This document shows positions 1-64,000 of a DNA stretch of 64,000 nucleotides, piece after piece. Within the stretch, counting starts at the first letter, position 1, and each line of letters starts with the position of its first letter. The notes under the pieces were generated by a model. That model saw only the letters and a list, made by a program, of their open reading frames with translations, did not search any database and had not been told where the DNA came from. Both the position numbers and the translations under genes were made by a program. Origin of the DNA: an uncultured bacterium (lineage in GTDB: Bacteria > Bacteroidota > Bacteroidia > Bacteroidales > UBA932); the NCBI GenBank assembly GCA_949300025.1, contig CASGCS010000023.1:1-64000 (forward strand), read 5' to 3'.

Positions 1-72
1 AAGAGGTACCCCGGCCTTCAATTGTTCAATGGCATTCGCCTTGAACTGTTCATAATCAAATGAATTACTCAT
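1..72 (-). CDS. IS256-family transposase, N-terminal fragment (runs off the window)
   Basis: Only the first 24 codons are inside the window, reading leftwards from an ATG at 70-72. The visible residues begin MSNSFDYEQFKANAIEQLKA and then GVPL. From memory this resembles the conserved start of Bacteroidota IS256-type (DDE, MULE-related) transposases, in which a KAQAIEELKAGxPLtGKdG-like stretch follows. The catalytic domain lies outside the window. The gene sits just inside the IS end described at 73-132, which supports the call. Family assignment rests on a short stretch, so it is likely but not certain. Confidence 0.72.
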   Translation of the reverse strand, partial: MSNSFDYEQFKANAIEQLKAGVPL

Positions 73-132
73 AATTAAAGTGTGTCTGTAAAGTTAATAA
101 TTTTTGCTTCCTTTACTTGACACACTTTAATT
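73..132. mobile_element. Right end of IS256-like element with a 14-bp inverted repeat before the transposase start
   Basis: Reading inward from about 132 on the minus strand, the end begins AATTAAAGTGTGTC and continues AAGTAAAGGAAGC; a GTGTCAAGTAAA-type terminus is typical of this IS group. The same 14 bases recur as a perfect reverse complement at 73-86 and 119-132, with a 32-nt spacer. In a transcript entering from outside, this would fold into a hairpin ending immediately before the transposase ATG. The other terminus is off the window, so no target duplication can be checked. Confidence 0.65.
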
Positions 133-225
133 TACAGTCTCGAAATATTTCCACCGATTAATCTGTGTATAGTCTCCACTGAAGAATTCAAGAGTTCTCC
201 ACTACATCTGGAGAGTACAGTTACG

Positions 226-3200
226 ATGAATATACCAGAGAGGCATTTCGACCTTTGTATGGACATATCCATGCTTTTACGCGACAATATCGATGCCCTA
301 TCTCTAAAGATTGATGCCGATGCTGTTTATTTAATACGCTCTTCGCACTATAAAAAACGGGAACGGATGATTTACACGGCAGAGAATATTCAATATCCTC
401 CATTGGTCCAAAAAGACGGAACGGGCTCTTATGTGGCCATTAAAGAGCGTGAGGAGATCCTAATATATTTTCTTCGTGATGTATTTCGTAAGCCATCATT
501 CCGTCCTGGGCAGTTGCCCATACTCAGCCATACGTTAGCAGATAAGACAACTATTGGACTGTTGCCGACGGGCGGAGGTAAATCACTGACATATCAGCTT
601 TCTTGTCTCTTACAGCCAGGAGTTTCTATTATTGTCGATCCCTTGGTATCTCTTATGGTTGATCAAATACGAGGCTTACGCGAATCTCGTATTGACGTTT
701 GCGATTGTGTTAATAGCGGAATGGATGCAAAAGAGAAAGCAAAGAAACTGAATTCGCTCCAAAATGGCACGGTCCTTTTTATGTTGCTTTCACCGGAACG
801 TTTTATGATGAAAAACTTCCGTTCGAGTTTACTAACAATGACAGAGAAGAATCATATGTATTTTTCATATGGCATTATTGATGAGGTTCATTGTGTTTCA
901 GAATGGGGACATGATTTCCGTACTTCATACTTACATCTCGGGAGAAACATGATTAACTTCATGCATACTAAATCACAACGCCCACTTTCAATTATAGGAC
1001 TTACTGCTACAGCCTCTTTTGATGTGCTTGCTGATGTGGAGCGTGAATTGACTCTTGGAGGCAATCTTACTATTGATAGTGAAACAATAGTTAGACCAGA
1101 ATCTGATACTCGTCCAGAGCTAACATATCGAATTGTGGAGGTACGTTCAAATTTTGACAAACTAAGAGAACCTGCAGAGTTGTATGTGCTAAAGGCTAAG
1201 TCTAATTGGGAATTAAAGGACATAGTCGCAACAGAAAAGAAAAACAGAATGTATTCTCTTCTTCATGAGATACCATCTGATATCGAGTTGCTTAATCAAA
1301 ATGAGACAACGGAAACACAGATTGCACATATTCCGGGCTTCGAATCGGATTGCTTTTTTGCTCCAGATAGTACCCGACACTATCCCAATGCCGGAATAAT
1401 ATTCTGTCCTCATGCTCATGGAACATTCGGAGTTGAGGATAATGTTTGGGGAACTCGCACAGGTATATCTACAGAATTACGGGTCAATGAGCAAGATTTG
1501 GTAATCGGAACTTTTGTTGGAGGCGATCATCCATCTGGAGACATGAAATCGTTTAATGAGAATGAGCAAAGCGTGATGGTTGCTACCAAAGCATTTGGTA
1601 TGGGTATTGACAAACCCAATATTCGATATACAATCCATATCAATCATCCTTCGTCTATCGAGAGTTATGTTCAAGAAGCAGGACGTGGTGGCCGTGACAA
1701 AAAGCACGCAATTTCCTATGTTCTTTTTGACCCAACAGAATATATAGAATTAACGATTGATAAAATCAATGACATCCGCTATTTAATGGGACAGGATGAC
1801 CCTGTGTGGCTTGAACGCTATATCAACAAGTTTATTCTTGCTGATGACATACGAGATTTATGCCAACATAATGGAGCGACAGAAGAACAGACAGACAGGA
1901 TTATCGATATTATTCGTAAACAAGGTTTTCTTGAAAATATAGATAAGGACATCAATCTGTGGTTCCATAACAATTCTTTCAGAGGATTGTTTAAGGAAAA
2001 GGTCATTCTTGTTGAATTGACCGACCGCATAATGAATGCAAAGCCAACGCGTTTGATTGAGGTACAAGGCAAGCTGAGAGATTTAACAGGCAATGAAGAT
2101 GTCTGCTTAAAAATTTCTGCACAGAAAAAGAGTATTATTATTTTTTCAGAAGAGGACAATAATAAACAATATGGGTATATATTTCTGGACACATTAACTC
2201 CAACTTATAGGTACACTGATTTTGATTACAATCTATGTTCATATATCTCAGGCTTACTTATCAACATTCTCAGTAGTTATCCAGAACACACACCGGCCTA
2301 TCTACTTAAACCGCTTGAAGGTGAAGATAACATTGTTGAAGGTATTTATCAAGCGATGGCAAATGCAGATGAAGATGGCAATGCCAGTGTTGTGGTGTCA
2401 TGGGAGAATAATATAAAACAAGACCCGGAAGGATTTGAGAAGGCTATTAAGGACGAAATCTCCAAAATATCCCAGGCTCAGGGATGGGCTGATATAAATG
2501 AAGAGAGATATGGCAAACTGGATTTAAATAAAATTGATGATTTTGAACAACTTATCACCAAAATCTTAAAATGCTCAGGGGACAGTGCATGGTTAAGACA
2601 TCATGCAAACAGAGATGCGTATCGCAAATTGAGAATGGCTTTCTGTAAGAAGCGAGATAAGGATGACACAGACAAGGCAATATATCGTTTATGTTGTATA
2701 GGTCTTGTAGATGATGTTACTATTGATTATTTATCACAGACTTATGAATTGAAAATACACAAGCGTACCGATGAAGAGTTCAAACAGAATATGCTTGAAT
2801 TCTTCTGTAAGTATTATTCGACTGAACAAGCACAGAAGAAAGTAAATGAGATTGACAAGCAAAAAGGGCGTAATTACTTAGATAAGTGTTTAGGGTATCT
2901 AACGGCTTTCGTATATGAAAATCTTGAAAAAAAGAGGTATCGTGCGATAGAAGATATGAGAATTGCCTGTGAGAATAGCATTATAGAAAGGCAGTTGAAT
3001 GGTAATGATGAATGGTTAAAGGAGTTTATCCACCTCTATTTCCATTCAAAATACGCTAGGACAGGTTATCGAGTAGATGACAAACCTTGCTCCTTAAAAG
3101 ATGATACTGATATCGAAGGTAATGATGGGTTTGATGTCGTACAAAAGTACATTGACATCATCAATCCCGAAAAAGATAATTCCGGAAGTGAAATCGACAA

Positions 3201-3549
3201 TATTAAACATCTCTACGGAGCAACATTGCTCTGTTTAAGAGCACATCCAGACAATGCAGCACTACAACTTTTGCTTGTATATTGTATAACTGTTCTTGGC
3301 GCAGGTAACAACGAAACTCTAAAGTCAAATGCTTACAACAATTATATTGAAGGCTTTATGGCACTGTACCATAATGTCAACTCTAAAGTATGGGAGTACG
3401 TTGACACATTCAACAATCACCTTGCCGCTAAAGTTCGAGACGATGATGACTTCATCAAAGACAAACTGATAGAAAATGGGAAAAAGACAATTACTCTTTT
3501 CATCTATGACGAGAAAATAAACGAATTTGCAAACAAATATCTAAATTGA
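226..3549 (+). CDS. RecQ-like superfamily 2 DNA helicase with long C-terminal extension, probably 5'-truncated
   Basis: A 1,107-residue ATP-dependent helicase of the RecQ group. Motif I is LLPTGGGKS at about 112-120. Motif II is DEVH at 219-222, inside the RecQ-type context CVSEWGHDFR. Motif III is GLTATAS. Motifs V-VI are GMGIDKPNIR and QEAGRGGRD near 470-490. About 160 residues of unrecognised sequence separate the two RecA-like lobes, and roughly 570 residues follow the core with no RQC or HRDC domain that I recognise. The frame is open upstream from ATG 226 back to 121, at the IS256 end, and the upstream residues look protein-like (YSLEIFPPINLCIVSTEEF). The native start was therefore probably lost to the IS, and 226 is only the first remaining ATG. 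A coiled-coil membrane protein follows six bases later. A role in DNA repair or phage defence is inference. Confidence 0.8.
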   Translation: MNIPERHFDLCMDISMLLRDNIDALSLKIDADAVYLIRSSHYKKRERMIYTAENIQYPPLVQKDGTGSYVAIKEREEILIYFLRDVFRKPSFRPGQLPILSHTLADKTTIGLLPTGGGKSLTYQLSCLLQPGVSIIVDPLVSLMVDQIRGLRESRIDVCDCVNSGMDAKEKAKKLNSLQNGTVLFMLLSPERFMMKNFRSSLLTMTEKNHMYFSYGIIDEVHCVSEWGHDFRTSYLHLGRNMINFMHTKSQRPLSIIGLTATASFDVLADVERELTLGGNLTIDSETIVRPESDTRPELTYRIVEVRSNFDKLREPAELYVLKAKSNWELKDIVATEKKNRMYSLLHEIPSDIELLNQNETTETQIAHIPGFESDCFFAPDSTRHYPNAGIIFCPHAHGTFGVEDNVWGTRTGISTELRVNEQDLVIGTFVGGDHPSGDMKSFNENEQSVMVATKAFGMGIDKPNIRYTIHINHPSSIESYVQEAGRGGRDKKHAISYVLFDPTEYIELTIDKINDIRYLMGQDDPVWLERYINKFILADDIRDLCQHNGATEEQTDRIIDIIRKQGFLENIDKDINLWFHNNSFRGLFKEKVILVELTDRIMNAKPTRLIEVQGKLRDLTGNEDVCLKISAQKKSIIIFSEEDNNKQYGYIFLDTLTPTYRYTDFDYNLCSYISGLLINILSSYPEHTPAYLLKPLEGEDNIVEGIYQAMANADEDGNASVVVSWENNIKQDPEGFEKAIKDEISKISQAQGWADINEERYGKLDLNKIDDFEQLITKILKCSGDSAWLRHHANRDAYRKLRMAFCKKRDKDDTDKAIYRLCCIGLVDDVTIDYLSQTYELKIHKRTDEEFKQNMLEFFCKYYSTEQAQKKVNEIDKQKGRNYLDKCLGYLTAFVYENLEKKRYRAIEDMRIACENSIIERQLNGNDEWLKEFIHLYFHSKYARTGYRVDDKPCSLKDDTDIEGNDGFDVVQKYIDIINPEKDNSGSEIDNIKHLYGATLLCLRAHPDNAALQLLLVYCITVLGAGNNETLKSNAYNNYIEGFMALYHNVNSKVWEYVDTFNNHLAAKVRDDDDFIKDKLIENGKKTITLFIYDEKINEFANKYLN

Positions 3550-3555
3550 TAAACT

Positions 3556-4350
3556 ATGCCATACGACATTAACGCCGCTTTAGAACGGTTGGAGAAAAAT
3601 CTTCAAAACTTGGATTCCGCTAGGGAGCAGGTTGAGAATACAGTAAATGCCAGCAATAATTTAAAGCAAATAGTAATAGACTACATAGAATCTATTACTG
3701 AACTCCGTAGTGATATTCAGGAATGGGAAGAACAACTGAAGCAGTCACAGGATGGTCTCTTTACTAGAGCTCAAGATACTTTTGCTGTACTGAAAACATC
3801 ATGTGATACTATATCCGCAGAATTCAAATCCTCTACGAATAATACTTTAAACAAATTCTCAGAACAAACCATAATTTTCACAGAACGTGTCGATAAATTG
3901 ATTACACTATGTGAGGTGTTCAAGTCCTCTATATCTGAGATAAATACAATCAAAGACACACTTATTGAGTTGGCAACGGCATTCAACAAGTCCAAAGAAA
4001 ATCAAGACCAAACTTTATCAAATATAATCGGGAGAATTACAGAACTGCCTGTTACGGTCAAAGGTTATACAGATTGGATCGCTCGACAGATGGATGAACG
4101 ACATAGGGAATTTTGCCAAAAAATAGATGATTCGATAACAAAAACCGAAATAATTATTCAAAAACTGGATAGTCTCACGAAAACATGCGACAATATTCAA
4201 AAAATCTGTAGCGATATAAAAATTTCAATAGATGATGTTAAAAATACAGCTACCGCACATTATGAATCCCTTTCCAAATCCATCAATATCAATCGGTGGA
4301 TTATTATTGCTGGAATAATGATTCTTACAGCTTTACATTTTATTAAATAG
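3556..4350 (+). CDS. Coiled-coil protein with C-terminal transmembrane anchor, unknown function
   Basis: I do not recognise the family. The 264 residues are almost entirely helical and heptad-like, with many Asn, Glu, Lys, Ser and Ile residues and no Cys-rich or enzymatic motif. The last 20 residues form one hydrophobic segment (INRWIIIAGIMILTALHFIK), so the protein is probably a tail-anchored cytoplasmic coiled coil. It starts six bases after the helicase stop and ends four bases before an ADP-ribosylglycohydrolase fragment, which indicates a three-gene operon. Its base composition is as AT-rich as the helicase gene and unlike the genes after 4582. It could be a scaffold or sensor working with the helicase, but that is inferred only from the operon. 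Confidence 0.6.
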   Translation: MPYDINAALERLEKNLQNLDSAREQVENTVNASNNLKQIVIDYIESITELRSDIQEWEEQLKQSQDGLFTRAQDTFAVLKTSCDTISAEFKSSTNNTLNKFSEQTIIFTERVDKLITLCEVFKSSISEINTIKDTLIELATAFNKSKENQDQTLSNIIGRITELPVTVKGYTDWIARQMDERHREFCQKIDDSITKTEIIIQKLDSLTKTCDNIQKICSDIKISIDDVKNTATAHYESLSKSININRWIIIAGIMILTALHFIK

Positions 4351-4354
4351 AATT

Positions 4355-4513
4355 ATGTTAGGATCTATTATTGGAGACGTCATAGGTTCTATCTATGAGT
4401 TCCACAACGTAAAAAGGACAGATTTTGACCTGTTCAGTAAGGACAGTCGCTTCACAGACGATTCCACTATGACCATTGCCGTTTTATTCCACTATCTCAG
4501 ACACACTTTTTGA
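4355..4513 (+). pseudogene. ADP-ribosylglycohydrolase (DraG family), N-terminal 52-codon remnant
   Basis: The reading frame starts MLGSIIGDVIGSIYEF and includes FTDDSTMT. These are the two N-terminal DraG/ARH-family landmarks: GDxxGSxyE, and the (F/A)DDxxMT motif whose Asp/Thr residues bind the magnesium pair. Family members usually exceed 250 residues; here TGA follows LRHTF after 52 codons and nothing recognisable continues in other frames, because the next gene (4582) is on the opposite strand. The gene is therefore a truncated remnant. The break contains the 10-mer GACACACTTT, which also forms the outer end of the IS256 element at 119-128. The start is four bases after the coiled-coil gene's stop, consistent with a former operon that could reverse ADP-ribosylation. 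Confidence 0.78.
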
Positions 4514-4581
4514 AACAGTATCCAGCAAAGCGGCCGAATCCATATAAAAGGGGCGCATTCACTAAGAAAAGAGGAAAAAGG

Positions 4582-5832
4582 CTAAAGGTGGAAACGCAGG
4601 CCTATCTCGGCCTCAATCTGCAACGGCTGCGCAGTTCTTATGCTGGCCTCCACATCGGAATCGAAATAGTAGACAACTCCGGGTTCCAGATAAAGTCCGA
4701 ACTTGTTTGCAAACTTGTATTCCAGACCGAATCCGCCGTTTATCGAATACTGCACACCTTCAACATCGTCCTTGAACCTTTTTACATCGCCGTCATAACT
4801 GGTGAGTTTGTAAGAGGCTCTGACACCTTTTTCTATTGAACCTCCCGCATTTGCATAAAGATAAAAGTTCTTGCTGTCCATCAGCGAAATATACAGGTTT
4901 ACAGGAACGCCTATATAGTGCAGCGTCTGGTCGACATCATAATAGCGTTTGTTGAGCAGGCCTTCGTAACTGCTTCTGAGCATCGAGTAATTCAAACCCA
5001 CGCCCAAAGCAAGTCTCTCGGTAAGTTTCAGCTGAGCCTGAACGCCTACATTCAGCGGAATGGAATATTTTATATCCGATATCTGTTCTATTGCATCTGC
5101 GTTGTCGCTTGGCCTTGGAGTGGGCAATACGCTTCCCGGAGGAACCGGCGCGCTCTGAGATATACCATAGGCAGAGGCCGCTGAACTGGAAGCAGTGGCA
5201 CCCAGCCCGGAATTTATTGAAAACGATGCAATCCTGCTCTTGCGCCTGTGCATAGCGTTATCCTGGGCAGCCCAGAAACGGCCTGTCTCTTCCGGTTCAT
5301 TCCTTACCTCTTCTCTCTGCCTGGCTGCAGAAGTTTCTGAAACGCTTTCACCGGAGGCGCCTGTATCTGTGGCATCAGCCTCTTCTGCGCTGTACTCATC
5401 CTTTGCCACTTCTGTACCGGAGAAAGTCTCCATGAACTCAGTTTCCGTTCTCTTTCCGGAATCTGAAATATAGCCGCTGTTTTCGGCCAACAGGCCTCCG
5501 GATTTTGCAATCTGCACTGAAACGGGAACGACCGAATCTCTTTCTGTCTCTACCGGAAGGGTTCTTATCAGGGAATCACCTGCTACCGCTATCCGTTCCG
5601 GCATATCGGGCAGCACTGTATTTCCGTTTTCCGGGCCTTTGACAAACAGCCCTACAAGCAATACGGCAGCGGCAGCCACGGCTGAAATTCTGTAGAACAA
5701 CATCATCCTTCTCCGTTTTAACTGCAGCGCATCCAAAGACTTGACAAGAGACTCCCAGCACGAGGCATCTACAGGCTCGTTGTAGTCTGCAAATCTGTCT
5801 TTCAGATTTTTATATATATCGTTATCTGCCAT
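4582..5832 (-). CDS. Anti-sigma-like N-terminus fused to outer-membrane beta-barrel domain
   Basis: A 416-residue protein. Residues 1-40 form a short polar domain containing a conserved-looking Trp (ASCWESLVKSL), followed by one hydrophobic segment at about 44-64 (YRISAVAAAAVLLVGLFVKG). A long low-complexity Ser/Glu/Ala linker follows, then from about 245 a beta-strand-rich barrel of the kind found in Bacteroidota porin-family proteins (LNVGVQAQLKLTERLALGVG, GLEYKFANKFGLYLEPGV), ending in the terminal Phe-His-Leu typical of barrels. Its start overlaps the end of the ECF sigma gene by 11 bases, so the N-terminus is plausibly the anti-sigma domain. How one chain spans the inner membrane and also inserts a barrel in the outer membrane is unresolved from sequence. 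The anti-sigma role is inferred from position. Confidence 0.68.
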   Translation of the reverse strand: MADNDIYKNLKDRFADYNEPVDASCWESLVKSLDALQLKRRRMMLFYRISAVAAAAVLLVGLFVKGPENGNTVLPDMPERIAVAGDSLIRTLPVETERDSVVPVSVQIAKSGGLLAENSGYISDSGKRTETEFMETFSGTEVAKDEYSAEEADATDTGASGESVSETSAARQREEVRNEPEETGRFWAAQDNAMHRRKSRIASFSINSGLGATASSSAASAYGISQSAPVPPGSVLPTPRPSDNADAIEQISDIKYSIPLNVGVQAQLKLTERLALGVGLNYSMLRSSYEGLLNKRYYDVDQTLHYIGVPVNLYISLMDSKNFYLYANAGGSIEKGVRASYKLTSYDGDVKRFKDDVEGVQYSINGGFGLEYKFANKFGLYLEPGVVYYFDSDVEASIRTAQPLQIEAEIGLRFHL

Positions 5833-6382
5833 ACTCTTCTCTCCTCAACTTTTCCTGAAGCCAGGCCCTTGCCCTGCTGAACTGCGACCTTGCCCCGCTC
5901 TCTGTTATACCCAGCGCCTTGGCTATTTCACTATGAGAATACCCTTCAATCGCATACATGTTGAAAACAGTTCTGTACCCGGCCGGCATGCTCATTATGA
6001 TATTGAGCAATGTCTTGGTTTCCATGTTTTCAATCGCCAGCCCCGACGTCGAATGCATCGATTCGGCCGACTCCAGCTCCTGCGAGAATTTAAGGACGTC
6101 ATCCTTGCGCAGCTGCATCAGCGCCGTATTGATGAAAATCCTGCGTGCCCAACCTTCAAAAGAGCCGTCCCGCCTGTATGTGTGCAATTTTGAAAAGAGC
6201 GTTATAAAACCGTCGTGCAATATGTCTTTTGCAAGTTCCCTGTCACCCACATATCTTATACACACCGGATACATCCGTGAAGCGAGCCTGTCGTACATCG
6301 TCTTCTGCGCCAGCCTGTCATTTTTCAGGCATCCGTCAATCACGGGCCAGTATGGGTCAGGGATGGGTTTTCTTTGCTCCAT
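5822..6382 (-). CDS. ECF-type RNA polymerase sigma factor
   Basis: A 186-residue extracytoplasmic-function sigma factor. Region 2 lies at about 20-90 (AKDILHDGFITLFSKLHTY, then GSFEGWARRIFINTALMQLR). Region 4 with its helix-turn-helix lies at about 125-180 (MPAGYRTVFNMYAIEGYSHSEIAKALGITESGARSQFSRAR). Length and domain order are normal for the class, and no sensor domain is attached. The stop overlaps the barrel/anti-sigma gene by 11 bases, so the two are translationally coupled and probably form a sigma/anti-sigma unit. The upstream gap to the divergent TPR gene is about 90 bases and AT-rich. The regulon cannot be read from this window. Confidence 0.92.
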   Translation of the reverse strand: MEQRKPIPDPYWPVIDGCLKNDRLAQKTMYDRLASRMYPVCIRYVGDRELAKDILHDGFITLFSKLHTYRRDGSFEGWARRIFINTALMQLRKDDVLKFSQELESAESMHSTSGLAIENMETKTLLNIIMSMPAGYRTVFNMYAIEGYSHSEIAKALGITESGARSQFSRARAWLQEKLRREEYGR

Positions 6383-6444
6383 AACTCACGATTAATAGAT
6401 GCAATAATAGGAATAAAAGTTGCAAGAATAAAAAAAAATTAGAG

Positions 6445-6452
6445 TATTTTTG
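6445..6452 (+). promoter_or_regulatory. Bacteroides-type -7 box before the TPR gene
   Basis: TATTTTTG matches the TAnnTTTG consensus exactly and lies 21 bases before ATG 6473. A partial -33 element (GTTG near 6419-6422) lies at about the right distance. The position leaves a very short 5' leader. Confidence 0.45.
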
Positions 6453-6472
6453 TAACTGTAAGTAGTTCTGTG

Positions 6473-8206
6473 ATGATTAGCTTTAAAGGTTTTACAAAGA
6501 CAACGCTTTTAACCCTGCTTATACTTGCCCTGTCTTGGAAAAATACACAAGCACAAGATATTATAGACAGCATAAGCATAGCGAAGAACTTAAAAAACGA
6601 AAACTTCCTCGATGCAGTAAAGGCATATAACGACAACGAACTTGAGAAGGCGCAGGGTCTTTTCTACCAGGTTCTCGGCATGGAGCCCGACAATGATGCA
6701 TCCTACTATTACCTGGCCAACATAGCCCTGAAAAACAAGGATATTCCCACGGGAGAACTTCTGCTGAGGAAGGCCATTGGAATAGACAGCGCCAATTACT
6801 GGTACAAGGACCTTCAGGCCAAGGTAATGATAACTTCCAACAGGCTTGACGAGGCTATAGAAATATATGAGAAGCTTATAGCCGATTTTCCCTCCAAGAC
6901 AAACATCTACTTTACGCTCATAAATCTCTACATGAGCCGTAACGACATTGAAAAGTCCAGACAGACGCTCGACAGGATTGAAACCATTGCCGGCAGGAAT
7001 GAATCCACCGCCCTGGCCCGGTTCAACATATACAGCGTAAACAGGGAGTGGACCCGGGCTGTAGAATATCTGGTTGATTTCGACAGTGAAATACAGTCTG
7101 CCAAAATCGAGACCCTTATAGGAGACCTGTACACCAACATGTATAAAGACTCTCTGGCGCTGGTATACTACAACAAGGCGCTCCGCACATCGCCGGACTA
7201 CGACCTTGCCCGATTCGGGATAGCGGAACTCTACAGACGGGAGGGAGACTACGACATGTACTTCAAGCATATTATTCCGTTTCTCTCCAACCCTGATCTT
7301 AACAGAGACATTCTGAGCGATTACCTTACAAGGATACTCTCAACGCCGGGGTTCATGACACGGCACAAAGAGCAGCTCGACACGCTCATATCGCAGTGCG
7401 CCCAATCGCACGCGTCAGACTCCACCATCTCGTATATCTGCGCCACTTACTTCTCACAGTCAGGCGAGCCTGAACGAGGCCTGGAATTGCTGAAAAACAA
7501 CGCAGACCTCTATCCAAACGACATAAGGGCCTTCTTCACTTACCTCTCTCTGCTCTTTTATACCGAAGAGTGGGATACCGTTGAACGGGAATGCAAGGCA
7601 GCTCTGGAGAAGTTCAACAATAATCCAGACATCCTGCAGGCCCTCGGGCTCTCGTATTACCACAATCAGAGATACGACAAGGCTATCGCAACATATCAGT
7701 CTCTTGTAAATACACTAAGGACTAAAGGTGACACTACGTTTCTTGTTTCGGCATACACCACACTGGCAGACCTCTATCACGAGGCCGGAGAGAGCAAGCA
7801 GGCCTATTCGAACTACGAAAAGGCCCTGAAGCTCGACAAGGCCTATCTGCCGGCCCTGAACAACTACGCCTACTACCTTTCACTGCAGAACAGGCAGTTG
7901 AAAAAGGCTCTGTCCATGAGCAAGATTACCATTGAAAAAGAGCCCGACAACCCTACATACGTAGACACTTATGCATGGATTCTCTATCTGATGGGCCAGT
8001 ATCACGAAGCAAAGGCCATGCTCAAGCATGCCATGCTTTACGGAGGGACAGAGAGCGGAGACATCCTGGACCATTATGCAGAGGTCCTTTATGCCCTGAA
8101 GGAATACGACCTTGCATTTATCTATTGGGAACAGGCCAAGGCCAAAGAGCCGGAATTGGACTTAACAGAAAAAATCGAGCAGCGTAGGGCTGCAATAGGC
8201 AGATAA
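6473..8206 (+). CDS. Secreted tetratricopeptide-repeat (TPR) protein
   Basis: About 577 residues with an N-terminal signal peptide (FTKTTLLTLLILALSWKNTQAQ, cleavage likely after AQA). Most of the remainder is repeats of 34-residue helical pairs, for example AQGLFYQVLGMEPDNDASYYYLANIAL and QAYSNYEKALKLDKAYLPALNNYAYYL. TPR arrays bind partner proteins; the location should be periplasm or inner face of the outer membrane. GTG at 6470 is in frame immediately before ATG 6473, and I prefer the ATG. The stop shares a base with the ATG of the EnvC-like gene (TAATG at 8204-8208), so the two are translationally coupled. That suggests a scaffold acting with the murein hydrolase activator, though no partner is shown directly. 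Confidence 0.85.
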   Translation: MISFKGFTKTTLLTLLILALSWKNTQAQDIIDSISIAKNLKNENFLDAVKAYNDNELEKAQGLFYQVLGMEPDNDASYYYLANIALKNKDIPTGELLLRKAIGIDSANYWYKDLQAKVMITSNRLDEAIEIYEKLIADFPSKTNIYFTLINLYMSRNDIEKSRQTLDRIETIAGRNESTALARFNIYSVNREWTRAVEYLVDFDSEIQSAKIETLIGDLYTNMYKDSLALVYYNKALRTSPDYDLARFGIAELYRREGDYDMYFKHIIPFLSNPDLNRDILSDYLTRILSTPGFMTRHKEQLDTLISQCAQSHASDSTISYICATYFSQSGEPERGLELLKNNADLYPNDIRAFFTYLSLLFYTEEWDTVERECKAALEKFNNNPDILQALGLSYYHNQRYDKAIATYQSLVNTLRTKGDTTFLVSAYTTLADLYHEAGESKQAYSNYEKALKLDKAYLPALNNYAYYLSLQNRQLKKALSMSKITIEKEPDNPTYVDTYAWILYLMGQYHEAKAMLKHAMLYGGTESGDILDHYAEVLYALKEYDLAFIYWEQAKAKEPELDLTEKIEQRRAAIGR

Positions 8207-16023: not shown

Positions 16024-17766
16024 TCAATAGGTAAAAGTACTGTCTCCGATAAACTCCCTCAACACAGAAGTCGGCGGAATTCCTTTCTGCTCTTTGGGAG
16101 AAAGGTCTGTTATGTATGAAAGAAACTTTATCAGGCGCAGGCTCTCTGAATAGGCCGCGGAGGCAGGAGAAATCCTGCGCAGAAGAGGCTCTGCATAATA
16201 TTTAAGCAATGGAAGTTCGTATATAAGGAAAGAGTTGAACATTATGTCGGCATTCTCCTGATATGGGAATATGTTCCTGTACTCACCCTTCCTTACGCTG
16301 TCCCAACGTAAAATAGTCTCCTCTGCAGAAGTCCCGCGGAAATTGTTGTCACGCACAAGCCTTCTGAGCAGACGGTTGTCGGTGGTGGAAATGCAGTTGT
16401 TTTCGTCAATTGCCAGAGATGTGAGCGCAGAGGCATATATCTTGAATTTCTTATCGCTGTCTGTCTGGGAGGTCAGTTGCGGATTAAGCGCGTGAATACC
16501 TTCCATTATGAGAATGTCGTTTTCATTCATCCTGACCTTCTGACCGTCGTAATAGCGCGAGCCAGAAGCAAAATCGAATTTTGGCAATTCTATCTCCTCA
16601 CCGTTGAAGAGCTGATTGAGCTGTCTGTTGAGCAGTTCCAGGTCAAGGGCATGCAGATTTTCAAAGTCATAGTTTCCATCGCTGTCTTTTGGAGTCTGCT
16701 CACGGTCCAGGAAATAATTGTCCATTGCTATCACTATTGGATTTAGCCCCAGCACCTTCAGCTGAACCGCAATTCTTTTGGAAGTGGTGGTTTTCCCGCT
16801 GCTGGAAGGGCCGGCTATAAGCACCAGTTTGACTCTTCCCCGTCTTTCATTGATCTGGTCGGCAATTGCAGCATACTTCCGCTCATGCAATGCCTCCGCT
16901 ATCTGGATAAGTTCAGCGGCATGTCCCGCCTGGATTGCCTGATTTACCGTCCCTATGTCACGGGCTCCGAGTATGGCGCACCTGTCGCTGTTTTCCTTGA
17001 AAATTTCATAAAGATTCTCCTGATAGACAAATTTGGGAAGCATGTATGGAGAGAAAGGCTCGGGAAACCTCAGACAAAAGCCTTTGTTGTATTTGACAAG
17101 GTCGTATTCGTTTATATAACCGGTAGAATAGAGCAAAGGCCCGTAAAAGGTGTCGCAATAACCGTCCAGATAATAAGTTGTAACAAAGAAGTATCCAAGC
17201 CCTTTTGCAAGCATGGCCTTCTCGCTCTGTCCGTTTTCGGTAAAAAGCCTGACAGCATCGCTGTTGGAATCTTTTGTCTTTATAAAGGGTATGTTGCCGG
17301 AGACAAGTTCCGCCATTCTCTTTTTGAGCCGGGCCACATCATCCTCGCAGACATTGATAGAGTCGGGCAGATTATGCAGCTGCCCGTTTTCGCCCCTGTC
17401 ATGGAGTTCTCCGTAATAACCGTTGGGGAGAGAATACTTGAGCGTAAGCTGATATCTCTTGCCATAGACATCCACAACCGCTTTCTGAAGCAGAAAAGAG
17501 AGAGAACGGATGTAGGTACGCCGGCCATCGGCGTCTGCTATGGTCAAAAAAGTAATGGAGTGCGCCATATAGAGCCTGAAATCCAAAGACTTCAACCTGT
17601 TATCCACATAAGCAGCCAAAACAGGACGCAAGACGCCGTCGTCGCACTTCTTCTGGATAAGATTTATTGACTGCAGCAATTCCAGCAGTGTCGAACCGGT
17701 TTTGCAGACATGGTATTCATTAGTGTCGCTACAATATACTCTTACGCTATCCATACCTTCAATCAT
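16024..17766 (-). CDS. Nucleoside (uridine-type) kinase with N-terminal TGS/ThrRS-like domains
   Basis: A 580-residue protein. Residues 1-80 resemble a TGS-type ubiquitin-like domain (VRVYCSDTNEYHVCKTGSTL). The middle resembles the threonyl-tRNA synthetase editing-associated domain seen in this family. The C-terminal half is a P-loop kinase of the uridine kinase/phosphoribulokinase group, with Walker A IAGPSSSGKTTTSKRI and the substrate-loop MDNYFLDREQTPKDSDGNYD. It should phosphorylate a nucleoside or a related hydroxyl compound with ATP, and uridine is the usual annotation. This three-domain layout recurs in Bacteroidota and clostridial homologues. The start overlaps the uvrA stop by eight bases. 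An in-frame ATG at 17754 is an alternative start. Confidence 0.85.
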   Translation of the reverse strand: MIEGMDSVRVYCSDTNEYHVCKTGSTLLELLQSINLIQKKCDDGVLRPVLAAYVDNRLKSLDFRLYMAHSITFLTIADADGRRTYIRSLSFLLQKAVVDVYGKRYQLTLKYSLPNGYYGELHDRGENGQLHNLPDSINVCEDDVARLKKRMAELVSGNIPFIKTKDSNSDAVRLFTENGQSEKAMLAKGLGYFFVTTYYLDGYCDTFYGPLLYSTGYINEYDLVKYNKGFCLRFPEPFSPYMLPKFVYQENLYEIFKENSDRCAILGARDIGTVNQAIQAGHAAELIQIAEALHERKYAAIADQINERRGRVKLVLIAGPSSSGKTTTSKRIAVQLKVLGLNPIVIAMDNYFLDREQTPKDSDGNYDFENLHALDLELLNRQLNQLFNGEEIELPKFDFASGSRYYDGQKVRMNENDILIMEGIHALNPQLTSQTDSDKKFKIYASALTSLAIDENNCISTTDNRLLRRLVRDNNFRGTSAEETILRWDSVRKGEYRNIFPYQENADIMFNSFLIYELPLLKYYAEPLLRRISPASAAYSESLRLIKFLSYITDLSPKEQKGIPPTSVLREFIGDSTFTY

Positions 17767-20584
17767 TTAATATTGGTTTTAAAAATTCTCCCGTCACCGA
17801 ATCTCTGTTTGCTGCAACCTGCTCAGGAGTGCCGCAGGCCACTATCCTGCCTCCCTTCTCTCCTCCTTCAGGGCCCATGTCAATCAGGTAATCTGCACAT
17901 TTCAGCACATCCGTATTGTGCTCTATCACTATAACGGTATTCCCGTTGTCTACAATTTTCTGAAGCACGCCCAGAAGTATCTTTATATCATGGAAATGGA
18001 GACCTGTCGTCGGTTCGTCAAGAATATAGACAGAATTGCCGGTCGCTTTCCTGGAGAGTTCTGCCGCCAGCTTTATCCGCTGGCTCTCGCCACCGCTGAG
18101 CGTAGTAGAGGGCTGTCCCAATTTGACATAACCGAGCCCCACTTCTTCAAGAGCCTTCAGTTTGGGATAAATGCTCGGAATATTTTCAAAAAAGAGAAGC
18201 GCCTCTGAAATGGTCATCTCCAGGACATCGTTGATATTCTTGCCCTTGTATTTGACTGCCAGAGTCTGTTCATTATACCTTCTGCCGTTGCACTCCCTGC
18301 ATGTAACAAAGACACTCGGCAAAAAATTCATCTCTATAGTCTGCACTCCTGCACCCTTGCATGTTTCGCAGCGGCCACCTTTTACATTGAAAGAGAATCT
18401 GCCCGCCTTATATCCTCTGATTCTGGCATCAGGAGTATTTACAAAAAGTTTTCTGATTTCTCCAAAGAGGTTGGTATATGTTGCAGGGTTGCTTCGCGGA
18501 GTGCGGCCTATAGGAGTCTGGTCTACTACAATAAGCTTGTCCACATTCTCTATTCCTTCAATGGAACCGTAAGGCAGCGGTTCCATGAGAGAATGATAAA
18601 AATGGCGGCTCAAGACAGGCATAAGCGTATCGACAACAAGCGACGACTTTCCGCTGCCGCTTACTCCGCTCACACCTACAAGACAGCCCAGCGGAATCCT
18701 GAGGTCTACGTTTTTGAGATTGTTTCCGCATGCTCCTTTAAGTTCCAGATATTTCCCGTTTCCGCCACGCCGTTTTTCAGGAACCTCGATTTTCCTTATA
18801 CCCCGCAGATAGTCTGCCGTATAACTGCCTAGCTTCTTTATCTTAGCCAAAGGCATCTTCATAAGTTCCTCCGGCGTACCGTTATAGAGCAGACGCCCGC
18901 CGTTGACTCCCGCTGCCGGCCCGAGGTCTACAAGCCAGTCGCTCGAAAGAATCATGTCGCGGTCGTGCTCCACCACCATTACCGAATTGCCTTCATCACG
19001 CAGCTCCTTCAGGGAATTTATCAGTTTTATATTGTCTCTCTGGTGCAGCCCTATACTCGGTTCATCCAGGATATAAAGCACATTCACCAGTTTACTTCCA
19101 ATCTGTGTCGCAAGTCTTATCCTCTGGCTCTCCCCTCCGCTGAGGCTTCTGGTAGCCCTGTCAAGCGAAAGATAGTTCAGCCCCACGGCCCTTAAAAAGC
19201 CTATTCTGTCGCGAAGTTCCTTCAGAATATCATCTGCAATAAGGTTCTGCCTTTGAGAAAATTTCTCAGGCAGTGTGCCTATCCAGTCACAAAGCAGGTC
19301 TATATCCATCCTGCTCACCATAGCTATATCCTTCCCGTCTATCCTGAAATAAAGAGCCTCCTTTTTAAGCCTGCTGCCGCCACACTCAGGACAAACCCGC
19401 TCCTGCATATACCGCTCCTTACGCCCGATACTCTCATCCGACTCGTTGAGCTGCTGCTCCAGTTTGGCCATGATTCCGGGGAAGGGGGCAAGCTGGGTTC
19501 CGTCTGCCAGATTGACCCTGAAAAGGGTATCGCTTCCGTAGATCAGGGCATTTATCACATCTTCAGGAAGATTTCCGACAGGCTCGTTCAACGAGAATTC
19601 CATATTACGGCTCATGGCTTCAAGTATCCGGAACCAGTTGTTGTCCTTGTAGGCACCCAGCGGCCCGATACCTCCCTGGTTTATAGACTTGCTCTTGTCG
19701 GGAAAAATCCTCTCCAGATCTATGCTTGCAAGAAAACCGAGCCCTTTGCACCTTGGGCATGCCCCTTGCGGAGAGTTGAAAGAAAAGGTATGAGGCGCCG
19801 GCTCCTGCAGCGACATTCCGCTGTCGGGGCACATCAGATGGCGGCTGAAAAACCTTGGTTCATGCCCGGTTCCGTATTCTATTACGGCCAAAGTGCCTTT
19901 GCCCTGTTCGAGAGCCGCAGAGACAGAACTGCTGATTCGCTTATAATCATCTTCTGAAGGTATAAGCTTGTCTATCACCAGTTCTATGAAATGTACCTTG
20001 TAACGGTCGAGAGGACGCATGTCTGCAACGTCGTAAAGAGTGCCGTCAACCCTTACCTGCTGGTAGCCCTTTCTTAAAAGAGATTCGAAAAGTTCTTTAT
20101 AATGACCCTTGCGCCCTACCACAAGAGGGGAAAGCAACAGGATTTTCTTTCCCTTGTAACTGCTGATCAGAAGTTCTACAATCTGCTCATTTGTATATTT
20201 TACCATCTTCCTGCCGGTATGGGGCGAATAGGCATCGGCAACCCGGGCATAAAGCAGACGCAAAAAATCATAGATCTCGGTCATTGTACCTACGGTAGAG
20301 CGCGGATTGCGGCCCGTTGTCTTCTGTTCTATGGCTATGACCGGGCTAAGACCGCTTATGCTCTCCACATCAGGCCTTTCCAAAATCCCTATATATTGGC
20401 GGGCATAGGCAGAGAGTGTTTCCATATAGCGGCGCTGCCCCTCAGCATATATTGTATCAAAGGCAAGCGTAGATTTCCCGCTTCCGCTAAGTCCGGTCAC
20501 CACCACCAGCCTCCTTAACGGAATATCCACATCAATACCCTTGAGGTTGTGTGCTTTTGCTCCTGTTATACTAAGCTTGTCCAT
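17759..20584 (-). CDS. uvrA: UvrA excinuclease ABC subunit A
   Basis: About 941 residues; the damage-recognition ATPase of nucleotide excision repair, acting as a dimer with UvrB. Two ABC-type modules are present: Walker [10 protein letters not shown] near the N-terminus and GVSGSGKSS near 630, each with a signature ([15 protein letters not shown] and [15 protein letters not shown]). Zinc-binding Cys pairs are CPECGG in the middle and [14 protein letters not shown] in the C-terminal half. The first zinc-finger region reads CPDSG then CPRCKG, so its first CxxC pair is incomplete. I start at ATG 20582-20584 ([16 protein letters not shown]), which shares a base with the upstream transglycosylase stop; the open frame extends further upstream but that part lies inside the transglycosylase gene. 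Confidence 0.96.
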
Positions 20585-21531
20585 TACAGTTCGCGGGCTC
20601 CCTCTACCGGAACCAAAACCGTATATTCCTTGCCTCTGCGGTTGTCCAGCTTGTTTGAACGAATCCACTCGTTGCAGAGTTTGATCATCTTGAAGTTCGT
20701 ATTATGTTCGGCTGCAAAGTCGCTCCAGTTGGCAATTTTACCGCTTACCTTTACTTCCCTGCACTCGTAAGGCTTGAACTTGTCACTCTCTTCCAGATAA
20801 AAGCCGTATTTTTTCGGGTCGTTCATCAGTGTCTTGAAAGCTATCGCCCTGTAAACATAGCGCGCAGTCTCTATTGGAAGCTGCATGTCATAATAATTGG
20901 TTATTGACTGATAGCCAATCCTCTCCTCGATATTTTTCATGCCTATGTTATATGAAGCTGCTGCAAGAGTCCAGTTTCCGAACTTTTCATACGCCTTCCT
21001 GAAATATTTGCAGGCAGCCCTCGTACTCTTTTCCACATTGTAACGTTCATCTACCTGTGCTGAGACCTCCAGCCCGTACTCTCTTGCAGTAGAGGCAAGG
21101 AACTGCCAGTATCCGCATGCACCCGCCGGAGACACCACCGGCTGAAGCGAACTTTCTGCCACACACAGATAGAAGAAATCCGGATGTAACCCCTCCTCTT
21201 TCAGTATTTTCTCAATTTGAGACTGATACCTGCCGGCCAGCTGCATGATATATGTCATTGAACCGTGCCAGTAGGAAATGGTCGTAAGTTCTCTCCGGAG
21301 GCTTTCCCTTACATCAACATAATTCAACGGGACATTTTCACCCGCAAACGATGCACTGTCTGGCAGGGGTGCCGGAAGCACTCTCTGGTTCAGACTCTCA
21401 CCGTTGTTCCAGGCCACTATTCCTTTCCATTCGGCGGCGGCGTTGCTTGCCGCCATGTTGGCTGAATTGCAGGATAAAATCGAAGACACGGCAACCAGGA
21501 CCGCAAATGGCAATACAAAATACTTTTTCAT
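20584..21531 (-). CDS. Membrane-bound lytic transglycosylase (SLT/MltD-type lipoprotein)
   Basis: A 315-residue lipoprotein. The signal peptide ends in the lipobox LSC ([13 protein letters not shown]), which would anchor it to a membrane. The catalytic SLT/GH23 domain spans about 110-235. VAESSLQP carries the catalytic Glu, followed by [19 protein letters not shown] and AAASYNIGM, the usual GH23 landmarks. Such enzymes cut the MurNAc-GlcNAc bond of peptidoglycan to 1,6-anhydro products during wall turnover. A short basic C-terminal tail follows ([10 protein letters not shown]), which could be a degenerate LysM-like module. The stop overlaps the uvrA start by one base, so the two are cotranscribed. 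Confidence 0.88.
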
Positions 21532-21550
21532 ACTCTATTGTTTATTCATA

Positions 21551-22195
21551 TTATTCTCCGCGCAGAAAGGGATTTGTAGTAACCTCCGATGCAATTGTGG
21601 TTTCCGGCCCGTGCCCGGGCAAAACCCTCGTATCGGGAGGAAGCGTTGCAATCTTATGGAGCAGGCTTTCCATAATCTGGTCATAGTCTCCTCCGGGCAA
21701 GTCTGTACGGCCTATACTGCCGGCAAAAAGGGTATCTCCGCTAAAGAGAACCTCATCTTTACTGCAATAATAGCATACCCCGCCCCGCGTATGGCCGGGC
21801 GTATGGATAACCCGCAACTCGGTATTGCCGAAAGTGAGAAGCCGGCCATCTTCTACCTCCACGATATTGTCTGCTGGCGGCTGCTCTATATTGTACCCGA
21901 ACATCTGGCAATACTGCTGCGCCCGCTCCAACTGCCCTTTGTCCAACGGATGGATATAGGTAGGCACATGCCATGTACGTGTCACAAAGGCATTTCCCAT
22001 AACATGGTCGAAATGGCCGTGCGTACAAAGCAACATCACCGGTTTCAGATTGTTTGACTCGACAAAATCCACAACCCGCCGCTGTTCGCTCACGGTCTCC
22101 AGACCAGGATCTATGATTACACATTCGCCCGTACTGTCATAGGCTATGTAGCAGCACTCTCTCAAATCATTTACATAAAAAGTCTTTACCTGCAT
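21551..22195 (-). CDS. Metallo-beta-lactamase-fold hydrolase (glyoxalase II-like)
   Basis: A 214-residue cytoplasmic hydrolase. The metal-binding motif is THGHFDH, a distal His is in HTPGHTRGG, the bridging Asp is in FSGDTLFAGSIGR, and the terminal His is in PGHGPETT. All canonical ligands for a two-metal centre are present. Closest relatives are usually annotated as hydroxyacylglutathione hydrolase or generic MBL-fold hydrolase; in an organism without evident glutathione use, the thioester substrate is uncertain. It begins seven bases after the pcm stop and is followed 19 bases later by the transglycosylase, so pcm-MBL-transglycosylase-uvrA-kinase could be one transcript. Confidence 0.88.
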   Translation of the reverse strand: MQVKTFYVNDLRECCYIAYDSTGECVIIDPGLETVSEQRRVVDFVESNNLKPVMLLCTHGHFDHVMGNAFVTRTWHVPTYIHPLDKGQLERAQQYCQMFGYNIEQPPADNIVEVEDGRLLTFGNTELRVIHTPGHTRGGVCYYCSKDEVLFSGDTLFAGSIGRTDLPGGDYDQIMESLLHKIATLPPDTRVLPGHGPETTIASEVTTNPFLRGE

Positions 22196-22202
22196 ATTCT
22201 CT

Positions 22203-22886
22203 TTACTTTACGGTTCCTTCCAGCATAGGCACGAAGTTGCATGCCCCCGCCTCACTCTTTTCATAACAATTTTCGGCCGTTTTTGTTATCACCCACAGTT
22301 TCTGAGAGACCGAATCCGCTTTCACGTTGCAAACCCTCTCATCACTGCCGCAATTTACCGGTATTACCATTCTGCCTCCGGGCGAGAGTTGCTCCAAAAG
22401 CCTTGCCGGTATTTCAGGAGCGCAGCAGGTCACCAATATTGCATCGTAGGGTGCCGCAGGCGCATAGCCGTTTCTGCCGTCACCGAAGAAAAGGGTGAAC
22501 CCGGAATATCCCAGCTCTTTCAATTTTACGTTGGCAAGGCGGCACAGGCTCTTGTAGCGCTCGATTGTAAAGACCTTTGCCCCCATTTCCAACAACACGG
22601 CGGTCTGATAGCCGCATCCTGTCCCCACTTCCAACACTTTTTTCCCGCTTACACTGCCGAGCAGAGTACTCTGCAGGGCAACAGTCGAAGGCTGAGACAT
22701 TGTCTGGTTTTCAAGGATAGGCATGGGAATATCCATATATGCCCGCTCCTGCAGCCCTGTCTCAAGAAAAGAGTGACGCGCCACCCTGCCGATGGCCTCA
22801 AGCGCACTGCCGCTGTAAGAGCCTTTGGCTGCCAAATCCTTGACCATTCTGTTTCTCCGGCCGAAATACAAAGGGGTATCTATCAT
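22203..22886 (-). CDS. pcm: Protein-L-isoaspartate O-methyltransferase
   Basis: About 227 residues. It transfers methyl from S-adenosylmethionine to L-isoaspartyl residues in aged proteins, starting their repair. The SAM-binding motif VLEVGTGCGYQTAVLLEMGA and the upstream QTMSQPSTVALQ substrate segment are typical of the family. Length fits the family from ATG 22884-22886 (MIDTPLYFGRRN). The open frame continues upstream, but it would run into the divergent deoxynucleoside kinase gene, so I reject the longer start. A TATTTTTG box on the minus strand (22891-22898) lies so close that the message may be nearly leaderless. Confidence 0.92.
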   Translation of the reverse strand: MIDTPLYFGRRNRMVKDLAAKGSYSGSALEAIGRVARHSFLETGLQERAYMDIPMPILENQTMSQPSTVALQSTLLGSVSGKKVLEVGTGCGYQTAVLLEMGAKVFTIERYKSLCRLANVKLKELGYSGFTLFFGDGRNGYAPAAPYDAILVTCCAPEIPARLLEQLSPGGRMVIPVNCGSDERVCNVKADSVSQKLWVITKTAENCYEKSEAGACNFVPMLEGTVK

Positions 22887-22908
22887 AATGCAAAAATAGC
22901 AAACAAAA

Positions 22909-22938
22909 TTTGACACCCCCGTTTTTTTCGTAATTTTG
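22909..22938 (+). promoter_or_regulatory. Bacteroides-type promoter of the deoxynucleoside kinase gene
   Basis: TTTG at 22909-22912 and TAATTTTG at 22931-22938 are separated by 18 bases. Both match the -33/-7 consensus of Bacteroides primary-sigma promoters. The start codon is 25 bases downstream. Confidence 0.62.
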
Positions 22939-22963
22939 CCATGAGTTTTTAAAGAGTTTTTAT

Positions 22964-23578
22964 ATGCACATAGCTGTTGCCGGAAACATAGGAAGCGGAA
23001 AGACCACACTCACCAGACTGTTGGCCAAAAATTACGGTTGGGAGCCCAAATTCGAAGATGTGGACGTAAACCCATATCTCTCTGATTTCTACAATGACAT
23101 GCAAAGATGGTCTTTCAACCTTCAGATCTACTTCCTCAACAAAAGGTTCAAGGATATTGTGGAGATTGCAAATTCCGGCAGGAATGTGATTCAGGACAGG
23201 ACAATATATGAAGACGCCTGCATCTTTGCCCCGAACCTTCTTTCAATGGGGCTGATGTCTTCACGCGATTTCGACAATTACAGTTCGCTCTTCAGCCTGA
23301 TGCTCTCGCTGGTCAAGCCGCCCGATTTGCTGATATATCTCAAATCTTCGATACCCAACCTTGTCACCCAGATTCAGAAAAGGGGGCGCGAATATGAGGC
23401 CTCAATCCGGCTCGACTACCTGCAGGGGCTCAACGACCGCTATGAAGAGTGGATTCAGAACTACTCCGACGGCAAGAAACTTATTATAAACGTAGACACC
23501 GTAAAATTCGAAGAGAGCCCCAAAGACCTGAGCCATGTCATAGACCTGATAGACGGGCAGCTAAACGGCCTCTTCTAA
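22964..23578 (+). CDS. Deoxynucleoside kinase (dGK/dCK-type)
   Basis: A 204-residue P-loop kinase. Walker A is GNIGSGKTTL at the extreme N-terminus, DRTIYEDA is the family's DRS-type motif, and KRGREYE is the Arg-rich lid that closes over ATP. It phosphorylates a deoxynucleoside at the 5' position for nucleotide salvage; which base it prefers cannot be told by eye. Length is normal for the bacterial dGK/dAK group. It stands alone on the plus strand between divergent pcm and the hydrolase gene at 23681. Confidence 0.92.
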   Translation: MHIAVAGNIGSGKTTLTRLLAKNYGWEPKFEDVDVNPYLSDFYNDMQRWSFNLQIYFLNKRFKDIVEIANSGRNVIQDRTIYEDACIFAPNLLSMGLMSSRDFDNYSSLFSLMLSLVKPPDLLIYLKSSIPNLVTQIQKRGREYEASIRLDYLQGLNDRYEEWIQNYSDGKKLIINVDTVKFEESPKDLSHVIDLIDGQLNGLF

Positions 23579-23680
23579 CGGCATAACCACACAAACGGTA
23601 ATTCTGGTAACAACATCCGTCATTTATATACACCCCGGCAACAGCCGGCCGCTAACTTTGCACTCATAAATACCCCATTT

Positions 23681-24748
23681 ATGAAAAGCACGATAATTAC
23701 AATGATTGCAGCAGGAGTTCTGGCCGTCGGGGCCGCATCCTGCACACAAGCAGAAAAGGGAGAAAAAGAGATGCAAACCGCAGAATTGAATCTTACCGCC
23801 GGGTGGGACAAGGTCTTTCCCCAGAGCGACAAAGTAAATCACTGCAAGATTACTTTCCACAACCGTTACGGCATTACGCTTGCCGCAGATCTATACATTC
23901 CGAAAAATACAGAAGGCCGGATGCCGGCCATTGCAGTAAGCGGCCCGTTCGGCGCCGTAAAGGAGCAGGCCTCCGGGCTTTATGCGCAGACATTGGCCGA
24001 ACGCGGCTTTCTTACAATCGCATTCGACCCTTCATTTACTGGTGAAAGCGGTGGAGAGCCCCGTTATGTGGCCTCGCCCGACATCAACACCGAAGATTTT
24101 TGCGCCGCTGTAGACTATCTCTCCACGCGCGATGACGTAGACCCTGAACGCATCGGCATTCTCGGTATTTGCGGATGGGGAGGCATGGCTGTAAACGCTG
24201 CGGCGTTGGATACGCGTATCAAAGCCACCGTAGCATCTACGATGTACGATATGAGCAGGGTGAATGCAAACGGATATTTCGATGCCGCAGACAATGCAGC
24301 CTCCCGTATGAGACTGCGCGAAGAACTGAATGCACAGCGCACCGAAGATTACCGCAACGGCACATACGCTTTGGCCGGGGGTGTGGCAGATCCTCTCCCG
24401 GATGATGCACCGCAATTCGTCAAAGATTATCACGCATACTACAAGACTCCCCGGGGCTATCACAAGCGTTCGCTCAACTCCAACAACGGATGGAACAAAA
24501 CTTCGGCCCTCTCTTTCATCAACCAGCCGATTATGGCCTACGCTTCAGAAATAGGCAATGCAGTCCTTCTGGTTCACGGAGAGAATGCCCATTCACGTTA
24601 CTTCAGCGAAGATACCTACAAAAAACTCACAGGTGAGAACAAGGAACTGCTGATTGTTCCGGGAGCCAGCCATACCGATTTATACGACAATACAGACAAA
24701 ATACCTTTTGACAAGATAGAGCAGTTCTACAGGAGATACCTGAAATAA
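23681..24748 (+). CDS. Alpha/beta-hydrolase lipoprotein with cysteine nucleophile
   Basis: A 355-residue protein with a lipoprotein signal ending AASC (VLAVGAASCTQAEKG). The hydrolase domain starts at about residue 45 with FHNRYGITLAADLYIPK. The nucleophile elbow reads GICGWGG, with Cys instead of Ser, as in dienelactone-hydrolase and YcjY-like relatives. The likely catalytic His is in PGASHTDLYD near the C-terminus. It probably hydrolyses an ester or lactone in the periplasm or at a membrane; the substrate is unknown. A -7 box TAACTTTG at 23653-23660 lies 20 bases before the ATG. Its stop is only 11 bases from the stop of the convergent wbpA-like gene. Confidence 0.82.
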   Translation: MKSTIITMIAAGVLAVGAASCTQAEKGEKEMQTAELNLTAGWDKVFPQSDKVNHCKITFHNRYGITLAADLYIPKNTEGRMPAIAVSGPFGAVKEQASGLYAQTLAERGFLTIAFDPSFTGESGGEPRYVASPDINTEDFCAAVDYLSTRDDVDPERIGILGICGWGGMAVNAAALDTRIKATVASTMYDMSRVNANGYFDAADNAASRMRLREELNAQRTEDYRNGTYALAGGVADPLPDDAPQFVKDYHAYYKTPRGYHKRSLNSNNGWNKTSALSFINQPIMAYASEIGNAVLLVHGENAHSRYFSEDTYKKLTGENKELLIVPGASHTDLYDNTDKIPFDKIEQFYRRYLK

Positions 24749-24759
24749 AGGAGACCTCT

Positions 24760-26052
24760 CTACAGGCTCCAGTAAGACAACTTGGAAATCTTGTCTTTAT
24801 AGAGGCCCTTTATATCGGCGAGGACAGCCTTTTCCTTTGTCATGGAGCAGAAATACTCCTCGCTCAAACCGCGATACGGGTTATGGGCCACGGCAACGAC
24901 AACGGCATCGTAACCAGGCTCCGGTTTATCCACAAGCTGCACACCGTACTCCCGCAAGACTTCATCCCTGTCTGCATAAGGGTCCATGACATCTACATTG
25001 CAGCCGTAATCCTTGAACTCGTTCACTATATCCATTACCTTGGAGTTTCTTATGTCCGAAACATTCTCCTTGAAGGTAATGCCCATCACGAGAATCCGTG
25101 AACCGAGTATCCCCTTGCCCAGCGAAATAAGCCTCTTTACAATCTTTTTCCCTATATAGCCGCCCATGGAGTCGTTTATGAAGCGCCCTGCACTTATTAT
25201 CTTGCAATGGTACTTGAGCGCACTTGCCTTATGTACGAGATAATAGGGATCCACCCCTATGCAGTGTCCTCCCACAAGCCCCGGATAAAATTTCAGAAAA
25301 TTCCATTTGGTTCCCGCCGCCTCCAGAACATCGAAGGTATTTATACCTATCCTGCCGAATATTATGGAGAGTTCGTTCATAAGGGCGATGTTTACATCTC
25401 TCTGGGTATTCTCTATTATTTTCGCAGCCTCGGCCACCTTTATGTTCGGAGCGCGGTGAACGCCGGGTCTGACCACAAGTTCATATACCTTTGCTATCTC
25501 ATCCAGAGCCTCCGCATCGCATCCAGAAACAATTTTCACGGTATTGGGCAGAGTATGCACCTTTTCTCCGGGATTGATTCTCTCGGGAGAGTATCCGAAC
25601 TTGAAATCTTCTCCTCCCTTAAGGCCGCTTCTCTCTAAAAGCGGAAGACAGTCCTCCTCCGTACAACCGGGATAGACGGTAGATTCATAAACCACGTAAT
25701 CGCCGCTCTTCAACACCTTTGCCACACTTTCAGTCGCCCCGAGCAGCGGTTTGAGGTCCGGTTCGTTATACTTGTCTATGGGTGTAGGAACGGCTACGAT
25801 AAAAAACGAGGCCTCCGCCAGTTTTTCCAATGAGGAGGTAAACTCTATATCCCTGTTCTTGAACTCTTCGGGAGAGAGTTCATTGCACGGGTCATTTCCG
25901 CCGCGCATCTTCGCCAGTCTGTTTTCATCTATGTCATAACCTATGACCGACAGTTTCTTCGCAAACTCCAGCGCTATGGGCAGCCCCACATATCCCAATC
26001 CCACGACTGCGAGCTTGGCCTCCTTTTTTACCAGTTTGTCATATATTTTCAT
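24760..26052 (-). CDS. wbpA: UDP-N-acetylglucosamine 6-dehydrogenase (WbpA-like)
   Basis: A 430-residue nucleotide-sugar dehydrogenase. The NAD-binding motif is [15 protein letters not shown], and the catalytic Cys is in [13 protein letters not shown]. The N-terminal, central and C-terminal dehydrogenase domains are all present. In the WbpA pathway it oxidises UDP-GlcNAc to UDP-GlcNAc uronic acid with two NAD. The neighbouring B, D and E homologues support that role over UDP-ManNAc or UDP-Glc dehydrogenase. It is last in a seven-gene minus-strand operon, with its ATG overlapping the acetyltransferase stop (ATGA at 26049-26052). Confidence 0.88.
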
Positions 26053-26636
26053 ATCACCTCCTGCAATTTTACAACCTTACCATCCTTAAGCATATATCTC
26101 TCCTTGCTTTCAGGGCAGACCGCCATACCCTCCGCATCGAATTCCAGCCTGCATCCCCATTCGCTCATCCAACCTGACTGCCTTGCCGGATTTCCGACCA
26201 CTATGGCGTATGGAGCCACATTTTTCGTTACGACAGCTCCGGCACCTATAAATGCGTACTCGCCTATATCGTGGCCGCAGACTATAGTGGCATTGGCTCC
26301 TATCGTAGCACCTTTGCCCACACGTGTCATTGCATATTCAGACTTGCGGCTGACAGCGCTCCGCGGATTGACCACATTGGTAAATACGCATGACGGGCCC
26401 AAAAAGACATCGTCTGCACAGGTAACCCCGGTATAGACAGATACATTGTTCTGTATCTTTACGTTATTGCCGAGCACCACTCCGGGAGAGACCACGACAT
26501 TCTGTCCGATATTGCATTCCATGCCTATCGTGCAGCCCTCCATTATATGGCTGTAGTGCCATATTTTCGTTCCCTTTCCAATCGTACAACCCTCATCTAC
26601 GGTTGCCGTGGGATGTGCATAATACTCTTTTTCCAT
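26049..26636 (-). CDS. wbpD: Left-handed-helix N-acetyltransferase (WbpD-like)
   Basis: A 195-residue hexapeptide-repeat acyltransferase. Repeats of the [LIV]-G-x4 type run from about residue 12 to 150 ([54 protein letters not shown]). A C-terminal segment holds a CxxS-type short motif. In the WbpA-E-D route it acetylates the 3-amino group of UDP-GlcNAc(3N) uronic acid using acetyl-CoA. The role is supported by linkage to WbpA-, WbpB- and WbpE-like genes. It starts nine bases after the aminotransferase stop. Confidence 0.87.
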
Positions 26637-26645
26637 AACAGCCGC

Positions 26646-27770
26646 CTATTTGAAAAAGTCCCTTATTCCGCCGATTATCTTCTGCTGAATTTCAACTGTA
26701 AGTTCGGTATGCATGGGAATGGAGAGGACCTCTCCGCACAATCTCTCCGCCGCATGCAGATCTCCGCTTTTACGTGCAATGGAGAGAAACGCCTGCTGTC
26801 TGTGCAGCGGAAGCGGATAATATATCATTGAAGGTATTCCCTCCTTTGCAAGATGCTCCTTGAGCGCATCGCGCCTGCCCTCTTTCACCTTTATTGTGTA
26901 CTGATGGTAGACATGCGTCCCCCACTCCGCCTCTTTCGGGAGTTCCAGCCCCTCAACCTCCCCGAGGGCCTCCGTATAATAACGCGCGGCAGCCCTGCGT
27001 GCCCCGTTATACTCGTCGAGATGCTTCAGTTTTGCATCGAGCACGACAGCCTGAATCGTATCCAGACGGGAATTGCAGCCTATTATCTCATGGTGGTATT
27101 TTATCCTCTGCCCGTGGTTGGCTATCATCCTTGCCTTTTGGGCCAAAGCATCATCGTCTGTAAAGAGCGCTCCGCCGTCCCCGTAACATCCAAGGTTTTT
27201 AGAGGGGAAAAAGGAGGTGCATCCGAAATGGCCTATCGTTCCGCTATATTTTGTTCCGCCATCAGAAAAACGACATTCAGAACCCAAAGACTGGGCATTA
27301 TCCTCTACAACATAAAGCCCGTATTTTGCAGCAAGCGCCATAACCGGCTCCATGTTGCACGGCTGCCCGTACAGATGCACCGGAATAACCGCCCTTGTCC
27401 GCGGCGTAATTGCCTTTTCTATGCTCTCGGCCGTAATGTTGAAAGTTTCGCAATCTACGTCTGCAAGCACGGGAGTGAGTCCGAGCAGCCCTATGACTTC
27501 GGCCGAAGCCACATAGGTAAAAGCCGGGACTATCACCTCGTCGCCGGGCCGCAGCCCGAGCGCCATAAGGGCTATCTGGAGCGCATCGGTTCCGTTGGCA
27601 CACGTTATCACATGCCGGCATCCGAACTTTTCCGCAAGATTCGAGGCAAACCGGCCCACCTGCGCTCCGTTTATGAATGCAGAACTGTTGAGGACCTCCG
27701 CAATACCGCCGTCCACCTCTTCCTTGATTTTAAGATATTGACCGTAAAGGTCTACCATTTGTATCTTCAT
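26646..27770 (-). CDS. wbpE: DegT/DnrJ/EryC1-family sugar aminotransferase (WbpE-like)
   Basis: A 374-residue PLP-dependent enzyme. ITCANGTDALQIALMALG is the family's cofactor-phosphate loop, VVEDNAQSLG carries the PLP-ring Asp, and FFPSKNLGCYGDGG contains the Schiff-base Lys. In the Wbp pathway it converts the 3-keto sugar made by WbpB into the 3-amino sugar with glutamate. A homologue in Porphyromonas gingivalis (PorR) is needed for the A-LPS that anchors type IX-secreted proteins, a precedent from literature knowledge only. The start is 10 bases after the wbpB stop. Confidence 0.9.
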   Translation of the reverse strand: MKIQMVDLYGQYLKIKEEVDGGIAEVLNSSAFINGAQVGRFASNLAEKFGCRHVITCANGTDALQIALMALGLRPGDEVIVPAFTYVASAEVIGLLGLTPVLADVDCETFNITAESIEKAITPRTRAVIPVHLYGQPCNMEPVMALAAKYGLYVVEDNAQSLGSECRFSDGGTKYSGTIGHFGCTSFFPSKNLGCYGDGGALFTDDDALAQKARMIANHGQRIKYHHEIIGCNSRLDTIQAVVLDAKLKHLDEYNGARRAAARYYTEALGEVEGLELPKEAEWGTHVYHQYTIKVKEGRRDALKEHLAKEGIPSMIYYPLPLHRQQAFLSIARKSGDLHAAERLCGEVLSIPMHTELTVEIQQKIIGGIRDFFK

Positions 27771-27780
27771 CTCTTTACAA

Positions 27781-28755
27781 CTAATCCCATCCGAAAGGAT
27801 GCCTTGCCAGAGGCAGTTTTGCGAGCGGATGGTAATCTCCCTTTAACCCTATGGGCGTTGCATGGCGTATGTCGCTTACTATCTGTATGCAGTTGCGTGC
27901 TTCCGAGATTCTGAACCCGCGCCCGGAGAGAATCTCCTGATAACTTTTCGTATGGAGTTCTGTAAATCCCTTGCTGAACTCGAACTCCTCACCGTCTATC
28001 ATAATGGTTCTGTATGTCCGCTTTTCGCCCTGAACCGCATTTTCAGGCAGGTTGTCTGCATTTATGCTCAGAAAATAACGCACCCTCGCCCTCTCGAGTT
28101 CCAGATAGCCAGCCACCCTGTCGTGGCTCTTTATATGTACGATATTCCGTTTAACGCCTCCGAATATCCATTGCAGCATATCGTAGAAGTGGACTCCTAT
28201 ATTGGTGGCAACACCTCCGCTCTTGTGTACATCTCCCTTCCAGCTTGCATAGTACCACTTGCCGCGTGAGGTAATGTAGGTAAGGTCTACATCATATATT
28301 TTGTCTTCCGGCCCCTGCTCAATTTTTCTCTTCAATGCCACAATGGAGTCATGCAGCCTGAGCTGCAATATATTGTAAGCCTTATGGCCCGTCTCCTGCT
28401 CCACCTTCATCAGGGCATCTATGTTGTACGGGTTCAAAACCACCGGCTTCTCGCAAATCACATCGGCTCCCAGACGCAGCCCGTATCTTATAAATGCGTC
28501 ATGGGTATGGTTGGGAGTGCATACAGAGAGCCATTTTATCTCATTTTCGGTTCCCTTTATCTTGGAAAGATACCTGTCGAACTGCTCGTTTTCCGTAAAA
28601 AAGGAGGTATCCGGGAAATAACTGTCCATTATACCTACACTGTCGAACTTGTCATACGCGGCCACAAGGTTGTTTCCCGTATCCTTTATGGCCCTCAAGT
28701 GGCGCGGGGCTATATAGCCTGCCACTCCCACCAATGCAAAATTATCTGTTGCCAT
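27781..28755 (-). CDS. wbpB: Gfo/Idh/MocA-family UDP-GlcNAc-uronate 3-dehydrogenase (WbpB-like)
   Basis: A 324-residue oxidoreductase. The N-terminal Rossmann domain begins FALVGVAGYIAPRHLRAIKD, CEKPVVLNP is the conserved EKP motif with the catalytic Lys, and GGVATNIGVHFYDMLQWIFGG is the GG-x-D/HxxD signature. With NAD it oxidises C3 of UDP-GlcNAc uronic acid for the following aminotransferase. The start overlaps the end of rmlB by 14 bases, so coupling is tight. The four Wbp-type enzymes suffice to make UDP-2,3-diacetamido-2,3-dideoxy-glucuronic acid; the WbpI-type 2-epimerase is not in the window. Confidence 0.9.
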   Translation of the reverse strand: MATDNFALVGVAGYIAPRHLRAIKDTGNNLVAAYDKFDSVGIMDSYFPDTSFFTENEQFDRYLSKIKGTENEIKWLSVCTPNHTHDAFIRYGLRLGADVICEKPVVLNPYNIDALMKVEQETGHKAYNILQLRLHDSIVALKRKIEQGPEDKIYDVDLTYITSRGKWYYASWKGDVHKSGGVATNIGVHFYDMLQWIFGGVKRNIVHIKSHDRVAGYLELERARVRYFLSINADNLPENAVQGEKRTYRTIMIDGEEFEFSKGFTELHTKSYQEILSGRGFRISEARNCIQIVSDIRHATPIGLKGDYHPLAKLPLARHPFGWD

Positions 28756-29857
28756 ACATGTTTTCGTAATACTTCTGATAGTCGCCGGAGGTAACGTTGT
28801 CCATCCACTCCTGATTTTCCAGATACCATTTTACGGTCTTCTCTATCCCCTCCCTGAACTGCAGCTGAGGCTTCCAGCCCAGCTCCTTCTTCAGTTTCGT
28901 GGAATCTATGGCATAGCGCAGGTCATGCCCCGCGCGGTCTGTGACATACGTTATCAATCCCAGAGAATGGCCCTTCGGATTGCCGAGCAGCCTGTCGACG
29001 GTCTCTATTATAACCTTTATCAGGTCTATGTTCTTCCACTCGTTGAAACCGCCTATGTTGTAGGTGTCAGCTGTCCTGCCTTTGTGGAATATCAGGTCTA
29101 TCGCACGGGCGTGGTCCTCCACATAGAGCCAGTCGCGCACATTCTCCCCTTTGCCGTAAACCGGGAGGGGCTTGCCCCTGCGTATGTTGTTTATGAAAAG
29201 GGGTATCAGTTTTTCGGGGAACTGGTAAGGACCGTAGTTGTTGCTGCAGTTGGTCACAATGGTGGGCATGCCGTATGTGTCATGAAAGGCCCTTACGAAG
29301 TGGTCGCTCGAAGCCTTGCTCGCACTGTAGGGGCTGTGAGGGCTGTAGGGAGTGCTCTCCTTGAAAAACTCCTCTCCGAACGGGCCTCCGCCGCATTCGT
29401 TCCCCGCAGGATCTCCCTCAGGCCTTGTCAGCTGCAACGCCCCGTAAACCTCATCCGTAGAGATGTGGTAGAACCGTTTGCCTTCATATTTTTCGGGAAG
29501 CGACTCCCAATGGCATTTCGCCGCCTGCAACAGGGAAAGCGTGCCTATCACGTTTGTCATTGCAAAGGTGAACGGGTCCTTTATGCTGCGGTCCACATGG
29601 CTTTCGGCGGCAAGGTGTATCACCCCGTCTATCTTCTCCTCCTTCATCAGGGAGAGGATTGTATCGAAATCGCAGATATCGGCCTTTACAAACCTGTAAT
29701 TGGGTTCGTTCTCTATATCCCTGAGATTGGCCAGATTGCCGGCATAGGTAAGCTTGTCCAGATTTATGATTCTATATTCCGGATATTTCCTTACGAACAG
29801 CCTCACCACATGGCTGCCTATAAAGCCGGCACCGCCGGTTATGAGTATGGTTTTCAT
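28742..29857 (-). CDS. rmlB: dTDP-glucose 4,6-dehydratase
   Basis: A 371-residue extended short-chain dehydrogenase. TGGAGFIGSHVVRLF binds NAD, HLAAESHVDRSI and the STDEVYG segment hold the catalytic Asp/Glu region, and YSASKASSDH is the YxxxK motif. It makes dTDP-4-keto-6-deoxyglucose from dTDP-glucose, the branch point to rhamnose and other 6-deoxy sugars. It lies two bases after rmlA. The rmlC and rmlD genes are not in the window, so the final dTDP sugar cannot be named. A short insertion rich in Gly and Glu (NECGGGPFGEEFF) precedes the YxxxK motif, as in many Bacteroidota homologues. Confidence 0.95.
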   Translation of the reverse strand: MKTILITGGAGFIGSHVVRLFVRKYPEYRIINLDKLTYAGNLANLRDIENEPNYRFVKADICDFDTILSLMKEEKIDGVIHLAAESHVDRSIKDPFTFAMTNVIGTLSLLQAAKCHWESLPEKYEGKRFYHISTDEVYGALQLTRPEGDPAGNECGGGPFGEEFFKESTPYSPHSPYSASKASSDHFVRAFHDTYGMPTIVTNCSNNYGPYQFPEKLIPLFINNIRRGKPLPVYGKGENVRDWLYVEDHARAIDLIFHKGRTADTYNIGGFNEWKNIDLIKVIIETVDRLLGNPKGHSLGLITYVTDRAGHDLRYAIDSTKLKKELGWKPQLQFREGIEKTVKWYLENQEWMDNVTSGDYQKYYENMYGNR

Positions 29858-29859
29858 GA

Positions 29860-30738
29860 CTATCTCTCCTTTGCAAGTTTCAGCAGATATTGTCCGTATT
29901 GATTTTTGGCCATAGGTCGGGCCAGCTCGACAAGTTTCTCTTTGGTTATCCAGCCGTTGCTGCAGGCTATCTCTTCAAGGCAGGCTACCTTGAGACCCTG
30001 CCTCTTTTCTATCACCTCTATAAACGTGGCCGCCTCGCTCAACGATTCGTGCGTTCCGGTATCGAGCCATGCAAAACCGCGCCCCAGCGGCTGCACCTTC
30101 AACTCTCCGGCTTTCAGGAACTCTTGATTTACAGAGGTTATTTCCAATTCCCCACGGGCCGACGGTTTAATGTTCTTTGCAACTTCCACCACCTTGTTGG
30201 GATAAAAATAGAGCCCCACGACAGCATAGTTGCTCTTTGGAACCTTGGGCTTTTCCTCTATGCTCAACACATTGCCCTCGCTGTCGAACTCTGCTACACC
30301 GTAACGCTCCGGGTCATCCACCCAATAGCCGAACACCGTAGCGCACTTCTGCTCTTCGGCCGCCGTGACAGCAGACTTCAACATGGCGGTAAAGCTCTGT
30401 CCGTAAAATATATTGTCTCCCAAAACAAGACATGCGGAATCGTCGCCTATGAACTTTTCCCCTATTATGAATGCCTGGGCAAGACCGTCTGGAGATGGCT
30501 GCTCGGCATATTCAAAACGGACTCCGTAATCGGAACCGTCTCCGAGAAGCCGTTTAAAGTACGGCAAATCATGTGGAGTGGAGATTATAAGAATCTCCCT
30601 TATTCCTGCCAGCATAAGAACCGATATGGGATAATAGACCATCGGCTTGTCATATATGGGGAGCAACTGCTTGCTTACGCCCTTTGTTATAGGATACAAT
30701 CTGGTACCGGAACCTCCGGCAAGCACTATTCCTTTCAT
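29860..30738 (-). CDS. rmlA: Glucose-1-phosphate thymidylyltransferase
   Basis: About 292 residues. The nucleotidyltransferase signature [28 protein letters not shown] is at the N-terminus, followed by [10 protein letters not shown] and [13 protein letters not shown], all diagnostic of RmlA. It couples dTTP with glucose-1-phosphate to give dTDP-glucose, the substrate of the adjacent RmlB. I start at ATG 30736-30738; a TTG nine bases upstream (30747) is in frame but less likely. It follows the PfkB-family kinase by 15 bases. Confidence 0.95.
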
Positions 30739-30753
30739 ATCACTCAAATGTAG

Positions 30754-31761
30754 TCAAATTTCGCTTATCCCCATCAGGGTCCGGATTTGCTGCTTTGCGC
30801 TTTTCCAACGCGGTATATCTACCTTGGGGCCTATTACCTCCACCACCTTGGCGGAAATTATGGAACCGACCTCGCCGCATATCTCTATGGGCATCCCGTG
30901 GGAATGGGCATAAAGGAAACCTGCGGCATAAAGATCTCCCGCACCCGTGGCATCTATAGTCCTGGCCGGCCAAGCGTCGACCTTGCAGCAGTCGCTTCCG
31001 CTCTTTATCATGGAGCCTTCCGGCCCCAGTTTCACCACCGCAATGTCGCAAAGCCCTGCTATCATGTCGAGAGCCCCGCGCGGCTCCTTTTTTGCAAAAG
31101 CCTTTGCTTCAAGTTCGTTTGCAAAGACAATATCCACATAATTCTCTATAATGTCGCGCAGAAACGCATCGTTGCTCTCAACCACGTTATAACTGGCCAT
31201 ATCCAGCACTACAATGGAGCCGGCATCTCTTGCAAGTTCAACCGCCCTGCGAAGCAACTCCTGATTCTGCACAAGATACCCCTCGATGTAAAAATAGTCA
31301 TACCCTTTAAAGAACTCAGGCTTCAATTCATTTGCTGCAAGCTCTATTGCCGAACCCAGATAGGTTGCAAAGGTTCTCTCCCTGCCGGGCACCGTAATAA
31401 AGGTCATTGCCCGCCCGGTTGCCTTTGTCCCCTTCAGAAGGGTGGACCTTACGCCTATGTTTTCCTGACCGCTTTTAAATAGAGAGCCCAACTCATCGTC
31501 TCCCACCTTTCCTATGAACCCGCTGGGCATTCCAAAAATCGCCGTTCCCGTTATGGTGTTGGAGGCCGAGCCTCCGGGCACGTACTGGGCATCCATCGAC
31601 TTTATAATCTGCCATATCTTGCCGCCTGTCTCCCCGTCTACATGCTGCATGCTTCCTTTTGGAAGATGAAGCCTTTCAAGCAGACTTTCATCGGGCAGAA
31701 CCGCCAGAATATCTATCAGGGCATTACCCATTCCGAGTATCGATTTTTCTCTATTTTTCAC
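30754..31761 (-). CDS. PfkB-family carbohydrate/nucleoside kinase
   Basis: A 335-residue ribokinase-fold enzyme. The substrate region reads GGSASNTITGTAIFG, and the ATP/catalytic motif DATGAGDLYAAGFLYA contains the catalytic Asp. Related Bacteroidota proteins are often called adenosine kinase or sugar kinase, and I cannot choose by eye. It is the first gene of the seven-gene sugar operon, which makes a sugar substrate possible but not proven. The start is GTG (31759-31761), the first in-frame start consistent with the family's N-terminus. TACCTTTG on the minus strand at 31785-31792 is a good -7 box for the whole operon. Confidence 0.85.
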   Translation of the reverse strand: MKNREKSILGMGNALIDILAVLPDESLLERLHLPKGSMQHVDGETGGKIWQIIKSMDAQYVPGGSASNTITGTAIFGMPSGFIGKVGDDELGSLFKSGQENIGVRSTLLKGTKATGRAMTFITVPGRERTFATYLGSAIELAANELKPEFFKGYDYFYIEGYLVQNQELLRRAVELARDAGSIVVLDMASYNVVESNDAFLRDIIENYVDIVFANELEAKAFAKKEPRGALDMIAGLCDIAVVKLGPEGSMIKSGSDCCKVDAWPARTIDATGAGDLYAAGFLYAHSHGMPIEICGEVGSIISAKVVEVIGPKVDIPRWKSAKQQIRTLMGISEI

Positions 31762-31784
31762 TCATTTCAGATTTTGACACCTTG

Positions 31785-31792
31785 CAAAGGTA
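31785..31792 (-). promoter_or_regulatory. -7 box for the sugar-nucleotide operon
   Basis: Read on the minus strand the sequence is TACCTTTG, an exact TAnnTTTG match, 24 bases before the PfkB-kinase GTG. No clear TTTG was found at the -33 position. Confidence 0.45.
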
Positions 31793-31821
31793 AGACAAAA
31801 AGAGACTTGAAATAAATATTT

Positions 31822-31855
31822 TTTGTTGCTTGTGTTATATTTTTCATTAGGTTTG
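31822..31855 (+). promoter_or_regulatory. Promoter of panC-panD
   Basis: TTTG at 31822-31825 and TAGGTTTG at 31848-31855 are both exact consensus boxes. The 22-base spacing is slightly longer than usual. The panC ATG is 31 bases downstream. Confidence 0.5.
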
Positions 31856-31885
31856 CACCCGCTTATTGTATAAAAAATTCAAGTC

Positions 31886-32722
31886 ATGATTTTAGCAAAA
31901 TCTCTCGACGAATTCAAAGAAGCTTTTGAGACTCTGCCACATAAAGAGAAGATAGGCTTTGTACCCACAATGGGGGCGCTCCACGGCGGGCATATCTCTC
32001 TGGTACAGGCAGCCCGCAAAAAATGCATGCATACCGTTGTAAGCGTTTTTGTCAACCCCACACAGTTCAACAACAAGGAGGATCTGGCAACATATCCGCG
32101 CACTTTGGAGGCAGATGCCGCTCTTCTGGAAAAGGAAGGCGTAGATATTCTCTTTGCCCCCGGCGTAAGTGATGTCTACCCCCGGGAAGATACCAGAATA
32201 TTCGACCTCGGAGGACTTGACAGATGCGGCGAAGGTCCGCGCCGCCCGGGACATTTCAACGGTGTAGCCCAGGTGGTAACCCGCCTTTTCGACATTGTCC
32301 GCCCGCAATATGCATTTTTCGGAGAAAAAGACTATCAGCAACTTGCCATAGTCAGACACTTTACAAAGACTCTCGGATACAATATAGAGATTATAGGCTG
32401 CCCCATAATGAGGGAGGCCGACGGGCTGGCCAAAAGTTCACGCAACACACTGCTCACAGCCGACCAGCGCGCTGCAGCGCCGCATATCTACAAGACAATA
32501 TGCATGGCAAAGGAGTGGAAGAAGAGGCTCACGCCCAAAGAGGTCATAGAGAAGACAAAGGATGAGATAAACGCCAATCCCTTGCTGGAGACTGAATATG
32601 TGGAAATAGTCGACTCAGACAACCTCAGGCCTCTTGAAAGTTGGAGCGACTCAGACAATCCCAGACTCTGGTGTGCAGTCTATGCACGCCCGGTAAGACT
32701 AATCGACAATATCGCACTTTAA
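31886..32722 (+). CDS. panC: Pantothenate synthetase
   Basis: A 278-residue enzyme that joins pantoate and beta-alanine with ATP to make pantothenate, the coenzyme A precursor. The HIGH-type motif is seen in VPTMGALHGGHISLV. FVNPTQFNNKEDLATYPRT and FFGEKDYQQLAIVRHF are conserved active-site segments, and DGLAKSSRNTLL carries the KMSKS-like loop. Length is normal. It is followed 16 bases later by panD, which supplies the beta-alanine, so the two steps are made together. Confidence 0.97.
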   Translation: MILAKSLDEFKEAFETLPHKEKIGFVPTMGALHGGHISLVQAARKKCMHTVVSVFVNPTQFNNKEDLATYPRTLEADAALLEKEGVDILFAPGVSDVYPREDTRIFDLGGLDRCGEGPRRPGHFNGVAQVVTRLFDIVRPQYAFFGEKDYQQLAIVRHFTKTLGYNIEIIGCPIMREADGLAKSSRNTLLTADQRAAAPHIYKTICMAKEWKKRLTPKEVIEKTKDEINANPLLETEYVEIVDSDNLRPLESWSDSDNPRLWCAVYARPVRLIDNIAL

Positions 32723-32737
32723 CTTAACGGCAGAATC

Positions 32738-33091
32738 ATGTACATAGAAGTATTGAAATCCAAAATACACCGCGTAACTGTAACACAGGCCAACCTCAAT
32801 TACATAGGGAGCATAACAATAGACAGCGAACTGGCTGATGCCGCCGGGCTTATGGAAAACGAGAAGGTGCATGTAGTGAATATTACAAACGGAGAGAGGC
32901 TCGAGACCTATGTCATAAAAGGGGAGAAAGGGAGCGGGGCCATCTGCCTTAACGGAGCGGCCGCCCACAAATTTTCGCCCGGAGATCTGGCAATAATCAT
33001 GTCGTATGCCGTTATGACTCCTGAAGAGGCACAGACTCACAAGCCAAAGGTGATATTTCCGGACACAAAGACCAACAGGCTTATAAAATAG
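32738..33091 (+). CDS. panD: Aspartate 1-decarboxylase, pyruvoyl type
   Basis: A 117-residue proenzyme that decarboxylates aspartate to beta-alanine. Self-cleavage occurs between Gly24 and Ser25 in NYIGSITID, generating the pyruvoyl cofactor from Ser25. Other family residues include ANLNY before the site and [20 protein letters not shown] near the end. Length is normal. It follows panC directly. Confidence 0.97.
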
Positions 33092-33115
33092 CCCTTGCGG
33101 CATCTGCAAAGGCTT

Positions 33116-34129
33116 ATGTCCGTAAAGAAAATCATACAATATATTCTGATCTCGGCACTTGCCGTTCTTTTGCTCTATGTCTCGTTCAAAGGGGTGAAAT
33201 GGAACGATTTCATTGAGGGCATAAAAAGTTGCGACTTTTACTGGATTCTCCTTTCCATGGCGGTGGGAATCGCAGGTTTTGTAATCAGGGCGCTCCGCTG
33301 GAGGCTGCTCCTCAAGCCCTTGGACAGCAACATCTCCTTGAAACAGACTTATAATGGCGTGGCGATAGCCTATCTTACGAATTTTGCCGTACCGCGTGCA
33401 GGCGAAATAGCGCGTTGCGCCGTTGTAACCAAAAAGGGAGGGGTGACATTCGAACAGGCTCTGGGCACGGTAGTGGTAGAGAGAGCGATAGACCTTGTCT
33501 GCCTCGCTTTTTTCGTACTTTTTACAATGCTGCTTAAATGGAGTGAGTTCGGCGGATTCATAAACGGCCAGTTGCTTGCACCCATAAGCAGCAGGTTTTC
33601 GGCAACGCTGATGGCTGCTCTCGGAGGCGTAATCCTGCTGTGCTCCCTGTTGCTGCTGCTTGCCTACCTCTGCAGGCGTAAACTTATGAAATTCACACTT
33701 GTGCAAAAAATTGCAGGAATTCTCAAACGCGTTGCCGAAGGGGTGGCTACAATATTCAGGATGAAGGAAAAATGGCTCTTTCTGCTCTACACGCTGTTGT
33801 TGTGGGGCACCTACTGGTGCACAAGTTATGCAACAATATGCGCCTTTCCGGCTGTAGGCCATCTCAATGCGGCAGACGCCCTTTTCCTGATGATTGTAGG
33901 AGGGCTCGGATGGGCTGTGCCGGTACAGGGAGGGGTCGGAGCATACCACTTCATTGTCAGCCTTGCGCTTTTGAAAGTGTACGCAATCCCGCAGAGCATG
34001 GGAGTGGTATTTGCGACCATTTCGCACGAATCGCAGGCTCTCGTAATGATTTTATGCGGTGCGGCGGCGGTGGCCGGAATGTGGAGCCGCAACAGACGAC
34101 TGAAAAAAAAGCATGAAGATAACCTTTAA
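33116..34129 (+). CDS. YbhN/UPF0104-type integral membrane protein (flippase-like domain)
   Basis: About 337 residues with seven or eight hydrophobic segments (for example IIQYILISALAVLLLYVSF, FYWILLSMAVGIAGFVIRALRWRLLL, VILLCSLLLLLAYL). The signature N-terminal half includes AYLTNFAVPRAGEIARC and later GGLGWAVPVQGGVGAYH. It belongs to the lysylphosphatidylglycerol synthetase transmembrane/YbhN group, in which bacterial homologues without the synthase domain have unknown transport or lipid functions. I use ATG 33116, which has AAAGG just upstream, over the TTG at 33095. The 3' end overlaps the glucanotransferase start by 17 bases. Confidence 0.85.
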   Translation: MSVKKIIQYILISALAVLLLYVSFKGVKWNDFIEGIKSCDFYWILLSMAVGIAGFVIRALRWRLLLKPLDSNISLKQTYNGVAIAYLTNFAVPRAGEIARCAVVTKKGGVTFEQALGTVVVERAIDLVCLAFFVLFTMLLKWSEFGGFINGQLLAPISSRFSATLMAALGGVILLCSLLLLLAYLCRRKLMKFTLVQKIAGILKRVAEGVATIFRMKEKWLFLLYTLLLWGTYWCTSYATICAFPAVGHLNAADALFLMIVGGLGWAVPVQGGVGAYHFIVSLALLKVYAIPQSMGVVFATISHESQALVMILCGAAAVAGMWSRNRRLKKKHEDNL

Positions 34130-36548
34130 TATAGAATTCAACACCAGATGGGGTGAAGAGCTGTATGTAGAGACAGACCGGAGCTTCAAGCTGCAATACA
34201 CTGAAAACGGAATCTGGACCGGAGAAATAAGGCTTGACACCGGAAGCGAGCATCGTATTCTGGAATATCGCTATTTTGTAAAGAACAGCAACGGAGAGAC
34301 CTTTTATGAAGCCGGAAAACGGAGGGCGATTGCAATAAACAGTTCCACCACCTCAATAGAGGCACATGACAGATGGTGTTCCAACTCCGAGCAGGCCCCT
34401 CTTCTTACAGCCCCCTTCAGCGAAGTCTTGTACAGAAAAGATTCTGCCCAATATATCTATACACACAGGCACAACAACGAAATAATAATTTGCGTAACCG
34501 CGCCAAAGATAAACAGTTCTCAGAAACTTCTGATTTGCGGCAATTCACCCGCCCTGGGAAACTGGGAGAGCGAGAAAGCCCCTGAAATGACACGGATCGA
34601 CGGAGAACGGTGGGTATACAGCACAGACGGCAGCGACATTGCAGACCTGCAATTCAAGTTTCTGCTCGCAACATCCGCAGAAGATGGAAAGATTACCTGC
34701 GAATGGGAAAAGGGAGAGAACAGAAAAATTCCGGTTCCCAACCGGCAACGCCACAAGAGTTTCATCTGGGAACAAGGTTGTGTAGTCTTCGACACAGCCG
34801 CCGCGCCGCGGATTGCCGGCTGTGCGGTACCGCTGTTTTCACTGCGTTCAAAAGAGAGTTGCGGCATAGGGGACTTTGCAGACCTCAGGCTTCTTATAGA
34901 CTGGGCGGCAAAGAGCGGACAGAGAATCATACAACTGCTGCCGGTAAACGACACCACCTCGACAAACGGATGGGCAGACTCCTACCCCTACAACTGCATC
35001 TCCGTATTTGCGCTGCACCCGATATACCTGAACATAGAGGCCTTGGGAAAACTGCCGGACGAAAGGAGATACAAAGAGTTCAAACGCGACAAAAAGAGGC
35101 TGAACAACGATTATTTCCTCAACTATCCGGAGGTAAGGGAGGTAAAGTCGGGCTACTGCAGGGCAGTCTACAAAGAGTACGGCAAGGCGGCTTTTGCCGA
35201 ACCGGGCTTTTATACCTTCACAAAGGAAAACGGAGAGTGGCTCTACCCTTACGCAGCATTCTGCACATTGAGAGATTATTTCAATGAACCTGATTTCAGA
35301 AAATGGGAGACAATAAAGTGCGGCGGGGCAGAACTTGAGTGTTCAACCTTCTCCGACAAGATAGTCGAAGTGCTCAAAGAGAGCGGCAACAGCCTCAACG
35401 ACAATTTTAACTACCACATCTATCTGCAATACCACCTGCACAGACAGCTTTCGGAGTGCAAGGAATACGCCCATAAAATGGGCGTGGCACTTAAAGGTGA
35501 CATTCCCATAGGAGTAAGCCGCAACGGCGCCGACAGTTGGCAGAATCCTCAACTATTCAACTTCGGAATGCAGGCCGGTGCACCTCCCGACGCCTTTTCA
35601 GAGATCGGGCAGAACTGGGGGTTTCCAACCTATAACTGGGAGAGAATGGCCGCCGACAACTACAGTTGGTGGAAAAAGCGGATGGCACACATGCAGAACT
35701 ATTTCGATGCCTACAGAATAGACCACATTCTCGGTTTTTTCAGAATATGGGAAATACCCATAGACAAAAAAGAAAGCGCATACGGACACTTCAACCCGGC
35801 CCTGCCGCTCTCTGCTCAAGAGATAGAGGAGGCAGGAGTAAAGTTCGACAATGCCCTGTTCATTGAAGACCCGTATTGCAAGGAGAGATACCATCCGGCA
35901 ATCCTTGCCGGAAAGAGCAAGGCATATTGCAGCATGAGCCCCGCCGAACAAGAGAAATTCGACAGGCTCTATGAGAGTTTCTTTTTTGAGCGCCACAACG
36001 GATTCTGGTACGACAATGCGGTAAAAAAATTGCAGCAGCTTATAGCCGCCACCAACATGCTTGCCTGCGGAGAAGATCTGGGAATGCTTTCAGAGCCGGT
36101 ATCCAGATGCATGCAGAATCTCCATATTCTTTCACTGGAAGTTCTCATGATGCCCAAACAGTTCGGGGCAGATTTGGGAGACCCTCAAAAATATCCCTAT
36201 CTGAGCGTCTGTACAACAAGCACTCACGACAGCCCGACATTACGCATGTGGCTCGGGGAAAGGGTCTGCAATACAGAACCAAAGGATGCCCCTGCACAAG
36301 AATGCCTTAAAACTGTCAGGGAGATTCTTGCAGCAAAGAGCATGCTTGCAGTTCTGCCTCTCCAGGACTGGTTTTCCATTGAACCCGCGCACAGGAACAG
36401 ATACTTTGAAAGCGAAAGGATAAACGACCCTTCCAACCCCGGCAACCAATGGAGATACCGCATAGACACCTGTCTCGAAGATCTTCTGGAAGACAAGGCT
36501 TTCAGCAACAGGATAAGGGAACTGATTGCAGAAAGCGGAAGAGAATAG
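34113..36548 (+). CDS. malQ: 4-alpha-glucanotransferase with tandem CBM20 starch-binding modules (DPE2-like)
   Basis: An 811-residue GH77 enzyme. Residues 1-110 and about 115-230 are two CBM20-type modules (FNIEFNTRWGEELYV, and LLICGNSPALGNWESEKAP with the classic lGxW element). The GH77 barrel follows (CAVPLFSLRSKESCGIGDFADL). Catalytic residues are in place: nucleophile Asp537 in YRIDH, acid/base Glu654 in CGEDLG, and Asp706 in STHDS. It transfers glucan segments between alpha-1,4 chains, and the CBM20 pair plus insert matches plant DPE2-type enzymes that use maltose with a polysaccharide acceptor. No signal peptide is seen, so it acts in the cytoplasm on glycogen-like glucan. A bidirectional terminator follows. 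Confidence 0.93.
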   Translation: MKITFNIEFNTRWGEELYVETDRSFKLQYTENGIWTGEIRLDTGSEHRILEYRYFVKNSNGETFYEAGKRRAIAINSSTTSIEAHDRWCSNSEQAPLLTAPFSEVLYRKDSAQYIYTHRHNNEIIICVTAPKINSSQKLLICGNSPALGNWESEKAPEMTRIDGERWVYSTDGSDIADLQFKFLLATSAEDGKITCEWEKGENRKIPVPNRQRHKSFIWEQGCVVFDTAAAPRIAGCAVPLFSLRSKESCGIGDFADLRLLIDWAAKSGQRIIQLLPVNDTTSTNGWADSYPYNCISVFALHPIYLNIEALGKLPDERRYKEFKRDKKRLNNDYFLNYPEVREVKSGYCRAVYKEYGKAAFAEPGFYTFTKENGEWLYPYAAFCTLRDYFNEPDFRKWETIKCGGAELECSTFSDKIVEVLKESGNSLNDNFNYHIYLQYHLHRQLSECKEYAHKMGVALKGDIPIGVSRNGADSWQNPQLFNFGMQAGAPPDAFSEIGQNWGFPTYNWERMAADNYSWWKKRMAHMQNYFDAYRIDHILGFFRIWEIPIDKKESAYGHFNPALPLSAQEIEEAGVKFDNALFIEDPYCKERYHPAILAGKSKAYCSMSPAEQEKFDRLYESFFFERHNGFWYDNAVKKLQQLIAATNMLACGEDLGMLSEPVSRCMQNLHILSLEVLMMPKQFGADLGDPQKYPYLSVCTTSTHDSPTLRMWLGERVCNTEPKDAPAQECLKTVREILAAKSMLAVLPLQDWFSIEPAHRNRYFESERINDPSNPGNQWRYRIDTCLEDLLEDKAFSNRIRELIAESGRE

Positions 36549-36570
36549 AAGGCAATACCACAAATAAAAA

Positions 36571-36597
36571 AGGGCGACCACAACGGCCGCCCTTGCT
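36571..36597. terminator. Bidirectional terminator between malQ and the susD-like gene
   Basis: AGGGCGACC pairs with GGCCGCCCT (with a small internal mismatch) around ACAAC, flanked by an A-run on the left and TTTT on the right. It lies between two convergent genes whose stops are at 36548 and 36617. Confidence 0.75.
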
Positions 36598-36616
36598 TTT
36601 TACCCGGAATTATCTG

Positions 36617-38083
36617 CTAATAGCCGGGATTCTGCTGCTCCGCGATAGGAGGGTTGGCGTTAATCTCATCCTGCGAGATGGGAAGAACTGTACGGAAGAA
36701 ACTTCTGTCTATGGTCTTCTCTCTTGTAGGAGGTATAAGCTGAGCAATCTCATCGTTGAATGTGATGCTCTTGTCGCAACGCATCATATCGAAGAAACGG
36801 TGACCCTCACCATAAAGTTCCTTGCTTCTCTCATCAAGAATCATATCGAGAGAAACGGTTGAAGCCGTTGCGGGTTCAAGGTTCGGAGACCTCTTGCGGA
36901 TTTCGTTCAGATAGTCTGCCGCAGCCTGAGCGTCGGGAGATGATTTGAGCAATGCTGCCTCAGCTGCGATAAGGTACATCTCAGAAAGACGGATAACCTT
37001 GATATTCACTGCAGATGCAGAAGCCTTACCATCACCGGGCTGGTTAACGCCGCCGAGATATTTGTAGCAGCATCCCATGCGGGTATCGCTAATTTCATCG
37101 TATGTCATTATGCCCCAGCGAACGTCATCGGGATCTTCACCCAATCTGTCGAGGAAATAGTCGCTGGCCATGAAATAACCCAGTACACTTCCAAAATCTC
37201 CTTCTCTTGCATAGTAACCGCCCAATGAACCGGTACCCATGTCATTTTCCGTATCGAGCACGATAAGTTCGAAGACAGACTCTGAACCGAACTGTGTAGC
37301 CCATGAAGATACCCATTCATCATTCTCATAAAGTTCGTACGGGCCGCCTATAACCTCTTCGGCAGCTGCAAGAGCCTTTTCATAATCCTCCATATAGAGG
37401 TAAACCCTTGCCTGGATAGCCTTGTTGGCATAATAGTTTACGAAACCGTTCCTTGCATCATGGTCTGTGAACAACCCTTCCGCAGTTGTAAGGTCAGAAA
37501 CAATTCTTGTATAGTTCTGCTCAACGGTTGCGCGCAACTCGCGTGCAGAGGCATCCAATACTGTAGTTATGTCGGGAACACCCAAAGATGACTTGTCATA
37601 GTCGTAAGGTTTTCCGTAAAGGCGAACCAAATCGAAGTAGAGCATTGCTCTCAATGTAAGAGCCTGAGCCTTATAATCGTCGAAATTCTCAACGCCGTCT
37701 CCGCCTTCAGCTTCGATGGCCTCAATATTTTCGAGCAGGTTGTTTATCTGAAGCAGCAGATTGTATCCGGTGCTCCAGAACCCTGAATATGTTCCTGAAG
37801 TCTGGCTGTGGTCGAACACGTAAAGAGCATCGTTGCCTCGGCCCTGAGCAGCAATCGTCAGGTCACCACCTTTGGCATCTGCATAGAGGAACATGTTTCT
37901 TCCCAGATAACTTGAACTCAGCAAGCCATCCATAATACCGTTCATTACAACCTCGGCATCCCTTGCAGTCTGAATTGCAGTACCTGCATCTCCCGAGTTT
38001 GTAGGCGCTTTATCCAGAAAGTCATCGCAAGACGAAAAAGCAAAGACCGAAAGCGCTAATACTATTGTCAATATTTTTTTCAT
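36617..38083 (-). CDS. SusD/RagB-family nutrient-binding lipoprotein
   Basis: A 488-residue surface lipoprotein. The signal peptide ends FSSC (LALSVFAFSSCDDFLDKAP), and FLDKAPT is the common N-terminal motif. Helical TPR-like units follow (YKAQALTLRAMLYFDLVRLYG), then the C-terminal RagB/SusD block (LDMILDERSKELYGEGHRFFDMMRC, and PISQDEINANP). SusD proteins form the lid over the SusC channel and capture ligand at the cell surface. It follows its SusC partner by 12 bases. There is no hydrolase, sulfatase or sensor gene in the locus, so the ligand is unknown; a peptide ligand, as for RagAB, is as likely as a glycan. Confidence 0.93.
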   Translation of the reverse strand: MKKILTIVLALSVFAFSSCDDFLDKAPTNSGDAGTAIQTARDAEVVMNGIMDGLLSSSYLGRNMFLYADAKGGDLTIAAQGRGNDALYVFDHSQTSGTYSGFWSTGYNLLLQINNLLENIEAIEAEGGDGVENFDDYKAQALTLRAMLYFDLVRLYGKPYDYDKSSLGVPDITTVLDASARELRATVEQNYTRIVSDLTTAEGLFTDHDARNGFVNYYANKAIQARVYLYMEDYEKALAAAEEVIGGPYELYENDEWVSSWATQFGSESVFELIVLDTENDMGTGSLGGYYAREGDFGSVLGYFMASDYFLDRLGEDPDDVRWGIMTYDEISDTRMGCCYKYLGGVNQPGDGKASASAVNIKVIRLSEMYLIAAEAALLKSSPDAQAAADYLNEIRKRSPNLEPATASTVSLDMILDERSKELYGEGHRFFDMMRCDKSITFNDEIAQLIPPTREKTIDRSFFRTVLPISQDEINANPPIAEQQNPGY

Positions 38084-38095
38084 TGTCGTTTCTAA

Positions 38096-41000
38096 TTAAA
38101 ATGTGAACTCTAAACCAAATGTATAAGTCTTTCCGATAGGAGTTTCCCATCCGCGGGTTCCATAAATGTTAACCTCAGGGTCAACTTCGTTGAATGCGCT
38201 CCAAGTAAGGAGGTTCTGACCGTTGAAGTATACTCTTGCCGAACCGAGACCAATCTTGTTTACCCAAGCCTTGGGGAAGTTGTATGAGAGTGTAATGTTC
38301 TTAAGTCTGAGGAAGTCGCCTGTATGGAGGTGACGAGAACTTATCTGCATTGCATCCTCAAGGTCTATACCTCTGATCTGAGGGATAACTGTCTTCTGTC
38401 CGGGAGATGTCCAGCGGTTTTCCGCAACTCTCTCGGAACGGATTCTCTCCCAGTAGTAACCGTCATCGTCTGTATCCTTTTCAGCAGCATCGTAAAGGGT
38501 TGCGCCGAGTCTGTAGATGAAGTTCAGGCCCAAAGTAATGCCCTTCCATGTAACGTCTGTATTGATACCTCCGTAAATCTTGGGGTTGGCATCGCCCAGA
38601 ATAACTTCGTTGGCCTTGCCGTAATCGTATGTCGCAGCCCTTCCGTTATACATGAAGTCACCGCCTGCCGAAGGATCAATTTCGCCGTCTGCGCCCAATT
38701 CATTTACATAGTAAACGCTCTGGCCGGTTGCAGGGTCGACTCCCGCCCACTCGTAACCGTAGTATGCAAGTGTTGACTCGCCCTCACGGTAGAGATACTG
38801 GCAGCGGCTGTCGCTTCCTGTCGGGTCGTACCAGATAATATCCTGTCCGTCGTACAGTTTTGTAACCTTTGACTTGATCATTGAAGCGGTCAGACTTGCA
38901 CTCCATGTAACATCTTCTGTCTGGATAATGTCACCGCCAATCTCGATTTCCCAACCTTTGTTGTTTATCTCACCGATGTTTCTGAGAGTTGAACCGAAAC
39001 CTGTGATTGTAGAGATGGGCACATCCTGCAACAGGTCTTTTGAATCTCTGTTAAACCACTCGATTGTACCATAGAGTCTCTGGTTGAAGAAACCGAACTC
39101 CAATGCAACGTTTGCGGTGTAGTTTGTCTCCCATGAGAGGTTCTCGTTGGCTACGTTTGTAAGCAGTCCGCCGGGGTTGCCGTTATACGGATATGTATAG
39201 CCGACCAGTGAACGCCATCCGTAGTTGTCTGAAGGAAGAGTACCGTTTACACCGTAAGAAGCCCTGAGCCTCAAGTTGGAAATCCACTCTGTGTCTTTAA
39301 GGAAGTTCTCGTTGTTGATTCTCCACGCTCCTGATACAGACCAGAAGTTACCCCAGCGAGCCTCGGGAGAGAGTCTTGAAGAACCGTCTCTTCTGTAGCT
39401 TCCAGACAGGTAGTATCTTGAATCATAGCTGTATTCTACTCTTGAGAGTACAGATGCCATAGAGTTGCCCCAGCTGTATGAGTTTGCATCGAGCACACCG
39501 GCTGTAGAGACTGTCTGCAAGGTACTTGTAGGAAGGAATGTACCTGTTGCGCGAATGAACTCTGTATTCCTCTCCTCAGCCTCAAAACCTACCAGTGCAG
39601 AGAGCACGTGCTTGTCTGCGAAGGTCTTGTTGTAACTCAAGGTTGTAGATGACACCCAGTTGCTGTATTGGGTGCTCATGTCTGTAACGCTACCGTCTGT
39701 GTCGGATGCGTTGAAGTGATTTGCACTGTAGTAAACGTGATCTTTTGTCTCTGCGTTGTCGTATGAGAATACGCTTCTCAAATCAAGACCGTCTATGATA
39801 TGTATAGTCAAGGTCTCGCTCGCATTTACACGGAATGTCTTTGAGAGGTTGTCCCACTCGTTGTCATAGTAAAGCAGGTTGTATGCCAAACTGCCGAAAC
39901 GGTCTGTCCAGGGTTCGCCGGTCTTGTAGTCTGTAGGCCAGTAGAAGGGCCACAAAAGGTTGCGGGTCTGCATGAACATGTTTGAACTTACGTTTCTGGT
40001 ATCGTTATAACCTGTCTGTTTGGTCTGTGCGATGTTTACGCTGGTTGCAAACTCAACATGCTTGCCAATTTTCTGGGTTACGTTCACTCTTCCCGAAATA
40101 CGTGAGAAGTCGTTGAAGGTAGAACGGCCCTTGTCGCTTGTATATGCGAAAGAAGAGTAATAAGTAGTATTGTCTGTACCGCCGCTTACAGAGAGGTCGT
40201 ATGTCTGGTAGACAGCCGTACGGAAGAGTGCATCCTCCCAGTCATAATATTTTCCGGTTCTGTCTTCCTGACCGTCTGTCATACCTGTGATATTGATATG
40301 GGCGTAACGTCCCACGTCATTTGTAGAGAACTGATAGCCGTGCTGGTTGAACCTGTCATTCAATTCACTCAGGGCATACGCATTTGCCTCTGCCTCGGTA
40401 TAGCCGTTGGTGGTTCTCAAATCGTGGAAAATTTCATACTCCATCTGAGCCTGGTCCTGAGGACTTGCAGTCTCATAGTTTCTTGTAGCCCAAGAGGGGG
40501 TGATACCTACAGAAGCCCTGAAGGTAACTGTCGGCTTGCCGCTCTTACCTTTCTTTGTGGTAATCATTATGACACCGTTTGCAGCACGTGAACCGTAAAG
40601 CGAAGAGGCAGCCGCGTCCTTCAACACGGTAATACTCTCTATATCATTAGGGTTCAAGGTGTTCATTACGTTGTTAGTGCTGTAGGTATAGTCAGACATC
40701 TGACCGATGTTACCTGAAGATACCGGCACACCGTCTATTACGTAAAGAGGTTCGTTTGATGCATTCATTGAACCGATACCGCGGATACGGATGCTCGGTG
40801 TAGAACCTGCCTGGCCGGAAGAGGTTGTTACCTGCAAACCTGCAATCTTACCGCTCAAGGCATTCTCGAACGATGTATTGGGCACGTCCTGGATAGCTTC
40901 TGCCTTGACTACGCTCGCAGCACCGGTATAGGTTCCTTTTGTTGCAGTACCGTAGGCAACGACCATAGCCTCGTCGAGCTGCACTGCCTCAGGGTGCAGT

Positions 41001-41275
41001 TCTACATTGATGACCGCTCTGCCGTTTACAGATACTTTTTGTGTAACATATCCCATAACAGAGACAATCAACGCTCCGTCGCTCGGGACATTTCCTATTG
41101 AATATTTACCGTAATCGTCGGTAAACACCAAATTTGTAGTGCCGTCTACATGGACACTTGCGAAAGGAATAGGATTCCTGTCATCCGAACCGATAACCGT
41201 ACCGGTCACAGTCGTTTGCGCAAACATTGCACCCGAGACAAAGATGCATAGCGCAAAAAGAATGATTTTCTTCAT
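38096..41275 (-). CDS. SusC/RagA-family TonB-linked outer-membrane transporter
   Basis: A 1,059-residue outer-membrane channel. Signal peptide at 1-19 (IILFALCIFVSGAMFAQ). A CarboxypepD_reg domain lies at about 22-95. The plug starts at about 105 and carries the SusC hallmarks (DEAMVVAYGTATKGTYTGA, YVIDGVPVSSG, TVLKDAAASSLYGSRAANGVIMITTKKG). A 22-strand barrel fills the rest and ends in Phe (YTFGLEFTF). It imports ligand across the outer membrane with TonB energy. It has no STN domain, so it is not wired to an anti-sigma switch. It is divergent from a second SusC at 41649, and its -7 box is at 41443-41450. Confidence 0.95.
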   Translation of the reverse strand: MKKIILFALCIFVSGAMFAQTTVTGTVIGSDDRNPIPFASVHVDGTTNLVFTDDYGKYSIGNVPSDGALIVSVMGYVTQKVSVNGRAVINVELHPEAVQLDEAMVVAYGTATKGTYTGAASVVKAEAIQDVPNTSFENALSGKIAGLQVTTSSGQAGSTPSIRIRGIGSMNASNEPLYVIDGVPVSSGNIGQMSDYTYSTNNVMNTLNPNDIESITVLKDAAASSLYGSRAANGVIMITTKKGKSGKPTVTFRASVGITPSWATRNYETASPQDQAQMEYEIFHDLRTTNGYTEAEANAYALSELNDRFNQHGYQFSTNDVGRYAHINITGMTDGQEDRTGKYYDWEDALFRTAVYQTYDLSVSGGTDNTTYYSSFAYTSDKGRSTFNDFSRISGRVNVTQKIGKHVEFATSVNIAQTKQTGYNDTRNVSSNMFMQTRNLLWPFYWPTDYKTGEPWTDRFGSLAYNLLYYDNEWDNLSKTFRVNASETLTIHIIDGLDLRSVFSYDNAETKDHVYYSANHFNASDTDGSVTDMSTQYSNWVSSTTLSYNKTFADKHVLSALVGFEAEERNTEFIRATGTFLPTSTLQTVSTAGVLDANSYSWGNSMASVLSRVEYSYDSRYYLSGSYRRDGSSRLSPEARWGNFWSVSGAWRINNENFLKDTEWISNLRLRASYGVNGTLPSDNYGWRSLVGYTYPYNGNPGGLLTNVANENLSWETNYTANVALEFGFFNQRLYGTIEWFNRDSKDLLQDVPISTITGFGSTLRNIGEINNKGWEIEIGGDIIQTEDVTWSASLTASMIKSKVTKLYDGQDIIWYDPTGSDSRCQYLYREGESTLAYYGYEWAGVDPATGQSVYYVNELGADGEIDPSAGGDFMYNGRAATYDYGKANEVILGDANPKIYGGINTDVTWKGITLGLNFIYRLGATLYDAAEKDTDDDGYYWERIRSERVAENRWTSPGQKTVIPQIRGIDLEDAMQISSRHLHTGDFLRLKNITLSYNFPKAWVNKIGLGSARVYFNGQNLLTWSAFNEVDPEVNIYGTRGWETPIGKTYTFGLEFTF

Positions 41276-41648
41276 AGGTTAAAAAATTAATTTAAAAATG
41301 GGTTTTTTGTTTAGTGTTTTAGCCTGGTTTTCGGTTGGTGAAGTTAGAAATTATTTTAGAAAAAAACTCATTCTTGCCAGACAATTATCGATTTTTTATT
41401 TTTTCGCATCTTTAATCACCTTAAAACCAATACCTTTCAGAACAAAGATATTTATAGCACCGATTTTCACATATAATAAGATGAAAAACCGCCTTAGAAG
41501 AGTATAGGAGCAACTTTTTTTACATAAGTGTTTTGATTTTCGAAAATTTTTGCTATAACTTTATACTCAGAATCTGGCTAAAGGAGCGTGAACATTAACC
41601 GTGTTATATTCCGAAACCAGTAATTAACAACCAATAACCTTTATTTAT
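41276..41648. promoter_or_regulatory. Divergent SusC intergenic region (373 bp)
   Basis: No gene is supported here; the one short open frame (41298-41507) looks random. On the minus strand TATCTTTG (41443-41450) is an exact -7 box and would leave a long leader of about 160 bases before the left SusC. On the plus strand a better promoter lies at 41532-41563. The region is AT-rich; I saw no strong operator palindrome. Confidence 0.55.
41532..41563 (+). promoter_or_regulatory. Promoter of the rightward SusC-SusD pair
   Basis: TTTG at 41532-41535 is followed after 20 bases by TAACTTTA at 41556-41563, one mismatch from TAnnTTTG. The SusC ATG is about 85 bases downstream, a normal leader for these genes. 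Confidence 0.5.
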
Positions 41649-44600
41649 ATGAAAAAATTATTCCTACTGGCGTTTGCATTGACAGTCTCCATCGGCTGTG
41701 CCTATGCGCAAATCTCCGTGAGCGGAAAAATCACTTCCGCAGAAGACGGATCTCCTGTTCCATTTGCGAATGTGGTTGTAAAGGGAACAACGAACCTCGC
41801 CGTTACCGATGACAATGGAGAGTATATCATCAGTAACGTTCCGAGCGACGGCATTCTGGTTTTCTCGTCTATCGGATTCCTTGATCTGGAAGAACATGTT
41901 GCAGGCAGGGACAGGATAGATGCAAGACTGCATGTGGAGACCAATATTCTCGACGAAGTAATGGTGGTGGCATACGGCACGGTTAAGAAGGGGTCATACT
42001 CCGGTTCTGCGGCAATCGTAGATGACCAGGCCATAAAGGATGCTCCGGTTGTAAGTTTCGAACAGGTCCTGGCCGGAAAAGCGCCCGGTGTACAGGTTTC
42101 ATCCTATTCGGGCTCACCCGGTAGCGAGGTGGAGATAAGCGTCCGCGGCTTTGGTTCGTTCAACGCAAGCAACCAGCCTCTGTACGTTATAGACGGCGTA
42201 CCTGCGACAAGCGGAGACTGGGGTTCCGGAAACATCTCTACCAGCGCCATGAACTTCTTGAACCCAAGCGATGTGGCATCTGTAACAATTCTGAAGGATG
42301 CGGCAGCCGCCTCTCTTTACGGCTCACGCGCATCGAACGGTGTAATCCTCATTACCACGAAAAAGGGAGAACAGGGCAAACTGACCTCTACATTCAAGGC
42401 CAGCGTAGGTCTCTCCTACTTTGCATACAACAACTACCCTCTGGCAAGCGATTCAGAATCTGAAAGACTGCACAGGGAATCGTGGTACAACTACGGAATG
42501 GACAATCCCGATGCATGGAACGGGGCCTATGCCTCTCTGAACGACTATGTAAACGCTCAGGTAGAGAAGAACTATCCTGCAAGGGACGAGACCAAATATA
42601 TATATAAGGATTGGGAAGACGTGCTCTTCAGGACAGGCGTATCGCAGACATACGAATACAATATCTCAGGCGGAGGAAAGATGGGAAACATCTACGCTTC
42701 ACTGGCCTATACAGACCAACAGGGCGTGGTCGATATCGCCTATCTGCGCAGATTCTCGTCTACTGTCAATGCAGAGACCTCCATAGGCAAGAGATTCAGG
42801 ATGGGCGCCACGCTCCAATATTCATGGCAGTACCAGGACGGACACCAGGAGGGATATACCACAAAGGATAACCCGTTCTGGATATGGAAGGTGGTACTCA
42901 ACGACAGATGGCCTTACGCTTATGCAGACGGTACTCCGTATACAGAAGCCATGAACCCGCAACTTTCTACTGTAAACCCTGAGCCATTCTACGACAAACA
43001 GCTGAACGATGCAAAACAGAACCGTCTGCTGCTTAAAGGCTGGGCAGAATTCAAGATTACAGATTATCTGAAGATAAAGACCATACTCAGCAGCGACCAG
43101 CTTTGGGTACATGACCGTTTCGGATGGTTCTACGGACACCCCAACTTCTATGCATATTCAGATATAGGAGGTTACATGTCTGACCGATACAGAGAGGTGA
43201 ACAGAATCGTAAGTTCTACCACGCTGAATTTCGACAAGACATGGAACAGGCACCATGTAAGCGCAATGGTGGGCTGGGAAGCCGAAGAGGAGAAATATAC
43301 AAACTCATATTTGGGAAAGATAGACTTCTCATACCTCGGAGCTACAGAATCTATCATGGGTGCAGGATATGAAGGAGCCTACACATGGTCGCGCGAAGAG
43401 GGACTTCTCTCTGTGCTGAGCAGTTTGAGCTACGATTTCGACGGCAGATACTTCATCACCGGAACATACCGCAGGGACGGTTCTTCACGTCTTGCACCTG
43501 AAACAAGATGGGGAGACTTCTGGTCTGTTTCAGGTTCATGGAGATTCTCAAACGAAAAGTTCCTGGACTACCAATGGCTGAACGACGGTAAGTTGCGCGG
43601 TTCTTACGGAACAAGCGGAACGCTCCCTACAGATTACTTCGGATATATGTCTATCTACAACTATGAGTCATACGGCGATGTCGGAGCAAGTTACCCTGCA
43701 AACGTTGCAAACACAGACCTTACATGGGAGAAGAACAAAAACTGGAACGTCGGTCTCGATGCAACGATATTCGACAAATACACATTCTCTGTAGAGTACT
43801 TCAACAGAAAGACTACAGACCTGCTTCTGGATGCGACAATCCCGAGCACGACCGGATTCAGCACCACACTTATGAACATAGGTTCGATGGTGAACAGAGG
43901 ATGGGAAATTTCCCTGAACGTAGATATACTCAAGAAGAAAGACTGGGATCTCTCTGTAGGCGTAAACTGGTCTACAATACATAACGAGGTATTGGCACTC
44001 TCTACAGAAGACGAGATGATAGAAGATACCCCTTGGGTATGGAAGGAAGGTTATGCATTCTATCAATATTATACCAGAAATTACCTTGGAGTATGTCCTG
44101 AAGACAACTACATGGGCAACAGCGGTCTGAAAGCCGGTAACCCCATGTATGCCGAGGGTTCTTTCTACAGCAAGGGTGAAACTGTAGACCAGGATGTGAT
44201 GCTCAAGGACGGAACCGTTATCAAGGAGGGCGGCACAATGCCTAAGGACAGTTACAACTACTATCCTACAACCAGAGTAAATTCCAGCAGTATGATTCTC
44301 GACGGCAAGACTGCCATTCCCAAGGGATTCGGCGGATTCAACGTAAACCTGCGCTGGAAAGACCTGAGTTTCTCAATGGCGTGGTCTTACAAATACGGCC
44401 ACTACATCTGGGATGAAGGTACAGAACAGCTGGCAAACGACGGATACTACTCATTCCACAGGAATATCCTCAAATCGCAGACAGATACATGGTCTGAAAG
44501 CAATCCCGACGGAAAAGTTCCGAGACGTGTTGCAGGTAATACCGAAGGCGGTTACTATTATTCGAGCAAATTCCTGAAGAAGGGCGATTTCCTCAGGCTC

Positions 44601-44804
44601 AAGAACCTCACCCTTTCATACTCTATTCCTAAGAATTTCATCAACAAGATGGGGCTTACGAATGCACGCGTCTATCTGGCAGGAGCGAACCTGCTCACAT
44701 TCTCGGGACTCGATATAGATCCTGAAATACGGTCAAGCGGATATTACAACTACTCGATGCCGGCACTGAGAACTGTGACACTGGGCGTAGAGGTTAGCTT
44801 CTAA
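41649..44804 (+). CDS. SusC/RagA-family TonB-linked outer-membrane transporter (second copy)
   Basis: A 1,051-residue paralogue of the leftward SusC with the same architecture: signal peptide at 1-21, CarboxypepD_reg domain (GKITSAEDGSPVPFANVVVKG), plug (DEVMVVAYGTVKKGSYSGS, YVIDGVPATSG, TILKDAAAASLYGSRASNGVILITTKKG) and barrel ending in Phe (VTLGVEVSF). The first 240 residues align readily with the left copy, while the barrels differ clearly, so the ligands probably differ. Its SusD partner starts 30 bases later. No enzyme or regulator is linked. Confidence 0.95.
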   Translation: MKKLFLLAFALTVSIGCAYAQISVSGKITSAEDGSPVPFANVVVKGTTNLAVTDDNGEYIISNVPSDGILVFSSIGFLDLEEHVAGRDRIDARLHVETNILDEVMVVAYGTVKKGSYSGSAAIVDDQAIKDAPVVSFEQVLAGKAPGVQVSSYSGSPGSEVEISVRGFGSFNASNQPLYVIDGVPATSGDWGSGNISTSAMNFLNPSDVASVTILKDAAAASLYGSRASNGVILITTKKGEQGKLTSTFKASVGLSYFAYNNYPLASDSESERLHRESWYNYGMDNPDAWNGAYASLNDYVNAQVEKNYPARDETKYIYKDWEDVLFRTGVSQTYEYNISGGGKMGNIYASLAYTDQQGVVDIAYLRRFSSTVNAETSIGKRFRMGATLQYSWQYQDGHQEGYTTKDNPFWIWKVVLNDRWPYAYADGTPYTEAMNPQLSTVNPEPFYDKQLNDAKQNRLLLKGWAEFKITDYLKIKTILSSDQLWVHDRFGWFYGHPNFYAYSDIGGYMSDRYREVNRIVSSTTLNFDKTWNRHHVSAMVGWEAEEEKYTNSYLGKIDFSYLGATESIMGAGYEGAYTWSREEGLLSVLSSLSYDFDGRYFITGTYRRDGSSRLAPETRWGDFWSVSGSWRFSNEKFLDYQWLNDGKLRGSYGTSGTLPTDYFGYMSIYNYESYGDVGASYPANVANTDLTWEKNKNWNVGLDATIFDKYTFSVEYFNRKTTDLLLDATIPSTTGFSTTLMNIGSMVNRGWEISLNVDILKKKDWDLSVGVNWSTIHNEVLALSTEDEMIEDTPWVWKEGYAFYQYYTRNYLGVCPEDNYMGNSGLKAGNPMYAEGSFYSKGETVDQDVMLKDGTVIKEGGTMPKDSYNYYPTTRVNSSSMILDGKTAIPKGFGGFNVNLRWKDLSFSMAWSYKYGHYIWDEGTEQLANDGYYSFHRNILKSQTDTWSESNPDGKVPRRVAGNTEGGYYYSSKFLKKGDFLRLKNLTLSYSIPKNFINKMGLTNARVYLAGANLLTFSGLDIDPEIRSSGYYNYSMPALRTVTLGVEVSF

Positions 44805-44833
44805 ATCATTATTAACTTTAAAAATAAAGAAAC

Positions 44834-46309
44834 ATGAAAAAATTAATATATAAATTAGCTGTCGGCATTACTATAATTTCGGGGCTCTCTTCATGCGATG
44901 GATTCTTAGACAGACTCCCTACCGATTCTGTCGTAGCCCAGAATGCAATGGCTACTCTTTACGATGCGGGAGTAGTGGTAAACGGCCTGTACACCGATTT
45001 GAAATACTATACCATGTACGGTTCATATATGGCATACATGGGAGACATGAGGGCAGACAATATCTACCCTACCGCAATCGGAGGCACATCAAACAATATA
45101 TATGCAATGACTTACGAGTCTGAGCAGAGCACCTATTTCAGTTTGTGGCATGGCTTTTATACAACGATAATGAGAGCCAATACCGTCATTCAGAACATAG
45201 AGGCGCTGGAGGTGGAGACAGATAGCGACATAGCTACGAAGAACGACTACCTCGGCCAGGCTTATGCCGTAAGGGCTCTCTGTTATTTCGACCTTGCAAG
45301 GCTCTACGGCTATCCGTACCTCAGAGATAACGGAGCTTCGCTCGGAGCCGTTCTTATAGAGACACCTGTAGCTCCGCAGGAATCCAGACTTCCGCGCAGC
45401 ACAGTGGCCCAGACCTACCAAATGGTACAACAGGACCTCGAAACGGCTTTAGGACTGCTTTCGAAAGAGAAGAATACAGGCCATTTCAACTGGTGGGCAG
45501 CCCGTCTGCTCCAGGCAAGGGTTCACCTCTATAAAGGCGAATATTCTCAGGCATATACAGCTGCCGTGGATGTAATAGACAATTCACCTTACAGATATGT
45601 GTCCAACAGCGAGTACCGCGACTACTGGGGAAGAGAGGGAGACGATGAGTCCGTTCTCGAATTGCTGGTGAGCACAGACGGCGATATAGACCCCGACGGA
45701 GGTTTCTACACCATTTACCACAACCTCTGGTTCGGAGAGCCGAACTCCGGAGGAAGCCTTATCCCTACAAAGAAATGGAGAGAACTCTTTACCAATACTC
45801 CCAATGACGTACGCGGACAGATGATAACATACGACGATCCTAACGGAGAGGGTAAAAAGACAGGAGAACTGTGGCTGAAAAAATTCATAGGCAACGTAGA
45901 CAGAGGCTACACATTCAGAAGAAACAACCCCCGCATCCTGCGTATTACCGAAGCATACCTTATTGCAGCGGAGGCAGGATTGGAGAGCGGAGCTTCGGAT
46001 GCAAGCGACTATCTCAACATTATCCGCAAGAGGGCTGACCCTACTGCACAGGATGTCGTTGCGACATTGGATTTGATTCAGGAGGAGCGCCAGAAAGAGT
46101 TCATCGGAGAAGGACACCGTTTCTTTGACATAATGAGACGCGGCGGCACCATAAAGAGGGATATTGCAGAAGACCCTCGCGACTATGCGGGCGGAGTCGG
46201 CTATGTCCACTCTTTCGACTGGGACTCATATCAGGTTGCACTGCCTATTTCAAGGACAGAGCGGCTAATCTATCCCGAACTGCAGCAGAACCCCGGATAC
46301 AAGGAATAA
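44834..46309 (+). CDS. SusD/RagB-family nutrient-binding lipoprotein (second copy)
   Basis: A 491-residue lipoprotein. The signal peptide ends LSSC (ITIISGLSSCDGFLDRLPTD). The TPR-like binding core includes YLGQAYAVRALCYFDLARLYGYPY, and the C-terminal RagB/SusD block includes LDLIQEERQKEFIGEGHRFFDIMRRGG and ALPISRTER. It should cap the SusC channel encoded immediately upstream. A strong terminator follows after 24 bases, which ends the two-gene operon. Confidence 0.94.
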   Translation: MKKLIYKLAVGITIISGLSSCDGFLDRLPTDSVVAQNAMATLYDAGVVVNGLYTDLKYYTMYGSYMAYMGDMRADNIYPTAIGGTSNNIYAMTYESEQSTYFSLWHGFYTTIMRANTVIQNIEALEVETDSDIATKNDYLGQAYAVRALCYFDLARLYGYPYLRDNGASLGAVLIETPVAPQESRLPRSTVAQTYQMVQQDLETALGLLSKEKNTGHFNWWAARLLQARVHLYKGEYSQAYTAAVDVIDNSPYRYVSNSEYRDYWGREGDDESVLELLVSTDGDIDPDGGFYTIYHNLWFGEPNSGGSLIPTKKWRELFTNTPNDVRGQMITYDDPNGEGKKTGELWLKKFIGNVDRGYTFRRNNPRILRITEAYLIAAEAGLESGASDASDYLNIIRKRADPTAQDVVATLDLIQEERQKEFIGEGHRFFDIMRRGGTIKRDIAEDPRDYAGGVGYVHSFDWDSYQVALPISRTERLIYPELQQNPGYKE

Positions 46310-46333
46310 ATCCAGGATATGGCAGAAAAAAGC

Positions 46334-46366
46334 ATCCCGCAGGCTTCAAAACCTGCGGGATTTTTT
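46334..46366 (+). terminator. Rho-independent terminator after the second SusD gene
   Basis: ATCCCGCAGG (46334-46343) pairs perfectly with CCTGCGGGAT (46352-46361) around an 8-base loop, followed by a run of T to 46366. An A-run upstream may let it work in both directions. Confidence 0.88.
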
Positions 46367-46397
46367 ATATAACAAATACATTGGGTTATCTCTCTAT

Positions 46398-47998
46398 TTC
46401 CTGACTTTGACAATGCGTCACCCTACTCGGATGTGTCCTGAGAAAAGAGTTCCAGCAATGGTTTGATGGCTTCCTGCTGTGGTGTTGTGAACAGGGTTTC
46501 AGTATAAGCCGAGCCGTTGGGCAGCCTTATCCTGAGCGTCGTTATTGTCTTGGCGATTTCCAGAACCTTGTCAACGCTCATCTTCATGCCGAGTTCTCTG
46601 ATGACCCGCTCAAGTTCCTTATACACCTTGTAGGCTACAAAGCAGATGCAGATATGGGCCTCGATACGTCTCTCCGTAAAGTGGAACATCGGACGCATTT
46701 CGAGCGTACCCTTGCCGATGCGGAAGGCCCTCTCAACCACCCATAGGCCATGGTATTGTGATATGACCTCCGTCCCCGGCAGGTCCGTATTCGTTATATA
46801 CCCCTTCAGTCCATCCCAAAGACTGTCCTCCGCTATCTTTTCCTCATTGATGCTTACGGTTATGTCCCTGCTGATGTCAAGGAACTTGTTGTAGCCCCGT
46901 TTGTTTACGTTGTCCTTGGTCAGGGTGCCTTTCGCATAGGCCTTCCGGAGTCTCTCGACTCCCTTGCTGCGGTTCCATGCGCTTTTCTTTGCCCGTGCAT
47001 CCGAGTAGCTTACAATCAGCCTCTGAGTGTCATTCCTGCGGCACTCAACGATGTTCCCGTCCGTCCTGTCGGCTTCCAGGATCCAGTCTTTTATCCTCTG
47101 GGACTCGTTCCGTATTCTCGCCCCGAGGATGTATCGGTAGCCGGCGGATTCCAGTAGTTCCACATTCCTTGTGCTCATAAGCCCAGAATCAGCCACAACT
47201 ATGAAGTCTGTCAGCTTGAAGCGCTGGACAAAGTCATCTATTACCGGTATCATCGTGCGCCCCTCGTATTGGCTCCCGTTGAAGATGGAGTAGGACATCG
47301 GGTAGCCGTCCGGATCCGGTGAGGACTCGAAGTATAGCGTGGTCACATCGTAGAAGACGACCCCTATCCGTCCACCGAGGATCCTCATCGTGTGCTCCAC
47401 GCTTATCTGCTGGACCTTCTCCTGCTGAGTGTTGTACAGCCTGTCCATGTAGCTGTAGATATTGTGCAGCCGGACGTCCTCGTCGAAATAGGACTTCAGG
47501 TACTCCGCTGTCGCGACCTTGCTCTGTGGCTGGCATACCCTCGCGATGACTAGATGTCGCAGGATACTGTCCCCGATTGCCCCGAAACCGATCCTGTCGT
47601 ATATGTGGCCGAGGATAACCTGAGGCGTGTTCTGCAGCGTCCTCTCGATGCGGAAATGGTGTTCCTCGCTTCTCGGAGTGCCTGTGTGCTCTCGTCAAAG
47701 TCAAGCGTCAGCTGGCCGGAATATCCGTCTATCCATTGACGAGCCACGACCTCAAGGCGGGATATCTCATCGGGGTCGGACGACACACCTATCGTCTTCA
47801 ACTCCTTGAACCTGCCGCTGCTCTTGTCCGCGACAACTACACTGACCGTACCGCTGCGGTTCTTCTTTTTGCGCACAAACATGCCATAAAGATACTCATT
47901 TTAGGCTTGCGTCACCCGCGTCACCGGAAGACTTTTCTGAAACTGCTGATTATGACATGGTTACAATTGGCGCGTTTTTAGGCTGTCAAAGTCAGGAA
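46398..47998 (-). mobile_element. IS1634-like (IS4-group) insertion sequence
   Basis: Perfect 15-bp terminal inverted repeats, TTCCTGACTTTGACA, at 46398-46412 and (reverse complement) 47984-47998 bound a 1.6 kb element with one transposase gene. No clear target-site duplication flanks it (TCTCTAT on the left against TCGAGTC on the right), which suggests a deletion next to the element after insertion. Its right end truncates a lipoprotein gene. The family call rests on the transposase; the size fits. Confidence 0.82.
46423..47882 (-). pseudogene. IS1634-family transposase, frameshifted
   Basis: The first part (47882 down to about 47690) reads MFVRKKKNRSGTVSVVVADK and continues to DESTQALREAR, the usual start of IS1634-type transposases. 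The correct continuation (IERTLQNTPQVILGHIYDRI, then MDRLYNTQQEKVQQ) is in a frame shifted by one base, so the reading frame breaks between about 47640 and 47690; the original frame stops at 47550. The catalytic residues are otherwise visible: Asp in FYDVTTLYFES, Asp in VVADSGLMS, and Glu in LWVVERAFRIGKG. No slippery heptamer is apparent at the break, so I read it as a disabling mutation or sequencing error, not programmed frameshifting. Confidence 0.85.
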
Positions 47999-48236
47999 TC
48001 GAGTCGGGGTTGTTCCAGATATCCACAACCAGCACCCCCTCCCTGTCGGAAGTCGTTATTGCATTTATATAGTTGTCGACAGCCTCAGATATAGTCTCGT
48101 ATGTCTGCCTGTCTACCACTACGGCCACGCAGCTTTTTCTTGTAGAACAACTGACAATAAGAAACATGACAGCCGACAGTGTCAGCAAAAATGAATTAAA
48201 AATTTTTAATTTACCCAATGCTTTTATTTTCAACAA
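47961..48236 (-). pseudogene. Lipoprotein gene truncated by the IS1634-like element
   Basis: The reading frame has a lipoprotein signal (NSFLLTLSAVMFLIVSCSTRK) and then VVVDRQTYETISEAVDNYIN and VLVVDIWNNPDS. The IS right end begins at 47998; the last residues (PDFDSLKTRQL) are encoded by the IS terminus itself, so only about 80 native codons survive. The style of the surviving part recalls the start of Bacteroidota C25/gingipain-like lipoproteins, but that is a weak impression. No matching 3' end is found on the other side of the IS, where only 88 bases precede the susD-like gene, so the remainder was deleted. Confidence 0.7.
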
Positions 48237-48384
48237 ATTAACTTCTATTGATTTTTTACGAAAACAGAATTATAATATTTTTCATTAAAATTGTAAGAAG
48301 TTTCAGAAAATACCTAAAAATAACTAGCGCGCGATTGAAGCACGGAAAAACACAAGACATTTATTTACCTTACACGACCGCATC

Positions 48385-49020
48385 ATGTATAATATTAAGA
48401 ATCATTGTTTTAAATTATTTTTTAAAAACTTTTCGCTTTACGCTTCAGCCATTGTGGCACTCGTCTCATGCAACATTGCTGGAGAACCGTTTTCAGAGAA
48501 AGAGATTTCAATTATAAAGGCCGGAGAACCCTCTGCACCAATGAAAGTTCTTACAATAGAAAATAGAGCCGACAGTCTGTTATTAAGGGAACGCTCCGCA
48601 CTGCTTTCCAAAAAGGAAATTGCATCCGCCACCTACAAACTGCTGGAAAAGCGGCTTGTCTCCACCGTTTCAGACAGCACTGTAGACGGTGTGGGGCTCG
48701 CCGCCCCGCAGGTCGGAATTTTAAAGAGAGTCGTAGCGGTACAGCGTTACGACAAGGAGGGAGCGCCGTTTGAAGTCTACCCGAACATCCGTATTACGGA
48801 ATATTCGGCCGAAAAGCAGGCAGGCCGTGAAGGATGCCTCTCCGTCCCGGATACGAACGGCATTGTAGAGAGAGCGCAGAGCGTTGTAATTTCATACACC
48901 TGCCCGCAGACCCTCAAGACAGTGAATGACACTGTCCAAGGGTACACGGCGGTGATATTCCAGCATGAGACAGACCACCTCGACGGTGTGCTCTACACAG
49001 ACAAACTGTATGTAGAATAA
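48385..49020 (+). CDS. def: Lipoprotein-type peptide deformylase
   Basis: A 211-residue protein. The three deformylase motifs are intact: GVGLAAPQVG, EGCLSVP, and QHETDH with the metal-binding His pair. Deformylases remove the formyl group from new proteins and are normally cytoplasmic. Here the in-frame N-terminus is hydrophobic and ends in a lipobox (LYASAIVALVSCNIAGEP), followed by about 35 residues before the enzyme core (from MKVLTIENRADSLLL). ATG 48541 would give a cytoplasmic form, but the upstream segment looks like a genuine lipoprotein signal and linker. As I recall, similar lipoprotein deformylases occur in Bacteroidales. The housekeeping deformylase would then lie elsewhere. Confidence 0.83.
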   Translation: MYNIKNHCFKLFFKNFSLYASAIVALVSCNIAGEPFSEKEISIIKAGEPSAPMKVLTIENRADSLLLRERSALLSKKEIASATYKLLEKRLVSTVSDSTVDGVGLAAPQVGILKRVVAVQRYDKEGAPFEVYPNIRITEYSAEKQAGREGCLSVPDTNGIVERAQSVVISYTCPQTLKTVNDTVQGYTAVIFQHETDHLDGVLYTDKLYVE

Positions 49021-49035
49021 TCTACCCGGCAGCTG

Positions 49036-50334
49036 TTACAGTTTTCCGTCGAGCAGCATCTCGTAGGTTGCCAGATCCAGAAGGCCGTGGCCCGAAAGGT
49101 TGAAGAGTATTACCTCCTCCTTGCCGGCCTCCTTTGCCTTGAGCGCCTCCTGTACTGCAAGAGCGATTGCATGGGTCGATTCCGGAGCGGGGATTATGCC
49201 CTCGCAGCGCGAAAAGAGCAACCCTGCATTAAGTGCATCCTTCTGCTCTACGGTGTACGACTCTATCAGCCCGTCCTGCTTGAGCTGGCTTACGATTTGT
49301 CCGCCCCCATGATAGCGCAATCCTGCGGCATGTATCTGCGCCGGCTGGAAATCATGGCCGAGTGTATACATGGGAATGAGCGGGGTCATGCCGGCGGTAT
49401 CGCCGAAATCATACTCCATTTTGCCTTTGGTAAGTTTGGGACATGCGGCCGGCTCTGCTGCCATGAAACGGGTCTTCTTTCCATCCTTGAGATTGTGCCT
49501 GAGGAAAGGGAAGGAAATTCCCGAGAAGTTTGAACCTCCTCCGAAACATGCTATCACCTTGTCGGGATAGTCCCCTGTCAGTTCCAGCTGCTTCTCCGCT
49601 TCCAGACCTATTATTGTCTGATGCAGAAGCACATGGTTCAAGACAGAACCGAGCGTATAGCGGCAGTTCGGAGTCTCGAGCGCCATCTCCACAGCCTCAG
49701 ATATTGCTATTCCAAGACTTCCCTGGCAATCAGGGTCTTTCGCCAGAATATCGCGCCCGAATTTTGTAACATTGGAAGGGCTGGCATGAACCTGTCCGCC
49801 GTAGGTTCTCATCACGATTTTTCTGTAAGGCTTGAGATTATAGCTGTTCTTTACCATAAACACATTCAGGTCCAGACCAAAATGCTGGCAGGCTATGCTC
49901 AGCGCCGAGCCCCATTGTCCTGCACCGGTTTCTGTGGTGATATGCTTTATCCCTTGCTTTGCATTGTAGTAGGCCTGAGGAATTGCAGAATTGAGTTTAT
50001 GGGAGCCCACAGGGCTTACGCTTTCATTCTTGAAGTAGATTTTTGCCGGTGTATCCAACGCCTTTTCCAGCCCCGAAGCCCTTACAAGCGGCGTAGGCCT
50101 GTATATTTTCAAAAGGGTGAGAACCTCATCGGGGATATCTATGAAACGCTCTTTTGAAAACTCCTGGGCAACCAGTTCTTTTGCAAAGAGCGGCTCCATC
50201 TCCTCGGGTTTAAGAGGCTGCCTTGTCTTGGGATTGAGCAGAGGCTGTGGAGCGTTAGGCATATCGGCCAGTATATTATACCATTGTCTGGGCATCTCGC
50301 TCTCGGGGAGCGTAATTTTTTTCGTCAGTTTCAT
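49036..50334 (-). CDS. trpB: Tryptophan synthase beta chain, TrpB2 type
   Basis: About 432 residues, longer than the roughly 400 of standard TrpB. The N-terminal extension (PRQWYNILADMPNAPQPLLNP) is typical of the TrpB2 group. The PLP Lys is in VGSHKLNSAIPQAYY, the active-site Glu-bearing loop is TETGAGQWGSALS, and the phosphate loop is CFGGGSNFSG. It condenses indole with serine to tryptophan; TrpB2 forms are thought to act without tight TrpA pairing. The gene stands alone, convergent with the deformylase. I start at ATG 50332-50334; the longer frame to 50418 runs through the attenuator hairpin and is rejected. Expression is controlled by the Trp leader at 50397-50523. Confidence 0.93.
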   Translation of the reverse strand: MKLTKKITLPESEMPRQWYNILADMPNAPQPLLNPKTRQPLKPEEMEPLFAKELVAQEFSKERFIDIPDEVLTLLKIYRPTPLVRASGLEKALDTPAKIYFKNESVSPVGSHKLNSAIPQAYYNAKQGIKHITTETGAGQWGSALSIACQHFGLDLNVFMVKNSYNLKPYRKIVMRTYGGQVHASPSNVTKFGRDILAKDPDCQGSLGIAISEAVEMALETPNCRYTLGSVLNHVLLHQTIIGLEAEKQLELTGDYPDKVIACFGGGSNFSGISFPFLRHNLKDGKKTRFMAAEPAACPKLTKGKMEYDFGDTAGMTPLIPMYTLGHDFQPAQIHAAGLRYHGGGQIVSQLKQDGLIESYTVEQKDALNAGLLFSRCEGIIPAPESTHAIALAVQEALKAKEAGKEEVILFNLSGHGLLDLATYEMLLDGKL

Positions 50335-50396
50335 TTTTTCAGGTTTTAAAGGATTTATAATATTATGCGCATATTCCAACTTTTCAGCTAAAACAG

Positions 50397-50427
50397 ACAG
50401 GCCCGAATGCGTGAGCACCGGGCCTGT
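50397..50427 (-). terminator. Trp attenuator terminator
   Basis: ACAGGCCCG (minus strand, 50427 down to 50419) pairs perfectly with CGGGCCTGT (50405 down to 50397), leaving a 13-nt loop. TCTGTTTTAG follows, the U-tract. It lies between the leader peptide and trpB. Its ascending arm and loop (50420-50411, CGGTGCTCAC) can instead pair with GTGAGCATTG (50479-50470), ten pairs including two G-U, which would form the antiterminator. Confidence 0.78.
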
Positions 50428-50484
50428 TGTATAATTCTATCTGATTACTTATATGTTAAATAAATAGGGCAATGCTCACAAGAT

Positions 50485-50523
50485 TCATATCCTGTGCCAC
50501 CACCAATTTCTATTATTTGACAT
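50485..50523 (-). CDS. trpL: trp leader peptide (MSNNRNWWWHRI)
   Basis: A 12-codon open frame 150 bases before trpB, with three consecutive Trp codons (50497-50505) followed by His-Arg-Ile and TGA at 50485-50487. Three adjacent TGG codons in a tiny leader, followed by mutually exclusive hairpins, are the hallmark of ribosome-mediated attenuation. When charged Trp-tRNA is scarce, the stalled ribosome leaves 50470-50479 free to form the antiterminator; when it is plentiful, the ribosome reaches the stop, covers that arm, and the terminator at 50397-50427 forms. A purine-rich stretch (GATGAACTCAG) precedes the ATG but is a weak ribosome site. Confidence 0.85.
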   Translation of the reverse strand: MSNNRNWWWHRI

Positions 50524-50595
50524 CACTGAGTTCATCGAGCACAAATTTAACAAAACATTTTCCACAACTGCAAATTTTTTTTCGTTTTTTTGCGG

Positions 50596-51486
50596 TTATT
50601 TCAAAACACCCGTTACAAAACGGGGTTTACCGTAAAGGTCATCGAAAGCCTTTGTATTGTCAAAACCGTATTTTTCAAGAAGTTGCGCAACTTGCCCGGA
50701 AAATTTCTCATTTGTCTCGAAATAGAGTTTTCCTCCCGGTTTCAGCAGTTCTGCCGCCGCTTCCGCAATTTTCCCATAAAAGAGCAGAGGATTGTCATCC
50801 GGTACAAAAAGGGCCAGAGAGGGTTCATAGTCCAGCACATTGGGGCGCATTATCCTCTTCTCGCTTTCGCAGACATAGGGCGGATTGCTCACTATTATGT
50901 CATACGGCGCTCCGACAGCCTTCTGCTCAAGTTCTCCCGACAGAACATCACTTTTGAAAAAGAGAGGAACCGGGGATGAAGAAGCATCGGGACCATCGCC
51001 TGCAAATTGCGAGGAGGCAACCTGCAACGCCTTTTCAGAGATATCACATCCATAGACGGAACATTCCGGCAATCTTTTTTGCAGAACCCATGCAATACAT
51101 CCACTGCCAGTACAGATATCCAGTATGGAAGAGGGCCTGCACGAAGCATGCGCAATGTCGCCGAGGAGCATGTCTACCAGTTCCTCTGTCTCCGGGCGCG
51201 GAATCAGCACCCCCTCACACAGCCTGAACCTGTATCCGTAAAACCATCCGTAGCCCAAAACATACTGCAACGGTTCGCCCCTGCCCAGCCTGGCCACGGC
51301 GTCTTCCAGTTTCGGCTCAACCTCCCTGCCAAGCTCCCTATGAGGTTCCGTCATGATTTTATAATGCTCGAGACGGGCGATTTCCTCTACCAGAATACGC
51401 CCTATGCCGCTGATCTCCTCCTGCGAGTACCATCCGAGTCTGCCGAGAGAAGATTTCAGATATTCTATGAAAGATCCGAGTGTCAA
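50596..51486 (-). CDS. prmC: Release factor glutamine methyltransferase
   Basis: A 296-residue SAM-dependent methyltransferase that methylates the Gln of the GGQ motif in release factors RF1 and RF2. The N-terminal helical domain precedes the catalytic domain. LDICTGSGCIAWVLQKRLP binds SAM, and IVSNPPYV is the diagnostic NPPY motif that holds the substrate amide. Length is normal. The start overlaps the ddl stop by four bases (ATGA at 51483-51486), so it is expressed with ddl. Confidence 0.95.
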   Translation of the reverse strand: MTLGSFIEYLKSSLGRLGWYSQEEISGIGRILVEEIARLEHYKIMTEPHRELGREVEPKLEDAVARLGRGEPLQYVLGYGWFYGYRFRLCEGVLIPRPETEELVDMLLGDIAHASCRPSSILDICTGSGCIAWVLQKRLPECSVYGCDISEKALQVASSQFAGDGPDASSSPVPLFFKSDVLSGELEQKAVGAPYDIIVSNPPYVCESEKRIMRPNVLDYEPSLALFVPDDNPLLFYGKIAEAAAELLKPGGKLYFETNEKFSGQVAQLLEKYGFDNTKAFDDLYGKPRFVTGVLK

Positions 51487-52439
51487 AACGACTCCTCTAT
51501 CAGAGTTGTAAAAAAGTGCTGCATCTCTATGCCGGCGGCCCTTACCTGTCCGGGAACAAGGCTCATCGGAGTCATTCCCGGCACTGTATTTATTTCAAGG
51601 AAATAAATCTCCTCCTCCTTTATCATATAATCTATACGCACAAGCCCCTTGCAACCGAAATATTCATATATGAAAGCTGTCATCCGGCGCACCTTTTCAG
51701 AAAGGGAATCGGGAATCCGTGCCGGACACACCTCGTTGCTCTGGCCCAAATATTTTGCATCGTAATCGAAAAACTCCCGCTCAGTGATTATTTCAGTTAC
51801 CGGAAGAGCCACCAGTCTGCCCTTTTCGCGGTAAATGCCGTTTGTCACCTCCCTGCCGCTTACCGCTTCCTCTACAAGCACCGAATCACACTCCCTGAAA
51901 GCCTCCTCCATAGCCTTTTCGAGTTCGGCCTCATGCTTTACTTTTGTAACTCCGAAACTGCTGCCTCCGCTCGAAGGTTTTACAAAAAGGGGCAGCCCGA
52001 GTTCTCTTGTTATTTCCGCCGGAGAATAACTGCTGCCTCTTCTTATAAAGAGGTCTTTGGCCATCTTCACCCCTGCAAAATCCAGAAAGCGCTTGCAGGA
52101 ATGTTTGTCAAAGGTAAGCGCGGAGACAAAAGCCGAACAGGTATTGAACGGAATGCCGAGCATCTCCAGATAGCCCTGCAAAAGACCGTTTTCACCGGGA
52201 GTCCCGTGAATGAGGATAAATGCCATGTCGAACCTGACTTTTTCACCGCCGAGGGTGACCGAAAAATCGGTCTTGTCTATTTCCGTTCCCTCCACGCTCC
52301 AGCTTGCACCGCGCAGAAGCACTTCATATACATTATACCTGCTTCTGTCTATATGCGAAGCCACAAATTTGCCGCTCTGTATGGAAATCTGCCATTCCGA
52401 CGAGTTTCCGCCATATATCAACGCAATGTTTTTCTTCAT
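51483..52439 (-). CDS. ddl: D-alanine--D-alanine ligase
   Basis: About 318 residues, an ATP-grasp enzyme that makes the D-Ala-D-Ala dipeptide for peptidoglycan. IALIYGGNSSEWQIS is the N-terminal signature. PLFVKPSSGGSSFGVTKV and VLVEEAVSGREVTNGI are the ATP-grasp segments, and FLEINTVPGMTPMSLVPGQ is the diagnostic C-terminal motif. The usual GGxSxEHxxS motif has Trp-Gln where Glu-His is common (SSEWQIS), a variation known in Bacteroidota ligases. I start at ATG 52437-52439 (MKKNIALIYGG). It follows the PBP1A gene by 27 bases. Confidence 0.95.
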   Translation of the reverse strand: MKKNIALIYGGNSSEWQISIQSGKFVASHIDRSRYNVYEVLLRGASWSVEGTEIDKTDFSVTLGGEKVRFDMAFILIHGTPGENGLLQGYLEMLGIPFNTCSAFVSALTFDKHSCKRFLDFAGVKMAKDLFIRRGSSYSPAEITRELGLPLFVKPSSGGSSFGVTKVKHEAELEKAMEEAFRECDSVLVEEAVSGREVTNGIYREKGRLVALPVTEIITEREFFDYDAKYLGQSNEVCPARIPDSLSEKVRRMTAFIYEYFGCKGLVRIDYMIKEEEIYFLEINTVPGMTPMSLVPGQVRAAGIEMQHFFTTLIEESF

Positions 52440-52466
52440 TTTTTCATATTTTCGTCCCGACAGCAA

Positions 52467-54812
52467 CTAATCAAAAAATGAATCTTCAGACGAAGCCCCC
52501 ACGTCGCTGTCGCTGCCGTCGCAATTCAAATCTATGTTAAATCCATGCGGAACCTCAAAGGTGTCATACTTGGTAACGCCCAGTGTACCGTCATCAATGA
52601 CTTTCTTCATGAACATGCCCCAGATAGGCAATGCGGTATTGGCCCCCTGGCCCAGGGCCATGCCGGCAAAGTGCACCTGCCTGTCTTCTGCCCCGACCCA
52701 TACACCGGCTGTAAGTTTGGGAGTATAGCCTATGAACCATCCGTCGGACTGGTCGTTTGTGGTTCCGGTCTTGCCCGCAAGCTCTCCTTCGGGCACGTAA
52801 AGTCTCCTTATTCTGTTTGCCGTACCCATATTGACCACACCCTGCATGAGGTTGACCATCAGATAGGCTGTCCTCTCGCTTATGGCCTCGCGTTTGTTGG
52901 GGGTGAAAGTGGCCAGCACATTGCCCATCTTGTCTTCTATCCTCAACACGGCCAGCGGTTCCACATAAACGCCCTTGCTCGGGAAGGTATTGAATGCACC
53001 TACCATTTCGTAGACAGGTATGTCTGCCGAACCTACGCATAGAGACTCCACGGGGTCCAGCCAGCATTTTATGCCCATCGCATGGGCCATCTCCACCAGC
53101 GCCTGCGGCCCGAACTGCTTCATCAGATATGCTGATATGTTGTTGGAACTCCTTGTAAGCCCCCACTTGAGGGTGACGGTCTGTCCTATCCACTCCTCCT
53201 TGTCGGTGCTCTTGGGGGTCCACACGTCATCGCCTATAATAAATGACTGAGGCACGTTCACCACCTTGTCGCAGGGGGTATATCCCTGCTGCATTGCCAG
53301 CGTATAGAGGAAAGGCTTGAAGGTAGAGCCCACCTGGCGTTTGCCCTGACGCACCTGGTCATATTTGAAATATCTGTAGTTTCCGTTCCCCACATAGGCA
53401 CGGATGTAGCCCGTGGTCGGTTCCACAGCCATAAGCCCCGCGCGGATGAACGACTTGTAGTATCTTATGGAATCGTTGGGCGTCATTGTAGTATCTACAT
53501 ACCCTTTGTCGTTCCATGCAAAGACACGCATGTCGGCAGGTTTGTCGAAACTCTCCAGAATCTCCTGCTCCGAGGCGCCGCCTGCCTTCATCATGCGGTA
53601 TCTGTCGCTCCAGCGGCGGGCCTGTCTCATTATAAGATCTATGACATCCGAAGGAACGCTGTTGTCGAACGGTTTCCTGTTCTTCCACCTCAGTTCCCTG
53701 TTGAATGCGGGCTGAAGATTCTTGCTCAGATGCTCCACAACCGCCTCCTGAGCATATTGCTGCATCTTTGCATCTATCGGAGTATATATTTTCAGACCGT
53801 CCTTGTCAAGATTGTATTTGGAGCCGTCGGGCTTGCGGTTTTTGTTGAGCCATCCGTAAAGAGGGTCGTTCTCCCACATGAGCGAATCGGCGGAATAATC
53901 CTCACTTCTGCTGTAGTTCCGAGGATTGGGTTCGTTTGCATTCATAACCCTTCTCAGCATGTCTCTGAAATGGGGCGCAAGCCCGGAATTGTGATCCTGC
54001 TGGCTGTATGAAAGCCTTATCGGAATCTGCACTATGGAGTCGTACTGTGCCTGCGTTATGAACCCGTATTTGTTCATTTGGCTGAGCACATGGTTGCGAC
54101 GCTGCAGCGACAGATCGGGATTTCTGACAGGATTATATCTGGTGGGCATGTTCACCATACCTACCAGAAGCGCACTCTCCTCAACTGTAAGTTCAGAAGG
54201 GTCCTTTGCAAAGAAAGTGTTTGCCGCCGCCTTTATTCCATAGGAGTTGCTGCCGAAAAAGACCGTATTCAGATACATGCTCATCAGTTCCTCCTTTGTA
54301 TAGTTGCGCTCCAGCTTGACTGCGGTTATCCACTCCTTGAGCTTGTTGCCTATCAGCACGAAATATTTTGCCCCGGGGAATCCGGAACTTACGGTATCGC
54401 GCGGGAAAAGGCTCTTTGCCAGTTGCTGTGTAAGTGTGCTGCCGCCGCCGCCCGAACGCCTGTTGCCCATCAGCACAGTCTTGACAGCCACCCTCGCCAG
54501 ACTCTTCATGTCTATTCCGCTATGATTGTAAAAACGGATGTCTTCCGTTGCCACCAGCGCGTCTCTCAGGCTCGGACAAAGTTCGTCGTAAGAGACATAC
54601 GAACGGTTTTCAATGTGGAACGTACTGATCACCGTGCCGTCCCGCGCTATTATCTCGGTCGCCAGATTGCTTTTGGGGTCTTCCAGCTCCTCAAAAGAGG
54701 GTATGTCTGCAAAGATTCCAACCATCAAAAGCGAGACAAGTGCAATGACAATAGGACTGAACACTATCAGCCACAACCATTTGATTAATCTTTTCCGATT
54801 CCTGACCTTCAT
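52467..54812 (-). CDS. mrcA: Bifunctional penicillin-binding protein 1A
   Basis: About 781 residues, a class A PBP. It has one transmembrane segment near the N-terminus (LWLIVFSPIVIALVSLLMVG). The GT51 glycosyltransferase domain has its catalytic Glu in ATEDIRFYNHSGID, and GGGGSTLTQQLAKSLF follows. The transpeptidase domain has STFKPF with the active Ser and Lys, SSN, and KTGTTND. It polymerises and cross-links peptidoglycan from the periplasmic side. An Asp/Ser-rich acidic tail (DGSDSDVGASSEDSFFD) ends the protein. The start is ATG 54812; the longer frame would overlap the topA promoter. It is divergent from topA. Confidence 0.95.
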   Translation of the reverse strand: MKVRNRKRLIKWLWLIVFSPIVIALVSLLMVGIFADIPSFEELEDPKSNLATEIIARDGTVISTFHIENRSYVSYDELCPSLRDALVATEDIRFYNHSGIDMKSLARVAVKTVLMGNRRSGGGGSTLTQQLAKSLFPRDTVSSGFPGAKYFVLIGNKLKEWITAVKLERNYTKEELMSMYLNTVFFGSNSYGIKAAANTFFAKDPSELTVEESALLVGMVNMPTRYNPVRNPDLSLQRRNHVLSQMNKYGFITQAQYDSIVQIPIRLSYSQQDHNSGLAPHFRDMLRRVMNANEPNPRNYSRSEDYSADSLMWENDPLYGWLNKNRKPDGSKYNLDKDGLKIYTPIDAKMQQYAQEAVVEHLSKNLQPAFNRELRWKNRKPFDNSVPSDVIDLIMRQARRWSDRYRMMKAGGASEQEILESFDKPADMRVFAWNDKGYVDTTMTPNDSIRYYKSFIRAGLMAVEPTTGYIRAYVGNGNYRYFKYDQVRQGKRQVGSTFKPFLYTLAMQQGYTPCDKVVNVPQSFIIGDDVWTPKSTDKEEWIGQTVTLKWGLTRSSNNISAYLMKQFGPQALVEMAHAMGIKCWLDPVESLCVGSADIPVYEMVGAFNTFPSKGVYVEPLAVLRIEDKMGNVLATFTPNKREAISERTAYLMVNLMQGVVNMGTANRIRRLYVPEGELAGKTGTTNDQSDGWFIGYTPKLTAGVWVGAEDRQVHFAGMALGQGANTALPIWGMFMKKVIDDGTLGVTKYDTFEVPHGFNIDLNCDGSDSDVGASSEDSFFD

Positions 54813-54850
54813 GATTCCTCTCCATATTTCCGGCAAAAATAGAAATAAAA

Positions 54851-54883
54851 TTTGCATAATTCCTCCTTTTATGCCTTACTTTG
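54851..54883 (+). promoter_or_regulatory. topA promoter
   Basis: TTTG at 54851-54854, 21 bases, then TTACTTTG at 54876-54883 (one mismatch from TAnnTTTG). The topA ATG is 22 bases downstream. Confidence 0.5.
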
Positions 54884-54905
54884 CACACTTTATGAAAGAT
54901 ATTGT

Positions 54906-57230
54906 ATGGGTGAGAATTTAGTAATCGTGGAGTCGCCTGCAAAGGCAAAAACTATCGAAGGTTTCCTGGGCAAGGATTTTACAGTAAAATCAAGTTTCGG
55001 ACATATAAGGGATTTAAGCAAGAAACATCTTGGAATAGACATAGAGCACGGGTTCAAGCCAGACTATCTTATTCCCGACGACAAGAAAAAGGTGGTGCAG
55101 GAACTCAAGTCTCTCTCCGAAAAGGCTTCCACAATCTGGCTGGCATCCGATGAGGATCGTGAAGGGGAAGCCATTGCGTGGCATCTGCAGCAGGTGCTCG
55201 GCCTCAAGCCTGAACAAGTGAGAAGAATTGTCTTTCATGAAATTACCAAAAGCGCTATTCTGAACGCCATAGAAAACCCGAGAGAGATAAATTCAAATCT
55301 GGTAATGGCGCAGCAGGCAAGAAGGATACTTGACCGCATAGTCGGATTCGAGCTCTCCCCCATTCTCTGGAAAAAAGTGGCGTCGAACCTCTCGGCAGGA
55401 AGGGTCCAGTCAGTAGCAGTAAGACTTGTTGTGGAACGGGAGCGCGAAATACTTGCGTTCAATGCGGAAAGATTCTACAAGGTTACCGGAACATTCAGGC
55501 CGGAGGGCAAAAAGGCCCAGTTGGATGCAGTGCTCGACCAGAAGTTTGAAGATGCCGCATCGGCCGCAGCCTTCCTCGAAAAATGCAAGGCATCCTCCTT
55601 CAGGATTGCCGACATAAAAAAGAAGGAGATGATAAGATGCCCCGCGCCGCCCTTTACCACATCGGCACTGCAGCAGGAGGCATCGCGCAAACTTGGCTTC
55701 TCAGTATCGCAAACGATGAGGATTGCCCAGAAACTCTACGAAAGCGGACTTATCACCTACATGCGTACAGATTCCACCAATCTCTCCCAACTTGCACTTG
55801 ACACCATAAAGCAGGTGATAGACTCTACTTACGGAGAAGGTTACTCTAAGACAAGGCAGTACAAGACCAAATCAAAGGGAGCGCAGGAGGCTCATGAAGC
55901 AATAAGGCCAACCTATCCCGCAAATGCCACGATAGAGGGTACCGCACAGGAGAAGAGACTCTACTCGCTGATATGGAAAAGATGCATCGCCTCCCAGATG
56001 GCCGACGCAAAGATTGAAAAGACAAACATTACGATAGAGGGCAGCGCATTCCAGCAACATTTCATCTGCTCCGGAGAACAGGTTGTCTTCGACGGCTTCC
56101 TCAAACTTTACATGGAAGGACGCGACGACGACTCCGCCGACGATGCGGCATCAGAGGGGCAGAGTGCAAGACTTCTGCCGAAACTCACCGTAAATGAACC
56201 GCTCGAGAGGATAGAGATAGCGGCTACGGAGCGTTTCGGACAAAGACCACCCAGATACAGCGAAGCGTCGCTTGTGAAAAAACTTGAAGAACTGGGCATC
56301 GGACGACCCTCTACGTACGCCCCCACAATTACCACTATCACCCAGAGGGGGTATATAATAAAGGAGGACAGGGAAGGAACCGTCCGCAATTATGAAAAAC
56401 TTCTGCTCAAGGGAGAGAAGATAGAGAAGATGCAATGTTCCGAAAATGTAGGCAGCGAAAAGGGCAAGCTTTTCCCTCAGGACATAGGAATGCTGGTTAC
56501 AGATTTTCTCAAGTCCAACTTTGCGGAGATTCTCGATTACGGTTTCACTGCAAAGGTTGAAGAAGATTTCGACAAGATAGCGGCCGGGAAAAAGGTATGG
56601 AACAATGTTCTGGAATCTTTCTACAAGCCGTTCCACAGCCAGGTGGAGAAGACACTCAGAGAGTCTGCCCACAAGAATGCCGAGAGAGTGCTCGGCAACG
56701 ACCCCAAAAGTGGAAAGATATTGACCGTACGGCTCGGAAAGTTCGGTCCGCTGGTGCAGATGGGAACCAATGACGACCCGGAAAAGAAATTCGCGGGACT
56801 CCAGAAGGGGCAGCTCATAGAGAGCATCACGCTCGAAGAGGCACTGGAACTCTTCAGCCTTCCAAGGAAAGTGGGCCAGATAGAGGGAAAGGAGGTCATT
56901 GCCTCGACAGGCCGTTTCGGGCCATATATAAAATACGACGGCAAATTCTTCTCCATCAAGAACATGTTCGATCCTCACTCGATAACCGCAGAGCAGGCCG
57001 CCACGGTAATTGAAGAGCACAATAAAAAGGAGGCGGACAAGCATATCGCCTCTTTCCCGGAGCATGACATTGAAGTCATCAACGGCAGGTTCGGCCCCTA
57101 CATAAAGCATGGTTCGCTCAACTGCAAGATACCTAAGGGGACAGATGCCAAGACTCTTACCGCAGACGAGTGCCTTCAGATAATTTCAAGGCAGAGCCCG
57201 GGCGGCAGCAAAAGCAGAAAGAAGAAATGA
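54906..57230 (+). CDS. topA: DNA topoisomerase I
   Basis: About 774 residues, a type IA topoisomerase that relaxes negative supercoils. The N-terminal Toprim domain has VESPAKAKTIEGFLG and ASDEDREGEAIAWHL (the DxDxxE-type metal site). The active Tyr is in GLITYMRTDSTNLS, and HEAIRPTYP follows. The C-terminal 150 residues carry short repeats with GRFGPYIK but no zinc-finger Cys clusters, which is the usual Bacteroidota form. The start is ATG 54906 (MGENLVIVESP). The stop overlaps the next gene's ATG (ATGA at 57227-57230). Confidence 0.97.
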   Translation: MGENLVIVESPAKAKTIEGFLGKDFTVKSSFGHIRDLSKKHLGIDIEHGFKPDYLIPDDKKKVVQELKSLSEKASTIWLASDEDREGEAIAWHLQQVLGLKPEQVRRIVFHEITKSAILNAIENPREINSNLVMAQQARRILDRIVGFELSPILWKKVASNLSAGRVQSVAVRLVVEREREILAFNAERFYKVTGTFRPEGKKAQLDAVLDQKFEDAASAAAFLEKCKASSFRIADIKKKEMIRCPAPPFTTSALQQEASRKLGFSVSQTMRIAQKLYESGLITYMRTDSTNLSQLALDTIKQVIDSTYGEGYSKTRQYKTKSKGAQEAHEAIRPTYPANATIEGTAQEKRLYSLIWKRCIASQMADAKIEKTNITIEGSAFQQHFICSGEQVVFDGFLKLYMEGRDDDSADDAASEGQSARLLPKLTVNEPLERIEIAATERFGQRPPRYSEASLVKKLEELGIGRPSTYAPTITTITQRGYIIKEDREGTVRNYEKLLLKGEKIEKMQCSENVGSEKGKLFPQDIGMLVTDFLKSNFAEILDYGFTAKVEEDFDKIAAGKKVWNNVLESFYKPFHSQVEKTLRESAHKNAERVLGNDPKSGKILTVRLGKFGPLVQMGTNDDPEKKFAGLQKGQLIESITLEEALELFSLPRKVGQIEGKEVIASTGRFGPYIKYDGKFFSIKNMFDPHSITAEQAATVIEEHNKKEADKHIASFPEHDIEVINGRFGPYIKHGSLNCKIPKGTDAKTLTADECLQIISRQSPGGSKSRKKK

Positions 57231-58201
57231 GTCTCCTGATAGAAAAAAGAGATGAAAAATCGCTTTTCGCGGCAGGGAGACGCCCGGCGGCGGTTGTCGT
57301 AAACGTAAGGGAGGACTGCAGCTGTACAGAAATGGAGAGGGCTCTCATGCGCCTGCGCTCTGCAAAAGACTACACGATTGCCGTTACGGATACAACCGCT
57401 GCCGGAGCGGAAAGAATTGCAAGAAAATGCCGGCAGGCAGGGCTTCCTGCCATAATCAACTGCGGCAGACACCTTCTGAAGATAGAACGTTCACCCAACA
57501 TGGCAATCGTGACTCCGGCAATCGCCCGGGGAGACGAGCCCGCACTGCTCATAGAAAACGGAAATGCAAAAGAGTATCTGGCCGTAATAGGGTATCAGAA
57601 CTACTATGCGGAGCCGCAAGCCGTATCCGATGCCGGAAAAAAATACTTTGAACTGCTGCGGATAGCCGACATACGAGACGACATCAAGGCTGTGGAGCCT
57701 CTCGTGCGGGAAGCCGAGACAGTCTGCTTCGACATGCGTTCGGTCCGCCGCTCAGACTACCCGGTAAACGATGATGCGAATCCCAACGGGCTCTACAGCG
57801 AGGAGGCCTGCACCATTGCACGCTACATTGGATTCTCTTTCAAATTAAAATCGCTCTACATTTACGGCATGGAAAAGAAGATGCCGGCTGTATGTTACAG
57901 ACTTATAGCCGAAACCATTTTCCACACCTGCGAGGCCATGCTTTGCAACATCTGCGAAGACCCGTCAGACAGGGCGCAGAAAGAGAGGTTTGAACAAAAA
58001 ATCGTAACATTTCCAAATGGAGCAAGTCATATCACCTTCCTGAACAGTCCTCAGACGGGCCGCTGGTGGATGGAGATAAGCGATTCGCATAACAAACTAA
58101 CACAATATATACCGTGCTCATTATCTGACTACAACACGGCATGCAACGGCGATGTCCCGCTAAGATGGTTATTTTTTTATCAAAAATATATTATCCTATA
58201 G
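57227..58201 (+). CDS. Arginase/formimidoylglutamase-fold protein, divergent
   Basis: A 324-residue protein. The C-terminal half has the Bacteroidota formimidoylglutamase-like signature: FDMRSVRRSDYP, then NPNGLYSEEACTIARYIGF, and IGYQNYYA earlier. In true ureohydrolases two manganese ions are held by GGxH, DxHxD and SxDxDxxDP motifs. None of these is complete here, so hydrolase activity is doubtful. The N-terminal 90 residues are short and poorly conserved by eye. It is translationally coupled to topA by ATGA. In Flavobacteria a member of this family sits between topA and gldK; gldK is not the next gene here. Function unknown. Confidence 0.7.
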   Translation: MSLLIEKRDEKSLFAAGRRPAAVVVNVREDCSCTEMERALMRLRSAKDYTIAVTDTTAAGAERIARKCRQAGLPAIINCGRHLLKIERSPNMAIVTPAIARGDEPALLIENGNAKEYLAVIGYQNYYAEPQAVSDAGKKYFELLRIADIRDDIKAVEPLVREAETVCFDMRSVRRSDYPVNDDANPNGLYSEEACTIARYIGFSFKLKSLYIYGMEKKMPAVCYRLIAETIFHTCEAMLCNICEDPSDRAQKERFEQKIVTFPNGASHITFLNSPQTGRWWMEISDSHNKLTQYIPCSLSDYNTACNGDVPLRWLFFYQKYIIL

Positions 58202-58247
58202 ATATTTTTTCATAAATTCGCATTCGTATTGAGAAAATCATAACGAC

Positions 58248-58730
58248 ATGGCGAAATATCACATAGATGAAACAGACCAGACGATTCTGTCGCTGCTGGC
58301 AAAGAATGCCAGAATGCCCTTTCTTGAAATAGCCCGCGAATGCGGCGTTTCAGGAGCTGCCATCCACCAGCGCGTAAAGAAAATGGAGGCAATGGGTGTC
58401 ATAACAGGTTCGCGCCTGCTTGTAAAGCCGCAGACCCTGGGGTTGCATGTCTGTGCATTTGTACAGGTAAGCCTCTCGGAGGCCAACAAATACCCGCAGG
58501 TCATAGACGCTCTTAAAAAGATACCCGAGGTCGTAGAGTGCCATTTTGTAACCGGCAAACATGCATTGCTGCTCAAAATCTACTGCTCAAACCACGACCA
58601 TCTCATGGGCATTCTCATAAACACTATCCAGAATATTCCCTCGGTATTGCAGACCGAGACCCTGATTTCCCTGGATCAGGCCATAGAGCGCCAGATATAC
58701 ATGCAGAACAACCCTGGAGAGGAGGAGTAA
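58248..58730 (+). CDS. Lrp/AsnC-family transcriptional regulator
   Basis: A 160-residue regulator. The N-terminal winged helix-turn-helix (DETDQTILSLLAKNARMPFLEIARECGVSGAAIHQRVKKMEAMGVI) is followed by the RAM effector-binding domain (LGLHVCAFVQVSLSEANKYPQVIDALKKIPEV). Lrp-type proteins bind DNA as octamers or dimers and respond to amino acids. Targets are not visible here; the neighbours are not amino-acid genes. Its stop is 14 bases from that of convergent ispD. Confidence 0.95.
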   Translation: MAKYHIDETDQTILSLLAKNARMPFLEIARECGVSGAAIHQRVKKMEAMGVITGSRLLVKPQTLGLHVCAFVQVSLSEANKYPQVIDALKKIPEVVECHFVTGKHALLLKIYCSNHDHLMGILINTIQNIPSVLQTETLISLDQAIERQIYMQNNPGEEE

Positions 58731-58744
58731 CTTCACCCGCCTGT

Positions 58745-59440
58745 CTACATTGCAAGAGAGTCTATTGCCGCTCCCGTCTTCAAATCGTCGGGAGTGGTTA
58801 TTTTTATATTCAGACGGCTGCCCTCCACCGTAGCCACTCTGTAGCCGGCACTCTCAAAGACCGAAGCATCGTCTGTAAAAGAGGGAGAATAGGCCTGTCT
58901 GTAAGCCTCCTTCAATCTGGATGAACAGAAAAGCTGGGGTGTCTGCACAAAAACATAATTCTCTCTCTCCACAACTACAGTAGAGCCGTCTTCTCTCTTC
59001 TTCCGCATGGAATCTGTTGCAGGCAGTACAGGAATAACCCCGTAACATCCGCTCCCTTCCATGTCGAATTCCAGCAGTCTCGACAGAAGAGGCTGTGTGA
59101 CAAACGGCCTGACCCCGTCGTGGACAAGAACCTTTACACCGTCAGGAACATACTTCAGGGCATTCTTTACCGAATGGAACCGGGTTATCCCGCCCGAGAC
59201 CAGCCTGTGTTTGAAAAAGATAGAATTGTCGAGACAATATTTTTTCCAATAATCCTTGTAATCGTCGGGCAGAACCAGAATTATCTCCTTCTCGAACTCC
59301 TGCTTCAGAAAAAAATGCAGTGTCTTATAAAGAATCGGGACACCTCCAAGTTCCAGGAACTGCTTGGCCAAACCGCTTCCCATTCTGAGACCTCTGCCCC
59401 CTGCCGTTACAATGACATAAACCGGAGTGACTTTATCCAT
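58745..59440 (-). CDS. ispD: 2-C-methyl-D-erythritol 4-phosphate cytidylyltransferase
   Basis: About 231 residues, the MEP-pathway enzyme that adds CMP to methylerythritol phosphate for isoprenoid synthesis. The nucleotide-binding signature VIVTAGGRGLRMGSGLAKQF is close to the family's AAGxGxRM...K. VLVHDGVRPFV and ATDSMRKK are further family motifs, and NIKITTPDDL ends the protein. I start at ATG 59440 (MDKVTPVYV), which gives the normal length; the open frame extends to 59557 but would pass through the purH promoter and start. It is divergent from purH. Confidence 0.94.
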   Translation of the reverse strand: MDKVTPVYVIVTAGGRGLRMGSGLAKQFLELGGVPILYKTLHFFLKQEFEKEIILVLPDDYKDYWKKYCLDNSIFFKHRLVSGGITRFHSVKNALKYVPDGVKVLVHDGVRPFVTQPLLSRLLEFDMEGSGCYGVIPVLPATDSMRKKREDGSTVVVERENYVFVQTPQLFCSSRLKEAYRQAYSPSFTDDASVFESAGYRVATVEGSRLNIKITTPDDLKTGAAIDSLAM

Positions 59441-59480
59441 AATTAGCATAAAAACTATTAAAAATAAGATAAAAAAATCA

Positions 59481-59488
59481 TACTTTTG
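59481..59488 (+). promoter_or_regulatory. -7 box before purH-mreBCD
   Basis: TACTTTTG is an exact TAnnTTTG match, 25 bases before the purH ATG. No TTTG is seen at -33. Confidence 0.42.
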
Positions 59489-59513
59489 CAAAATATAGTA
59501 AAAATCTACAAAA

Positions 59514-61055
59514 ATGCAAGTTTCCAAAGATACAAAAGAGATCAAAAGGGCTCTCATTTCAGTATATTACAAAGACGGGCTTGAAGAAATTGTCCGCGAA
59601 CTTCACAAAAACAATGTAGAGATTCTCTCTACGGGCGGCACATACGACTTTATAAAGAAACTGGGCATTCCGGTTTCTACCGTAGAATCGGTGACAGGCT
59701 ACCCTTCTATCCTCGACGGCAGGGTAAAGACGCTCCATCCAAAGATTTTCGGAGGCATACTCAACATAAGGGAGGCCGGAACACACCGTGCGGAGATTGA
59801 AAAATACGAGATTCCCTCAATAGATCTGGTCATTGTAGACTTGTACCCTTTCGAGGAGTATGTACAGGCAAATGCTTCGAAAGAGGAGATAATCGAGAAG
59901 ATAGATATTGGCGGCATATCGCTCATCAGGGCTGCCGCAAAGAATTATAACGACGTTGTAATCGTTCCCTCGAAAGATTCCTACGCTCCCCTGCTCAAAA
60001 TACTCAGGGAGTCAGGGGCACAGACGACTCTCGCACAGCGCGAATATTTTGCCGCACAGGCATTCCTTGTAAGTTCTCACTATGACACAGCCATTTTCGG
60101 CTACTTCAACTCCAATCTGCCAGAACCCATAAAATCGTTCAGCAAGAGCATTATAGGCGGAAGAGGGCTCAGATACGGCGAGAACCCGCATCAGCGTGGC
60201 TACTATTACGGCAAGGAGGATTCGCTTCCCGAACAGTTGCACGGCAAGGAGATTTCATACAACAACCTGCTCGACATAGAGGCAGCCATTGAACTGATTT
60301 CAGATTTCGACCAGACAACCGTTGCCATAATCAAGCATAACAACGCATGCGGCTGCGCCTCTGCCCCGAGTCTTGCCCAGGCATGGGAAAAGGCCCTTGC
60401 GGCAGACCCGGTTTCCGCTTTCGGCGGCATACTGATTACAAACCGTGAAATAGATGCCGAAACAGCAGAGCAGATGAACAAGATATTCTTTGAAGTTGTA
60501 ATTGCTCCCGGCTACCAGCCTCAGGCGCTGGAGACTCTCAAGAGCAAAAAGAACAGAATCATACTTGTAAACAAAAATACCGTTCCCTCTCAAACCAAGT
60601 TCCGCTCGCTGCTGGGCGGAGTGCTGGAGCAGCAGAGAGACAACTACAAGGAAGAGGCCGCTTCATTTACCGTTGCAACCAAAACGGCGCCGGCCAAAGA
60701 GGACATAGAAGATCTTCTCTTTGCCAACAAGTTGGTAAAACACTCCAAATCAAACGCGATAGTTCTGGCAAAGAACTGCCAGCTGCTGGCAAGCGGTGTA
60801 GGGCAAACCTCGCGCGTAGATGCCCTGAAACAGGCGGTGCAGAAGGCAAAGTCCTTCGGATTCTCGCTTAAAGATGCAGTCATGGCCTCAGATGCATTCT
60901 TCCCCTTCTCAGACTGCGTGGAGATAGCGGCCGAAGAGGGTATCAGAAGCATCATCCAGCCGGGAGGCTCTATAAGGGACAAGGAGAGCATCGAGAGCTG
61001 CGACAGACACAACATCGCAATGTACTTTACAGGAATCCGTCATTTCAAACATTAA
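59514..61055 (+). CDS. purH: Bifunctional AICAR transformylase/IMP cyclohydrolase
   Basis: A 513-residue enzyme for the last two steps of IMP synthesis. The N-terminal IMP cyclohydrolase (MGS-like) domain has LISVYYKDGLEEIVRELHKNNVEILSTGGT and LDGRVKTLHPKIFGGIL. The C-terminal transformylase has RYGENPHQRGYYY, IKHNNACGCASA (the Lys-His catalytic pair) and AFGGILITN. Length is normal. The mreB ATG lies 11 bases after the stop, so purH probably leads the mre operon. Confidence 0.97.
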   Translation: MQVSKDTKEIKRALISVYYKDGLEEIVRELHKNNVEILSTGGTYDFIKKLGIPVSTVESVTGYPSILDGRVKTLHPKIFGGILNIREAGTHRAEIEKYEIPSIDLVIVDLYPFEEYVQANASKEEIIEKIDIGGISLIRAAAKNYNDVVIVPSKDSYAPLLKILRESGAQTTLAQREYFAAQAFLVSSHYDTAIFGYFNSNLPEPIKSFSKSIIGGRGLRYGENPHQRGYYYGKEDSLPEQLHGKEISYNNLLDIEAAIELISDFDQTTVAIIKHNNACGCASAPSLAQAWEKALAADPVSAFGGILITNREIDAETAEQMNKIFFEVVIAPGYQPQALETLKSKKNRIILVNKNTVPSQTKFRSLLGGVLEQQRDNYKEEAASFTVATKTAPAKEDIEDLLFANKLVKHSKSNAIVLAKNCQLLASGVGQTSRVDALKQAVQKAKSFGFSLKDAVMASDAFFPFSDCVEIAAEEGIRSIIQPGGSIRDKESIESCDRHNIAMYFTGIRHFKH

Positions 61056-61066
61056 AAACCACAGAC

Positions 61067-62086
61067 ATGGCATTTTCATTTTTGACACAGGAGTTGGCGA
61101 TAGATCTTGGAACAGCCAATACAGTCATATTTGTAGGAGAAAAAATAGTGGTGGACGAACCCTCCATTGTAGCCATCGACCAGAAAAGCGGCAAGCCTAT
61201 AGCATACGGCCATGCTGCAAAACTGATGCAGGGCAAGACCCACGACAACATAAAGACCATCAGGCCGCTTAAAGACGGCGTAATTGCAGACTTCAATGCC
61301 GCCGAACAGATGATACGCGGCTTTGTAAAGATGATAAACAAGAAGAGGTCGCTGTTTCAGCCCAACCTCAAGATGGTTGTGTGCATCCCTTCGGGAAGTA
61401 CCGAAGTGGAGATAAGGGCGGTAAGAGACTCCTCGGAACACGCAGGAGGAAAGGATGTCTATATAATTTACGAACCGATGGCTGCGGCTCTTGGAATAGG
61501 GCTGGACGTACTGGCCCCGAGCGGCCACATGGTTGTAGATATAGGTGGCGGAACAACCGAGATTGCGGTAATATCTTTGGGCGGAATCGTCTGCAAGGAG
61601 AGCATCCGTGTTGCGGGAGATGTCTTTACCTCAGACATCCAGCAGCACATGCGCCAGCAGCACAACATCAAGATTGGAGAGGTGATGGCAGAGCAGATAA
61701 AGATAAATGTGGGCTCGGCCATGATAGATTTGGAAAATGCACCTGAACCCTACATAGTAAGGGGTCCCAACCTTATGACGGCGCACCCTGTAGAGGTAGC
61801 CGTAACCAGCCAGGAAATCGCCCACTGCCTCGACAAGTCTCTGGCTAAGATAGAAAATGCAATCCTCACGGTACTGGAGCAGACTCCTCCCGAACTCTAC
61901 TCGGACATTGTACAGGAAGGTATCTTCCTCACCGGCGGAGGAGCGCTTCTCAGAGGTTTGGACTTGCGTCTTCGCGACAAGATAAACATTCCCTTCAATG
62001 TGGCTGAAGACCCGCTCAAGGCTGTGGCTAGAGGAACAAGCATTGCCATAAAGAACATTGGGAAATTACCCTTCTTGATGAGATAA
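61067..62086 (+). CDS. mreB: Rod-shape-determining actin homologue MreB
   Basis: A 339-residue bacterial actin that polymerises under the membrane and guides the elongasome. The phosphate-1 loop reads AIDLGTANTVIF, the phosphate-2 loop VVDIGGGTTEIAVISLGG, and the adenosine motif LTGGGALLRGLDL. Length is normal. It is followed by mreC after six bases, mreD and the PBP2 gene, the standard rod-shape operon order. Confidence 0.97.
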   Translation: MAFSFLTQELAIDLGTANTVIFVGEKIVVDEPSIVAIDQKSGKPIAYGHAAKLMQGKTHDNIKTIRPLKDGVIADFNAAEQMIRGFVKMINKKRSLFQPNLKMVVCIPSGSTEVEIRAVRDSSEHAGGKDVYIIYEPMAAALGIGLDVLAPSGHMVVDIGGGTTEIAVISLGGIVCKESIRVAGDVFTSDIQQHMRQQHNIKIGEVMAEQIKINVGSAMIDLENAPEPYIVRGPNLMTAHPVEVAVTSQEIAHCLDKSLAKIENAILTVLEQTPPELYSDIVQEGIFLTGGGALLRGLDLRLRDKINIPFNVAEDPLKAVARGTSIAIKNIGKLPFLMR

Positions 62087-62092
62087 GGCAAA

Positions 62093-62977
62093 ATGAGAAT
62101 ACCTCCTTCATTCTACAATGCAACCGGGAGGATTCTCCTTTTTATCCTTCTTGAGGCATTCTGTCTCTTTCTCGTTGCAAAGAACGGTATCATAGAAAGG
62201 TTCCTGCTCAACACCAAGGCGGAACATCTCCGCTCTTTCCTGCTTGAAAAGAGCGAAGGTGTGAAAAACTATTTCAATCTTGCCTCTGTCAATGCAGACA
62301 TGGCCAGACAGAACGCACAACTGCTTTCAGAAAACGCCAGGCTCGGCAAGATAATAGAACAATACGAGGGCGACAGCCTGCTTAAAAGAGAGTTTCCGGG
62401 CGGCCGCGACAGTTTATCCGGCTCCATGTTCGAATATTACTGGGCAAAGGTAGTGAAGAACAGGCTCAACGGGGGACACAACTATCTTGTCATAAACAAA
62501 GGTACAGACGACGGAATTACAGAAGACATGGGCGTAGTTACAACCTGCGGGGTGGTAGGCATAATCCGTTCGGCAGGCAGGCGCTATTCGATAGTGCTCT
62601 CGTTCCTCAACCCCACGCAGAACATAAGCGCCAAACTGGGGCACGACAACGCATACGGCATCCTGAGCTGGGACGGAAAGTCGCTCCACAGTGCAACCCT
62701 TTCAGATATACAGCAGCATATTCCTGTAAATGCCGGAGATACGGTATACACAGGGGGCCACTCTGCACTCTTTCCTCCGGATATTCCGGTCGGTGTAATA
62801 AGAGAGGCCGGTTTTTCGGGAGGAATGCACAAATCTGCAAAAGTGGAACTTTTTCAAGACTATACACTGCTGGATTACGTCTATATAGTCAAGAACAGAG
62901 AGAAAGCCGTCATAGATTCACTTTCGCTTCTGCCTGCTACAAATTACACAGATTATAAAAAGGAGGCATCAAGATGA
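62093..62977 (+). CDS. mreC: Rod-shape-determining protein MreC
   Basis: A 294-residue protein with one N-terminal membrane segment (ILLFILLEAFCLFLVAKNG). A coiled coil at about 60-100 precedes two beta-barrel domains containing GTDDGITEDMGVVTTCGVVGII, a typical MreC core motif. It links MreB to the periplasmic PBP2. The stop overlaps the mreD start by four bases (ATGA at 62974-62977). Confidence 0.94.
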   Translation: MRIPPSFYNATGRILLFILLEAFCLFLVAKNGIIERFLLNTKAEHLRSFLLEKSEGVKNYFNLASVNADMARQNAQLLSENARLGKIIEQYEGDSLLKREFPGGRDSLSGSMFEYYWAKVVKNRLNGGHNYLVINKGTDDGITEDMGVVTTCGVVGIIRSAGRRYSIVLSFLNPTQNISAKLGHDNAYGILSWDGKSLHSATLSDIQQHIPVNAGDTVYTGGHSALFPPDIPVGVIREAGFSGGMHKSAKVELFQDYTLLDYVYIVKNREKAVIDSLSLLPATNYTDYKKEASR

Positions 62978-63492
62978 GCGGTACGAGATTTCTGTTATTG
63001 ACTGTTGTGATACTGGTCATCCAACTTTTCGTGGCAGAGTTCATAAATGTACACCACATGCTCTATATTGCAGTAATTCTGCTGCCTGTCATGATTCTGC
63101 CATACAGATACAACAGATCGGTTGCAATGCTCATAGCCCTGGCAATAGGGCTTCTTACAGATTTGTCATACGACGGTGTGCTGGGTCTGAACGCAGCGGC
63201 GCTCGTTGCCGCAGCCTTTTTCAGAGATCCGCTGCTGAGTTTGGTCGCAAGCAAGTCTGCAAGGGAAAACCTTTCGGCAATCGGCCCGCATACTCTGGGC
63301 AGAGGCAAGTTCACTCTCTTCACACTTCTGCTATACTCGCTGTTCTTCATCTTCTATATAGCACTCGACAACGTGCTCTACTTCTCGTTTTTCTACACTT
63401 TCGGGCGTCTTGTCCTGAATGTGTTTGCAAACACAGTTGTAATGGTGATTATGGAATCGACCCTTTTGAGAGGGCCTTTCGGAGGAAGGTAG
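62974..63492 (+). CDS. mreD: Rod-shape-determining protein MreD
   Basis: A 172-residue inner-membrane protein with about five hydrophobic segments (FLLLTVVILVIQLFVAEF, MLIALAIGLLTDLSYDGVLG, FTLFTLLLYSLFFIFYIAL). Sequence conservation in MreD is low; identity rests on length, topology and its place between mreC and the PBP2 gene, whose ATG directly follows the stop. Confidence 0.88.
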   Translation: MSGTRFLLLTVVILVIQLFVAEFINVHHMLYIAVILLPVMILPYRYNRSVAMLIALAIGLLTDLSYDGVLGLNAAALVAAAFFRDPLLSLVASKSARENLSAIGPHTLGRGKFTLFTLLLYSLFFIFYIALDNVLYFSFFYTFGRLVLNVFANTVVMVIMESTLLRGPFGGR

Positions 63493-64000
63493 ATGAACGG
63501 CAAGAGCCAAATATTGATAATCGGAGTTGTCATTGTCTGCCTTGTGCTTGTAACAAGGCTGTTTTTCCTGCAAATCGTAGATGAAGAATATAAAATTTCG
63601 GCAGAAAACAACGCATACAAATACATTACAATCTATCCTGTAAGAGGGCTTATCCTGGACCGCAACGGGAATATTCTGGTAAGCAACAAAAACAGTTACG
63701 ACATAATGGTGACTCCCGTAGATCTGCAGCCGTTCGACACTGCCGCCCTGTGCAGGATTTTCTCCATAAAAAAAGAGTTTGTAAGGGAAAAAATAGCCGA
63801 ATACAAAAAGAACAGAAGAAAGATAGGCTATCAGAGCGTGGTATTTCTCAAGCAGGTATCTGAACGCGAATACGGGGTGTTTCTGGAGCAGAGTTACAAG
63901 TTCCCGGGGTTCAGCGGGGTTTCCAAGAGCATGAGAGACTACCCCTACAACGCAGGAGCCAACCTTTTCGGCTATACCACGGAGGTGAGCGAGGAGTTTC
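63493..64000 (+). CDS. mrdA: Penicillin-binding protein 2, N-terminal part (runs off the window)
   Basis: 169 complete codons are visible. One membrane segment lies at about 6-26 (ILIIGVVIVCLVLVTRLFFLQ), followed by the class B PBP dimerisation region with YPVRGLILDRNGNILVSN, the RGxIxDRNG motif. The transpeptidase domain is beyond the window. It cross-links side-wall peptidoglycan with MreBCD and RodA. It begins on the base after the mreD stop. Confidence 0.93.
   Translation, partial: MNGKSQILIIGVVIVCLVLVTRLFFLQIVDEEYKISAENNAYKYITIYPVRGLILDRNGNILVSNKNSYDIMVTPVDLQPFDTAALCRIFSIKKEFVREKIAEYKKNRRKIGYQSVVFLKQVSEREYGVFLEQSYKFPGFSGVSKSMRDYPYNAGANLFGYTTEVSEEF

Follow-up and report, generated by a model that had tools for sequence, protein, structure and literature searches.

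Evidence for a ribosome-mediated tryptophan attenuator ahead of a solitary trpB2 gene in Bacteroidales

Results

A trpB2 gene downstream of prmC

The window analyzed here is a 64,000-nt stretch of contig CASGCS010000023.1 from an uncultured bacterium of the Bacteroidales lineage UBA932. On its minus strand, trpB2 (49036-50334) encodes a 432-aa protein with the invariant GSHK motif, whose lysine we take to be the catalytic lysine of TrpB. A preliminary description of this DNA had called the gene a TrpB2-type trpB. This identity was confirmed by two curated TrpB2 models, TIGR01415 (621.6 bits, cut-off 518.85) and PRK12391 (698.9, cut-off 366), and by the trpB1 model TIGR00263, against which the protein stayed below threshold (152.2, cut-off 392.45); its nearest solved chains are 6hul_B, 4qys_B and 6hte_B. 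The gene upstream on the same strand is prmC (50596-51486), and all parts of the putative attenuator lie on the minus strand between the two genes. Elsewhere in the window, a DUF805b RNA (RF02914) was found at 11899-11933 (35.9 bits, gathering 35.6), and an IS1634-family transposase at 46423-47882, which covers only positions 174-479 of the 483 in its profile and has a separate short ORF upstream, is probably a broken copy.

A Trp-codon leader and promoter-like elements

Downstream of prmC, a TTTG resembling a -33 element (50574-50571, minus strand, with its TTG at -68 relative to the first Trp codon) is followed at a distance of 21 nt by the TAnnTTTG match TAAATTTG resembling a -7 element (50549-50542, minus strand, -44 to -37 relative to that codon). 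Both were read from the sequence against what we presume to be the Bacteroidales promoter consensus (TTTG -33 / TAnnTTTG -7). The three adjacent Trp codons TGG TGG TGG reported in the preliminary description are present (TGGTGGTGG, 50505-50497, minus strand), as is its 12-residue reading frame (MSNNRNWWWHRI plus stop, open at 50523-50485 on the minus strand), and only the length of the leader needs revision. An in-frame ATG at 50535, four codons upstream of the 50523 start, lies 30 nt ahead of the first Trp codon. Among the 45 leader-bearing upstream regions described below, 44 have an in-frame ATG and 1 has none; the distance from the farthest such ATG to the first Trp codon is 30 nt in 16 of the 44 and 27 nt in 12 more. 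Because this conserved start-codon spacing matches the ATG at 50535, the leader is probably the 16-residue MNSVMSNNRNWWWHRI followed by a stop (50535-50485, minus strand) rather than the 12-residue form. The promoter-like element at -44 to -37, read with the presumed consensus, predicts a transcription start very near 50535, which may put the start codon almost at the 5′ end of the transcript.

Three alternative helices

Three helices can be drawn on the minus strand from the leader to the gene. The 1:2 hairpin (50504-50468, 15 pairs) spans the Trp codons, the stop codon and strand 2, with the Trp codons making up much of its 5′ arm and the stop codon lying inside it. Strand 2 (50479-50470) is at the same time the 5′ arm of the 2:3 antiterminator, in which it forms 10 pairs, 2 of them G-U, with strand 3 (50420-50411), and strand 3 lies inside the 5′ arm and loop of the 3:4 intrinsic terminator (50427-50397, 13 pairs, MFE -22.7 kcal/mol). 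The terminator is followed by the U-rich tail CTGTTTT (50396-50390, minus strand, read from the sequence), an imperfect U run (CUGUUUU) in the RNA. With the ribosome at the stop codon, its footprint would take in strand 1 and extend into strand 2; with the ribosome stalled at the Trp codons, strand 2 would be free. Such an arrangement of leader and ribosome is the classical attenuator geometry.

All the elements named in the preliminary description were found at this locus. Its 10-pair antiterminator (50470-50479 with 50411-50420) was borne out, and the alternative 1:2, 2:3 and 3:4 helices agree with the geometry of ribosome-mediated attenuation that it proposed. Its terminator at 50397-50427 is likewise present, with a stem longer than the 9 bp given there because 10 pairs are continued by 3 more across a one-base bulge. 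The 15-pair 1:2 hairpin and the pair of promoter-like elements had been missed.

Conservation of the arrangement in relatives

A search of 148 genomes (the host genome and its relatives) found trpB2 in 73, from which 70 upstream regions were taken; G064, G065 and G080 were omitted because the gene start lay at or beyond the contig end or outside the match. Within 250 nt upstream of trpB2, a short ORF with the pattern W.{0,2}W occurred in 43 of the 70 regions (shuffled mean 2.65, maximum 6 in 20 rounds), and one with adjacent WW in 37 of the 70 (shuffled mean 0.95). When 380 nt were considered, 46 regions had a W.{0,2}W leader, and 45 were accepted after L048 was dropped, its match lying far upstream and probably inside another gene; L014 had two candidate leaders, of which the second was taken. 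A terminator stands between leader and gene in 44 of the 45 leader regions, with all energies at or below -10.9 kcal/mol, against 4 of 132 shuffled segments; in the remaining region, L020, there is a hairpin and the required T run is missing. TAnnTTTG precedes the leader in 27 of the 45 regions (shuffle mean 4.6, maximum 10). These shuffles rule out a chance origin of the leader, the promoter-like element and the terminator. Strand 2 pairs with strand 1 at 4 or more positions in 41 of 44 regions, and only 26 of 44 individual sequences had an antiterminator better than that formed with a shuffled strand 2 (p ≤ 0.05).

Within the window, a W.{0,2}W short ORF lies upstream of 3 of the 34 long ORFs, trpB2 being one of them. 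Of the 15 TGGTGGTGG sites read genome-wide, only that of trpB2 falls in a start-bearing short ORF with the leader layout, so that this search, confined to the TGGTGGTGG arrangement, found no second Trp-run leader in the genome.

The other 25 of the 70 trpB2 genes have no accepted leader. In the close relatives L007, L008 and L009, a few bases separate trpB2 from a preceding reading frame and the leader is absent, as if the gene had been moved off its attenuator. In L033 (genome G063), inspection by eye revealed a terminator-like hairpin just upstream of trpB2 and a short ORF with a single Trp codon, which is perhaps a decayed attenuator.

On the criterion of the leader ORF alone, W.{0,2}W short ORFs were found within 250 nt at 19 of 80 named public-genome loci (two or more of them, L149 and L180 included, look accidental) and at 10 of 29 loci in a phylum-wide draw that included 1 already-sampled genome. 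Examples with WWW among the named loci are L106, L129, L151, L161, L170 and L174, all Bacteroidota records, and the nearest named relatives are Bacteroidales.

Covariation of the stems

Each strand was folded with its partner from the same genome and with partners swapped between genomes. Mean energies were -16.2 (self) versus -12.6 kcal/mol (swap) for 1:2, -12.1 versus -9.69 kcal/mol for 2:3, and -21.3 versus -9.3 kcal/mol for 3:4, and the self value was reached by 0 of 5000 permutations for each helix. In a less redundant set of 13 sequences it was reached by 1 of 5000 permutations for 2:3 and by 0 of 5000 for each of the other two.

Alignment A2 comprised 13 of the 45 leaders, hand-picked as the closest relatives sharing the layout, with the candidate L004 omitted. 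Among these 13, 1:2 had 91.1% of cells paired and 4 pairs with both sides changed, and 3:4 had 78.8% paired and 3 such pairs; the terminator scored higher for covariation after a slide of -1, which points to misalignment there. For 2:3, 89.8% of cells were paired with 0 pairs changed on both sides, and 500 of 500 shuffles gave an equal result. Since pairing is high and double changes are absent within the clade, 2:3 is conserved there and covaries only over wider distances.

The preliminary description had proposed aligning trpB2 upstream regions across Bacteroidales, and had counted a lack of conserved TGG runs or stems in relatives against attenuation. We ran this comparison, and both are conserved over a large part of Bacteroidales, with Trp-run leaders in 45 of 70 regions, terminators in 44 of those 45, and strands that covary across lineages.

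Scores against known leader families

The window leader scored 20.8 bits against RF01692 (gathering 49) and 20.3 bits against RF00513 (gathering 41), and membership in either family was rejected on these scores. When the window, the region and 40 trpB2-leader loci were scanned with Rfam, no match to the leader reached gathering level: at the gathering threshold, 0 of 20 loci matched any Rfam family, and in the second set of 20 only L050 matched RF00513, its 32.4 bits falling short of the gathering 41.

Matches to RF01692 were found in 20 of the 148 genomes (E ≤ 0.05), 7 of them above the gathering score, and in these relatives they carry leaders such as MRTILVNTYWWRYLQLTKS. Of the 20, 19 precede trpB1 or trpE (the latter identified by eye); the other, L098 in G087 with 42.2 bits, precedes trpB2. 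Three genomes of genus g11 (L093/G084, L095/G048 and L097/G067), in which neither trpA nor trpB2 was detected, have a solitary trpB1 with MKNMNIHRYWWRCVLL or a near-copy as its leader. At another locus, L105 (G094:C131, about 1497-1740, reverse strand), the tandem Trp-run leaders MNTNRLNNYWWWQFTYSFYREEGKLS and MNNSNLHIWWWHNSGIKP lie before a trpE-like gene and are possibly a double attenuator.

The Trp pathway in the host genome

The host genome (1.85 Mb, 92.37% complete) gave 0 matches to trpA (PF00290, positive in 14 of 14 control genomes), in keeping with the earlier view of this TrpB2 as solitary. It also gave no match to trpC (PF00218), trpB1 (TIGR00263, E ≤ 1e-90) or the tryptophanase family (TIGR02617, E ≤ 1e-30), and the two closest relatives, G019 and G030, are likewise without trpA, trpB1 and the tryptophanase family. 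Among the genes searched, TrpB2 was the sole Trp-forming enzyme found, and the rest of the pathway appears from these searches to have been lost; because the genome is only 92% complete, any undetected Trp gene could lie in its missing part. With none of the four detectable, TrpB2 could therefore form Trp only from imported indole. The preliminary description had set indole salvage against an answer to tryptophan supply. Both fit one enzyme, and the contrast falls away since the two are not alternatives: because trpA and trpC are not detectable in the genome, the most likely role of TrpB2 is salvage in response to tryptophan supply. In one other genome (G062:C34:13471-16311), trpB2 is followed immediately, on the same strand, by a gene matching the tryptophanase-family model.

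Attenuated trpB2 genes were more often in trpA-negative genomes (37 of 45) than unattenuated ones (14 of 25; Fisher p = 0.026). On a TrpB2 tree of 68 of the 70 rows (two were too short), the attenuator label changed 14 times, at least 10 of these changes being forced by well-supported branches. Independent pairs on this tree leaned in the predicted direction (2.5 versus 0.2, or 3.6 versus 0.3) without reaching significance (median p 0.5 and 0.25), so the association with trpA loss is not established. We regard the idea of an attenuator that follows loss of the pathway as no more than suggestive.

Discussion

The locus combines the features by which we assign it to the attenuator class: a leader ORF with adjacent Trp codons, an intrinsic terminator before the gene, a 1:2 hairpin over the control codons, and an antiterminator that is exclusive with the terminator and covaries, with no double changes within the close clade. 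From the parts observed, how they are arranged, how far they are conserved and covary, and the absence of detectable pathway genes, we infer, with a probability of about 0.88, that a ribosome-mediated transcription attenuator controls the solitary trpB2.

What happens in the cell, from the transcription start through stalling, termination or antitermination and the response to Trp to the substrates of the enzyme, would then run as follows. Transcription would begin just upstream of the leader ORF. When charged tRNA-Trp is ample, the ribosome would pass the three Trp codons to the stop and block strand 2, whereupon the 3:4 terminator would form and trpB2 would be off. Under scarcity of charged tRNA-Trp, a ribosome stalled at the Trp codons would hide strand 1; strand 2 would then pair with strand 3, no terminator would form and trpB2 would be transcribed. 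If the leader were not translated, 1:2 and 3:4 would form and transcription would stop. The enzyme would presumably make its product from imported indole and serine (or phosphoserine).

The attenuator could be real and TrpB2 could nevertheless mainly catalyze another reaction here, such as serine deamination. According to an excerpt of PMC1854888, a serine deaminase role was once proposed for TrpB2 from gene occurrence, and the same excerpt reports poor serine deaminase activity of the TrpB2 tested. Control by Trp codons ties the gene to Trp supply, and the three g11 genomes have a like leader before a solitary trpB1, which makes a different main reaction unlikely.

That the leader is instead a TnaC-type arrest peptide, on which free Trp would stall the ribosome near the stop and induce the gene, would suit a Trp-containing leader adjoining a gene of indole or Trp metabolism. 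TnaC is marked by a single key Trp, a C-terminal Pro and a Rho site. The leader-bearing relatives nearly all have adjacent Trp codons, a terminator and exclusive stems, which is the layout of an attenuator, and a Trp-making gene is not expected to be induced by Trp; we regard arrest of this type as very improbable. It is just as hard to credit that the hairpin is only a terminator of prmC and the Trp-rich ORF is without function. In favour of this view, the hairpin is flanked by prmC and trpB2, all on one strand, and L032 and L036 seem by eye to have terminator-like hairpins without a Trp leader. Against it, the Trp-run leader and terminator occur together in fixed order in 44 of 45 regions, a promoter-like element sits between prmC and the leader, and strand 2 covaries with strand 3.

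The role of TrpB2 has long been unsettled. Control by leader Trp codons, in our preferred reading as an attenuator, is evolutionary evidence that cells use TrpB2 to supply themselves with Trp. Where trpA and trpC are undetectable in the genome, it predicts regulated indole salvage for many Bacteroidales, and hence cross-feeding with tryptophanase-bearing neighbours. A broader proposal, which we put forward tentatively and rate a little short of an even bet, is that Bacteroidales losing the trp operon keep Trp attenuation on the remaining Trp-forming enzyme (the lone TrpB2, or in g11 the lone TrpB1), giving a starvation-induced indole-scavenging module tied to indole-producing neighbours.

The mechanism class is known; what appears to be new is its target, a solitary TrpB2, and the metabolic setting. 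Our search of openly licensed PMC papers found none on attenuation of trpB2, and the available excerpts of two papers on the TrpB2 enzyme and its evolution (PMC1854888, PMC11917138) do not mention it. The window protein shares its sequence family and active-site motif with the TrpB2 enzymes of TIGR01415. Among leaders, the Trp_leader family RF00513 (E. coli trpL type) acts through tandem Trp codons and alternative 1:2, 2:3 and 3:4 helices, the same logic as in the window leader. The target differs, since the window leader stands before a lone trpB2 and not a trp operon. In Chlamydia trachomatis, as described in excerpts of PMC7755916 and PMC6504234, trpRBA similarly combines a truncated Trp pathway with Trp-dependent regulation of Trp synthesis from indole; there the repressors TrpR and YtgR take part in control, and TrpBA is the enzyme instead of, as here, a lone TrpB2 downstream of a leader-peptide attenuator. 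Closest in setting is the Bacteroid-trp leader, Rfam RF01692, listed in an excerpt of Weinberg et al. 2010 (PMC2864571), which shares with the window leader the phylum and a Trp-rich leader ORF ahead of a Trp-synthesis gene. The trpB2 leaders may work like Bacteroid-trp and be its distant kin. The finding also points to a class of Trp attenuators that goes undetected when current Rfam models are applied at their curated thresholds.
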